Of a DNA stretch of 64,000 nt, positions 1 to 64,000 are shown piece after piece; position 1 is the first letter of the stretch, and the number at the start of each line of letters is the position of its first letter. The notes under the pieces were generated by a model. The model had not been told where the DNA came from. It searched no databases and saw only the letters and a list, made by a program, of their open reading frames with translations. Made by a program: the position numbers and the translations under genes. The stretch comes from Vigna angularis (taxonomy: Eukaryota > Streptophyta > Magnoliopsida > Fabales > Fabaceae), in NCBI RefSeq assembly GCF_016808095.1, contig NC_068978.1, positions 23,304,806 through 23,368,805 of the forward strand, read 5' to 3'.

Positions 1-2156
1 AAGCTTATGATCCAGATATTTATGTCAAAGCCTTATGGTCAGACCACTTGCTGCCTGCTTTCATTAACCTCAGGTGTTACTTTGTTCATACCAAGCTCTC
101 ATGGTATAACCGAACATACTACTTCCCGTAGGGAACATTATTTCATAAGCAATAATTTCTTATATCCATTCCAACATTTCATCACCTCAACATTTCATAC
201 TCTCTTATCCACTCCAACATTTCATCAAATCAACAATTCATAACCTCTTCTCCACATAACTCAATCATGTTTATTCTCTAATCATAATTTGACAATAACC
301 TATGTTGGTATTAATAAATTAAACATATCGCCGGATATCATACTTCATATTATAAACTCATTTTTGACCATAACGAGTATAACTCAACATATTTTCACCA
401 ATTAAAGATTCATAGATCAGCCAAAACATTTCATCATATCTTAGCCACTACGTATTAAAATCTGAACTCAATGTAACGATAGATAAAATATATATGAAGT
501 TTTTACCATGATAAATTTATGCATCTCGAATTAACTTATTTTATTTTAATTTCATCCTATTAGAGATTTTTCTTTACCCCAATTGGTCACCGGAGAGGAC
601 CCAGATGTCTGAACGCATCAAACTCACCTTCGACGCCAACACATATGACTAGTTACAACTGACTGGACCAGGCCAGGGCTGCTCTATGATCAGGGATGTG
701 CCAACTCAGGTTTTTAAGGTTCCTCTATCCTACCAACAAAGGGAGGCCTTCAATAATTAACAATTTATTTATTTAAATTATCTACCTTGTTCGCTTATGC
801 TCTAAATCTAAAATGCCTAATTTGTAATATTTTTACTTCGTCTTACAACAACCTCAAATAGTATCACTACATCTATTTAATACTCATATACAAGTTATTA
901 CAGAATCCTTACTCCAGACCTTCCAACAAGATCAATTTCAGCCAAGAAACTCATTCATGATAGAATTCATACAAGATAATTATAAACAATTAACAATAAT
1001 AAAGTATTACTATAAATGATCATATAAGAATACAATATTTGACAATCATAAAAATAATCTTAATATAAAAATTCATGGGGAAACAAGAAGTTGAATCTGG
1101 CAGAGCCGGTTAGACAACCTCTAATCCATCCAAAAGTACAATATAATTAAATAACAAGAATAATAACATATATGGGGAAATAAGAAGTTGAATCTGGCAG
1201 AGCCGGTTAGACAACTTCTAATCCTTCCAAAAATGCAATAAAATAAATAAGTAAAGCAATAAATAGTTTGGGGAAACAAGAAATTGAATCTGGCAGAACC
1301 GGTTAGACAATTTCTAATCCTTCCAAAATACAATAAAATAAATAAAGAAAAACAATAAAATGTTTGGGGAAACAAGAAATTGAATCTGGCAGAGCCGGTT
1401 AGACAATTTCTAATCCTTCCAAAATACAATAAAAACAAATAAGGAAAACAATAAAATGTTTGGGGAAACAAGAAATTGAATCTGGCAGAGCCGGTTAGAC
1501 AATTTCTAATCCTTCCAAAATATAAAAATAAACCATTTAATAGCATACATATGGCATAACATAATCAACATCACATTTTACAACTATCACACTTGGATCT
1601 AAACACAGAAGCATATTCTCATCCAAAATTCAAAATCATACAGAAACAAAATACTTCACATTCAAGATTTAAGATCAACAAAAGTAACATATACAAGACT
1701 CAAAATAATACCAAACAAAAATGTAACTCCCCTTACCTCTATTCCAGACTTAGTTTCCTCTTCTCAAACCGTTCTCCAGAAACTTCCAGAATTTCCCCTC
1801 TTCAACTATAATTTACTCCAACTCTCTTCTCTCACAATTTCTCTAGAATTTTGGTGTAAATTTCCAGCCTCCCCCCCTTGGCTATTTATAGTAAAAAAAT
1901 TACTATTCATTTTTACTATTCATTTTTACTATTCATTTTTTTATTCATTTTACTATTACAAAAAAATAATTTTTTATTTGCAAATTGGTTAATTCTGATC
2001 TCAAAGCTACGTGTAACACTTATCCTTTCCAAAAATATTTTTTTTTTTTTTTTACTATTCATTTTTTTTTTACTATTCACCTTTTACTATTCACAATTTA
2101 CTATTCATTTTTTTTTTCTAGTATTTAACTTACAAATATTTTTCAAGGATCTTACA
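1..2156 (-). mobile_element. 3' LTR of Ty3/gypsy element A (outer end off the window)
   Basis: Position 1 corresponds to position 7778 of the complete solo LTR at 7175-9934, and the two run together with only a few differences. One is a G/T change near 820. Others are a T/C change and a one-base length change in the T-rich tract near 2040-2070. About 600 bp of this LTR lies left of the window. The inner end is CTTACA at 2151-2156, the complement of a TGTAAG start on the minus strand. The sequence just inside (2157-2185) is only weakly purine-rich on the minus strand, so the polypurine tract is poorly defined. Confidence 0.85.
1077..1520. repeat. Five tandem ~95-bp repeats inside LTR A
   Basis: Five units begin near 1077, 1171, 1269, 1364 and 1459. 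Each starts GGGGAAACAAGAA and carries CTGGCAGAGCCGGTTAGACAA. The same five-unit block is present in the solo LTR at 8854-9297. It sits within the LTR and could carry regulatory sites, but none is recognised. Confidence 0.9.
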
Positions 2157-2225
2157 ATCTACCCAACAACAATTATTTTCGCCCTCGAAAATTATATATT
2201 TAAACAAAGACTATCTAACAAAAGA

Positions 2226-5200
2226 TTACTTACAAAAGAGATATGGATATTCCTTTATCATAAATTCTTCCAATTCCCAAGTCATTTCCTGTGTGTCTTC
2301 ATTCCAAAGTACTTTTACTGTGCGAATATCTTTCCCTCTTAGCTTTTTCATTTGAACATCTAGTATACGCACTGGTCCAACTTCCATTGTTAAATTTTCC
2401 TTGACCTGAATTTCATCAACTTCTAACACATGCTTTGGATCTGGAATATACTTCCTCAGTTGGGATACATGAAAAACGTTATGCAAATTTGCCAATCCAG
2501 GTGGTAATGCTACCTCATAAGCCACTGGCCCAATCTTTTTGAGAATCTGATATGGTCCGAGAAATTTTGGTGTCAGTTTCCTCATCTTGATAGCTCTCCC
2601 GACTCCTGTAGTTGGTGTTACTCGTAAGAATACATGATCTCCTTCTTCAAATTCTAACGGTCTTCTTCTTTTGTCGGCATATGACTTTTGTCTACTTTGA
2701 GTTGCTTTCATCCGATCTTGGATTAATTTTATTTTTTCTGTGGTTCGCTGTAATAGCTCGGGTCCCACTGTTAGTGCTTCCCCATCTTGAAACCAACACA
2801 ACGGGGTTCTACATCTTCTTCCATATAAAGCTTCATATGGTGGCATACCAATACTGGAATGATAACTGTTGTTGTAAGTAAATTCTACTAATGGTAGTAT
2901 CTCATTCCAACTTCCAAGATGATCTAATACACAAGTTCTTAGCAAATCCTCCAAAGACTGAATAGTCCTTTCTGTTTGACCATCAGTCTGAGGGTGATAA
3001 GCCGAACTCATCCTCAACTGCGTTCCTAGAGCCTTCTGTAGCGTCTGCCAAAACCTTGAAGTAAACCTTGGATCTCTGTCTGACACAATGCTTGTAGGTA
3101 TTCCATGAAACCTCACTACTTCCCTGATGTATAACTCCGTCAGCTTTTCTAGAGACATACGTTGATTAATGGGCAAAAAGTGAGCGCTCTTGGTTAGTCT
3201 ATCAACGATAACCCAGATAGAATCGTGACCTTTTGATGATTTTGGTAAATGTGTTACAAAGTCCATCGAGATACTGTCCCACTTCCATTGAGGAATGTCT
3301 AACTGTCTTAACATCCCTCCCGGTTTTTGATGCTCCACTTTTGCCTTCTGACACACCAAGCAGGCTGCTACAAACTCGGCCACATCCCTCTTCATTCCAT
3401 TCCACCAAAATGACTCTTTCAGGTCTTTATACATCTTAGTCATACCTGGATGTATGCTAAGACGACTTTTATGGCCTTCGTCTAAAATTAAATGTTTTAA
3501 TTCACTCTTTGCAGGTATACACACTCTGTTCTTAAATCGAAGGATGCCATCTTTACTTAGAACGAAGTCCTTAACTTGATCGGTGTCCAACAACCTGATC
3601 TTTTGCTGCAACTCTTGATCCATCGACTGCTCAACCTTTACTTGTTCTAAGAAGTCACTAGTGATTACTAAATGACCACACCATATATGATCTGGGGTTA
3701 ACTGCAACCCCAAGTTCATATCACGTAACTTTTCTAACAGTTCTAATTCCTTCACCATCATTGTTGTTATCTGAGCTTGTCTCCTACTCAATGCATCTGC
3801 CACCACATTGGCTTTTCCTGGGTGATATAAAAGCTCGAAATCATAGTCCTTCATATATTCCATCCATCTTCTTTGTCGCATGTTCAGCTCCTTTTGATCG
3901 AACAAATACTTTAGACTCTTATGGTCACTAAAAACTTGGAAACTTGCCCCATAGAGGTAGTGTCTCCATGTCTTTAATGCAAATACTACTGCTGCAAGTT
4001 CTATGTCATGCGTTGGGTAGTTCTTCTCATGGGCCTTTAGCTGCCTAGATGCATAAGCTACAGGTCTCCTTCCTTGCATTAGGACGCACCCCAATCCTTG
4101 ATATGACGCATCGCAGTACACCTCAAAAGATTTGCTAGAGTCTGGAATGATTAATACTGGTGCTGACGTTAGTCGTTGCTTCATATCCTCAAAACTGGAT
4201 TCGCACTTGTCAGTCCACAGAAATGGTTGATCTTTCCGAGTTAACTGAGTTAGAGGACCTACAATCTTGGAAAACCCTTCAACAAAACGTCGGTAATAAC
4301 CGGCTAATCCTACAAAACTTCGTACTTCAGTTACAGTTTTCGGCCGCTCCCACTTTAGCACAGCTTCCACCTTTGCTGGATCCACTGAGATTCCTTGAGC
4401 AGAAATCACATGACCCAAAAATTGTACTTTCTCTATCCAGAACTCACACTTTGACAGTTTCCCATACAGTTGATGTTTTCTTAAAATTTCCAACGCCACC
4501 CTCAAGTGTTCTGCATGCTTTTCCTTATTCTCTGAATAGATAAGAATATCGTCTATAAATACTACCACGAACTTATCTAAACATGACCGAAATATTCTGT
4601 TCATGTAGTCCATAAAAATCGCTGGAGCATTCGTCACGCCAAACGACATTACCACATACTCAAAGTGTCCGTAGCGAGATCTGAAAGCCGTCTTTTGCAC
4701 ATCTTCCGTCTTGACCAGAATCTGATGGTACCCAGATCTGAGATCAATTTTTGAAAACACCTCTGCTCCTCTCAACTGATCTAATAGATCATCGATTCTT
4801 GGCAAAGGATATTTGTTCTTTATTGTGACCTTGTTCAGCTGTCGATAATCCACGCACAACCTTGAACTTCCATCCTTCTTCTTCACCAGCAATACAGGAG
4901 CTCCCCATGGAGACACACTTGGACGGATAAACTTCTTCTCCAGCAGATCTTCGATTTGCTTTTTCAACTCTACTAGTTCGGCAGGAGCCATTCTGTATGG
5001 AGCCATAGAAACTGGGCCAGCTCCAGGCATTAGATCTATTGTGAAATCGATCTCTCGACTAGGTGGTAAACCTGGTACTTCTTCTGGAAAAACATCAACA
5101 TATTCTTCTACCACAGGTATTCCGATGATTTGTTCTTCAGTATTCTCTCTTTTCTCCTGAGCTAACACCACAAAGCAGGTAGCTCCATCTTTGATATCCT

Positions 5201-6464
5201 TCGCAACGACTCGAGTTGAGCTTAGTTCTAAATCGTTCAAATTTAGAAACTCTATCTTTTGTTTCCCACAGTCAATAAGAACGTGATTGGCAGTCAACCA
5301 ATCCATTCCCAAAATAATGTCTAGATTTTGAAGGGGTAAGCAGATCAAGTTCACTTTGAACTTGCGTCCTGCAATTTGGATCGGGCATCCGACACAGACT
5401 GAACTGGTCGTAACTGGTCCCGATGCTGGTGTAGAAACTACTAATTCACACCCTAGATCAAGCATCGGTAATCCGAGTCTCTCTAAACATGCTAAGGATA
5501 TAAAGGAGTGTGTGGCTCCAGAGTCAAACAAAACATATACGCATTCTCCTAACAACATACAGGTGTGTAAGATTAATGTACCTGGCTTAGTAGCCTCTTC
5601 TGCAGACATTGCGAATACTCTCCCTGTTGCCCGGGGCTTTACTTCAGCAGAATCTTGTTGTTGTGGTTCTCCCACCTTCTTTTTCTTTGGACAAACATTA
5701 GCAAAGTGTCCCGGATCATTGCAGATGAAGCATCTCTTCCCTTCAACTTTTTCTCCAATAAGTTTAGGGCAGTCACGTCTGAAATGTGCCCCTCCACACT
5801 CAAAACACTTCATTGTTCCTCGATATGATAATTGTGGTTTTTCATAAGGTTTTTTGTTGAATTTCATTGAAGATTCTCCCTTGGCAAGTCTGGAAACTCT
5901 ACTTGGATCAAACTCCAATAATTCTATCATTCTGGCTTTCTCTACCAATGCTGGAAACTCTTGTATTTCCAATGGCATAAGTACCTTCTTCAGTTCATGC
6001 CTTAGTCCTCCCTCGAATTTTCGACATCTCCATTCTTCTGTGATATTCTGAGTATAAAACCTCGAGAGATAATTAAATTTTACTACGTACTCTTGTACTG
6101 ATAACCTCCTTTGTTGTAAGGTCAAGAACTCCGCCTCCCTTGCAAATTTTGCACTGTTTGGAAAATATTTTTCCAAGAACCTTATCTTAAAGTTCTCCCA
6201 ATTCACAGCCTCACCACGAACCGTCATCAACTGTTGCATACTTTCCCACCAATATTCAGCCTCCCCCACCAAAAGAAATGATGCATAAGTTAATTTTTGT
6301 TCTTCTGAGCAAGTTATTACCCGAAAAATCTTCTCGTTCTGCCTTAGCCAAGAGTCAGCCTCATCCGGAGTAGCCTCCCCATTAAATTTAGTTGGATCAT
6401 GCCTTAAGAAGTCATTCAAGCTAGAATGATTTTGAGGTACTGGATCAACTTGTTGTTGCTGCAT
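2226..6464 (-). CDS. Gag-Pol polyprotein of a Ty3/gypsy chromovirus (element A)
   Basis: This is a single uninterrupted 1,412-residue frame encoding the capsid and replication proteins of a Tekay/Del-like chromovirus. Residues ~60-165 form the retrotransposon gag core. Two zinc knuckles of CX2CX4HX4C type lie at ~220-258. The aspartic protease motif DSGATHSF is at ~314. Reverse transcriptase covers ~490-665 with the catalytic FIDD motif. RNase H follows with FEVYCDAS. Integrase has its HHCC zinc finger, then the DDE core, at ~1000-1250. A chromodomain-like tail ending near [12 protein letters not shown] closes the protein, and in this family it directs integration. The ATG at 6464 lies about 150 bp downstream of the primer-binding site, as expected. 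With no stop or frameshift the protein could be functional, but the 5' LTR is truncated, so expression from this copy is doubtful. Clade assignment is from motif memory. Confidence 0.95.
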
Positions 6465-6617
6465 CTTTGTCGAGTTTAAATGATTTCTTCAAAAAGATAA
6501 CAATACAATTTAGCATATGATATCAATTTCCTCCAATAGTCGTTTTCATCATAACAATTAATAGTTTTACTAGGAATAATAATTTCACTCCCCATAGTCC
6601 CAAAATACTTTCGAAAA

Positions 6618-6634
6618 CCATTGCTCTGATACCA
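6618..6634 (-). other. Primer-binding site (initiator tRNA-Met type) of element A
   Basis: On the minus strand the LTR end TGTTACA is followed by TTA and then TGGTATCAGAGCAATGG. This matches the plant retrotransposon primer site complementary to the 3' end of initiator tRNA-Met. It fixes the 5' end of the element's interior and its minus-strand orientation. Confidence 0.9.
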
Positions 6635-6637
6635 TAA

Positions 6638-6780
6638 TGTAACACCCAAATATTTTAAAGGGTATTACTGATAGTAGAGACTAAATTAATTCGATATCTC
6701 ATATAAACGATCAAACTTTATTTCAATTACTCCAAAGTACAATACCAAACTTACAAACTTTAAACAATATAGTCTTCACC
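6638..6780 (-). mobile_element. Truncated 5' LTR of element A (143 bp)
   Basis: The first 143 bp match 7175-7317 of the solo LTR with one visible difference (TGTAACACCC against TGTAACATCC). The match stops abruptly after CTTCACC. The next 390 bp are unrelated to the LTR. A normal element would have ~2.76 kb of LTR here. Confidence 0.9.
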
Positions 6781-7169
6781 AAGTGCACACATGGAAAATG
6801 CTACTTCGCAGGAGTTGAGCACTTGAGGGTCTTGACTGGGCGCGAATAGAATCTAGAAGGCAATTCCATTTGTAATCTCTAATCCAGAAAGCAAGCCCCC
6901 AATCCGGAAGTCAACCAGATTTTCTTCCTCTCTTTGCTCTTTTGCTTCCTTTGACCAAAGAAGCTCTTTGTTGGTTAGTCCATGATCTCCTAATTTTATT
7001 GTGTCCTACAAAAGCAAAAATATACAAGTATTTAATGGTTAGAGTCCTTCTAAGGCTTAGAGGAAAACAAGAAAGAGCTTTTAAAAGTTTTTCTTCTACT
7101 TTTCTTTCTTGGCCTTAGCTTAAGTTGATACTCTTTTAAATATATTTCCCTAAATAGGTTTTCATCATA
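6781..7169. repeat. Fragment of an older LTR-like repeat (family B), left part
   Basis: The stretch at about 6960-7165 resembles 48600-48810: a TCCATGATxTCCTA segment, a CCTTCTAAG-CTTAGAG segment and a CTTAGCTT-AGTTG segment occur in the same order. The homology resumes after the solo LTR at 9940-10025 (GTCCTCAAATCAGAAAGG, then a TATCTACAA segment), which matches 48808-48880. This is therefore one older repeat into which the solo LTR was inserted. Confidence 0.65.
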
Positions 7170-7174
7170 CCCTT

Positions 7175-9934
7175 TGTAACATCCAAATATTTTAAAGGGT
7201 ATTACTGATAGTAGAGACTAAATTAATTCGATATCTCATATAAACGATCAAACTTTATTTCAATTACTCCAAAGTACAATACCAAACTTACAAACTTTAA
7301 ACAATATAGTCTTCACCGTTGACATTTCAACTTTTAAATTTTACACAACATAATCTTCCCAATACAAATTTATTCTTTTTACAAAAATCCATGAAAGGTT
7401 TTCCCCGCATCTCTCTCATCTCTAAGCTTTTTCAACCACATCTGCAACATTCTCTAATCACATATAACATGAGTTATATGATCATAGCATAAACAAATAA
7501 GGGTAAGCCAACCATATCAAATCAATCATTAAACTTGTAATAATAATAGTTTAATCATTTATTTCTACAATTACTCAAATATCATTACCCCGATGTCATT
7601 AATTCATCATTATCAAAATCATCTTCCTCAATTTCATAAACCTTACAATTTATACTATGCTTACTCACGAAGCCTTATGGTCAGACCGCTCTCTGCCTGC
7701 TTCCTTAAGCCTCACCTGTACACTATGTCTTACTCTCTGAAGCCTTATGGTCAGACCGCTCTCTGCCTTCTTCTATAAAGCTTATGATCCAGATATTTAT
7801 GTCAAAGCCTTATGGTCAGACCACTTGCTGCCTGCTTTCATTAACCTCAGGTGTTACTTTGTTCATACCAAGCTCTCATGGTATAACCGAACATACTACT
7901 TCCCGTAGGGAACATTATTTCATAAGCAATAATTTCTTATATCCATTCCAACATTTCATCACCTCAACATTTCATACTCTCTTATCCACTCCAACATTTC
8001 ATCAAATCAACAATTCATAACCTCTTCTCCACATAACTCAATCATGTTTATTCTCTAATCATAATTTGACAATAACCTATGTTGGTATTAATAAATTAAA
8101 CATATCGCCGGATATCATACTTCATATTATAAACTCATTTTTGACCATAACGAGTATAACTCAACATATTTTCACCAATTAAAGATTCATAGATCAGCCA
8201 AAACATTTCATCATATCTTAGCCACTACGTATTAAAATCTGAACTCAATGTAACGATAGATAAAATATATATGAAGTTTTTACCATGATAAATTTATGCA
8301 TCTCGAATTAACTTATTTTATTTTAATTTCATCCTATTAGAGATTTTTCTTTACCCCAATTGGTCACCGGAGAGGACCCAGATGTCTGAACGCATCAAAC
8401 TCACCTTCGACGCCAACACATATGACTAGTTACAACTGACTGGACCAGGCCAGGGCTGCTCTATGATCAGGGATGTGCCAACTCAGGTTTTTAAGGTTCC
8501 TCTATCCTACCAACAAAGGGAGGCCTTCAATAATTAACAATTTATTTATTTAAATTATCTACCTTGTTCGCTTATGCTCTAAATCTAAAATGCCTAATTT
8601 TTAATATTTTTACTTCGTCTTACAACAACCTCAAATAGTATCACTACATCTATTTAATACTCATATACAAGTTATTACAGAATCCTTACTCCAGACCTTC
8701 CAACAAGATCAATTTCAGCCAAGAAACTCATTCATGATAGAATTCATACAAGATAATTATAAACAATTAACAATAATAAAGTATTACTATAAATGATCAT
8801 ATAAGAATACAATATTTGACAATCATAAAAATAATCTTAATATAAAAATTCATGGGGAAACAAGAAGTTGAATCTGGCAGAGCCGGTTAGACAACCTCTA
8901 ATCCATCCAAAAGTACAATATAATTAAATAACAAGAATAATAACATATATGGGGAAATAAGAAGTTGAATCTGGCAGAGCCGGTTAGACAACTTCTAATC
9001 CTTCCAAAAATGCAATAAAATAAATAAGTAAAGCAATAAATAGTTTGGGGAAACAAGAAATTGAATCTGGCAGAACCGGTTAGACAATTTCTAATCCTTC
9101 CAAAATACAATAAAATAAATAAAGAAAAACAATAAAATGTTTGGGGAAACAAGAAATTGAATCTGGCAGAGCCGGTTAGACAATTTCTAATCCTTCCAAA
9201 ATACAATAAAAACAAATAAGGAAAACAATAAAATGTTTGGGGAAACAAGAAATTGAATCTGGCAGAGCCGGTTAGACAATTTCTAATCCTTCCAAAATAT
9301 AAAAATAAACCATTTAATAGCATACATATGGCATAACATAATCAACATCACATTTTACAACTATCACACTTGGATCTAAACACAGAAGCATATTCTCATC
9401 CAAAATTCAAAATCATACAGAAACAAAATACTTCACATTCAAGATTTAAGATCAACAAAAGTAACATATACAAGACTCAAAATAATACCAAACAAAAATG
9501 TAACTCCCCTTACCTCTATTCCAGACTTAGTTTCCTCTTCTCAAACCGTTCTCCAGAAACTTCCAGAATTTCCCCTCTTCAACTATAATTTACTCCAACT
9601 CTCTTCTCTCACAATTTCTCTAGAATTTTGGTGTAAATTTCCAGCCTCCCCCCCTTGGCTATTTATAGTAAAAAAATTACTATTCATTTTTACTATTCAT
9701 TTTTACTATTCATTTTTTTATTCATTTTACTATTACAAAAAAATAATTTTTTATTTGCAAATTGGTTAATTCTGATCTCAAAGCTACGTGTAACACTTAT
9801 CCTTTCCAAAAATATTTTTTTTTTTTTTTTACTATTCACTTTTTTTTTTACTATTCACCTTTTACTATTCACAATTTACTATTCATTTTTTTTTTCTAGT
9901 ATTTAACTTACAAATATTTTTCAAGGATCTTACA
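7175..9934 (-). mobile_element. Solo LTR of element A family with 5-bp target duplication CCCTT
   Basis: The LTR runs from TGTAAC to CTTACA, 2,760 bp. It is bounded by CCCTT at 7170-7174 and CCCTT at 9935-9939. A complete LTR with matching 5-bp flanks and no interior is the classic product of recombination between the two LTRs of one insertion. It is almost identical to the 3' LTR at 1-2156, so both derive from a recently active family. Confidence 0.85.
7670..7840. repeat. Short tandem repeats in the solo LTR
   Basis: The motif AGCCTTATGGTCAGACC followed by CTGCCT-CTTC occurs three times, near 7671, 7741 and 7806, with spacing of about 65-70 bp. The third copy is also present at the left edge of the window (~29-60). 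Confidence 0.8.
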
Positions 9935-9939
9935 CCCTT

Positions 9940-12360
9940 CCTCTTGAAAAACGATGTCCTCAAATCAGAAAGGTATAAAGAAGCACAACTTTAGTTTATT
10001 GCTTTCCTCCTGGATAAAAATATATCTACAACAAATATGAAAGATGAATATTATTAGAAGAATGTATCCAAAGAAAATAATAAAAAGAAGGCCTTTTATT
10101 TTTAAAAAAGAATTTATTAATAATATACTTGGCCTTTATTTTATTTTTTCTATCACTTTGTTTTAAACATTCCCCTTCATTGTGTAATAAAACAAAGTGT
10201 TCTAGGATATAAGTAGACGTTAAATCTATTATTTTGAATAGAGACTTAAAAGCTATTTTTATAGTACTGTATTCGAGAGAAGCATAGCTAGTTCAACGTC
10301 TCAAACATTCATCCAGGTCCAAATACCACATTTAGTCAAAAACATAAATTCATAGGAAGAAAACATGCTCAAAACAGCAGGACCCCATAATAATCCACGC
10401 TCATAAGGAAACAATTCAAACATCCAATTTCAAAATCTTTCAGACCAACATTCCAAAGATACAAGCATACTTTCACCATAAATTTGCTTCTTAACAGAGA
10501 AGCTAAACGAGTATATACATGGAATTCTATCTGGTCATAGATAATTCAGAGATGAGACACAACATGCTTGCAATATCTATTCTGCCTCAACGATGCAATC
10601 ATACTTATCTACTTATAACATATACCCACAACACCAATTTACACATGTAACTATCATATCCTAGAATACACATTAATTTTGCACAGAACCAATCACTATA
10701 TATAATATTACGCTATCTTCTCATACATACTTCTCATACATACACTTAGCACACATAATCAACAAAACATTACCTAGTTCTTTATTTATTCCTATCTATA
10801 CCAGTTTTAATATACAATTCGGTTTACTTTTTAATTAATTCACTTGGTTAGTCTATGAACATATCATACCATTTACCTTCGCGCCACATACAACACGCAC
10901 ACAACATATTACCACTACACTAATTTAATTCCTTTGATTATACTATCAATTAATATTATTTTAAGTTATTTTTATTTCGTACATATCACATATTACACAT
11001 TTCCTTATAAGACTTTTATTCCACCACAATAAACTCTAACTAATTAATCACAAGGTGCTTATATGCATAGAATGATACTAATTTTTTGGTTCTTATAGAA
11101 ACTCAAACCTTATCCACCTAATTAAATGATACTTTCTTATGTTTTGTTTTATATTAAGAGTAATCCTTTATATAGTAAGAAATGACAACGTCTTCACACT
11201 TTTTATTTCAATTTCAGTGTTGACCTGTCGTTAGTTATAACTGATTTATTAACTAATTGCAATTTAGCATAACTTTCGATTTTTTAATTTTTTTATAATA
11301 AATCCAATTGTCTGATCAAAATATTTCAATTTGGATTACATATACTTACAACATAAGTCTAAACTGATCCAAACTAATTAAAGTGAAATAAAACTCAAAA
11401 CCAATCAAATCATATCCACACCCCCTGTTTATTATACAAATATCTTAAAGAAATTATAAGCATTTTTTTTCAAGACAAAATAGAATTATTATGTTCATAA
11501 TTTTCTCATAATTCTTAACGTAACAGTGTATTAAATATTAAAAACGTAATTGAAATAAGTAGTGTTTGCAAATTAAAGTGTTATTTGATATATTTATTTC
11601 TGTGTTCTTTCTAAAAACTTTCACCACAATTAAAGTTGTATTATAATAAGTGAGTTACTCTAGTAGGTTATGATAGGTGGATCAGTCCACCAAAATTTGA
11701 TAGGTCAGATTAAAGGTTTAATTTATTTTAACTTTGTTTTTGTTTAACTTCTCATATTGAAGGATCCAAATTGGAGTGACACAAACTGATACATTGAGAC
11801 ACTCTTTTCTAAATAAAAATGTAAATAAAAAAATAATTTAAAAATTTACCTTTTCATATTATATCATACAAATATGTAATAGTAAATTTAAATTACTAAT
11901 ATTTATAAGTTAAGTTTTTATTATTAATTATAGTAAGTAACTTAATATGTATAATTATTTTAATTTACTAACTAATTAATTAAAAACTTAAGAAATAGTT
12001 ACATGATTAAATATATCTAAAAAAATTTATATTAAACATATTTTTTATAAACAAACAAATTTTAAAATAATATTTTTCAAGAAATTAAATAAAAAAGTTG
12101 TCATATTGGTCCATTTTTAATAAAATTGGTCTATTTTAATACGACAAAATTCATTATTTTTATTTATTTTACAAATGGTGAATCAGAGCAAAGTCATCCA
12201 TTTTATCATCATAGTCTTTACAGAAATGATTTTTTACTCAAATTTATTTAATTTTAATTTTTAGAAAAAAGACAAAAAATTATATTTTATAATATTTCTA
12301 GTTTTTTTATAATGTGTGTTAAATAAATGTAAGTATACTTTTATTATAGATGTTTAATTT
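9940..12360. other. Intergenic AT-rich stretch, no gene seen
   Basis: The first ~120 bp continue repeat family B (see 6781-7169). The segment to ~10850 may be further decayed LTR sequence. From there to 12360 the sequence is A/T-rich with frequent stops in all frames, and I recognise no coding domain or RNA. Confidence 0.6.
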
Positions 12361-12618
12361 TTTATTCATACAAATCATAGATGACCCACTTAACTTTAAT
12401 GTTAGAAAGAAAAAAAAACTGATGGACTGGGGAGGAAAGTGGTATCCAACTTCTTAAGTCGTCGTCTTCAGGGAGACGTAGTGGAGTTGGAAACGTGTGG
12501 CATGATTTCTGTGTCTCTTCTAGAAGCCAACCCCACCCAACCCAACAAACATCATAAGTTATCAAACAATCCGAAAGGAAAAAACTAAAACCATAAACCA
12601 TATCATTCTTCTAGATAC

Positions 12619-12632
12619 CCAAATATAAAAAT
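12619..12632 (+). promoter_or_regulatory. Candidate TATA box of the small secreted protein gene
   Basis: The sequence CCAAATATAAAAATG lies about 170 bp upstream of the ATG at 12799. The intervening sequence would make a 5' UTR of roughly 140 bp that is CT-rich near 12725-12755. No better TATA is visible between this site and the ATG. Confidence 0.45.
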
Positions 12633-12798
12633 GTCACAAAACTAGGCCTGTCACTGTCATTATTTTTGGTCATTCGTGTTAATATAACAATCATATCTCT
12701 ATTGGAGTTATTGAAATCTCAAAAACCTCTCTCTCAGTTCTTCATTCCTCCTCCCATAGCTGAAGGGGTTTTTAAGCTCAAAGTAAAAATTCTGTGAC

Positions 12799-13214
12799 AT
12801 GGATATTGTTATTATCAACAAGAACAAGCCCCATGTGTTGGTGTTGTTAATTCTCTTGATTGCTTCTTCAGTGGCAGAGAAAACTTCCGTTGTGGAAGGA
12901 AGGACACTTTCCCTGAAACCCCTTCAAGGTAAACGAAAGAGAAAATTCAGAATTGGGACAATAAATTTATATAAATTGATGTTCATTTTTTCATTTTATT
13001 CGATGTGGAACTTGGATGTTGAAGACTCTTGTATCTTGTGGCATGGATGCTAATTTTGTGTGATGAAATTGCAGAGTATTCAAAAAACTTAGCTTCCCTT
13101 GGAGTTGTTTGCAAGTGCTGTGATGGAGATGGAGGTGACTGCAGAAGCACATGGACGGAATCATGTTCTAACCTTCAATGTTCTTCTTGGAAATCACACT
13201 TCATAATCTCTTAG
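12799..13214 (+). CDS. Small secreted cysteine-rich protein, two exons, function unknown
   Basis: Exon 1 is 12799-12928 and exon 2 is 13075-13214, joined in phase 1 over a GT-AG intron (donor CAAG|GTAAAC, acceptor ATTGCAG|AG). The product is 89 residues. Residues ~12-27 are a hydrophobic signal peptide (VLVLLILLIASSVA), so the protein is predicted to be secreted. The C-terminal ~40 residues, in exon 2, hold five cysteines in the pattern CKCC, DGDGGDC, ESC and LQC, with conserved-looking Gly and Trp residues (TWTESC). I recall this cysteine pattern from uncharacterised secreted proteins in other dicots but cannot name a family. An odd cysteine count allows one free thiol or dimerisation. It is an isolated gene with no neighbouring gene within 2 kb. 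It could act as a secreted peptide signal or an antimicrobial-like peptide; that is inference. Confidence 0.75.
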
Positions 13215-15010
13215 ATCTTTTCTACTTTTCATTTTGCTCTGTTTTAAGAGATATTTATAGGGGTTTATTAACTCTTCAATCTCATTCTATGTACTCTTCA
13301 GTGTAAATTTTGTCAATATATATATATATGCTTAAATTTGGGATGTATATCTTAGAAGGAGTTAGAAGCCTTTGACCATATGGCCACTGTGGTTAAGCAT
13401 TGCATGATTGCTTAATGAGCAAATGGTAGACTTTTTTTTAGATGGCGCATGGTGACAAAAGAACAAGCACAATGGAAAGAGAAAGGATTGTATGATTCCC
13501 CTCTTTATTTATTTAATTTATACATATACATCTTTTATTAGGTTATTTAAAAGATAATTTTTATTCATTCAACTGTTAAATTTTAATTTTATATCCTCGT
13601 AATTGTTTGTACCGATTTGTTTAAATTAAGAAGTGATTAAATTATTTATATTTTGGTATATTTTGAAAAATATATATTATTCTTTTTTATCTATATAAAT
13701 AAGATATTAAATGATTTTAAATGGAAGTAGAATTTTTTTTTATATAATTTTTATAGTTAATGAATTTTCAATCATCTAACAATGATTTTAAAATAAACGC
13801 TACTCAATTGAAAAGTATTTTATCAGTAAAAACTTTTTATTCATATTATATTAATTGTTTTATTTATATATAATATGAATACAAGGTTTTCACTAATATA
13901 TTTATCAGTGTTTAATACTATAATAAGAGAACAATGACAAAACGAAATAAGACTAACTCTAAAAGAATTAATATAGTATGGAATATTGTAATAATTTTGT
14001 CATAGTACTTAAAATGAATTAGTTGGTGATTCTCACCTAATTAGACTTATACAATATAAAAATCATCTTCTCATACAGAAAAAAATTGAATAATACTATA
14101 AAAGAAAATTGCGAGAACAAATATTTGGTAGTGAAAATCTTAGTCAGAGAACAATTTTCAATTCTCAATTCAGATTGTTAAATAGTCACTGAAATTTTGG
14201 TTGATAATTGATCACTTAAAAATTGGTTATATAATAAAATAAAGGGTAGGGGACTAATCTAGCCACTATAACATATAGGTAATTTCAGTCGCAAAAGCAA
14301 AATGTATAGCGACTCAATTTCCAGCTTATTTGGTCACATATATGATATTATAACAGCATATAGGTTTCGGTCATGACAATACCTAATTTTATCTTGATAA
14401 ATAAAAATTGTTTTCAGAAAATATAAAAAATAGGATTTTAATTAATCTATCAAATGAAAAATAAAAAATTGATGAAATAATTATTTATTCAAAAAAACTA
14501 ATAAAAAATTTTAAAAAATAGAAAATTCCATTTTTTAAAAAATATATATGATGAAAAAAATAAATGAATAGAAAAAATACGTAATAAATAGAAGAAAAAA
14601 CAAGAAAATAAAGATAAAAAAAAGAAAAGCAAAAAACAAAAAGGGAGAACCCAATCCATGTTTTAATATATTTCACCTACGAATTAGTTTTACATAATAA
14701 CCTAAAGTCCATTTTTCTATCCACGTTACTATTATCCTTTTGGGTGTTTCATCATCCATTCGACTTGCACTTTTAATTTTTTAAAGTACCCTTAATTAAT
14801 TAGGTGGTTATATGTTAATTTTATATTTATTCAGAAATTCTATACTAAGCATGGACTACATCCCATTTCACCCTATCACGAAACATGTATCCTTATTTTT
14901 CATTTATTTAAACCCTATACGTTGCATTGGTAGTGGGGGATTATTGGGAGATTTGCATATTATTTTTGTTTCAATTTGTTTCATGTGCATGCACATCAAC
15001 ATGTATTTGA
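13215..15010. other. Intergenic AT-rich stretch, no gene seen
   Basis: It starts with the probable 3' UTR of the preceding gene and a short TA repeat (13315-13329). The remainder is A/T-rich, including a purine-rich tract at 14400-14650, without a supportable reading frame. Confidence 0.6.
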
Positions 15011-15019
15011 ACTTAGAAA

Positions 15020-15165
15020 AACTTCACATGTACATATCGGATATAAAAATCCAATTTTACCTATATCGGATGTCAATATGCGATGTTTTGTTCATCCATT
15101 ATGTTTATCGGATGTGAAAATCCTATTATATCTATATCGAATTTGGATATCCGATGTGTTGTTTG
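15020..15165. repeat. Imperfect tandem repeat with ATATCGGAT core
   Basis: Three to four diverged units contain (T)ATCGGAT, then AAAATCC-ATT-TA and CTATATCG. They start near 15033, 15065, 15106 and 15135. The origin is unknown. Confidence 0.5.
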
Positions 15166-15207
15166 TTGCATGTCAATATCTGAATGTTGCTTTGTTATAT
15201 AAAAATT

Positions 15208-15362
15208 CAGTTATATTAGTTATTTAATTATGTTATTTGTTTATAATTATTTTTAAATTTATGTATCAATTTGTATGGATTTATAATTTAATTAGAAAAT
15301 TTTTGAAATTTAAAAAATAATTTTTATGAATTTATTAGATTTAATAAAAATATTTTAGAAGA
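15208..15362. repeat. Diverged direct repeat, left copy (flanks a solo LTR)
   Basis: This ~155-bp AT-rich segment resembles 18021-18175 along its whole length. Both contain TATTTAATTAT, a TTTATAATTTAATTAGA segment and a terminal ATTxTAGAA. The two copies lie either side of the solo LTR at 15368-17900. Confidence 0.65.
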
Positions 15363-15367
15363 AATAG

Positions 15368-17900
15368 TGTGAGATCTCGAAAATTTAAACATAATTAGAT
15401 GTCAAATCTGTAATTTATTGCACTGCTGAGTGACCTGGCAGCTTCCATAAATGCACCTCGACACACGTTCAGTGCATTAAAAACGCACTAAACGCTGCAT
15501 GCACGAGCGCCACTTGTCACGTTGGAAACTTCTGAAGTCAGAGTGAGTGTGCAGGTGTCGGATCGGGAGACGTTCGTCCGCACGAACGTGGATTGAACAA
15601 AATGAGTTTTCGAAAAACCCTTCCACTCACCTGTACCACTCATCTTCTTCCTCAGAACCTCAACTCTTCATCTTCTCCAACTTCTCTCTAGAACATCCCA
15701 AACTTCTCTCTACTGTAACTTACCAAGCTTTTCTCCGAATTCTATTTCAGAACCGTAGGAACGTTCGTCCAGCTGTGATCTTCCTTTTGGACCGAACAGA
15801 ATTTGGATCGGAACTGGTAAGTTCTCGTCGTTAACCGTTCGTCCTTTTGGTTTCATGCGAACCCTAGTTCTGGTTGCATGCTTGTGTTATAGGTCTGAGT
15901 TGTTTCTGATTTTTTTGGTGTTTTAGACTAAGTGGAAGTTGTTGAGTGAACCTGAGGGTAGAACGCTGTTAGAGGTCGAATCAAAACCTTGCATTTGGGA
16001 GTACACTGCTATCCAGGTAAGGGGAGCTTAATAATTTGATTCGTACGTATATGATTGTGTGCGAGCATGATGGAAATGGAATGTATGAGATGTATGCTGT
16101 GTTTGAGTATGCTTGAACGATCGCTGTTATGCATGAATGAATATGGTATGTGCTGGTTGATACATATGAATTAGATACTGGATGATTTTTGTATAGTATG
16201 ATTTATTAAGATGAATTCTATATAGTATGAGAAGTAAATGATGAAACGAAAATTATAAGATTATGAATCGTATGAGAAATGTTAAGCTTAGATGAAGATG
16301 AAAATCTGAAATGTAATGATCCTGTCATATGATAAAATACGTTCGTCATCGTACGGTCATATACCGTTCGGTTTCTCTGAAAATGATTTAGAGTGAAATT
16401 CTTTCATTTGGAAAGGATTCTGTCTTAGAACGAGCGTCCCCATTTGAAATGCTATTTAAGCGTTCGTCTTAAGTAGCGCTCGGTCTTACACTGAGCGTTC
16501 GTCCTAATAGCGCTCGGTTTTATACCAAACGTTCGTCTTAAGTAGCGCTCGGTCTTACACTGAGCGTTCGTCCTAATATTGCTCGGTTTTATACTTAGCG
16601 TTCGTCCTAAGAAGTGTACGGTCTTATACCGAACGCTCGTCCATATCTTTGATTCCAGAACGTACGTAAATAGCATTTGTCTCAAATTTTCAGTAAATGA
16701 ATATCCGCTTGCGGTCATTGACTGGCGGTCGATCCTGTTAAACAATTGTCCTCAGAGTACTAAATAAATCGTCTTGTTGTATCTTTATCCTTTTGAATTT
16801 AGTCTAAAGTCTTTAAATTTAAATTTATTCCGAAATACTTATATTATATCGCTATGAGTCAGTTCATTCAACTGATTCTAGCAAAAGTAACGTTCGTCAT
16901 GTTCAAGCGTCAACCTTCTTATTTTGAAAGGAAACCCCACGGTCTCACTCCTGACGTTCGTCCTTGTTGTGCAGAGGATTGAACGCTCGTCTTTTTATGG
17001 AAGTGGAACATAGAATGAAAATGTAAATAAAAGGAAGTATTAAGGTGTGCGAACACTATAAGAAGTGAAATTATGATTTTGGTATTTGAATGAGCGTTCC
17101 ATGGAGGGACGACTCTGATGTATATTGAATATTAAATTTGGTAAAGTATGACTGTGGATAAGTTAAGACTCGCCGTCCATCCTGATGTTCCGTGAATACT
17201 ATCTTCATGTAGAGGAAGTATGTCATGTGTGGGAACGACAGGAGGTCCTTAGTCCATAAGTTAACATGGGCGACGTAAGAACGGACTGACCTCAAGTAGC
17301 AGCTGTTTGGTGTATCCCAGTTACTACACCACTCGGGTGCAAGGACGCTTGTAACTACACAGACTCATACAGTCCGGACGGTCGGTCTAGTATTGGTATA
17401 CTTATGTTTTGGATGATGTTATATATATATATATATTGAAGTTATGTGTTTGTTTGAATAGAAATGTTGAAGTGTGAATTTAAATTACTTAAGCTTACCC
17501 TTTCGTTTTTTCTTGTGTTGTCATCTTGTATATGTACGTTCGTCCTGTCCTTGCAATGATCATCCGTGTGGATGTGAGCAGATGGTGGTGCGTCACTTGA
17601 AGAAGTGCTAGAAGAAGAAAATTTGGAGGACGCAAATCTGGTGGATGTTGAAGTTAAAGCCGAGCCTTAGAGCGCTCGCTCGTGTGTTTTAGTTTTGTTA
17701 CGCTTACTTTGTGGACGTTCGGTTATAGTTTTGTAAAGCCGTTCGTCCTTGAACTCTTGTATGTTGAAGCGTTCGTTATTTCTGTATCTTTTGGCCGTTC
17801 GGCATTTATCGATCGTTCGATTTTTGTAAGACTGCACTGTTTTATTAGCTTAATGTAATTAATTCTGATTATGGTAATTACTATATTTTGGGATGTTACA
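15368..17900 (+). mobile_element. Solo LTR (2,533 bp) with target duplication AATAG
   Basis: The element runs from TGTGAGATCTCG to GGGATGTTACA and is flanked by AATAG at 15363-15367 and AATAG at 17901-17905. A GATGTTACA terminus is usual at the primer-site side of chromovirus LTRs, so the LTR probably reads on the plus strand. There is no coding domain. The short frames inside (for example 15547-15834) have no recognisable motif and I do not call them genes. Many CGTTCGTCC and CGCTCG motifs are scattered through it. Confidence 0.9.
16455..16650. repeat. Tandem ~35-bp repeat (CGTTCGTCC / GCTCGGT) in the solo LTR
   Basis: About five units start with CGTTCGTC near 16461, 16496, 16530, 16565 and 16599. 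Alternating units share AAGTAGCGCTCGGTCTTACA or AATAGCGCTCGGTTTTATA, giving a ~69-bp higher-order period for the first four. Related motifs occur elsewhere in the same LTR. Confidence 0.85.
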
Positions 17901-17905
17901 AATAG

Positions 17906-19439
17906 AATTTTGAAAATGTGTATTAAATAAGAAAATCCGAGTGAGAGGTTATTGGATGTTGATATGTCGTAAACAAGCAATCACATATGCAAATCCATTT
18001 TTGTTAGAGTAAATTTAATTCCAGTTAATTATTTAATTATTTTATTAGTTTATAATTATATTTATATTTATGTATTAATTTTTATAAATTTATAATTTAA
18101 TTAGATAATTTTTAATTATTAAAAAATAATTTTTATAAATTTTTTAAATTTAATATAAATATTATAGAAAAAATAAAACTGTAAAGATAATATGAAAGTG
18201 GTGAAGTGTGGGGGTGCATTGATATAGTGGTGGAGACCATTAATGAGATTGAATGAAATAGTTCGATATTAGTAAAAATAAAAATAGAAATTAAAAATTT
18301 ATATATAAGTAAAAGAAGAATGGAGAGGTGCAGGAAGGACTGTGTGGTGGTGGAGGAAGCACCTCTCTACTTTTCTCTCCTCCCAAATCCCTCTTGTGCT
18401 AGAAGGAGATGAGATGCATTCGGGTTATTTATATTGTTGGGCTTATTTTATTTTACTTTGTGCACTCCTATATTTTTTAACCCCTCATCTCCTCTGTTTT
18501 GTTTTGTTTTGGTTTTGGGCTAATTTTTATATTATTTTCTGCACCCACGTTTTCCTACACACATCTCACCTTTTTTATTTTATTTTTTGATTGAGTAGCC
18601 TTTTTACTTCCTGCACCATCCGATAACTCATACAACCCCATTCCTTTTATGTTATTTTTTTAAAGCTTTTACTTTCAGCACCCCATGCTAACTTGTGCAC
18701 CTCCACAGACCCATTTTTTATTTTAATTTTTCTTACTTATTGTAGTTTGGACCTCTGTTTTACTTTTTGCAACACCTGTTTTAACTTTTCATACGTCCAT
18801 ATTTAACCCAACACCTATTCACACATACACCACTTTTTAAAAAATATAAAAAGTATAATATTACTTACATACATATAATGTTAAATCTTTTACTAAAATT
18901 TTATATTAAACCCTGTATTAAAATTTAATATAGACCAAAATTGTCCATTGATAAAATTACAAGACGGATTTGACGTTAATTTTAATTTATACGCTCAATT
19001 TGATTGTTTTACCTTAATTCATCTTAATTTATTCTTCTACAAGTAAATAGTCCTTTTAAAAAATTGGCTATAAATTCTGCCATCGTTTAAACAATAGAAA
19101 GATATAACAGAAAAAGTTGAGACTCCACTCTCACTTGTATATTAGACAAAAATAACAAAATTAAACGTAATATAAGAAATAAGAAGCTTTAATTTATTAT
19201 TTTAAGCTAATGATTAAAATTAATAATATAATAATATAATCATAACAATAATAAAATCAATATCTTAAAACTTTTAGGTTAAAAATAATTAATGAGACTA
19301 ACTTGAATTTTTCAATTGAACAAATTTAACCTGCAAACAAATCTCAATCTTTTCATTAGCTCCATTTACACTATGCATATACAGAGACAAGGAATTGATG
19401 TAGAAGAAAAAGTGAAAACAAAAGTTCTTTGATGGGGCT
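17906..19439. other. Intergenic stretch, no gene seen
   Basis: It contains the right copy of the 155-bp repeat (18021-18175), a T/C-rich stretch with repeated CTGCACC-type words (18420-18850), and then A/T-rich DNA. No frame has a recognisable domain. Confidence 0.6.
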
Positions 19440-19931
19440 CTAAGCTGTTGTTTCTAGCTTGTTCCTTTCAGTAGCTCTTATATAGCAGAAAACTGACACC
19501 AAGAATGTGGTGGCAAGACCTCCAAGAATGACTCCTGCTCCTGCTATGGACTTGTCAAATGAGTGGTGGTGCTGCCTCGTCAAATGAATCTGACCATGAT
19601 GAGAACCCAAAACTCCATTTTCTGCTTCAATAGAAGTTCTTTCAATGCTCCCTTCAGAACCAGATTGCACATTTTTTTCACTTTTCGGTGCTTCAGACGG
19701 CGCAGGACTTCTGCTATCAGAGGACCTGATTTCGTTACGTTGGTGCTTACCAAGTTTCCTTCCAATAGAGGGTTCAATTGTCTCTGATCTCTGGTCACCA
19801 GGACTCTGAGCAGGAGGGTTTGAAGATAATGTTGAAGGAGATTGAAAATTAATTTGAGGTTGGTTTGCAGCATTGGTTAGACTCAAAAGGGTATTTGCTA
19901 AACAAAAGCACACCAAAAGAAACTTTGCCAT
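19440..19931 (-). CDS. Small type I membrane protein with Ser/Pro-rich ectodomain, function unknown
   Basis: This single-exon frame encodes 163 residues. Residues 1-21 form a clear signal peptide (MAKFLLVCFCLANTLLSLTNA). Residues ~22-120 are rich in Ser, Pro, Glu and Gln and probably disordered and extracytoplasmic. A short motif with RQHHHSFDKS precedes a glycine-rich hydrophobic span (AGAGVILGGLATTFLVSVFCYI, ~130-151). That span reads as a transmembrane helix followed by a basic tail. The helix plus its His-Ser-Asp-Lys lead-in looks conserved from memory of unnamed plant proteins, but I cannot assign a family. The start is supported by a good TATA element 65-75 bp upstream. The gene stands alone between repeats. 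Cell-surface or endomembrane location is inferred. Confidence 0.8.
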   Translation of the reverse strand: MAKFLLVCFCLANTLLSLTNAANQPQINFQSPSTLSSNPPAQSPGDQRSETIEPSIGRKLGKHQRNEIRSSDSRSPAPSEAPKSEKNVQSGSEGSIERTSIEAENGVLGSHHGQIHLTRQHHHSFDKSIAGAGVILGGLATTFLVSVFCYIRATERNKLETTA

Positions 19932-20535
19932 TGCTGTAGATTTCTCAAGATGTTTAGGCTTGAGGCTATGGAGAAGAACATGTTTCTTGGGTTGGTTATA
20001 TAGCTATATAATGAGATCCTACAATCGTGTGGTTTGGCAGAAATTTCCTGTTGGATTCTGACAAATAATTTATGTACAGTTTTTTTATATTTCTTTTATG
20101 TGGTGTTGTCTGAGGGAGAGGAGAAATTAAACTACATGTGGAGACACAACAGGGAACAAGATGTCACTGATGTTTATAGACAGAGTTGTGATACAATTGG
20201 ATTCCATAATTATAAAAATCAGAGCCTAGTTTCTGCAAAAATTTTCATGCTCGGGAAGATGATGGGAAGTTGCTTAGTTTGCAATTAAAGAGCCTGATTT
20301 TTAAAGGTCTTTGTTTTCCATGTCACGTGAAGAAACATCCTACGCCAGCATGGGAAGTTCATTTCATGCAGACACCAAAAAAATTATATGTTTTGTTTTT
20401 ACTATTTTCAATATATTGAATCTGCTTTAAAAGTAGCAATGAAAAATGCCACTTTTTTTTTTCTTGACAGTATTAAGAGGGTAAAAGCCCCAAATGCAGA
20501 AATGCTCACAAATTTTTGAAGTGATGTTAAAAGTT
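19932..20535. other. Promoter region and intergenic DNA
   Basis: Upstream region of the minus-strand membrane-protein gene. Apart from the TATA element, no known regulatory site or coding frame is recognised. Confidence 0.5.
19996..20011 (-). promoter_or_regulatory. TATA element of the membrane-protein gene
   Basis: TTATATAGCTATATAA is a near-palindrome 65-80 bp upstream of the ATG at 19931. It gives a TATATAA box on the minus strand, with a start site expected near 19965-19970. Confidence 0.6.
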
Positions 20536-21045
20536 GGTTAAATTATACTTTTCTTATAATTTTTTTAAGGAAAATCTTATGTAGTTTTCTTTATTTTCAT
20601 GCATCTTGATTTGACATTTGTTATATGTCAATTTTATGATTTTTTTAATTTTTTTTAAAAATAAAAGTTTGTCATAAATTAGTATCATATATATAATGGT
20701 GTGATTTAATCGTAATTACGGTGGGTATTACGTGTTAATGTCATGTTAAATATATTGTTTTAATATTAATTTATTTTTTGAATTTGTTATTTTAATTATA
20801 TTAAATTTTTTTAAATTAAGTAATTTCATTTTCATTGAGACAAAAATTTAATTTTAATATAAATATTATATTTGATATTTTTACAAAAATTTAAGTTTTT
20901 ATTTAATAATTTTAAGAAAATTAAGTTTATTTAAATTTATATTTTATATTTAATTTTGTTTAAAATTATTTTAAAATATAAATTCTAATAAATTTGTTTA
21001 AAAAATTTATAATTAAAATTATAAAATTGTTATTTCTAAGCCAAG

Positions 21046-21115
<70 letters not shown>

Positions 21116-22050
21116 GAATTTTATATATTTTAAAAATATATAACTATTTGAAATATAAAATAAAATAAAATAATAATAATAATAATAAAGTTTAATTGAA
21201 ATGTGAATTTTTAAACGATGACACTCCCTCTTCAATATTTCCTACTTTAAAAGAACATATTTTAAAAGTATTTGATAAAATATAAAGGAAGTAAAAAATG
21301 TGTATATAAAGATATTGTAAGTATTTTTAAACAGCAAAAATGTATAAAAATAGTTCAAATTCAGGTTTTTTTCAAAAAATGTATTGTTTTAATTTTCAGG
21401 AAATTTATTTAAATTGGTAACAGGGATGCGAAAATTCGAGAGAAATTATTTTAGGATTTTTTACGTTTCAATTCTTTTAAAATGTTTTTATTTAAAAGAA
21501 TTACAAATTTAGTTTTAGTTTATATGGGACATAAATTTGAAAACAAATTTTAAATAAATTTAATATAAAATTTCATTTTAAATAACTTTAATCTTATAAA
21601 AAATATTTAATAAAAATATCATTAATAAAAATATCAATTTTAATATAGATATTAATATAATATTTATATAAAAATTAAATTTGGTATTAATTTGAGAAAA
21701 GAAGAAATTATTGAATTTTAAAAAAAGTGAAACTGAATAGAATCAAAATAATAAATTTAAGGACCAAATTGATATTAAGACAATGAAACTTGACATAACA
21801 TTGACATGTGGTACTATAATTGCCACATTTCATTCTCATTGTCACGTGACAAGATGCTAACTTGACACATGATAAGTTTTTATTATTTTTTTTAAACTAA
21901 AAACACACATATTGACATGTTAATACATTATGAATGGAAAGGATCTTATTGCATCAAAATTTCTAAAATAAAGACCGAATTGAAATATATAAAATAAGAA
22001 ACTTAACAGAGATTTTTCTATGAAATAAGGGAAAAACACATAATTTAACC
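20536..22050. mobile_element. Non-autonomous DNA transposon with long degenerate inverted arms (Mutator-like?)
   Basis: The ends are inverted: GGTTAAATTAT at 20536 and ATAATTTAACC ending at 22050. The arms stay alignable for several hundred bp. For example, TGTCATGTTAAATATATTG near 20740 pairs with the complement of the segment near 21780-21800. The element is flanked by TTAAAAGTT (20527-20535) and CTAAAAGTT (22051-22059), a 9-bp target duplication with one mismatch. A 9-bp duplication suggests a Mutator-like element. The centre holds a long TA microsatellite. No transposase is present. Confidence 0.55.
21051..21112. repeat. (TA)n microsatellite
   Basis: About 31 uninterrupted TA units lie in the centre of the inverted-arm element. 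A (TAA)n run follows at 21171-21189. Confidence 0.95.
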
Positions 22051-22059
22051 CTAAAAGTT

Positions 22060-22369
22060 AAACTATAGTACATAAGTTCCCCTATCTCGGAGAATACAAA
22101 TTAAATGGTGTACTTAGAGATACATGAATGCAAATGCATCACATGACGCACAAATACAATTAGAATAATTTTGACACAAAGTAGGTTTATTCAAGTGAAA
22201 GTATATTAGAGCTATAAGATTGGCTTATTGATAAAATTGTAAGAAAATGTGCGAGTGGTTTTAGATTCAATTCTTCCTATATTTCCAAATACTAACAATT
22301 AATAATACCGATAAAAAATAAGTTTATTGAGAATTACACTTATAATTTTAATGAACTATCTAAACTTGA
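22060..22369. other. Intergenic, nothing recognised
   Basis: A/T-rich sequence without a supportable gene or repeat. Confidence 0.5.
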
Positions 22370-23210
22370 CTTTTGGATTCTTCTAATGGGACTAATGAAC
22401 AGTTCATTTTTTAATCTAAGTTAGAGTATTTAATTTAGGATTCCACGATCAATAAAAGAATTATTTGTAAATTATTTATATCCTAAATCAGTTTTATAAA
22501 TATATCTAATTCATTGTATTGCCTTTTTATCAATATTAATTAACAATTCTTGCATGCTTACAACAAATTGATCTTCAGACAGCCTTACATAATCTTAGAA
22601 TCTTAACACTTAGAAATCTTAACTTGCTTGCAATAACGCATATGATAATGTGAAGACAAAGATAATATATGTTTGAACAATAAATATTGCAATGTAAACA
22701 ATGCCAAAATTGTAAAATGACGAGAAAATAAATAGACTAGAAAGTTAAAGATGCAAGAAAGTAAATGTAAGGAAATAAATTACCTAGGATAAAACAAGAC
22801 TGATAAAAGAAGTCAATTAAAATGGTAACCAAATTGCTACAATCTTTATTGGTGTTGCCAATATCCTGCTCGCAGTGTTCTCAAAGTGTTTTTGTTGTAA
22901 ATACAATTTACCATCCCGTTTTCTCCACAAATAACCGATTTATATTTCCTATCCCTTTTGACAGTTAATTCAAATAAAATTAAAAAGAAAATTACAAAAA
23001 TGATTAGGATAATTGTCTAAAATCACGTTTGCATCAATTATTGTCCATTAAGTCACGCTTTGCAACGGTTGATTCCATTGAATGATTTTATTGATAAACT
23101 TTGACTTTTCCTCCTTTTTATCATCTTCTGACTCATTGTTTTTCCTTAGGACCATTTCTAAATATTTTATATAATAATTCATTTCTTGATATTCTATGTA
23201 GTTATCCTTT
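22370..23210. repeat. Dispersed repeat R, copy 1 (uninterrupted)
   Basis: This stretch resembles 26990-27149 joined to 32774-32958 and 33254-33410. Shared landmarks in order are TTCTAATGGGACT, TAAATATATCTAATTCA, TGTTGTAAATA-AAT, ACAAATAACC and TCATTTCTTxATAT. It shows what the second copy looked like before the copia element and the MITE entered it. Confidence 0.7.
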
Positions 23211-23395
23211 CATTGTGTTAAGAGAAGATCGTCTAGAGAAGCTAAAATGTTTAGCAACTCATGTTTTAAAGTTTAACATAAAATAATTAACAAAATATTG
23301 TTTATTGAGTAAAACATCTAAAGATTGCACTTGCTAAGAATAACGTTGAACAAAATATGTTCCTTGAGTCTTGTAAGAACTAACTCCATGATTTT

Positions 23396-23410
23396 AGCTC
23401 TGATACCAAT
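23396..23410 (-). other. Primer-binding site next to Sirevirus-like LTR
   Basis: On the minus strand the LTR end TTCA is followed by ATTGGTATCAGAGCT, a tRNA-Met-type primer site. It gives the LTR at 23411-25390 the role of 5' LTR of a minus-strand element. Interior sequence left of ~23210 is not recognisable. Confidence 0.7.
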
Positions 23411-25390
23411 TGAACTACCTAAAAAACACTCGAAGGGGAGGCGGGGATTGAATAGTTTTAATTGAAAAATTTTCGTAACCCTTCAAATATAGCATGTTAT
23501 CGAGCTTCAAGATTTTTCTTTTAAACGCTTAGACGCTCGACTTGATAAATATTGATAAATGATAGTTGTGTTTATCGTGTTATTCAGAATGTATACTGCA
23601 ACATTTTGTAAGAACTTCTTTTATGAAAAATAATTGTTTAACTGGGAAGATTCTTGTATTTGAAAATAAAACACAACTGCAGGTTTTTATGAGAGGATCG
23701 TTTAGAAAAGAGAAGAGATAATTGCCCAAATATTTTTATACTTGTTTACTCCAACTGAGTTACGTCCAATCTCTTCCATAGAATGTTTCACTATATTCTT
23801 CATAAGATTACAATTGAGTATTCTCACCACTTTTGGTCTGAGTATTCGCACCACTCTTGGTACTAGACTACCACACTTAGATTTCCCTTGAGTATTCGCA
23901 CCACCCCTAGTACTAGACTACCTCGCCTAGATTTTCTTTGAGTATCCGCACCACTCCTAGTACTAAACTACCATGCTTATATTTCCTTTGAGTATTTGAA
24001 CCACTCCTGGTACTAGACTACCGCGCCTAGATTCCTCAACTCAAACTGAGTTCAGTTGTAAGTATTTTGATTCTCTTCAGAATTGTAATCGTCGATTGCT
24101 TACAACTCGTTCAGACTATTACTCTTACATAGAGGATGTAAATACAATACAAAACATTCTAAACACTCGTCGATGTTTCTTTTTTCTCTCTTACAACATT
24201 AAGCGATATAACAATGAAGATCGAGAGTATTTCTTTTTCTTTTTGCTCTTATCTTCTCTTTTTCTCTTTTGTAGCTGATATGTATTCTTTTTTCTTGAGC
24301 TCTTTTTTTTCTTCTCTCTTGAGTGCTTCTTAGGATGGATATTTCGTTGTAAGCTTTTTTTCTTGACTATCCTCTTAAGTTATCCTCTTTATTTTTCTTT
24401 TGAAAGCTCTTCTATTTAAAGGCTTCATGGAAATATGTCCGTTAGACTTGAGCTTTTGGCCTTGATACTCGTGTTTTCTCTTTCTTTGTACAACAGTTGT
24501 TAGATAAGTCAACTTGTTAAAGCATACCTGCTTTTTCAGTACTATGCTTGAAGTAGGTTGTACGTTCTTTTTAGGCATGGCTTCAAGTGAAGAACATTCT
24601 ATGAATATCTCCTCTGTTTCTAATGTCCACTTTTGATATTTGATTTGTATCTCTGTGGATGCGTGTAGAATAACTTATCTGCAAAGAGTAGAGTAAATTG
24701 GGCATGTAGCAAATACATCTTTTCTTATCATCTTTGTTGTTTTGAAACATTGAGAATTTAATGTCATTTATTGTTTGCTCATAACAACAAAGTGTTTTTT
24801 GATTTCGTACCATTAAGTAGTTTTTGACAATTAATCTTATTTCTGAAGATACCAAGTGTTGTATAAAGACTTTATCATTGGATAAAGTATTGTTCAAGCT
24901 CATGGTATCGTTTAGTCAAGTAAACACTTCTTTCTTTTTTGTCTCTTCTTAGACAGATAACATTTAACTTGTTTTAAGCTATTTTTTATATGTTAGTCTT
25001 TAAATCTTTTAGTTTGTTTTGTCAGAGACATCGTCTTAACTTGTTTTGATTTCGAGAGCTAAGCTGAATACCTTTTTCAGGTATGATAAGTATCAAGCGT
25101 TTAACTCCAACTCTCTTAAACGCTTTATGCATAATAGCGTTTAAATGTGAGTTTGGGTGTTTTGACCTAGAAGTTTTTCTATTTTCTAAGAACCTAAGTG
25201 TTTTCCTAAGCTTTTCTATGTTGAGGATTTAGGCTCTAAGTTTTATGTGTAGGTTTATGTCGGGGATTCAGGTTCTAAGTGTTGTGTTTTCACCCTAAGT
25301 TGTTTTCCAATTATTTTCCCGTTTTAATGTTATTTGATTAAAATTCCAAACATGAGAGCGTTTAGGCACATAGACGATTTTGTCTTAACA
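23411..25390 (-). mobile_element. 5' LTR of a Sirevirus-like Ty1/copia element
   Basis: The LTR runs TGAACTACC to CTTAACA, 1,980 bp. It is homologous throughout to the LTR at 40520-42397: both have a GGGATTGAATAG-like or TTGAATAGTG start, a GCTTAGA-GCTCGA segment, the GAGTATTCGCACCACTCC tandem array, and the AGACGATTTTGTCTT end. The interior is almost entirely missing. It is inserted in a CACTA transposase reading frame. Confidence 0.8.
23811..24035. repeat. Tandem ~50-bp repeat in Sirevirus-like LTR
   Basis: Four to five units of GAGTATTCGCACCACTCCTGG followed by TACTAGACTACC occur here. The orthologous array in the second LTR is at 40898-41165. Confidence 0.9.
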
Positions 25391-25650
25391 TGGGAGACCA
25401 TTGGAAAGTCTATTAATTCGTCATGCCATGTCCATGTTGTAGAACATCGAAAGAAACCATCATAGATAAGATGATCCCTAATTTCGATTGTGTTAAACTT
25501 TCTCCCATTCAAACATTTGACCCAATGACATCTAAACTTTATTTCATCATCACTTCTACCTTTATTACGTTGCGTAAATTGTATAAATTCTTCTACTTCT
25601 CTCTCGTACTCAACACTGATGCATGATGAATTAATCCAATCTTTATCCAT
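25391..25650 (-). pseudogene. CACTA (En/Spm) transposase-associated domain, truncated
   Basis: The frame starts with MDKDWI, the usual opening of the transposase-associated domain at the N-terminus of CACTA proteins. Residues ~1-75 match the domain's layout: a YEREVEEFI segment, FRCHWVKCLN (the C-x-x-x-x-C segment, with one normally conserved Cys replaced), then RDHLIYDGFF and TTWTWHDE. Just after W-x-H-x-E the frame meets the boundary of the Sirevirus-like LTR at 25390 and becomes LTR sequence. The large catalytic transposase is not seen. This is a dead fragment cut by the LTR insertion. Assignment is from motif recognition. Confidence 0.6.
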
Positions 25651-26989
25651 ATGTATATATATTTTAATTTTTTACACAATTTCAGTAATCTTAATGATCA
25701 CTTTGATAACTTTTGTATTCAAGATTTGACCCTATCCCATTCAAGAATATTCACTTTCTTTAGTTTATTGAACATATAAATTTTAAAGAACATATTTAAA
25801 ATTTCAGGAAATTTTGCTAACATTTCGCATTGGTCTTCAAGTTACACGAAATGAAAGTGATTAAAAACCATAATCAAATATGCACCCGAAGATCAATACA
25901 AAACACTATTGCAAAATATTCATGAATTTTAAGACATATATTAAAATTTATATGCATTAATAAACTATGAAAAACTGATTACTCTTCTTAAACTATCTAA
26001 TCGGACAATTCGAGATTCAATGCTATAAATTATAATTACCATCCTCTTATATTCATTTTTAAAACATACATTTATTCAACAAACTTGGAGACAATAAATA
26101 ATTTTTGAATTGAATCTCAAACGGGAAACTAAGGTCAATTCAATACAATAATATATTTTAGCATACAATTAATCACATATCAAACATACAAAAAATAAAT
26201 AACGTACTTCAACATTATATAACATTATATGCTCATGTTAAAAAATAAATTGAAGACAAAAAAATAGGAACTTTGAAACGAAAAATGCAAACAACAATTG
26301 AGAATGGTTCAACTACTCGCGTGTTGGAACAAACCAAAAGTCCACCACAAAAAACATACCTGGACATAAATACAAAAAAACATATTAGTCACAGAAAAAA
26401 AAGTAACTAAAAGATGTCCAAAAAAAAGTAAAGAACAAAGGAATCAAAGTTTACTACAAAGAAACATGTTTAAGAATGAAAAACCACTAAGGAGGGTTTC
26501 AAACCACGTCAATGAAGGCAATGTCAACGGTGTTGGAGGCAATGACCACAACATTTGGATTTAATGGAGCAATGTTAGCATAGAGTAAGGATTCAAGAAC
26601 AATAAAGAAAAGCCAAAAGAAACTGGTTATGTGAAATTTGCCCTTTTTTTTAGCATTGCAAAAACATATTGTCTCAATTATTTTAATAACTGAAACAATA
26701 AGCAGTATATGACCTCAAATTTTATTAAGAACCAATGCCAAAAGCATTGTGAAATATTTAAAAATAAAAGTTGTGAAGCCATTTATGACTTTTTGGCTCA
26801 CATCTTTAGTCTCAGTTATTTGTGTGTTTTTAGCCATAATTACTCAACTCCTCAATTTCAAACACTATTCTCGTTTTTCTCCAAAGGTTCCCTTTGTGTA
26901 AATACTAAATACCTAACTACTCAAGTGTCCAACTAGACATACCAATTTCTTTCTCGAGAATTTGGCTAGATGTTTGTTCAAATATTTTT
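25651..26989. other. Non-coding stretch, possibly upstream region of the CACTA element
   Basis: A/T-rich sequence with no recognisable protein. Short frames such as 26709-26936 lack motifs. It lies 5' of the transposase fragment on the minus strand. Confidence 0.45.
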
Positions 26990-27112
26990 AATGGACCAAA
27001 CAAACTCAATATATGGATTATTCTAATGGGACTGGGGAACAATTCACTTTTCAATGAGTTATAATATTTTATTTAGGATTTAACAATCAAGAAAAATTTA
27101 ATTTGTAAACAA

Positions 27113-27149
27113 TTTATATCATGAATCAATTTTTATAAATATATCTAAT
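27113..27149. repeat. Left 37-bp flanking repeat of the Ty1/copia element
   Basis: The 37 bp from TTTATATCATGAATC to ATATCTAAT are repeated exactly at 32737-32773, directly abutting the two LTRs. The paralogous empty site in repeat R copy 1 (22477-22512 region) has this segment only once. Confidence 0.9.
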
Positions 27150-27685
27150 TGACAAAAGTAGAATAAAGATCACGAACAATATGCTTCCTGAGGCGTGTAG
27201 GTCACTGTCCTTAAGGACTTATCCGCGGTGTATTGCGCAAGCCCCCCAGGATACAACAGGAACTTCTCAGATATTTCTGAGGATCTCAGAACTAGCAAGG
27301 AACTCTAAATAGAGTATAAGAACAACCCAGAATAATTTTAGAAGAAAAAAGAGAGCTAGAGAATGAAACTCAGAAAAGAGGAGAATAAGAAAGAATGAAA
27401 ATTTTGTGTATCTTGGAATGGAGGAGAAGCTCCCTATTTATAGAGTTCATAGACCAGGCCCATGATCCAAAAATCCAAAATATCTTCTATTAAAATAATA
27501 ATTTTTAATCAAATAAAGAACGTGCAAACAAAATTATAACGTTGCAGCGTGAAGTTTGGTAAGTTTGAGATATATCTCTAAATCAAAACGTTGGAAGCTA
27601 AAGTCTCGGTCCAAGCTCAGAAAAAGCTTCCGCATTTGATGGATCAAATCTTCTTTTGCAATATTATATTCAAAAAATAATAACA

Positions 27686-27699
27686 ATCCCCCACATATT
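27686..27699 (-). other. Polypurine tract of the Ty1/copia element
   Basis: On the minus strand AATATGTGGGGGAT precedes the 3' LTR start TGTTATTA. This is the expected priming site for plus-strand DNA synthesis. Confidence 0.7.
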
Positions 27700-27772
27700 G
27701 CAAAAGACGACAAAGAGAGATTGAAGAAAAGAAGAAAAATCCTGGGTTTTATAAGATGTAATGCATCAGAGC

Positions 27773-27854
27773 TGGTATAGCAAGCTATATGAACCAGTCT
27801 TAGATCAAGAAACTTAACACACAGTGTAGTTGGTATAGCAAGCTATATGAACCA
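27773..27854. repeat. 24-bp direct repeat in the copia 3' region
   Basis: TGGTATAGCAAGCTATATGA followed by ACCA occurs at 27773-27796 and again at 27831-27854. It lies in the untranslated region after the RNase H domain. Confidence 0.9.
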
Positions 27855-28248
27855 AAGATACTTGAGTGTGTTAGAGGTTTATCAATCACATTTCACCCCC
27901 ACAATCCTTGCTGTTATCGCTGTGATGCGCTTAATAGGCCATGCGCGTGCCCGGTATTCATGAGTGCTCTAGAGATCATGCCAAGATCTCATGCAAGCGG
28001 CCCCACTTGACACTCATATAGGTGATTTCATCAAATGTATGCTGCAAGTCATACACCACCTGTAAGGGATATGAAGATCATTAAAAACTTTGTTTAATTA
28101 CAAAGTTTAACCTCTCAATTATGCAGTCTCTAGCACTTTCACACACACCATAGGAATGGACATATTTGATTTAAAATCAAATTAGTGCTATTAGAACTAA
28201 CAAATGACTTGTTTTTACCCATATGAACCTTATTCATGGGATCTCCAG

Positions 28249-29688
28249 TCACAAAGGTTGGGTTACCATCACTTGTTTGTTTGCTAGTGGCTTAAGTCCC
28301 ATTCCCCTCGATGTTTCTAAGATCATATTTCTTCCCAAGGGTTTTGTCAGAGGATCGGCTAGATTCCTTTCTGACTTCACATAGTCAATGGAAATAGTTC
28401 CACTCTTTAGCAGCTGCTTCACCAAATTATGTCTCAATTGAATATGTCTATTCTTTCCATTGTAATTCTTGTTTTTAGCTATAGCTATTGCCGATTGGCA
28501 ATCACAGTGTATTGACACCGATGGGGTTGGTTTCATTCCTAGTGGAATGTTTGCTAAGAAGTTTTTCAACCACTCAGCCTCACTTCCAGTCATCTCAAGA
28601 GCTACAAACTCAGATTCCATTGTTGATCTTGCAATAATAGTTTGTCTGGAAGATCTCCATGTAATCGCACCACCCCCAAGTGTGAATACATAACCACTAG
28701 TGGATTTTGTCTCATCTGAATCAGAGATCCAGTTAGCATCACTATACCCTTCTAGTACAGCGGGAAATCCACTATATTCAATGGCATAATCCATTGAACC
28801 TCTTAAGTATCTCATAAGCCTGGAAAGTGCATCCCAATGTTCTTGATTTGGACATTGAGTGTACCTACTTAGTCTACCTACTGCATAAGCAATATCGGGT
28901 CTAGAAAAGCTCATCAAGTGCAGTAAGCTCCCAATTATCTGGGCATACTGAGGCTGAGATAATGATTCTCCTCTATTTTTCATTAATTTGGAGTTAGCAT
29001 CATAAGGGGTACTCACGGGTTTGAAATCATAATACCCAAACTTCTTAAGAAGCTTCTCAATGTATTGTTCTTGGGATAGTAATATACTATCTCCCTTCCT
29101 TATGATTCTAACACCTAAAATTACGTTGGCTTCACCCATGTCTTTCATTTCAAAGTTCGATCCTAGAAATAATTTAGTTCTAGTAACAATCTCATTGCAT
29201 GTACCAAAAATTAACATGTCATCCACATACAAACATATAATAACACAATCACCATTTTCAAATTTAGAGTACACACATTTATCAGCATCATTAGGTGAAA
29301 AACCATCACATAACAATACATTATCTAGTTTTTCATGCCACTGTTTTGGTGCTTGTTTCAATCCATACAAAGATTTTAAAAGTTTACATACCTTATTCTC
29401 TTGACCAGGTACAACACACCCTTCAGGTTGAGTCATATAAATTTCCTCTTCTAAATCACCATTTAGAAAAGCAGTTTTAACATCCATCTGGTGTATCATT
29501 AGCTTATGGATTGCTGCTAAAGCTAACAACACTCGAATAGAGGAAATCCTAGTCACAGGGGCAAAAGTATCAAAGTAATCTATGTTGGGTTTTTGAGTAA
29601 AACCTTTTGCTACTAATCTTGCTTTATACTTCTCTATAGATCCATCAGGATGATACTTTTTCTTAAAGATCCACTTACAACCAATGAG
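28249..29688 (-). pseudogene. Copia reverse transcriptase and RNase H region, downstream of a stop
   Basis: This is the continuation, in the same frame, of the polyprotein segment ending at 29689. The first ~44 codons after the stop lack an ATG but are open and typical of the start of copia reverse transcriptase (a KARLVAKG motif). Further on are [12 protein letters not shown], the catalytic YVDDMLIF, the [15 protein letters not shown] motif, and RNase H with SDANWISD and the ESEFVALE segment. The frame ends at 28249. An ATG at 29556 would give 435 residues but would miss the N-terminus of the reverse transcriptase. The domain looks undamaged apart from the separating TAA. Confidence 0.9.
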
Positions 29689-32175
29689 TTATGCTCCTTT
29701 AGGCAAATCTACTAAGGTCCAAGTATTATTTTTCTGAATTGATTCAATTTCAGTCTTAATGGCTTTATCCCACTGTTTTGCATCAGGAGCGCTAATGGCT
29801 TCTACAAAGTTACTTGGATCATTATCAACTAGATAGGTATAGAAATCATTACCAAATGAAGTTTCCTTCCTCTGTCTTTTACTTCTTCTTAATTCCTCAC
29901 ACAAGGCATCACTATTATTATTATCTTCTATAGGTTGAGACGTCTCACTAACCTTTAAAGGAAAAACATGTTCAAAAAACTCAGCGTTTTTCGTCTCCAT
30001 TATAGAATTTCTTTCAAGTGTATCACTTTTAAGAACTAGAAACCTATAGGCAGCACTATGTTCAGCATAACCTAAGAACATACAATCAGAGGTTTTAGAG
30101 CCTATTTTCCTTTTCTTAGGATCGGGTAACATCACCTTAGCTAGGCACCCCCACACTCTTAAATATTTAAGGTTAGGTTGATAACCTCTCCACATCTCAT
30201 ACGGAATTTTACCAGTTTTCTTATGAGGTATTCTATTTTGTAAAAAACACGCAGTAAGCAAGGATTCTCCCCAAAGGTTATCAGGTGCCATAGAACTAAT
30301 AAGCATAGCATTCATCATCTCCTTAAGAGTTCTATTTTTTCTCTCAGCTACTCCATTAGACTCAGGTGAATACGGTGGGGTTACTTCATGGATGATTCCT
30401 TCTTTAACACAATAGTCATTAAATAACACATACTCACCACCTCTATCTGATCTAATCCTCTTAATTTTCTTATTCAATTGATTTTCTACTTCTGCTTTAT
30501 AGGTAAGAAACACATCAAAGGCTTCATCTTTATGTTTGATTAAGTATACTTTGGTGTATCTAGAATAATCATCTATAAAGGTCACAAAATAATTTTTACC
30601 TCCTCTAGACATTGTTTGTTTCAAATCAGCTAAATCAGTATGAATTAACCCTAACAATTCAGTTTGGCGTTCTACAGAGAAACATGTTTTCTTTGTTATT
30701 TTAGATTCTACACATATATCACACTTACTACTCTGTTTATCATGCATATTAATTAATCCTAGTTGTTTTAATTTCATAACATAGGAAGAATTTAGATGTC
30801 CTAATCTAGCATGCCATATATCATATGAATCAATAATATAAGCAGAAGAAGATGATTCATTAATATTTTCAGAAATGTTAAGTACAAAGAGACCCTGATC
30901 ACAATATCCCTTCCCCACAAAAACATTATTTTTTGTCATTACAATCTTGTCAGACTCAAATGACACTTTAACCCCCACTTTTCCCAGTAGTGCTACAGAG
31001 ATTAAATTAACTCTGATTGATGGCACATGTAGCACATCACTCAAGGCCAGAGTCTTTCCAGATGTGAGTTTGAGAAGAACTTTCCCTTTTCCCAAAACAG
31101 GAGTGGTTCTGGAATCACCGAGGTAAACGTGTTCTTCTCCATCCCCTACACTAGTGTAAGAGGTAAAAGCACTTCTGTTTGCACAGATATGCCTAGTAGC
31201 ACCAGAGTCTACCACCCATTTGCTCACATTGGTCATCAAATTTACTTGAGAAACGATCGCAGCAATAATGTCATCTCCTTCGACTATATTAGCCTTAGGA
31301 GGATTGTCGTTTCTTACTCTGCGTCTGCACTGCGGTGCATGATGGCCCGGCTTCCCACATACGAAGCAATTTCCTTTCTTCTTAAAGGTGGGGTTAGATG
31401 TGTTGGGGCGAAATTTTCGAAAATTATTTTTCTTATTGTGATCAGGTTTGTGTTCGTACCTTTTTGGAGCAGGTTTGTCTTCTACCATGTTTGCTTTTGC
31501 AGACAATGCTTTGGCCCTTACAGCAGCACATTCTTTCTTGTTGGTATCTTCAATAATTATGTGAGTGATGAGCTCTGAAAGTGACATTTGCTTGTGCCTA
31601 TGTTTTAGTTGTTGCTTGTAATCAGTCCAGGAAGGCGGCAGTTTCTCGATCAGAAGCTCTGAAACAAACTCATCTGGAAGAAGAATGTTCTCCGCTTTGA
31701 TATCTTCGAGTAGCTTGTGGTACTCATTAATTTGCGACTTTATGTCCTTATCTTCAACCATTTCCCAGCGATAGTAATTCCCTATGATGAATCTTTGCCT
31801 AACTATATCTTCAGCAGTGTATTTGAGAATCAACGAATCCCAAATTTCTTTTGCTTCCTTATAGGAACAATATACATCGAACAAATCGTTAGAGAGTGCA
31901 CTAAGTAAAGTATGACGACATACCTTGTTTGCATGAACCCAATCTTCAACTTGTTTTGAATTTGGAGGGTGACTGGAGTCGGGTTTTGAAGATGAAAGAG
32001 CAAAAGCGACTCCGTACATGTCTAAGAGAGTCGACACGCGTTCTTGCCAGCGCCGGAAATTCTAACCAGAGAAGACTTCAATTTTTGATACATCCGGGAA
32101 AGGTTTCACGAAGACCGTCTGAGTTCTGGAAACATTATTCTGATTCTCCGGGATTGAGTTGTTGTTGTCAGCCAT
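29689..32175 (-). pseudogene. Copia Gag-protease-integrase region with premature stops
   Basis: The likely start is the ATG at 32175 (MADNN), about 25 bp inside the 5' LTR. A TAG at 32062-32064 interrupts gag ~38 codons in, where relatives have a sense codon, consistent with C-to-T change of CAG. The open frame then runs from 32037 (782 residues). It contains the gag core, a zinc knuckle (CFVCGKPGHHAPQC), the protease motif WVVDSGATRHI, the integrase zinc finger (HARLGHL and CDIC) and the DDE core. At 29689-29691 a TAA replaces what is normally a lysine codon, just before the reverse transcriptase. Both stops are in frame, with no frameshift. The copy is thus inactive unless both are read through. 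Confidence 0.9.
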
Positions 32176-32773
32176 AAGTCCTTAAGATTGTTGTAAAAGC
32201 TGACAAAAGTAGAATAAAGATCACGAACAATATGCTTCCTGAGGCGTGTAGGTCACTGTCCTTAAGGACTTATCCGCGGTGTATTGCGCAAGCCCCCCAG
32301 GATACAACAGGAACTTCTCAGATATTTCTGAGGATCTCAGAACTAGCAAGGAACTCTAAATAGAGTATAAGAACAACCCAGAATAATTTTAGAAGAAAAA
32401 AGAGAGCTAGAGAATGAAACTCAGAAAAGAGGAGAGTAAGAAAGAATGAAAATTTTGTGTATCTTGGAATGGAGGAGAAGCTCCCTATTTATAGAGTTCA
32501 TAGACCAGGCCCATGATCCAAAAATCCAAAATATCTTCTATTAAAATAATAATTTTTAATCAAATAAAGAACGTGCAAACAAAATTATAACGTTGCAGCG
32601 TGAAGTTTGGTAAGTTTGAGATATATCTCTAAATCAAAACGTTGGAAGCTAAAGTCTCGGTCCAAGCTCAGAAAAAGCTTCCGCATTTGATGGATCAAAT
32701 CTTCTTTTGCAATATTATATTCAAAAAATAATAACATTTATATCATGAATCAATTTTTATAAATATATCTAAT

Positions 32774-33410
32774 TCACTATATTGGCTTTTGTTGTAAATA
32801 TAATGTCATTTTATTTTGAACACAAATAACCTATTATATTTTTCATTTCTTTTTACGTTAATCCAAAATAGAAATAAAAATTGAATTACATAATAATTAA
32901 AAGAAGTGTCTAAAACTGTTCAGGTTCACATCAGTTATGTCCTATAAACCCACATCGCCTTGTTCACTTGAGTGGATTTGAGGGACAATAATTGAGGGGA
33001 TTTAAGAGGATTTGAAAATAAATTTTTTTGTTGATTATTTGAGTGAATTTGGAGGTAAATGAGATTGGATTTAGAAGTAAATTTTTTTAATCTGTCACGT
33101 CAATCAAATCCTACACTAATTCTCACAAACTTTACTTTCAAATTCATTCTCACTTATCTCCAAATTGACTCAAATAAACAACGAAAAATTTTATTTTCAA
33201 ATCCTCTTAAATTCCCTCAATTACTCTCCCTCAAATCCACTCAAGTGAACAAGACCTTATGATTATTTCTCATTTAATTTGTTTTGTTTTCCTCCTTCTG
33301 ATCACCCCTTGACTCTTTAACTGCCTTCTCTTAACTTGATCAATTTCTCGGCATTTCATAATATTGTATATAATCATTCATTTCTTAATATAATTGAAAC
33401 TTCACATTTT
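32774..33410. repeat. Dispersed repeat R, copy 2 (right part, MITE-interrupted)
   Basis: It continues the homology to 22513-23210 after the copia insertion. It is broken by the MITE at 32959-33253. The left part of this copy is 26990-27149. Confidence 0.65.
32959..33253. mobile_element. MITE with ~95-bp terminal inverted repeats
   Basis: The left end CTTGTTCACTTGAGTGGATT is the exact complement of the right end (positions 33234-33253). The arms continue for about 95 bp: GAGGATTTGAAAATAAA on the left pairs with TTTATTTTCAAATCCTC-like sequence on the right. The 295-bp element is absent from repeat R copy 1. No clear target duplication is visible, so the superfamily is open. Confidence 0.8.
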
Positions 33411-33822
33411 AAAGACAAAATTATAAAATCAAGGAGTCCCGTTGTAACATTCTGGAATATGGAGCTTGTATTTATTCGTGTCACGAAAATCCAGACACAT
33501 CGAACACTTTTTGAATTACAAGCTTCACCAAACCATTAATTTAACCTTATTTTCTGTTTATTAGCAAAATATAATATCGATGATCATTAAGTAAAAGGTG
33601 TGATGCATACCTCGGTACCCGGAGCCCAACACAGGCTTCTATTTGATTATTGGTTTATGTCAGTAGCTGTCTGTACATTGTTAGAATTTAACTGAATTTG
33701 GTTCATGGAAAATGTTAAACAAAACTAGTTGGGACAATAGCCAGCTCATGCATAAGTGGGCATCAAAAGCCACAGGAGAGGTGTGCTGGAAGGCTCAAAT
33801 TCACTAAAATTTCAATTTAATA

Positions 33823-33870
<48 letters not shown>

Positions 33871-34618
33871 TATAAATTAATCAAACATTTAAAATGTCAT
33901 GATTTAATTATCACTTAATTTAATTATCAAAAGCCACAGGACAATTAATGCATCCTAAAATAATGTATCTCTCAACAATTTTCTTATTAAATCAATTTTT
34001 TACTGTGGTTAAGCTCACCTAACTTATCCCCTCAAAATAATTGTACAATCCACAACAATCAATTTCTAAATAATTGTCCACTAAAAGTCGAACCTGTAAT
34101 TTTGACTCTCATACCAAATGTTTGATCAAACATTTACTAGTAGGTCAAAAGCTATAGGTGATAGTTATAGAATGACACTCTTTCTACTTTAAACAATAAC
34201 AATCTAACTTTCATGGTTGAATTGTAATTTGATCCACTTGACTTATGTTATATGAGAAAATAGATGTATCCTACAAATTGTGAATTAATTTAAACAAATT
34301 ATAAATCTTATAAACTTATATTGGATCAACATAAATAAAAAACTTTTTTTTAAAATTTTAAATAACTAAAATTTGCGTGTGAGAAAGAAACCTATATTTT
34401 GTAGTATATTGAAGTTTGTTAACTCTTCATTTGAACCATGTTAAATTTCAATGTCGTACTTGTTCCTTTTTGTTTTCTCTGGTTAACCTTAATTATTCCA
34501 GTAATTACGATTGTGTTATGTTTTCTAGTGTATTTGTGGTATGACAATTTTGAGTAAGTTTGTGAACTATTTCATAATAATATCAAATTTATGATAAAGA
34601 AAATCACACAAACATATA
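33411..34618. other. Intergenic AT-rich stretch with TA microsatellite
   Basis: It contains a (TA)n run at 33829-33867. No gene or recognised repeat otherwise. Confidence 0.6.
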
Positions 34619-34997
34619 TTAACTGTTTCGGTGTACATTTTCCTGTGTGTCTCTGTTGCTCCTGGAAGTCTGGGATGCTTGCATTTCTTCAACTGTTGTC
34701 CTTCGTATTCACCAAAGGAGGGGGAGGTACCTGCAAAGATACTCCGACGTTCAAGTCAGATATGAGTTATGGAGCTGGAGCTCAGAAGAGAGTAATTGGA
34801 TACTGCTCTGAAGTATTATTCAGGATCTCTAGAGCATAAAGAGAACGTACCTGGACTTGGGTCCTGTCACTGTATTTATAAAGAATAAAAATAACCACCT
34901 TACCTAAAAGTGTGGTTAGTGGCTTTGACTGATATTTTAACTGTCTAAAATATCTAAGATATTTATGTTATTACATAAATATCCTTACTACATAACA

Positions 34998-35010
34998 TGC
35001 CCCCCAAGTC
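34998..35010 (-). other. Polypurine tract of the non-autonomous element
   Basis: On the minus strand GACTTGGGGGGCA directly precedes the 3' LTR start TGTTATG. Confidence 0.75.
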
Positions 35011-35196
35011 CGAGTTAACCGGTGACGTGGTAACTATAGGACTTATGAGTTTGAGGGAGGCTGTCTTTGCTGTAATTAGAGAGCGTGTTCCTGGTCATTG
35101 CTCATGTGTGGATTGAACGTGACCGAGTGGTTGAATTTGATGGACCAAAAGGAGGCGAAGCCAAATGGCAAAAAGCTGGAACAAGTGAGGCCGAAC

Positions 35197-35980
35197 GTGA
35201 GGATACGTATGACCGAGCGGTAGAGGCCGAGTGGCATGCGAGGCCGATCATGAGGACGCTCTTTGACAATTGAATGTTGAGCGTTGAGGCCGAACGACTG
35301 ACTGAGTGGACGCTCGCTGACAATTGAATGTCGAGCGTTGAAGCCGAACGACTAACTGAGTGGACGTTCGTTGATAATCGAAAGTCGAGCGTTGAGGCCG
35401 AACGACTGACTGAGTGGACGCTCGCTGACAATTGAATGTCGAGCGTTGAAGCCGAACGACTGACTGAGTGGACGTTCGTTGATAATCGAATGTCGAGCGT
35501 TGAGGCCGAACGACTGACTGAGTGGACGCTCGCTGACAATTGAATGTCGAGCGTTGAAGCCGAACGTGAGGATACGTATGACCGAGCGGTAGAGGCCGAG
35601 TGGCATGCGAGGCCGATCATGAGGACGCTCTTTGACAATTGAATGTTGAGCGTTGAGGCCGAACGACTGACTGAGTGGACGTTCGTTGATAATCGAATGT
35701 CGAGCGTTGAGGCCGAACGACTGACTGAGTGGACGTTCGTTGATAATCGAATGTCGAGCGTTGAAGCCGAACGACTGACTGAGTGGACGCTCGTTGACAA
35801 TCGAATGTCGAGCGTTGAGGCCGAACGACTGACCGAGTGGACGCTCGTTGACAATTGAATGTCGAGCGTTGAAGCCGAACGACTGACTGAGTGGACGCTC
35901 GTTGACAATTGAATGTCGAGCGTTGAAGCCGAACGACTGACTGAGTGGACGCTCGTTGACAATTGAATGTCGAGCGTTGA
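35197..35980. repeat. 54-bp tandem array with higher-order structure
   Basis: Units start with GCGTTGA(G/A)GCCGAACGA at 35281, 35335, 35389, 35443 and 35497, then at 35650, 35704, 35758, 35812, 35866 and 35920. The two blocks are separated by an 84-bp segment (35566-35649) that also precedes the first block (35197-35280), giving a 369-bp higher-order repeat. As 54 is a multiple of three, the array is open in several frames. On the minus strand it encodes an 18-residue repeat (SASTLDIQLSTSVHSVSR type) within a 315-codon frame (36049-35102). I do not claim that protein is made. Confidence 0.9.
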
Positions 35981-36004
35981 GATCAAATGACGAACACCTT
36001 CGAT

Positions 36005-36235
36005 GTTGAACGACAGATTCTTTGAAAGTAGATGTTCTTGGGCGAACATAAGCTAGGCTATGGGGATGGTCCCCTAAGTTTGATTGTTTGGGTGTTCTGG
36101 GGCGAACATCTACCAGCGGGAGTGTGTCCCTTTGTTCGATGCACCTGGGTGTTCTAGGGCGAACATCGGCCAGCGGGAGTGTATCCCTTTATGCACGTGG
36201 GTGTTCTTGGGCGAACATCTGCTGGGTTTAGAAGT
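36005..36235. repeat. ~70-bp tandem repeat with GGTGTTCTxGGGCGAACAT
   Basis: Three units starting GGGTGTTCT lie near 36091, 36148 and 36200, with a diverged fourth near 36025. Each carries GGGCGAACAT, followed in most by CAGCGGGAGTGTxTCCCTTT. Confidence 0.8.
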
Positions 36236-36639
36236 GCTTCAGGGTGAACGGCGCTCAGGTGTCCGCTTTTACGTACAAGATATGATTATCTGCACTGTAA
36301 GAAATAATACTAAGCATATAGGTGAGACCATTTGGTCAAGTTGCAAACCTGATGGCTGAACGTCCATTAGCCCGAATGCTGTATGCTTGAGGCCGTACGT
36401 CAAAGAGGTCCATTGACCGAAAGCTTCCTGTGGTAGAGACCGAACGTCGATGATGAGCTAAATGACGAACGTCCGAGAAATGTAATGGCCGAACGTTGAT
36501 GCCAATAGAACGAACGTCATTGGAGTGGAGTGGAGCTCGAATGATAGAGCGTTCGTTTGGAGGTAAGTCCGATCAGTAGAGGCCAAATGCTAAGCCGAGC
36601 GGTTGAAACCGAAGGGATGCCAAACAGTTGGCTGTTCGG

Positions 36640-37580
36640 ACGCTCGTACACGCTGACTGTCGAGCGTTCGGGTGGTAGAGGCTGAATGACATGTGAGGCC
36701 TAACGCGAGGCCGAACGTCAGAACTTTTTGAACGCTAGACATATAAGTTGTCGTTTTGGCCAAGTGGCAAGCGAGGTCGAACGCTGGGAACCGAGTGGAC
36801 GAACGATATTGAATACTTGAACGCTCGTCCACAGACATTGTCGAACGTTCAAGTCCGAGTGCGAGGGCGAATGGTTTTTTGTTTGAACGCTCGTCCACAT
36901 TAAGTGTCGAGCGTTCGAATCCGACTGACGAGGACGAACGGTCCGAGGCGAACGGCTTATTGCTGGAACGCTCGTCCATAAGGATTGTCGGGCGTTCGAA
37001 TCCGAAGGTCGAGGACGAACGGCTGATGGACGGCTTGTTGCTTGAACGCTCGTCCAAAGGCAGTGTAGAGCGTCCGAATTCCAAGGTCGAGGACGCACGG
37101 TCCCCTTATTGAACGCTCGTCCACATTGAGTGTCGAGCGTTCGGATATATAGATGAGGACAAGCGGCTGCTGTTTGAACGCTCGTCCACATCGAGCAGTG
37201 TGGATGCTCGCACACACGAATTGACGAGTGCTTTGCGAACGCTCGCTGAACCAAATGACGAACGCTCTATACCGAACGTTCATTATCAGCGAAGTGACGA
37301 ACGTTATTGAAACGACTGGCCGTATGGTTGAGGCCATGGATGGTCGAACGCTAAAGCCGAGGACGAACGGCTAATTGGTTGAACGCTCGTCCATTGGCAT
37401 TGTCGAGCGTTCAAATACGAAGGTTGAGGACGCACGGTCTTTATTTGAACGCTCGTCCACATTAAGTGTCGAGCGTTCGAATCCGAATGTCGAGGACGAG
37501 CGCAGGAGTGCTTGGACGCTCGTACACACTGATTGGCTTGGATGCTCGTACACCAAGATTGTCGAGCGTTTGAATACGAA
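36640..37580. repeat. Array of ~10 hairpin-forming repeats (GAACGCTCGTCC / CGAGCGTTCGAA)
   Basis: Each unit has TTGAACGCTCGTCCA, a spacer of about 10-15 bp, then GTCGAGCGTTCGAATCCGA and often GAGGACGAACGG. The two halves are complementary (TTGAACGCTCG with CGAGCGTTCxAA), so each unit can fold. Copies lie near 36640, 36819, 36888, 36964, 37043, 37111, 37175, 37378, 37445 and 37541. Overlapping frames on both strands here come from the repeats. Confidence 0.8.
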
Positions 37581-37639
37581 GGACGAACGTCAATGACGTA
37601 CGCGAGGCCGAGCTTTTTGAACGTTCGACATATAAGTTA

Positions 37640-38750
37640 TCGCTTTGGTCAAGTGGCACGCTCGTACAGATTTTGAATGGACGACTGACGTTTAAAATTT
37701 GGGGAATAGAAATTGGGTTGGATGACGTGGAGGCAGAACCGAATGACGCGTGGGTTACGCGAGGGTTGCGGAAGATGTGGAGAATGGGTCTCCCTAGAAT
37801 CCTTTCTGCCCCAAAAAACCCTAGAATCAGCCACATTGCGGAACGGCTGATTCTGATGCTGTTGTTGTCGACGGAGACGGAAGTCGCGATCAAAGATGAT
37901 CGAAGACAATGGAGTCCCCAGGCTTGGGATGAACTGGCGGCTTTGCAGTGGCATTCTGATGGCGACGGCCCTGATGTGGTTGTCGCTTGAGCCGCACCTG
38001 ATGGAGTTTGGACATGACGGAGGTGCCACCGCTGCGATACCGGAGAGGATAAGAGTGCGACAGTGACTCTTGAATCACGATGGTGATGCGTGGTCTGGAC
38101 TGAGCCCGGTTTGGGGTTTTTCTGTTCTCAGTCTCGATTCTGATCTTGGGGTTCTCGATTTCTGATGGCGAGGACAGCGACGCTGTGATTGGAAGGGACG
38201 GCGGCGACATGGAGCTTTGGGTTTAGGGTTCCTGTTCTTCTGCGACTTTTGGTGTAACTGGGAATTTGGAAAATTAGGAATTGTGGTTTTGATCTTCGCA
38301 GTGGTGACGATGAAGGCATGGAGATGGTGATGACGACATAGGTGCATGATTGCTGATGGAAGATGAGTTTGGTGGCCTCCATCACTGTCTTAGGATCATT
38401 GTGATCGTGTTTTGGAGGTGACGGGGATGAATTAATGGTTCCCCTATGACAGTGGTGTCCGGTGGTGTGACGGAGGCTGATGGATGGACCTAATTTGGGG
38501 GCGTTTTCTGCGCTGAGTCTGACCCGCGAAGGGGTGTGATTTCGTTGATGTCAACTGGCATCAATGACTCACGGGGGGAGAAGGAGAGAAACCCGATGGA
38601 GGTGTCATTTGATCTGGTAGTGACAGTGATGTCAATGGCTCGAGGAGGGGAATCTTGGTGGCGGTGCCGCGATTTGATGGAGTAGCTCTATTCGAAGGAG
38701 TGATTCATTGAGGCCGAGGCTCCTCTTGTGGCTTCTTTGGGTTGGCCCTC
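37640..38750 (-). other. GC-richer leader region of the non-autonomous element
   Basis: This lies directly downstream of the primer site, where gag would normally start. Several overlapping minus-strand frames of 85-126 codons exist (for example 38029-37649), rich in Arg, Ser, Pro and His, without a recognisable domain. It could be decayed gag or captured host sequence. I cannot tell which. Confidence 0.4.
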
Positions 38751-38769
38751 GGCCCCACGGTGGGCGCCA
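38751..38769 (-). other. Primer-binding site of the non-autonomous element
   Basis: TGGCGCCCACCGTGGGGCC on the minus strand lies three bases from the 5' LTR. This type of site is typical of many Ty3/gypsy elements, so the helper element is probably gypsy. Confidence 0.8.
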
Positions 38770-39151
38770 AAATGTTTCGGTGTACATTTTCCTGTGTGTC
38801 TCTGTTGCTCCTGGATGTCTGGGATGCTTGCATTTCTTCAACTGTTGTCCTTCGTATTCACCAAAGGAGGGGGAGGTACCTGCAAAGATACTCCGACGTT
38901 CAAGTCAGATATGAGTTATGGAGCTGGAGCTCAGAAGAGAGTAATTGGATACTGCTCTGAAGTATTATTCAGGATCTCTAGAGCATAAAGAGAACGTACC
39001 TGGACTTGGGTCCTGTCACTGTATTTATAAAGAATAAAAATAACCACCTTACCTAAAAGTGTGGTTAGTGGCTTTGACTGATATTTTAACTGTCTAAAAT
39101 ATCTAAGATATTTATGTTATTACATAAATATCCTTACTACATAACATTAAC

Positions 39152-40385
39152 AATAAACTATAATTTTATATATTTTTAAGTAAAACTTTAATAAAAAAAT
39201 GTTATACAAAAAATATAAAATTTAAATTGCACTTATAAATATATAATATTAAAACTTTGAAAATTGTAATCTACTACCTCAACTTGAGTGTTATTATTCA
39301 TTTTATCACTCAGTCGACTCAACAGCACACCTAAATTTGTTTCGAATTTCTTTTAATTTGGTAAAATGTCTTTTATTTACTAAGGAAAAGTGTGTTGAAC
39401 CACCATGCGAGGTAAAAGACAAAGGAAGTTTTGAGCTCTAGAAAATGGTGCTCCATGCTTGACTTGAGGATACATACCAACAATGAAAGGATCTTAAAAG
39501 ATATTGTTGGAAAGGTTCTTATATTTTGAAAATGAGTTTCATTATTTAGACATAAAATAAAGACATAGAGTATCGAACATATGATATAATTGTTTTTGTG
39601 TCTCACTTTTTTACAGACGTATACTGTAAAATATGGATCAAATTCGAATGAACTTCTTTTTATTGAAATTGTTCTCAAAACATCAATTATGTCTTAAAAT
39701 ATTTGGGTTCTTCTGCAATATCCATAAGCATTTAGATTATTCCCTTCTCAATTTATGGTTCAATCGTTTTTGCTTGGTATTATAGTTTCATTTCACAAGT
39801 AATGAACTGACGTCAAACTAAATAGAATCAAATGATTCTAAAAATCAACCGAAGTGAGTACTTTTATCGTTAAAAAATTACAAAAAGATGGAAATATTTG
39901 TTGATATTATTATATATTATTAATTTCAAGATTAAGAGCTAGTTTTATAGGTAGTGGGGTTAAAGTTTATTTCTTTGTATTCATTTATTTATAAATGTAT
40001 ATATGTGTTTAACACACAGGGATTATGTCTTTTTCTTTATTTTAATATGGTATTGAGAGTTAGGCTTACACTTTTTCTCTCACATAATGTAAAAAATTTT
40101 CGGACTCATTGTTCCCCATTATCACCGTTACTAATATCGTCATTTGAATAGGAAACACCATGATTTTAGTCGTGTTTGACAACCACTCTAGAAACAAATA
40201 CCATCGTCAGACTTGTCTCAATATTCTCTTTCTAGATCTGCAACTTTCATAGTGATCAAGTGTCATTGGATTTTTTCACTGATTTATTCCAATTAGTAAT
40301 TATTTTCACTTTCTACAAGTAGTTATTACCTCTTCTATTACTCTTGTGTTATTTGATCCTTTAAGACAACCTATGACCTTTATTG
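39152..40385. other. Intergenic AT-rich stretch, no gene seen
   Basis: No frame with a recognisable domain and no clear repeat. Confidence 0.6.
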
Positions 40386-40519
40386 CACTATAGGGAAAAT
40401 GCGTTTTACCAACAGATAATTATCGACAACCTACAATTTATCGGTAAATGTTAAGCACTAACGAACTTACCAATAGATACGTGTGTTGTATTTTTAGGGA
40501 GGAATTTTCGTTGGTAAGT
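40386..40519 (+). mobile_element. Terminus of a CACTA-type transposon, interrupted
   Basis: CACTATAGGGAAAATGCG followed by TTTACCAACAGATAATTATC and further ACCAA-type subterminal motifs looks like the end of a CACTA element. The sequence stops at the Sirevirus-like LTR starting at 40520. The other end is not found in the window. Confidence 0.55.
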
Positions 40520-42397
40520 TGAATTTACTGAAGTACTTGAATAGTGTTTATAGAAAACGTTTCTCACAAACTTTCTGATATAGCACTTTATCGACCGTAT
40601 GAAATATTTTTTTGAAGGCTTAGATGCTCGATTTGAAATATATAGGCTTGGATAAGATTATCGTGCTATTCAGAATGTTTCTACTATAGTGTTTGTAATA
40701 ACTTCTTTTAAAAATAAAGGATCGTTTAGCTTGGAAGTTCTTATATTTTGAAATATAAAACTCAACTACAAGTTTTCTGATATTGTTTAGTAAAGAGAAG
40801 AGAAATAACACAAGAGATTTTATACTGGTTCGCTCTAACTGAGCAACGTCCAGTCTCCTCCGTAGAGGGTTCCACTATAATCTTCACACTATTACAAATG
40901 AGTATAGTACCACTCCTGGTACTCAGCTACCTCACTGAGATTTCCCCTGAGTATTAGCACCACTCCGGGTACTCAACACCCTACCGATATTTCTTTGAGT
41001 ATTCGCACCACTCCTGGTACTCAACTCCTTGCCTTGATTTCCTTGAGTATTCGCACCACTTCTGGTACTCAATTCCATACCGAGATTTCCTTGAGTATAC
41101 GCACCACTCCTGGTACTCAACTCTCTGTCGCGATTTTCTTGAGTATTCGAACCACTCCTTGTACTAGATTATTGCTCCTAGATTTCTCAACTCAAAAGAG
41201 TTCAATTTTAAGTATTTTAATTCTCTACAAAATTGCAATCAACAATTGCTTACAAGCAATTCAGACTAAATCTCTCTACAAGAGGATTTGATTTCAATAC
41301 AATACAGTCCAAACACTCACAGGTGTTTCTCTAAACTCTATTACAATAGTAAGAAATTAAACGCTTAAGCTTGAGAGTATCTCTTTCTATTTTTCTCTTA
41401 TCTTCTCTTTTCTTCAACTCAGATGTATTCTTTTATTTGAGCTCTTTTCTCTCTTTTTCTCTCTAGGATGGATTTGTTGTTGTAAGCTTTGTGCTCTTTG
41501 GCTATCCTTTATTCTATCCTCTTGATTTTCTTCTTCAGAAATCTTCTATATATAGGCTTCATGAAAATTTGTCCGCGTTTGTAGTTTGTAGCCTTGATGT
41601 TTGTATTTTCTCTTTCTTCTTTTCACAGCAGTCATTGTGTAAGTCAACTTTATCAGAGTAGACGTTTTTTCAGTCCTTTGCTTAACGTAGGTGGTACGAT
41701 CTTTTTAGACTTTGCTTCAAGAGAGGAACATTCCATGATTATCTCTTTTGTCTCTAACGTCCACATTTGATATTTGATCTGTAACACTGTGGATGCGTGT
41801 AGAATAGCTTATTTTCAAAATTAGAGTAAATTGTGCATGCAACAGATATAACTTTTCTTATCACTTTTGTTGTTTTTTAATGTTGAGCATTTAATGTCAT
41901 TTAATACTTGCTCAAAACAATAAAATGCTTTTTGATTTCTTACCGTTAGGTAGCATTTTGTCCCTTTATAGACAGATAGTGTTCAACTTGCTTAGGCTTT
42001 CTTATATGTTTTACCAATTATGTCTTTTAATGTTTAGTTGAAGACATTATCTCGACTTGTTTTTGTTTTCAAGAGAAGCCAAATATCTACTTTAGGTATT
42101 TTAAGCACTAAGGGTTTAGCTCAATTCTCTCTTGGATTCCTTTAGACAAGACATCGTCTAGTTATGCGTCTGGTTGTTCTAGCCTAAGTGTTTTTCTATT
42201 TCCTAGGACCTAAGTGTTTTCCTATGATTTCTATGTTTGGGGTTCAGGTTATAGATTTTGTTTGTTTTGGATTTTGACTCTTTGTTTTGTGTTTTTACCC
42301 TAGGTTGCTTTCTGGTCATTAACTCATTTTAATGTTATTTAGTTAAACTTCAAAACTATGAGATCGTTTGCTCATATAGACGATTTTGTCTTTAACA
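40520..42397 (-). mobile_element. 3' LTR of a Sirevirus-like Ty1/copia element (element D)
   Basis: TGAATTTACTG to CTTTAACA, 1,878 bp, homologous to the LTR at 23411-25390. It is followed by the purine tract AAAAGGGGGAGAT (minus strand, 42398-42412). An array of about six ~48-bp units (GTATTCGCACCACTCCTGGT) lies at 40898-41165. Confidence 0.8.
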
Positions 42398-42412
42398 ATC
42401 TCCCCCTTTTGA
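42398..42412 (-). other. Polypurine tract of element D
   Basis: AAAAGGGGGAGAT abuts the LTR start TGTTAAAGAC on the minus strand, the arrangement usual in Sirevirus-type copia elements. Confidence 0.8.
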
Positions 42413-43424
42413 TGTTTAACAAATACACATTTAAATGATGTATTCATTCTTTTAGTTCAACTTTTAGTTTTAAGTCTTGTGTGTTTTATAGTTTTCTCTC
42501 TTTATATTTTCCATGTTGTTAGTGAAAATAGTTGAAAGAATATTGTATAAACATAAATAAACGAGAAGGAAAAATAAAGCTATAAATAAGCAACAAATAA
42601 ATAAGTAAATAATAAGCACCATAAATAAACAACAATCATAGACAATTTTATTAAAACAAATAGATTATAAGAATGTAAACATGGACTCCTAAAATGAACT
42701 CTAAGAATATGGTGAAACTCTCCCTGATTCTATACTATCCTAACTTCTAGTGTATTTCCCCTGAGTACATGCTGCTAGATGTTGACACGTCTGCTCCTTC
42801 TCTATTCTCCCCCTTATTTGATAAACATAAAAAAGGAGAAAGAAACGAGGAAGTAACCTTATAGCTCAATAGTGATGGAAAAAAGAAGGAAAGGGAAGAC
42901 TTCATCAAACAAATGGGAAGGAAGGGGAAGCAAGTACATCTGACCAGGATGTACCTAAAGGTAAGAGAAAGTGTAAGGGAGTTGAAGAATAGTGAAGGGA
43001 TGGAAAGGGCAATGTTGGGGAGGTGGAGTCAGATAAGAGATGGTGGAGGTACAATGGAAGAACTTCGTGCGAAAGGCAAGTAAGTTCTTCAAATAAGAGT
43101 AGGAGAAGAGGTTGGATTGTCATGTACATCTTGTTCCGGTGAGCGAATGAGATGACAATGACGGTCAGGAGGTTTGGAAGAGGGTTTCATTAGCTTGGAA
43201 TATTGAAGATTCGGAGACTCCAGAGTTGGAGAGGACATGACGATGAGAGAGAAGTTAAGGTTGGAGAGGATAAGTTGAGAAGATGAGAAAAGAAGTGCGT
43301 TTAAATAGAAAAAAGTTAGTCATGGGCGATTGATCAGTCCATTTAATGAAGTTTGTAGAGAGAAGATTCAAAAGAGATTTATATCTCTTTAAATACCGAG
43401 GGAATTTTGAGAAGAGTGTTAGTC
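42413..43424 (-). other. Element D 3' region, non-coding
   Basis: This lies between the end of pol and the 3' LTR, where some Sireviruses carry an extra frame. Only short low-complexity frames are present (for example 43129-42905) and no domain is recognised. It continues at 44439-44781 beyond the CACTA-type insertion. Confidence 0.5.
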
Positions 43425-44438
43425 CACTAGTACAAAAAAGAGCCTTTTAAGTCTTTGAATTTAAGTCTGTTTTCAAAATAATAGACTTAATAAATGTGCG
43501 GTGACACTTTTGTAAATAAAAGTTCATATTTTAAATCTGTTAATCTTATAACAGACTTTAATTTTTATTTTAAATCTGTTAAAATACAAACAGACTTAAT
43601 TTTTGTATCTGTTAAGTTTTTTACCAAACTTAAATTAACATTTTAAATTTTTTCAAATAAAATAGGACTTTAATTTTATGAGTTAAATTTCGAAAAGACT
43701 TAAATCCATCTTTAACCTACTTTTTTCTTTATATCTATCTTTAACTTAATTTTTCTTCACAGAAACATCACACTTCTTTCTCCACCTTCTCCCACCTTGA
43801 GAGATTTGCCTCTGTGTCCAAAGGCACATATGTCATTGCCTCCGCCTTGAAGGTCTTGTCTCCTCTTCTGAGTCGTTGTCACTATCGCCTCTGGTTCCAC
43901 TCCCGTTGCTGCCGGTCCCGCTCTCGTTGCGGTTGTCGCCGCTCCCGTCGCTGCTCCTGTTTTAGATTTTAATTTGTGTTATAGTGATTTTTAGGGTTAA
44001 GAATTTTTAGGGTTTTAGGGTTTCTTGGGAGTGATTACTAATTACTCCAATTTCTCTTCCTCTGTTTCTAGTTTGTATTACCGTATGTAAAGAATGTGAT
44101 TGGATTTATGGGTTCTTAGTGTATTTTTTTTATTGTTAAGATGAATTGAATTGAGAGAATGATTACTTGTATTATATTTCAATTTTATCTTTATTGTGTA
44201 TGGAAATTTATATAAGAAAGATGAATTTTCGGGTGGTTGATTGAGGTGGTAATGAAATATATATTGGATTTGCAATTTTGGATGAAAAATTTAAGTCTGT
44301 TGATTCACAACAAAGTTAAAATTTAAGTCTATTGCTTAATAACAGATTTAAAACTTAAGTCTGCCGAATCTAAGTATGTTCGAAAACAGATTTAAAAAGC
44401 TCAAAATAACAAACTTAAAAGCCTATTTTTTACTAGTG
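43425..44438. mobile_element. Non-autonomous CACTA-type element (1,014 bp) inside element D
   Basis: The left end CACTAGTACAAAAAAGAGCC and right end GGCTATTTTTTACTAGTG-like sequence (complement of CACTAGTAAAAAATAGGC) are inverted repeats of ~30 bp. Subterminal regions carry repeated AAGTCTGTT / AACAGACTT motifs, typical of CACTA transposase-binding regions. The flanking 3 bp are GTC and GTT, so the target duplication has one mismatch. The middle (43770-43970) is C/T-rich and GC-richer, unlike the ends, and may be captured host sequence. Confidence 0.75.
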
Positions 44439-44781
44439 GTTAGCAATGGATAAGAGTGGGAAGCGATGAAATTAGAGATTTTTAAGGTTTCGAGGAAGAG
44501 AGAGAGATTAGGTTTGAGTGGAGAGAAGGGTGGCTTTATTGGCACGCAGAAGATTTGGTAGATATGAGAGAGGGTTTGGGCTAAGGAAATCCTAGAAAAC
44601 TTATACAAATGGGCTCAGTGCTTAGACACATCTAATGCATGAATGCAGTTGTCTTATAGACGATTTATCTTAGACAATGAAACAAAATGATGTCTTTTGG
44701 ACTATGTGTCCTAGACGATTGACTCTCTAGACTCCTATATGAATCCTATATGAACACACATAACATATTTGAATCAAATAT

Positions 44782-47700
44782 TCATTCAACGTTTCTCATA
44801 CCAATAAGGGTTATTAGACAGTTAAGTCTATCTTCAACTAATGGCTTAGTGAAGATGTCAGCAAGTTGATCTTCTGTGTTTACATGTTGTAAGTCCACAG
44901 TACCCTTGTTAACATGATCACATATGAAGTGATGCTTGACTTCAATATGCTTAGCGCGAGAATGCAATGTTGGACTTTTAGACAAACTAATTGTAGCATT
45001 ATTGTCGCGGAAGACAGGAATCGTACCTTGATGATGATTGTAGTCTTCCAGTTGATTCCTGATTCATAATAGTTGAGAGCAACAATGTGCAACCAACACA
45101 TATTCAGCTTCAGAAGTTGATAGTGTGATTGTGTTCGGCTTCTTGCTCAATCATGATACTAGATTTCCTCCACTGAAGTAGCAGCCTCCACTTGTGCTTT
45201 TTTGCTCAACTTTGTCTTCAGCAAAATTAGCATCACAATAACCTTCAAGATTAAATCTCTCACTTCTTTTTGTAGTATATACCAAGATATTTGTTCATAT
45301 TAGATAGCGAAATGTGCGTTTAACAACACTGAGATGGGTTTCTTTGGGGTCTGACTAAAATCTTGCACAAAGATATACGTTGAACATAATGTCAGGTCTA
45401 GACGTTGTAAGATACAAAAGTGAACCTATCATTTGACGATAAAAAATGTTGTCCACTTTTGTTGAGCTTTCATCTAGCCCTAAGCTAGTTGTTGGATGCA
45501 TTGAAGTCTTCATCTCCTTGGCGTAATCCATTTTAAACTTTTTTAGTAGCTCCTTTATATACTATGTTTCATGCATATCAATTGTGTCATCTTCTTGCTT
45601 GATTTGTAGTCCAAGAAAGAATTTTAGCTCGCCCATCATACTCATGTCAAATTCTTCTTGCATCATTTTTGAGAAGTCTTGGCATAACTTGTCATCAATA
45701 GCACCAAAGATAATGTCATCAACATATGTTTGAATGACTATGAAGCTTTGATTGACATTCTTCTTGAAGAGCATGGTGTCTACTTGACCTCTTGTGAAAC
45801 CATTCCTTACAAGGAAGAGAGTTAACCTTTCATATCAAGCTTTGAGAGCTTGTTTTAATCCATATAAGATTTTGTTATGTTTGAAGATGTGTGTGGGATT
45901 AGCTTTGCCCTCAAACCCTGGGGTTGCTTCACGTACACTTCTTCCTAATATCGTCGTTTAAGAATGCACTCTTGACGTCCATTTGATAAAGCTTGATATT
46001 GTTGAACGTTGCAAAAGATAAAAGAGTGTGAATGGCTTCTAACCTTGCTACAGGAGAATATGTTTCTATGTAGTCAATTCCTTCGTGTTGAGAGTAGCCT
46101 TTCGCAACTAGTCTGGCTTTGTTATGATATACCCATTTAGATCTGACCACATGCTTTCCTTTGGGTAACTCAATGAGTTCCCATAGTTTGTTTTTCTTGA
46201 ATTGATTAAGTTCTTCTTTCATAGCTTCAGTACAAGAGTTGTCTTCAAGAGCCTGATTGACGTTCGAAGGCTCAATCTAAGAGATGAGAGCAGTGATTGG
46301 TGGATTGCGATACAATCTTGTTCTCACACGTTCGTTGAGAATTTCGATAATTTTCTCTAAGGGATGATCCTTAGTGATAATACGATGTATGATTTTTGGT
46401 TCCCTTCTTTCTTGACTAATATCGTTGAATGTCTCTTCAAGTTGATTCTCAACTTCATGGTTATGATCTTCTTATGCATTTTCTTCCTTGGATATGCAAT
46501 CATCTACCCGCAATTTATGGAAGGAGTCTTCTAGCTCTGACTTACTTTTGTTAGGCTCATGGTTAAATTTCACATGAATGACTTCTTCAACCTTCAAGGT
46601 TTTAGAGTTATACAACATAAACATCTTGAAGATTTTGAGTAAGCAAGCATGATTGCTTCATCACTACGAGAATCAAATTTACCTAAACTATCTTTGGTAT
46701 TAAGAATAAACCATTGACAACCAAATGGATGGAAATGAGAAATATTTGGCCTTTTGTCATTCTATAGCTCATAGGGTGTTTTATTGAGGATTGGCTTGAT
46801 GTCAACTCTGTTTTGAATATAGCAGGTAATGTTAATTGCTTCTGTCCAAAAGTATTTAGGAGTATTGAAAGCATTCAACATAATTTTAGCCATTTCTTGC
46901 AAAGATATATTTTTCCTCTCAACATCTTCATTTTGTTCTAGAGTTCTTGGAGTTGAGAAATTACGCTTGATGCCTGAGTTTTCACACAAGTTTTCCAAAA
47001 GATGATTTTCAAATTCGCCTCCATGATCATTTCGGATAAACATGATTTTCAAATCTTTTTCAGCCTCTATCCTTTTACAGATTTTGCAAAAGACATCAAA
47101 AGCCTCATCCTTATTATTTAAAAATAAAATCCAAGTCCACCTATAAAAATCATCTACAACTACTAATCCATAGTGTTTACCACTCATAGATTCACTTCTT
47201 GTAGGTCTAAACAAATCTATATCAAGCAGCTTCAGATGTCGTTTGGTCGAAACCATATTTTTACTTTTGAAGCATTCTTTGACCTGTTTGCCCTTCATGC
47301 AAGCACTACAAAAGACCGTATCGTTGAATGATACATCTGACAATCCTCGTACGAGGTCATGGCGTTGCAACTTAGAGATTAATCTCATGCTTGCGTGTTC
47401 ACAATTATTATGCCACGTTATTGCCTTGTCCTTCATAGAGACTAAACATGAGACACTTTGAGACTACAATTCATCCAAATTTATTTTGTACACGTTACCT
47501 TTCCTATTAGCAGTAAATACTAAAGAATTATTACTATCTAATACTCTACATTGGCCTTTTTTAAAAATAACATTATATCCGCTATCATACAATTGACTTA
47601 TGCTAAGAAGATTATGTTTAAGGTCATCGACTAACAAGACGTTATCAATGGAAGGGGAAAGGTTTGTACCTATCTTTCCAATTCCTATGATTTTTCCTTT

Positions 47701-47935
47701 TTGGTTTTCTACAAATGTGACCAAACCTCCTTTCGTGTCCCTCAGGTTTAGGAACATACATTTTTCTCCCGTCATGTGACGTGAGCAACCATTGTCCAGG
47801 TACCAGAACAAGGCTTTCTTTTCGGTCATCAGACACATACAAGAGGAATAATTTGACTCTTAGGTACCCATAACTAGCTGGGTCCTGACTTGTTAAACAT
47901 ATGCATTTTCTTATTTTCAAAAGATAATGCATCAC
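44782..47935 (-). pseudogene. Degraded Sirevirus-like copia pol (element D)
   Basis: On the minus strand the order is protease, integrase, reverse transcriptase and RNase H, broken into separate frames. Protease is at 47838-47464: WYLDNGCSRHMTG, with Asn replacing the Ser after the catalytic Asp. Integrase is at 47436-46762, with a zinc-finger remnant, FSACMKGKQ and the DHGGEFEN catalytic segment; its ATG-start and one His look altered. Reverse transcriptase is in pieces at 46222-45929 ([20 protein letters not shown]) and 45774-45562 (YVDDIIFG). RNase H tail is at 44985-44782 (RAKHIEVKHHF and QLADIFTKPL). The region 46223-46761 is a decayed linker. Multiple stops and frameshifts make it inactive. 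Gag and the 5' LTR are not found. Confidence 0.9.
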
Positions 47936-48900
47936 TACCTATTGATGGAAGAAAGATTTGGCTGATTCAGGTGGAGGAACAAATCAACCGAACTCTCCTC
48001 TGATTCGGACAATAGCAGCACGCAACCATGGAGAATTTTCTTGGACAACGTAGTGGAATGGATTGAAAAATGATGGATGATTTGATGATGAAGATATGTT
48101 TGAGATAGAGGAAGATTGAATAGCATAGTGGTTTAGTGATGATAAACTGATGAAGCGGTGATGGACAAAAATGGAATGAAGGTAGAGATTTGGGTGCTAA
48201 AATGTGATGCGGATGGGTGGAGAAATGCTAGGAATGGAAGCCTAACTAGGGAGAGAGGCTAGAGGAAACTCTCAAGCTCTCTCTCGGTGACCTTCAACAA
48301 GAAGAAAGTTTTGGACAGAATCAGCAGAAAATAATTCTTCATTCAAATCAAAGGTGCTCATACAATCATAGAAGGAAGTTATTTAAAGGAAAACCAAGCC
48401 ACGACTAAAGCTTTGGATGCATTGAATAAATGTCAGCAATGCAAGGGAGAAGAAACGTGAGTAGTTGGTGCATCTTCAGACGCTGAGTGCAAAACCCCTC
48501 CGTTGGGTGCCAGGTGTTCCAAAGCAGCTTGCTGGATAGTTGGACAGTGCCTTTATACATCCAAGTGAAGATTTGGCTTGCTTCTCCATTCTTGATGTTT
48601 CCTTTCTTCTTGATTTAATCAAGCTTCTTGGCTAGTTGATCCATGATTTCCTAGCCTACAAAACAACGTACAAACATATTAAAAATAATCCTTCTAAGAC
48701 TTAGAGAAAGAAAATCAAGAAAGAGCCTTTAAAAGTCCTTCTTCACTTCCCTTTCTTAGCCTTAGCTTTAGTTGGTACTCCTTTGAACGAAATTTCCTAA
48801 ATGGGTCCTCAAATCAGGAAGATATAAAATAGCACAACTTTGGTTTATCACTTTCCTCCTCGATTAAAAATATATCTACAATAAGCATCAAATATATATA
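47936..48900. repeat. LTR-like sequence of repeat family B, adjoining element D
   Basis: From ~48560 to 48880 it matches 6960-7165 plus 9940-10030 (see 6781-7169). The join between element D and this sequence is somewhere near 48170. No gene is seen. Confidence 0.5.
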
Positions 48901-49249
48901 TCCAATTAGTATCAATCCAAGAAAGAACCTTTTTATGGAAGTAACTTTAAAATAAGGACTTTCTATATTTTGTTTTATAATTTTAAAGAAATTTGAAAGT
49001 CCTAATTCAAAAGTCACTTTTCTTTTGTTTTGAGTTTCTTGTATCCTTAAGGATAACAATAACTCAAGATTTAAATTGCCATATTTTGAAGATGGTAGTA
49101 TAATGAAAATTGACATGGCAATTGATTTGAAAGATAAGTTAATATTCGAAGACTGCACAATGATTGGAAAAGAAGTAAAGAATGGGAAACCTTCCCTTTT
49201 AGGTTACATGGTTATGGTAAGAGTAAGAGTTGCCTTTAGTAGCAATTGT
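48901..49249. other. Non-coding, part of degraded gypsy sequence
   Basis: It lies downstream of the gag fragment on the minus strand. No domain can be read. Confidence 0.4.
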
Positions 49250-49950
49250 TCCTTCTCTCTATGTTCTTGCTCTTGCAATTCTCTCTTCTTTTCTTCTTCT
49301 CTCCTCTCTTCTTATTTTTGTACTTCTTCTTCTCTTTTCCTTTCTTCTTTTCTTTCGTCCTCTCTTTTTTTCTTCTTATTTTCTTCTCTCTTCCTTTTCT
49401 TCTTGTTCTTTTTCTTCTCTCTCTCTTCTTCTCTCTTTGCTTCCTCTTTTCTTTATTGCTCTCCTCTTTTAATCTCTCTTTCCCTTTTCTTAGCCTTGAG
49501 CTCTTTAAGTCTTGCCCCAAATTCTATTTCTCTACGAAGGAAACCATGATCATTTAAACTTTTAAGAAATATTTTTCCCTCTTGAATACTATCTCTCATT
49601 AGTTCTAGGTTTCTCTTAATGGTTGGAGGCACACACTTTCTTCTCATGCAATATTTTAATTCATACCAATTATGAATGAAGGATTTTCTACTTTTAGTAA
49701 CCCTATATTGCCTTTCATCCCACCACTTTCTTGCATGCTCTTCTAACTTAGAGAGATATATGCTAAGGACATAAGATTCACTCTCTCTATAAAACCAAGG
49801 ATTTATTTTATCAATTTCTTGTTCCCAACCTAGGTATGTTAATGCACCTATATCTTTACCTTTACCAAAGAATGAAATTTTCCTAGCTTGATTAAACATT
49901 TCATCAACACTATCTAACCTAAACAACCTATCTGAACTATAACAAGACAT
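49250..49950 (-). pseudogene. Ty3/gypsy Gag fragment with Lys/Glu/Arg-rich tail
   Basis: The frame from 49950 gives 165 residues with a retrotransposon gag core: GALTYLGWEQEIDKI, a WWDERQ segment, and FIHNWYELKYCMRRKCVPP, matching the usual W-x-x-x-x and RRR-F-P layout of gag proteins. It ends at 49453. An overlapping frame (49520-49236) continues as a highly charged Lys/Arg/Glu tract, probably the coiled-coil part after a frameshift. No protease or polymerase follows. The element is a decayed gypsy copy. Confidence 0.75.
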
Positions 49951-52506
49951 CTTTGTTTTTAATGGTTTTTCTAATCTAAAGGGTTAGAAGCTTCATTCTT
50001 AGACAAGTCCCAGGTAAGAGAAGTGAGTCATAAAGAATGCTTAAGTATCAAATCTTGTCTTGCCATAAATGTCTTAGGTTACTAACTATTTACCCCTTAA
50101 ACTAAAATTACTTTTAAAATAAAAGGAAAAGACTCAAACACAAACAATAAAAAAACTTTCAGAGTTTAATGACCCCTAAATGTGAAATACAAGAATCAAA
50201 GGCAAAAAATATCAAATTCTACTACTATGGTGAGGCTTGTAGCTTTGGCTAACAAGACACACTCACCGTCTACTATTAATGCAAGCAAAGAAAATTGCCA
50301 AGATTGGAGAGCACCAAGGACTCTTCCAAACACTTGGTCTTAATGGCCTTTTACAAGAAAAACAAATGAAAACTAAAATGGAAACATATTACAAATTTAG
50401 AATTCCAAGATGATCAAGCTACACTACTCTACTGCTCCATATGTTCACTGCTTTGAACTTGTCCAGCCGCCTCCTTGCTTGTTTTGATCATTCAACTCTT
50501 ATACAATGGTGTTTCAATCTTGTAGACCAAAACTAAAGCAAGAAAACCAAAATGCAGGTTGAAATCAAGTTGAAACCAAACTGTTTGATATTTTCCTGAA
50601 ACTGTTTGATGAAATGCACCAAAGAGAATCAGCTTTTGTGTTTTTGGGTTTTGATTGGGCTACATAGTTCAGAATCCCTTTTAACCCTTTGTTTTGCTTC
50701 TTTTAACCATTTAATCTTATTTTAAATCACTCAACCAGGTATTGCTGCAACCCAAATTGAATTTTAAAGATAAAATCATCAAAACAGATTCAGTTTTCAA
50801 CATTGCACCAAAACAAATTGACTTAATATTGGTGGTTTGAAACTCAACTTTGTACAGAAGTGGCTTAAACTCGAAATGAATCACTTCAGCAACTTTAATT
50901 AATGATTTTAAACGTGTTCAAACTCTGAAATGAGTTAAAAACAGATTGTTACTCAAATTCACCTTGCCACTTCCTAATTTAACTCAAAATGTGATGGTTT
51001 AAGAAATAACTCTGAACTTAGGCCAAGATATTACTAATTGAAATATGCTAGCAACTTTTAAACACCATTTTAAACTTGTTCAAGCTATCAAATAGCTTAG
51101 AAATAGCATAAATCAAAATCTGACCTTGTTATGACCAGTTTATGTAGAAAAATACCCCATCAATCCTCGAAAATCAAGTTTGATTGATTCAAAAGCTATA
51201 ACAACAATGAAAATGACTCAAGGAAGTCTTAATGCACTAGATCAAGCTGGAAATTATCAGCTAAAATGAATTAAATTCATATTAGACATCCAAGGATTTT
51301 TAAGCACGGTGAAAAGCTTGAAATAAGACCAAAACAGTAGGTGTTTTCAGTTTTTGAGGCAACCAAGCTATGCTAGATGCATTTCATTGCTTGTTATGGT
51401 TTACCACACCTTTTCACCTTTTCACCTTCAATCAACACTAAATAGTGGTGAAAATTACACCAAAATAGATTGTTTAGAGAATAAACCAGCATAATTTACT
51501 TTGAACTAGTATAACAACAACACTATTAAAAATAACACATAAAAACTTTGAATAATGGGTTAGGCTTTGCTTAATTCATCATCGGCTAGACTTAGTGTCT
51601 CACTGCCTTGATTTGGTGATAATTTGCACTTAGGCATTGCATTAACTTCATCATAAACTGATTTAAAGCAGATTAGAGTAAAACTGGACAGATTTGGAAA
51701 ACTGAATCAATTTTAAGAATGCACTAGACTTTGACAGATTGAAATTAAAATCTAAAAGCATAATTCACTCTACAACCAAATTTCACCGATTAAAATGTGT
51801 AGAAAAACAAGAACACAGATAATATTCAATGAAACAGTGATGCACGAAAGAAATGTGATGGACGAACGCCCGAGGGAATGACGATAGAAGCTGTGCGAGC
51901 ACGATTTGAACTCCCCGAGCCTTCCTCGACGAGTAAAGACGCAGCGGAATGGAATAGAAGTTAGAGATCGAAGGGAAAACTGAGGTTGAACATATGGAAC
52001 CCTAGAATTTACGATTTAATCTGTGGAAACCTGAGAGGCACGAATGAAACCCTAGGAGTGGGAATAGACTCGATTTGGACCGATTAAACGGTGATAAATG
52101 GAGATTGAATGCTGGAAAAGGTTTTGATCGGAGCAAAGAAGGGTTTAATTGGTGGAAATGGAAAACAAATGGTGAGAATGGCAGGAAAAGACAAAATGAT
52201 GAAGAAACCCTAGGTTTAGATGTGGTCAGGAGATGCGGAAAGAGAAAATGCAAATCTGAGAAGAAAATGTGAGTGTAGAAGCTTACTGTGATGAAAGCAG
52301 AAGGCTCGCGAGGATGAGCTCTCGAGAGATAAATGGACGCGAGACGTCGTGGCAGTGAAATGAAGAAGGTCTGGCGAGGCTTTGCGCGAGAGAAAGGAGG
52401 ACGCGTGGCTAAGGAGCGCTGACGCCACTGAAGCGGATTGAAGTAATGGTGATGATGTGTGATGAGAGAGAAGCACGGTGGAATGGAAAATGAAAGTGAG
52501 AGAGGT
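49951..52506 (-). other. Leader/LTR-like sequence upstream of the gag fragment
   Basis: No coding domain is seen. 50000-51830 is A/T-rich with repeated CAAACTGTTTGAT-type words. 51840-52500 is GC-richer and on the minus strand reads like a transcribed leader (CT-rich, with AAACCCTAG words). I take it as the LTR and 5' leader of the degraded gypsy element, into which element C inserted at 52506, but no LTR boundaries can be proved. Confidence 0.4.
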
Positions 52507-54926
52507 TGATACGACTGTCGCGGTCATACAAATTTGATTGCAATTAAGTAATGCAGTATAGTGTAGGATGTGACTCCTAGGTCGTCTCTCAAGGACCAAT
52601 TTGGGTTCAGTCTCAGATTTTTATAAGTGACTCCTAGGTCGTCTCACAAGGACCAATATTTGTGGTTCGGTCTCAGATTTAACACGTAATGGGGGTTTGT
52701 TTGTGATTTTTTTTTTTGTTTTGTGGAAAATAAAATTAAAACTGGAATTTAAACGAGACAGAATTTAAAACACTGAAATAAATTTTAAACACGGTGAAAA
52801 CTGCACGGTATAATACGGTAAAAATAGAAAACATCTGAAAATAAAACGAACCGTAAAACGCAATTACAAAATTTAACAGTGCAAAAAATCATTAACGGTA
52901 AATTTAACAGATAAAAACATTTAACTGGAAATGGAATAAAAACAATAAAAAAAATGTTTGACTGAAAATGAAATTCAACATTCAACATTAAAAATTTTGA
53001 ACCGTAGAAGTGAAAATGAAATAAGCAATGCTTCAGAAATAAAAACTACATTTTTGGACTATTTGAAATGGAAACTCAGCGAGAGAATTGAAAGACTGTC
53101 CTAAACTACTCCTAAAACTCTACTAAAATCTGATAATCTGCTCTGCTATGCTGCTGCCAATTTATAACCACTTCCCTCCTCTTTCACGTGTGTACACCAC
53201 TTCCAATAATATTTCACTTTCTTGGTCTCTAAGTGGAACTTCTTCCAGCCGTCCACCATGCACCACTTAATAATAACAAATCATGGGCCCTCATGCACAC
53301 CAACTCAAGTCCGTGAAGCTGCTGCCTCTTCCAACAAGCCGTGACACCACATCTTTGCTCCAGCTCCCTTTCGAACTTCCTTCTTCATTCTCTAAGCTAG
53401 AATGAAACTTCTCTGCTGCCATTTCTCCAACCGTGACACTCTTCTCCTTCCCTTTTCTTCTCCCTTGAACGTGAACTGCTTCCCGGACATGGTAGCTGCT
53501 GCACCACTTCTTCTCTTTGGTGATGGTTCCTGCTGGACAGGAATTTCCTTCTCAGCTGTTACTGGTGACGTAGTTTGCTGGATGCATGGAGGACCGAGAG
53601 CTCTCCAAGCTTCTGTGCTGGACCGTGAGCTGCAGCGTGAAGGTCTTCTTCAAAGTTGTTGGATGCTGCACCTTCTTCCTGCAACGTGAGCTTCTACTGC
53701 TATAGATAGTTACGTTGGGAAGATTGGAGATGTTGAATGTGGCTTCTCCCATTTCTGGTGCAGACCGTGTGTTCCAATGTTTTGTGCTTCCAACAAAAAT
53801 TAATCCATGCAACATCTTCTCTTTGGAACGTGTGGTATGGGTTGCAAGGAAGAAAACTAATTCCCTGAACTAGAAAAACCATGGGCCAAAAGAGCCTTCC
53901 CTTTTGAATATGTGAAAACCATGTGCTTGACTTGAAACGTGGATGTTGATTGTAAAAGAAAGTAAATTCATTTCTTCTCTTGCTTTTCTGAACCAGCTGT
54001 ACCTCCATCACCATGCAGCACCTTGCTTCTTTCTTCCAGCCAGCTGTGAACTGCTGCCTCTGCTGGACCAGTTGCTTCTTGTTCATGCCGTGACAGTGGC
54101 TGCAGCTCTTCATGTGGCAGCCGTGTGCTTCACTAGATGCTCCAACACTTTGCATGCGTGTTGCTACTGCTGGTTGTCATCCTTGTGCTGGCCTTCCAAT
54201 AATGAATGAATGAGGGGTTCTTCCACTTTTCTCACATAAGGAAAAATTGACCCCATTTCCAGTCAAAGAAAACAAAATTCTCCATAATGGTGGCTCCCAC
54301 TTTAAATTCCAACTTTGCTGATTGCTTTTCCAAATTGACTTCTTCATGGGCCCTAGGCCATATGCTTTTAGTTTGGTAGCAATTATAGCAAACTCTTCAA
54401 TGAAGAATGTTAATTTAGCAAAACCATGAGGGTCCCTTCATTTTATTCTTCAGTGAATTCAACTTTAACATCCGTGACAAGGCACATGTTAACGTGAGTT
54501 TGCTACACAAGTGTGATCCTTATTTTAATTTTCATTCAACAGTAATGCTTGCTGCAACAAAGATGAATGGCTGTGTGATGTTGTATGTTGTTCCAAATCA
54601 TCATGCTTCTTCGTGAAATGAGCTCCAAATTGTGCCAATATTCCACTTCAACACTAAAATAAATCAGTGGAACTAGCTTCTCCCAGTTAAATAGCACCGT
54701 GTACAAATGCATGCTCTTCTAAATGTCCTAAAATGTAATCCAAAATATTCTTGCAATCATTAATGAAAATAATAAGCTCAGATAATTCAAATTAATTAAA
54801 ATAAGAATTTCTGATCAAATTATACACAATTAACGAAAATGGAATAATATCGAACATTTAAGCACAATTCCCTGATTAATTCTAGTACAATAAACTAAGT
54901 GAAGTGAAGAAAATATTGACTCATCA
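52507..54926 (-). mobile_element. 3' LTR of element C (Tat/Athila-type gypsy), 2,420 bp
   Basis: TGATACGACTG to GACTCATCA. Positions 52507-54296 match the 5' LTR at 60635-62423 with about eight substitutions and small T-tract length changes in ~1,790 bp, so the insertion is fairly young. The short frames repeated in both LTRs (for example 53402-53689 and 61529-61816) are LTR sequence, not genes. Confidence 0.9.
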
Positions 54927-54945
54927 AAATAGACCACACTTAGTC
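54927..54945 (-). other. Polypurine-like tract of element C
   Basis: On the minus strand GACTAAGTGTGGTCTATTT directly precedes the 3' LTR start TGATGAGTC. Similar TAAGTGTGGTCT segments occur at 55665, 56268 and (as TAAGTGTGGGCTGGGG) 58535. Confidence 0.6.
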
Positions 54946-56239
54946 TTTTGCACTCTTGGGCAAAATTAAAACACAAATCAGGGAATAGTTCTAAGGATTT
55001 CTAGGAAGGTGACACACACTCAGCAGACAGAAAAATAAAAACTCACAAGAAAACAAAAATAATTTACAGAGTTCTCAAGAAGTCTGGACAGAGAAAAGAT
55101 GTAGACAATATCCAACACAAAATCAAATTAAGCAGATTCTTATAGAAATCATCCAAGCAATTCAAAACATAGCAAAATGATTAATGAGCTGAAGAGGTGA
55201 TTTAAAAATAACATAACCTCACAGATGCCCTACAGTGTTTCTCTCAAGTGTCTAGGGTAAATAATAATATCAGCTCGATGTACTCAAGAAAACAAACACA
55301 AGTAGACTTGGCAAGCTTCTAATTATCAATACTTAAAACATATGCATGTTCAGATCAAAAGGTCTTTACTGGGTTGTAATGGGGCCAAGGACAGGGGAGG
55401 ATAAATTTGGATAAGTAGCTATAGCTCAGAAGAAATAGAGGTGCACTAAGGAAAAAATGTAAACACAGTGAAATCTCACCCAAACCTCTAATTCAATCCT
55501 CTTCTCGACTCCATTATTCACAAAATTATTTTTCAATTTTTCTCTTTTTCTCATCATTTTTTTTTATCCTGTCTTCTTTTTTTTTTTTATCACACAACAG
55601 GATATAAATTATCATTTCAAAACATGATGAGGAACCAACTAGCCAATTCATCAGAATTCCCAAGGAGACCACACTTATTCACAAAATACTTCTATAGCTC
55701 CAGACTTTCCTAAGGTTAAGGTAATCATTTGTTTTTCACTTAGGATCAGTGTATGAGCTTCAACACAAAGAAATATATACAGTATAGGCTCAAAGGGGTT
55801 ATCAAAGGATAAAAACAAGGTAGGCTTATTTGGCTAAAGAGGCTCAAGAACAAAAATGCCTTTATCACGTCTGAACATGCATATCAATCAAGTATATCAA
55901 AAAGAATCAAGCCAAGGCATATGTGCAAGCATTCAAGATACATATCACACACAAGAAAGAAAATTAAGTTGCTCAAATCTCACACAGGGTGTTTTTGTCA
56001 CGATTAAATCAACCTCTTAAACACATAATCATCTTTCCAGGTAGAGAAAAGCAAGGATTACAAACTATAAGTATTAAGTAAGTAAAGGAAAAATCTACAA
56101 CTTAGACATCATCCAGAAATCAAGAGAAAAATGTAAAATTTATTGCACACAAAACTGGATAAATAACTTAAAACAGAAAAAAATTTAACACTCAAAAACA
56201 AAAAATTTAACACACAAAATACATACTAACATAAACTAA
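54946..56239. other. Element C interior, non-coding
   Basis: A-rich sequence between the antisense gene cassette and the 3' LTR. No pol remnant or other domain is seen on either strand. Confidence 0.6.
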
Positions 56240-56376
56240 CAGAAAAATCAGAATTTCTCCCCAGTAGACCACACTTAAATCACACAATGTCCTCAGTGTG
56301 TAACAATCATCAGATTATCAATTTCAGAGCAGTCAAATAATATAGACAAGTGCAATAAAAGTAGAAAAATGGGAGA
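56240..56376. repeat. Direct repeat bracketing the homeobox cassette, copy 1
   Basis: The copy 1 landmarks are TCTCCCCAG, CCACACTTAAA, ACAATGTCCT, ATCATCA-type and AAAAGTAG-AAAA-GGGA, in order. The same landmarks recur at 58510-58650. The overall match is diverged but colinear for about 140 bp. Confidence 0.7.
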
Positions 56377-56475
56377 AATTTTCAGTGACACCCATCAGTA
56401 GATGTCGTCAGATAACATCCATCAATAGATGTTAATATTATTTTTTTATTTTTTTCTGAAAAAGGAGATGACCGG

Positions 56476-56524
56476 CACTGTGACAACAGTTTCGGTGGCT
56501 ATGACCGAAACTGTTGCTACAGTG
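56476..56524. promoter_or_regulatory. 49-bp palindrome in the homeobox gene promoter
   Basis: The centre is AACAGTTTCGGT, a 7-bp spacer (GGCTATG), and ACCGAAACTGTT: perfect 12-bp arms. After 3 unmatched bases on each side, CACTGT and ACAGTG extend the pairing. It ends 13 bp upstream of the TATA box. It is a plausible site for a dimeric transcription factor, or a hairpin. Just upstream (56391-56433) the near-repeats CATCAGTAGATGT and CATCAATAGATGT also occur. Confidence 0.75.
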
Positions 56525-56537
56525 AAAAAACATTTGG

Positions 56538-56548
56538 CTATAAAAGGG
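56538..56548 (+). promoter_or_regulatory. TATA box of the antisense homeobox gene
   Basis: CTATAAAAGGG is a strong plant TATA box on the plus strand, opposite to the retroelement's transcription. About 30 bp downstream is a long CT-rich stretch (56581-56635), common in plant 5' UTRs. Confidence 0.7.
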
Positions 56549-56567
56549 CCACTCCTCCGCGTCGAGC

Positions 56568-56724
56568 AACATTTCTGATACCTCACTCTCTCTCTACTCC
56601 TCTCTTCTCTCTTCTCTCTCTGCTCTCTTCTCGAGCGTCTGGATCTGCGAGGAAGCTCTGCCACCGTGCCATCTGAAGAGTCCGAGATCCGCGAGGAGCT
56701 CCTCTGCCAACCCTACTTCCCCGG
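56568..56724 (+). other. Predicted 5'-UTR exon 1 of the homeobox gene
   Basis: It starts ~30 bp after the TATA box and ends at the donor CCCCGG|GTAAGT (56725). No ATG lies in it. The following intron (56725-57452) is pyrimidine-rich and ends TTTATGTTTAAG. The start position is approximate. Confidence 0.55.
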
Positions 56725-57466
56725 GTAAGTCCTCTACACTCTCAGATCTCCCTTTCCTTTTACTATTTTTTTTTCTTTTCCTGCCTTCTCTCCTTCCCGT
56801 TCCATCTTTCCTTACCTGCTCCCTCTCTTTTTTTTTTTTTTTTTTTGCGCTTTCTCTGCCTTTCTCTCCCTTTCTGTATTTCCTTTATTTTTCATCTCTG
56901 CCCTGCTCTCTTTATTTTTCTCTGCTTGTTCTCTTTCCTTCTCCCTTGTCCTGCTTTCCTTTATTTTATTTATTTTTTTTTATGCTATTCATTTTTTTTA
57001 TATACCTGACCTCTCTCCCTGCCCCCTGTTTATGCTTTCCTGCCCTTACTATTATTTTTGTATTGTTTATTATTATTTTTTATATTCGGCTTTTCCAGTT
57101 TTCTGCTTATTATTACGCACACTAAAAACAACTAAAAAAAAAATCAGACTAAAAACAAAAAGAATGGACAAAACACAGACCTAGATCCGTTAGGACCCTT
57201 TGCGAGGACCTGGAGCTAAACATGGACAAAACTGATGGACCTAAAACTGGAAAATGGACAAACCTGAGACAAGACACAGAAACATCAAAGACTGACAGGA
57301 AAAAATAAATTTAACGGGAAACAAGAACAAATAAAGAAAACACAGAACTAATCTAATTATATTTTTAAGCTCTTTTTTTTTTTCTGTTTTGTTCTTCTGT
57401 TTTTGTTCTTTTTTTTATTTTTTATTTTTATTTATTTTTTTTTATGTTTAAGAATATTAGAGAGGA

Positions 57467-58011
57467 ATGATGAGTGAGATGGAAATCGAGAGATACACGA
57501 GTCAGCGGTAGCGTCCAACAGATGATCAGGTCAAGATGATGACCAACATCTTCAACTACGGGGTTACCCATCCAAGCAGAGCGCAAGTCGTCGAGATCAC
57601 GTCTCGACTAAGGACCTTCGGAGATGCCAGCGAATACAACGTGCACTGCTGGTTCAACAACCACGGCAATCGGGTCAGGCGCTGGCAAGCAGAGATGGAC
57701 CCCACTGGCACTCTCTTTTCACAACTGCCGCTATATATGTACGGTAAGACCTCTGATCAAATCTCACTTTTATTGAAATTTTTTTTTTCAATTATTATTA
57801 ACAAGATTTTTTTTTTTGTTTGTTGAAAGAATATGGCTGGGTGGTAATGAGGGCACCAAGGCTGCTGGATTTGTTCCCAGTCCCGATCATCATCGACGAC
57901 GACAGAGATGAACGACAAATCCCTCCGCCTAGGCCTCTTACATTCTGCACCAGAGCTCCCTCGACGGAGCTTACCCTAAGATCTCCACCCAGCAACACCT
58001 TTCCATTTTAA
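57467..58011 (+). CDS. WUSCHEL-related (WOX-type) homeodomain gene carried antisense inside element C; in-frame stop
   Basis: Exons 57467-57743 and 57830-58011 join in phase 1 over a GT-AG intron (ACG|GTAAGA, GAAAG|AA), giving 152 codons. Codons ~11-76 match the long WUS-type homeodomain: TSQR then RPTDDQ, ITSRLRTFG, and recognition helix NVHCWFNNHGNR. Trp62, Phe63 and Asn65 correspond to the homeodomain's Trp48, Phe49 and Asn51. Exon 3 holds LLDLFP (104-109), like the WUS-box core, and an acidic run (IIIDDDRDE). It ends with TELTLRSPP (138-146), resembling the EAR-like repressor tail. Known WOX proteins are nuclear regulators of stem-cell fate. Codon 15 is TAG (57509-57511), where the family has its conserved Trp. 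The ATG pair at 57536 would give 129 residues lacking the start of helix 1. The gene is antisense to gag, between gag and the 3' LTR. Whether it is expressed is unknown. Confidence 0.75.
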
Positions 58012-58260
58012 TGCTTTATGTTTTTTTTTATTTATTATGTTTTTGTTGGCCGAGTGTGGCCAGAATAAGGTCTGTAATATGAACATTTATTTTTTTATGT
58101 TTTTTTTTTTCTTTTTTTTTATTTGGCTTGTAATATTAACGATCAGAAATGATCGACCCCCGGACAACTTTAATTTCATATATATCTACTGCAATTTCAA
58201 TTTCAGATCTGTTCAATTTCCATTCACCAATACTGTAATTTTGCTTTTATGAATGATATC
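58012..58260 (+). other. Probable 3' UTR of the homeobox gene
   Basis: T-rich sequence after the stop, with AATAAGG near 58064 and AATATTAAC near 58131 as weak polyadenylation-type signals. The end of the transcript cannot be set. Confidence 0.4.
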
Positions 58261-58509
58261 TTTCTTAGTCTAAACAAAATTCTCAATTAATTATCTGTAT
58301 GAAAGACCGAAGAAATTATATTTACAGTGAAGGGAAATAAGGAAAATTGAAATCTGATGTGAAATTTTTTTTAATGAATTTGGTATGAAATAATAAGAAA
58401 CTGAGGGTCGAAATAAAATCATGGAATACGCAAAACAATTTTTTGAATTTTTGATTTTTTTTTTAAGGATAACAATTTGAAAACTAAGAAAGAAAAAAAA
58501 ATAGAAAAA

Positions 58510-58650
58510 CAAACATAACAAAATGCAGAATCTCCCCAGCCCACACTTAAACTACAATGTCCTAAACGTGTTCTAAGCATAAGATCATCAATTAAAACAC
58601 TAAACAGATAAAGGACAAATGTAACAAAAGTAGGAAAACAGGGAAGAAAG
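58510..58650. repeat. Direct repeat bracketing the homeobox cassette, copy 2
   Basis: Diverged counterpart of 56240-56376. It lies just after the gag stop codon on the minus strand, so the homeobox cassette sits between the two copies. Confidence 0.7.
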
Positions 58651-58669
58651 AAAAAGAAAACTCCCCTGG

Positions 58670-60106
58670 TCAGGGTGGCAGTTGCCAATTTTGGATTTGT
58701 AGGGAGATGTTCTTCTCTTCAGGATCCAGCATGAAATTGTTGAGGACGAACTGCTTCATCCTCCAAATCTGATCAAGCAGGTAAATATCCTCCACCGCCG
58801 GATCTAAGCAGCAAATATTGTTTCTGAGCAGATTCAGTAGGTGCCTTTTGATCTTCAAACTGCTGTATGTACTGGCACCTTTGTCTTCCAGCGTGGGTGC
58901 ATGCTGATCAAATTTATATGTACCTCCTGCAATATGGTTAGTGCAAAATGGTTCCACAGAAATATCATGCAGAGGTATAACACCCAATCCCAATTCATCA
59001 TACTGAGCCTTAGATACAACCTCATAACATGAATCCGTTTCAAATGTAGAAACAATATCTATAACAGGTTCAGATTCATGTTGAGTGCATGGAGAACAAA
59101 TATTTGGATCTGATAACACAAAATTATTCTCATCATGCATAGAGGGAAAATTAAAATCATGCTCAGCAACAATATAATTATCAACATACCTCTCAATAGC
59201 ATAATCATCAAAGCAATCAAATTGAGGTATGTTGGTGGAAAATGAAAGTGGTCTACCTGGTTCGAAATAGCTGCTTGTATCTGCCTGATCCTCAAAATAT
59301 TCAGCATTCTCCTCAGGTGCAAGAGTGGCCATCTGCCCGATCTGATCATTCGAACTCTCAATGATAGCTTGTGTCTTTTGTTGCAGCTCCATGATTTCTC
59401 GCTTAAACTGAATGCTCTGCATGGTTCTCTGCTCCAATAACTCCTTCATTGCAGGTTCAGAAGTAGAAGGCTGAGGAGCTATTTGAGTAGGAGCATCATA
59501 CTGCTGACTCTCGTATTGCGGGATTGGCGGAGGGATAAAAGTATCCTGAGATGGTGCTTCCTGATATTTCTGTGGAGCATCGTACCATCCCAAACTCGTG
59601 TCATTCCATCCAGGATTGTTGTTGTAACCATACTGCACAAGGGAGAAGTTGCTCAGAAATTGATGCTCAAGATATCCCCAATTGGTAACGGATCCTAGAG
59701 GAAGAGAGTTTTTCCAATCCTTAGCTGCTCCTTGTAATGAATGCGGAAATGCTTTCAAGAAAATGTGATCATTTGGAACATTTGGAGGTTTCATAAAACA
59801 GCAAATTTCATAGAAGTTCTCCAAATGCGTATGTGGGCATTCATTCGCAAGTCCACGAAAATGGGGCAGCAAATTTATCAGTTCAGTGGTGAGGACTAAA
59901 TGATCACCATCCTCAGTAAGTGGTATCGGCTCCCAAAGGGAGCTCTGAGAAGTTTGAGGATGAGACATATTGTTCTCATCATAGAAATCAGCATAATAAT
60001 AATCATTGTACCAAGCAGTAGCAGAATCATAATTAGAAAAATTGGCAGAATAAGCAGTATTCACATAGCCAGAATAGGTAGACATGGAAAAATAAAAATA
60101 AAACAA
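58670..60106 (-). CDS. Gag-like protein of element C (Tat/Athila type)
   Basis: The 478-residue open frame has a second, more likely start at residue 8 (60085). Residues ~76-154 are a typical Athila/Tat gag core: INLLPHFRGL, then CPHTHLENFYEICCFM, LKAFPHSLQGAAKDW and WGYLEHQFLSNF. In full-length relatives the gag continues with a long second half. Here it jumps at ~155 to a Tyr/Asn/Gln-rich segment (NNNPGW, QYESQQYDAP), a short coiled coil (~215-255, MKELLEQ to IIESSND) and an acidic tail. No zinc knuckle and no protease follows. It could still package element RNA. Gag would be translated from the element's genomic RNA started in the 5' LTR. The gag-only layout fits a TR-GAG-type non-autonomous element. 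Confidence 0.8.
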   Translation of the reverse strand: MFYFYFSMSTYSGYVNTAYSANFSNYDSATAWYNDYYYADFYDENNMSHPQTSQSSLWEPIPLTEDGDHLVLTTELINLLPHFRGLANECPHTHLENFYEICCFMKPPNVPNDHIFLKAFPHSLQGAAKDWKNSLPLGSVTNWGYLEHQFLSNFSLVQYGYNNNPGWNDTSLGWYDAPQKYQEAPSQDTFIPPPIPQYESQQYDAPTQIAPQPSTSEPAMKELLEQRTMQSIQFKREIMELQQKTQAIIESSNDQIGQMATLAPEENAEYFEDQADTSSYFEPGRPLSFSTNIPQFDCFDDYAIERYVDNYIVAEHDFNFPSMHDENNFVLSDPNICSPCTQHESEPVIDIVSTFETDSCYEVVSKAQYDELGLGVIPLHDISVEPFCTNHIAGGTYKFDQHAPTLEDKGASTYSSLKIKRHLLNLLRNNICCLDPAVEDIYLLDQIWRMKQFVLNNFMLDPEEKNISLQIQNWQLPP

Positions 60107-60610
60107 ATAAAAACTAAATACTAAAAATTACAAAAGAAATAAATCACAACACATTTATACATGTTACACGCACACAAAAGACAGAACATAATAAATTTTT
60201 TTTTTAAATTTTTTTATTTAACAGATAAAGCACATGCAACACACATACAGAACATCACATCACAACACAAAATAAAACACAACACAATTAAACATGCTTC
60301 AGACACAAACAAGACAGAACAAAATTAAAAACTTTTTTTTTTTAAGATTTTTTTTTATTAAATAATTTTTTAATTAACAGATATAATACAAAACACAACA
60401 CAATAAAAATATAAAATACTAAACATATATTACAACCACGTAATAAAACAAAAACAGTAAAAATCTAAAACAAGAACCTGGACTGAAGTGACAACGCCGC
60501 CAAAATTTGCTGAAGGTGTCGTTGTCGCCTACAAGAATACAAAACACAAAACACACATATTAACAAAACAAAAATTTACACAACAAGAATCTAAAACCAA
60601 ACCGTCATTG
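60107..60610 (-). other. Element C leader between primer site and gag
   Basis: A-rich on the plus strand, with repeated ACACAA/ACAGA words. No short upstream frame or domain is recognised. Confidence 0.5.
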
Positions 60611-60629
60611 GTCCCCGGCAGCGGCGCCA
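60611..60629 (-). other. Primer-binding site of element C
   Basis: TGGCGCCGCTGCCGGGGAC on the minus strand lies five bases from the 5' LTR. This GGCGCC-GCCGGGGA type of site is characteristic of Tat/Ogre/Athila-group gypsy elements. Confidence 0.85.
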
Positions 60630-60634
60630 AAATT

Positions 60635-62423
60635 TGATACGACTGTCGCGGTCATACAAATTTGATTGCAATTAAGTAATGCAGTATAGTGTAGGATGTG
60701 ACTCCTAGGTCGTCTCTCAAGGACCAATTTGGGTTCAGTCTCAGATTTTTATAAGTGACTCCTAGGTCGTCTCACAAGGACCAATATTTCTGGTTCGGTC
60801 TCAGATTTAACACGTAATGGGGGTTTGTTTGTGATTTTTTTTTTGTTTTGTGGAAAATAAAATTAAAACTGGAATTTAAACGAGACAGAATTTAAAACAC
60901 TGAAATAAATTTTAAACACGGTGAAAACTGCACGGTATAATACGGTAAAAATATAAAACATCTGAAAATAAAACGAACCGTAAAACGCAATTACAAAATT
61001 TAACAGTGCAAAAAATCATTAACGGTAAATTTAACAGATAAAAACATTTAACTGGAAATGGAATAAAAACAATAAAAAAAATGTTTGACTGAAAATGAAA
61101 TTCAACATTCAACATTAAAAATTCTGAACCGTAGAAGTGAAAATGAAATAAGCAATGCTTCAGAAATAAAAACTACATTTTTGGACTATTTGAAATGGAA
61201 ACTCAGCGAGAGAATTGAAAGACTGTCCTAAACTACTCCTAAAACTCTACTAAAATCTGATAATCTGCTATGCTATGCTGCTGCCAATTTATAACCACTT
61301 CCCTCCTCTTTCACGTGTGTACACCACTTCCAATAATATTTCACTTTCTTGGTCTCTAAGTGGAACTTCTTCCAGCCGTCCACCATGCACCACTTAATAA
61401 TAACAAATCATGGGCCCTCATGCACACCAACTCAAGTCCGTGAAGCTGCTGCCTCTTCCAACAAGCCGTGACACCACATCTTTGCTCCAGCTCCCTTTCG
61501 AACTTCCTTCTTCATTCTCTAAGCTAGAATGAAACTTCTCTGCTGCCATTTCTCCAACCGTGACACTCTTCTCCTTCCCTTTTCTTCTCCCTTGAACGTG
61601 AACTGCTTCCCGGACATGGTAGCTGCTGCACCACTTCTTCTCTTTGGTGATGGTTCCTGCTGGACAGGAATTTCCTTCTCAGCTGTTACTGGTGACGTAG
61701 TTTGCTGGATGCATGGAGGACCGAGAGCTCTCCAAGCTTCTGTGCTGGACCGTGAGCTGCAGCGTGAAGGTCTTCTTCAAAGTTGTTGGATGCTTCACCT
61801 TCTTCCTGCAACGTGAGCTTCTACTGCTATAGATAGTTACGTTGGGAAGATTGGAGATGTTGAATGTGGCTTCTCCCATTTCTGGTGCAGACCGTGTGTT
61901 CCAATGTTTTGTGCTTCCAACAAAAATTAATCCATGCAACATCTTCTCTTTGGAACGTGTGGTATGGGTTGCAAGGAAGAAAACTAATTCCCTGAACTAG
62001 AAAAACCATGGGCCAAAAGAGCCTTCCCTTTTGAATATGTGAAAACCATGTGCTTGACTTGAAACGTGGATGTTGATTGTAAAAGAAAGTAAATTCATTT
62101 CTTCTCTTGCTTTTCTGAACCAGCTGTACCTCCATCACCATGCAGCACCTTGCTTCTTTCTTCCAGCCAGCCGTGAACTGCTGCCTCTGCTGGACCAGTT
62201 GCTTCTTGTTCATGCCGTGACAGTGGCTGCAGCTCTTCATGTGGCAGCCGTGTGCTTCACTAGATGCTCCAACACTTTGCATGCGTGTTGCTACTGCTGG
62301 TTGTCACCCTTGTGCTGGCCTTCCAATAATGAATGAATGAGGGGTTCTTCCACTTTTCTCACATAAGGAAAAATTGACCCCATTTCCAGTCAAAGAAAAC
62401 AAAATTCTCCATAATGGTGGCTC
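60635..62423 (-). mobile_element. 5' LTR of element C, interrupted after 1,789 bp
   Basis: It aligns with 52507-54296 of the 3' LTR up to GGTGGCTC. At 62424 the sequence changes to the start of another LTR. The missing outer 630 bp (counterpart of 54297-54926) should lie beyond the nested element, outside the window. Confidence 0.9.
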
Positions 62424-64000
62424 TGATGAGTCTATATTTTCTTCACTTCACTTAGTTTATTGTACTAGAATTAATCAGGGAATTGTGCTTAAATGTCCAG
62501 TATTTTCCCATATTTACTATTTGTGCTTAATTTGATCAAAAATTCTAATTTTAATTAATTTGAATTATTTGAGATAATTAATTGCATTATTGCAGGGAAA
62601 ATTTTGAAATTATAAATTGAGACATTTGGAAACATTTTTTCTTGAAGAAGCTATCTCTTAAAATTTGTAATGTAATACTCCTCTGGAAACCATATACACA
62701 CGTACATTTGTTTGATTGGGAGAAGCATATTTAATTGTTCTATGGCCAATTTGATGACCCATTCCACGTGGAAGGAGTAGAATTTACGGTTCTTACAAGA
62801 GAAAGAATGTTGGAAAATCATTTGATTCTTATTGCCAAAATATTTTAATTGTGGGCGTGACTTATTGCAGGAGAAAGAAGGAATAATCAATTTTCACCCA
62901 ACACATCACACTGACCCATCTTTCTTTTGGTGAAAGGCATTTGGAATAAAACAAAAGAGGTGGCCACCACTTTTTGGCAACAACATTGGAAAGAAGAAAT
63001 GAATTTAGTTTCTTCATACTGCACTCCAAGGTCAGCATCCACTCCATTCTACAATAACAATCTTGGAGACACGGGACCACGCTCATGGAAAGGAACTACC
63101 ACGGCTTTGGTCACGGTTCTCCTTCATGCAAATTAATTTTCTTTCCACAAGTGCACACAGCAAGCTACAAGCAGAAGCTTTGAAGACATCAACGCATGGT
63201 GTAGCAATTAGAGGGAAGTGTCTCGGCTGGGAGTTGGATGCAGCAGCCACCATGAAGGAAGTCTCACGGCCTGGTCCAGCGTTGGAAATGGAAGAGCTCA
63301 TTGGAAGCCAAGGTAGCTCTCGGTCCAGTTTCACCATACCAGCAGAGGTGCACGGTGAAGATAGGGGAGCTGCACTTAAAGGGAATCCACCTCCTTGATG
63401 AAGAGAAAGCTAACGGCTAGCAGGAAGTACAGGATGCTGGCACGGCCTGGATGGTGTCACGGTACATGGCAGCAGCTGGAAGAAATGGAAGCATGGATGG
63501 CTGTCCAAGGACCTTCACGGACCAGCACCATCTTCACGTTCCAGATTGAGAAATATACAAGTCCAGCACATGGGTTTGGCTTCAAGGAGACCTCTTAGTC
63601 TTCATCTTCCAACACCTTCACGCAACACTTGAAGAAGACGGTCCAGCTGAAGAAATAAACCTTCACTAGGGGAAGATGAGGTGGTATTCTCTGTCCAGCA
63701 CCTTGTTGAAGCAACCACCTGCAGCGTGAATGAAGTTGGTAGTAAAGGACAGCAGCATTCAAACATAAACAAGCTGATATGTCACGGCTGGAATAAAAGA
63801 GCAGCCAGCTTTTATGAAGAGACCAACACGTTGAGCTGGGAATGGCAGTGCATGGTGGCTGCTGGAATTGAAGAAAAGAAAGCAGAAGGAGCAGCATCTC
63901 ACGGCCAACCTCCACATCCAACAGCAGCTGAATAGAGCCCGTGAATCATTTGTTTATTTGGTATGGGGTGTTTTGTTTTGTCTGCACGTACGAAATGGGG
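62424..64000 (+). mobile_element. Start of a related LTR in opposite orientation, nested in element C (partial)
   Basis: TGATGAGTCTATATTTTC opens the sequence, and the first ~80 bp are close to the reverse complement of 54845-54926, the transcriptional start end of element C's LTR. Further on the two diverge but share a composition of CACGGC/GTCACGG and CAGCGTGAA words. It therefore looks like the 5' part of a sister-family LTR on the plus strand, inserted into element C's LTR. Its end and interior are outside the window. Confidence 0.7.

Follow-up and report, generated by a model that had tools for sequence, protein, structure and literature searches.

We have found that a gene of the WUSCHEL (WUS) type is carried, in antisense orientation and in many copies, by LTR retrotransposons of Vigna angularis, where its protein-coding sequence bears the marks of purifying selection. 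These observations suggest that a regulator of development has been co-opted by mobile DNA. The copy on which our analysis centred lies in a stretch of 64,000 nucleotides of contig NC_068978.1, referred to here as the window. The initial annotation had interpreted this copy as a developmental regulator captured by an element; that interpretation is supported in structure and origin, and function is treated here as a hypothesis. On balance we think it fairly probable that the captured WUS-clade gene acts as an accessory transcriptional regulator of non-autonomous retrotransposons.

All parts of the antisense gene lie on the plus strand of the window. Its TATA box (56539..56545) is located inside a promoter block common to the element families that we term C1 and C2, and just upstream the sequence reads as an inverted repeat, ACAGTTTCGG...CCGAAACTGT (56486..56514). 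Both arms of the repeat are unchanged in the nested copy L009 described below, and it could be a putative binding site for a dimeric regulator. A 5' untranslated exon, with an approximate start, is predicted at 56570..56724 with the donor GGGTAAGT (56724/56725). The coding exon at 57467..57743 contains the WUS-type homeodomain (about 57512-57688) and is joined to the last coding exon, 57830..58011, by a predicted splice that is in frame (GT at 57744, AG at 57829). The spliced frame is continuous except for one premature stop at 57509..57511, at the start of the homeodomain. Thus, the plus-strand multi-exon gene proposed earlier holds with respect to its predicted splice and has gained an upstream exon, but it does not stand as an intact gene in the window, where the stop breaks this copy; intact copies exist elsewhere.

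We observed that the piece following the stop matched the Pfam Homeodomain profile marginally (22.7 bits, E 8.9e-5, against a curated cut-off of 22.9), whereas relatives from the genome scored above the cut-off; the homeodomain profile check was to this extent positive. The nearest solved structures by sequence were STENOFOLIA (4e-8) and WUSCHEL (6.4e-8), and the same 2 proteins were again the top matches to the predicted fold of an intact relative, P0003 (a model from a 26-row alignment with mean pLDDT 66.6, and 85-95 by ten-residue blocks over residues 11-70). The homeodomain has the features of the WOX family and of the WUS type. Together with the Homeodomain assignments among database relatives, given below, these results bear out the WUS/WOX identity that had been proposed for the gene. 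In the numbering that we assume for homeodomains, Asn51 and Arg55 are kept, and positions 50 (in family A, to which the window copy belongs), 53 and 54 differ from WUS. The recognition helix reads WFNNHGNR or WFQN[HY]G[NY]R, as compared with WFQNHKAR in WUS, and because of this alteration the targets of the element protein are probably shifted relative to those of cellular WUS. The C-terminal part of the family A proteins, including that of the window, contains a WUS-box-like LLDLFP (57862-57879), a one-residue variant, and an EAR-like STELTLR (57961-57981). The published motifs are TLXLFP for the WUS-box and SLELRLN for EAR, both of them described as repression domains (PMC10342170).

The element that carries the gene is encoded on the minus strand. 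Its 3' LTR (52507..54926; 2,420 bp, TG...CA) and the proximal part of its 5' LTR (60635..62423) are 99.55% identical over 1,791 aligned bases, which would make the insertion ~0.2 million years old, assuming a rate of 1.3e-8 per site per year. The left copy of its 5-bp target-site duplication, GAGGT, is at 52502..52506, and the right copy lies past the window end, in L062. A gag open reading frame at 58670..60085 (minus strand), 72% identical in the nested copy, matched the Retrotrans_gag profile at 19.9 bits (E 8.6e-4), below the 24.1 cut-off. The primer binding site (60607..60629, minus strand) is presumably of the tRNA-Asp type. In minus-strand order, the outer element therefore consists of primer site, gag, antisense gene and 3' LTR; the coordinates and strands agree with the earlier placement of an antisense gene between gag and the 3' LTR. 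Within the element, outside the LTR and gag, there was no minus-strand frame of at least 100 codons that could represent pol, nor did gypsy pol from elsewhere in the window match the interior of the WOX-bearing element, and gag is the sole sense gene seen between the LTRs. A non-Met primer site such as that for tRNA-Asp is given as the rule for the Ogre/Tat/Athila non-chromovirus group (PMC6317226), and the site in the window and in 8 of 10 other copies sampled fits that group in general.

Two other features of the window were noted on its minus strand. On either side of an uninterrupted gypsy gag-pol frame of 1,412 codons (2226-6464) is a 141-codon frame (1121-1546 and 8898-9323); the two share one sequence and presumably lie in the LTRs of a young, unrelated gypsy element. 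A 315-codon frame of STLDIQLSTSVHSVSRSA-type repeats (35102-36049) is probably a tandem-repeat array and not a gene.

The 5' LTR of the outer element is broken at 62423 by a second minus-strand element of the same family, A, which begins at 62424 and runs past the window end at 64000. A 5-bp target duplication, GGCTC, marks the insertion of this nested element into the right LTR, and the nested element has its own gene copy (L009:5961-6470) at the same place as in the outer element. Its left end looks like an LTR terminus of opposite orientation, and the insertion at the right LTR may be composite. Conservation between the window and nested copies extends over the promoter block, donor and coding exons, and the homeodomain exon is more alike in the two than is the second intron. 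Over the gene region (L009:5778-6533 against window 57258-58044) the identity was 82%, compared with 87-96% in the three longest other blocks, the extra divergence being mainly in the introns and last exon. That the gene region has diverged beyond the other blocks suggests mosaic recombination within the family A element.

A genome search with the gene DNA yielded 505 candidates; the 40 that were scored comprised the window and 39 other loci, 87-93% identical to the query over at least 527 of its 553 bases, and with the window these copies occur together on all 11 large contigs. The spread in many copies that the initial annotation had raised as a condition is thus observed. For the best 10 other copies, context was read from slices extending 2.6-3.7 kb downstream of the gene. 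The primer site and LTR start were in place in 8 of the 10, and homology to gag or to the 5' untranslated region of the element was seen in 9. The exceptions were L053, in which the slice contained no LTR start, and L052, in which we saw no primer site, LTR or gag/5'UTR homology. These results argue for carriage by the element, as had been claimed, and the gene is present in other element copies and not at this locus only.

Protein databases gave 62 candidates, 57 of them at E<=1e-3, in clusters all named Vigna angularis, and 45 of these 57 had a precomputed Homeodomain (PF00046) assignment. Relatives from Vigna radiata and Vigna umbellata came to light through profile searches, as did one Rehmannia protein that reads as a cellular WOX. 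A tail of the E-L-[ST]-L-R type, which is like, yet not identical to, SLELRLN, was found in 59 of 84 relatives. Several Vigna proteins (P0041, P0059, P0061, P0062, P0064, P0068, P0070, P0071, P0076, P0077 and P0079) that carry the database names WUSCHEL-related homeobox 1, 2, 4, 5, 6, 7 or 8 belong by sequence to the element families.

A second genome search, with the Rehmannia WOX as query, gave 613 candidates, of which 150 rows were scored. Seventeen rows read as cellular WOX genes (11 modern and 6 WOX8/9/11/12-like), and 128 were called element-type by identity and length; the 31 of these that were read all fit this assignment by sequence, LTR context having been examined for part of them, and 14 of the 128 had stops inside the match. 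The remaining 5 rows, which were unread, comprised 3 that looked like HD-ZIP III by score and 2 partial modern-like exons. One further divergent element-type homeodomain, CWKPTKEQLSIL...WFQNYGYRERQR, was observed at L074 (C1:29673640-29673890) and possibly represents another family.

In 2 homeodomain trees, the element genes formed one group within WOX (support 90/96 and 85/97), separate from cellular WOX, of which 15 of the 17 loci were included. Before the second tree was built, ten rows from the first set, one WOX8/9-like locus among them, were omitted or given new names; another locus, L037, stands in neither tree. In the second tree L074, which had been labelled host beforehand, fell inside the element group, and is element-type by sequence. 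In the first tree, WOX and element genes grouped at 100/100 against two other homeodomains, which we read as HD-ZIP. It should be noted that these trees rest on 64-65 homeodomain columns, with a long stem and long-branch warnings, and that their forks to WOX subclades are unsupported. The place of the element genes within WOX is indicated instead by their motifs: the WUS-box (TLXLFP) and EAR-like C-terminal motif, features of the modern (WUS) clade, are both found in the element families (in A as the LLDLFP variant), and in the available portion of a table of cotton genes the WUS-box and EAR occur together only in WUS and WOX5 (PMC10342170). This combination points to a departure of the element genes from the WUS/WOX5 side of WOX.

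Comparison of the gene families with their carriers indicated that genes and backbones are not fixed to each other. We chose 20 further loci from the genome homeodomain matches by size and score, and all of them belonged to one further family, C; families B and C' were read as short pieces (C' as 600-base pieces). The proteins of B and C retain the homeodomain, WUS-box and EAR-like tail, and 12 of the 20 C loci have the exact WUS-box TLDLFP. Within the stretch fetched, 8 of the 20 C loci had the gene bracketed by LTR sequence, and the C gene is also antisense, judged by the side on which the primer site lies. The main C group, C1, resides in a different LTR element, in which the primer site was exact to TGGTATCAGAGC in 7 of 9 read, a sequence that we take to be that for tRNA-Met. 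In the 4 C1 elements tested there was no blastn match to the window LTR, left internal region, gene DNA or gag/UTR. The promoter block, in contrast, matched 4 of 4 at 75-80%; nowhere else in the non-coding DNA of the window element does similarity to C1 elements persist. In the alignment of this block from A, C1 and C2 (7 usable rows, L016 being left out), the GTAAGT donor was present in 6 and TATAAA in 5. A tandem array with a 25-base step, located upstream of the gene at L010:1359-2491, matches part of the C1 LTR.

Of the B copies, L060 shares the C1 backbone and the exact Met site, and L061 does so in part. The C2 copies L018 and L022 have the window backbone along the LTR, promoter and gag, whereas their gene matches C1; in the third C2 locus, L029, no window backbone was found beyond the promoter and a 45-base piece. 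Since B and C1 are in a tRNA-Met-primed backbone and 2 of 3 C2 loci are in the gag-bearing one, gene and backbone have been re-paired. Non-chromovirus gypsy elements are described as not using tRNA-Met priming (PMC6317226), so that by this rule the tRNA-Asp- and tRNA-Met-primed backbones are different lineages. The simplest account would be exchange of a promoter and gene cassette between co-packaged elements.

Median differences between the homeodomain exons of C1 and C2, over up to 98 codons, were 6.5-8.2% for nonsynonymous and about 79% for synonymous sites, with an amino-acid identity of 77-91% (median 85; 51 pairs). The protein has thus been kept while synonymous sites approached saturation, which is evidence of purifying selection. 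Ratios of pN to pS were 0.16 within A (15 pairs), 0.12 within B (one pair), 0.16 within C1 and 0.05 within C2; they were weaker within C' (0.47) and between families other than C1-C2 (0.20-0.44, with pS saturated). The loci in these comparisons are not independent, the ratios have no formal P value, and L011, in which the pattern used found no homeodomain, was left out. Choice of the C loci for high homeodomain score biases pN downward, a bias that is hardly enough to explain near-saturated synonymous sites. We take this constraint to mean that the success of the elements, or that of a parent gene, has depended in part on the protein. The near-saturation between C1 and C2 also suggests great age, and yet, despite that divergence, the annotated relatives in the databases searched are only in Vigna, bar the one cellular WOX.

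A value of pS near 1 in the C1-C2 homeodomain prompted us to consider codon avoidance, as an escape from homology-dependent silencing. This was ruled out: when codons were shuffled within amino acids, the observed differences were fewer than the shuffled mean in 6 of 6 C1-C2 pairs, clearly so in 4. The same result shows synonymous sites to be near, and not fully at, saturation.

The arrangement resembles that of elements with aORF-3R antisense frames, such as those of maize Grande (gene23), rice RIRE2, Silene Retand and Phaseolus PvRetro13 (PMC7264820, PMC11963269), in that a multicopy antisense gene separates the coding region from the 3' LTR. Grande gene23 is stated to have its own promoter (PMC7264820), the candidate counterpart here being a conserved promoter-like block with a TATA box. 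The differences are that no pol was found in the window element, and that the Retand frames encode TRP28, a domain of unknown origin (PMC11963269), while the product here is recognizable as a transcription factor that combines a homeodomain of the WUS type with a WUS-box-like motif and an EAR-like tail; a Pfam scan of pieces of both coding exons returned only Homeodomain, and hence no TRP28 (PF04195). Gypsy elements with captured domains are also known, including an AlkB m6A demethylase in Phalaenopsis and LOG-type (YgdH) and B3 domains in other species (PMC9289625). Like those, the Vigna elements have a host-type regulatory domain fixed in an LTR lineage; unlike them, they have no pol that we found, and their gene is antisense. 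The screen of 121 genomes for extra domains makes no mention of a homeodomain in its main text; as it picked out elements through their reverse transcriptase (PMC9289625), it would miss pol-less ones. None of the matches listed in our literature search dealt with a homeodomain or WOX gene carried by an LTR element. Compared with WUS, WOX5 and STENOFOLIA themselves, the element proteins are alike in homeodomain fold, WUS-box and C-terminal EAR-like motif, and differ in their length of about 150 amino acids, their altered recognition helix and their many retrotransposon-borne copies.

We propose the following sequence of events for an accessory regulator. LTR retrotransposons of the Vigna lineage would have acquired a WUS-clade WOX gene, most likely in a single event, and the gene would have become a self-contained antisense cassette of promoter, 5'UTR exon, homeodomain exon and WUS-box/EAR exon. 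This cassette now resides in at least 2 LTR backbones, one tRNA-Asp-primed and gag-bearing (A and 2 of 3 C2), the other tRNA-Met-primed (C1 and B), with recombination re-pairing cassette and backbone. Transcribed from its own promoter, it would specify a small nuclear homeodomain protein whose WUS-box and EAR tail may recruit co-repressors, as WUS is established to do. The protein would act in trans, on either element or host genes, as a transcriptional repressor or regulator to the benefit of pol-less elements. The likeliest setting would be the meristem or the precursors of the germ line, in which new insertions can be inherited.

Two other readings that give the protein a role for the element are each possible, and neither is one that we would presently favor. 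In the first, a WUSCHEL mimic was captured once and its promoter and gene cassette exchanged between unrelated LTR lineages, and the protein holds cells in a stem-cell-like state or converts them to it, or else counteracts silencing by the host in the meristem, so that pol-less insertions reach the germ line; we offer this tentatively. In the second, to which we give about equal and similarly limited credence, the protein mainly auto-regulates its own element through the LTR or internal promoter, in the manner of retroviral accessory regulators, and has no role in meristem identity. Auto-regulation would agree with the difference in recognition helix from cellular WUS, with the inverted repeat beside the TATA box and a promoter block kept across unrelated backbones, and with a proposal of this kind for antisense frames (PMC11963269). 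It is less easily reconciled with the lack of similarity between the window and C1 LTRs, since C-type proteins occur with both backbones, or with our search for WUS-site words in the LTRs and internal region, in which 18 tests against 300 shuffles showed no convincing excess (the best of the 18 was TGAATGAA, with 2 occurrences against 0.28 expected in the A LTR, a result obtained in 0.027 of shuffles, and none in the C LTR).

Three other explanations dispense with a protein that serves the element. That the genes are passively captured copies of host genes, without function for the element, and that their constraint is that of cellular parents captured repeatedly (A, B, C1 and C2 separately), agrees with the known occurrence of captured genes in plant LTR elements (PMC7264820) and with the high divergence of A, B and C from one another. 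We nevertheless judge it unlikely: the families share their set of motifs, A, C1 and C2 also have the promoter block and the antisense placement in common, both trees unite the element genes, and no cellular parent of the A, B or C type was present among the 17 loci read as cellular WOX, the 31 others read being element-type by sequence. Slightly less probable again is a useful product in the form of antisense RNA or a promoter, with double-stranded RNA or regulation of the sense transcript as its means; antisense transcription can be regulatory in itself (PMC7264820), and the promoter block alone of the non-coding DNA of the window element is still recognizable in C1 elements, but the strong coding constraint and the greater likeness of the homeodomain exon than of the second intron between window and nested copies argue against it. 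A true expansion of cellular WOX genes, with LTR elements nearby by chance, would account for the WUSCHEL-related homeobox names 1, 2, 4, 5, 6, 7 or 8 given to several such proteins; it is very improbable, since 8 of the 10 A copies sampled have the gene collinear with gag/UTR, primer site and LTR, and since the gene lies between stretches of LTR sequence in 8 of the 20 C loci.

These element genes bear on several matters beyond the window. As some database proteins with WOX names belong to element families, WOX counts in Vigna may be inflated, and element genes might explain the WOX expansion reported in the genome of Vigna reflexo-pilosa (PMC10357499). LOG-type domains have been found in Citrus elements (PMC9289625), an intriguing parallel in that LOG too is a gene tied to the stem-cell niche. 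What antisense accessory genes do for plant LTR retrotransposons has been called undetermined (PMC7264820, PMC11963269); here, an ancestor family and a biochemistry that are known (homeodomain, WUS-box and EAR) make such a role directly testable. Were the WUSCHEL-mimic reading true, a plant retroelement would in effect possess an oncogene-like accessory gene, and selection acting on the element would maintain it. If our proposal is correct, the spread of these transposons would be linked to the plant stem-cell niche, the source of heritable insertions.
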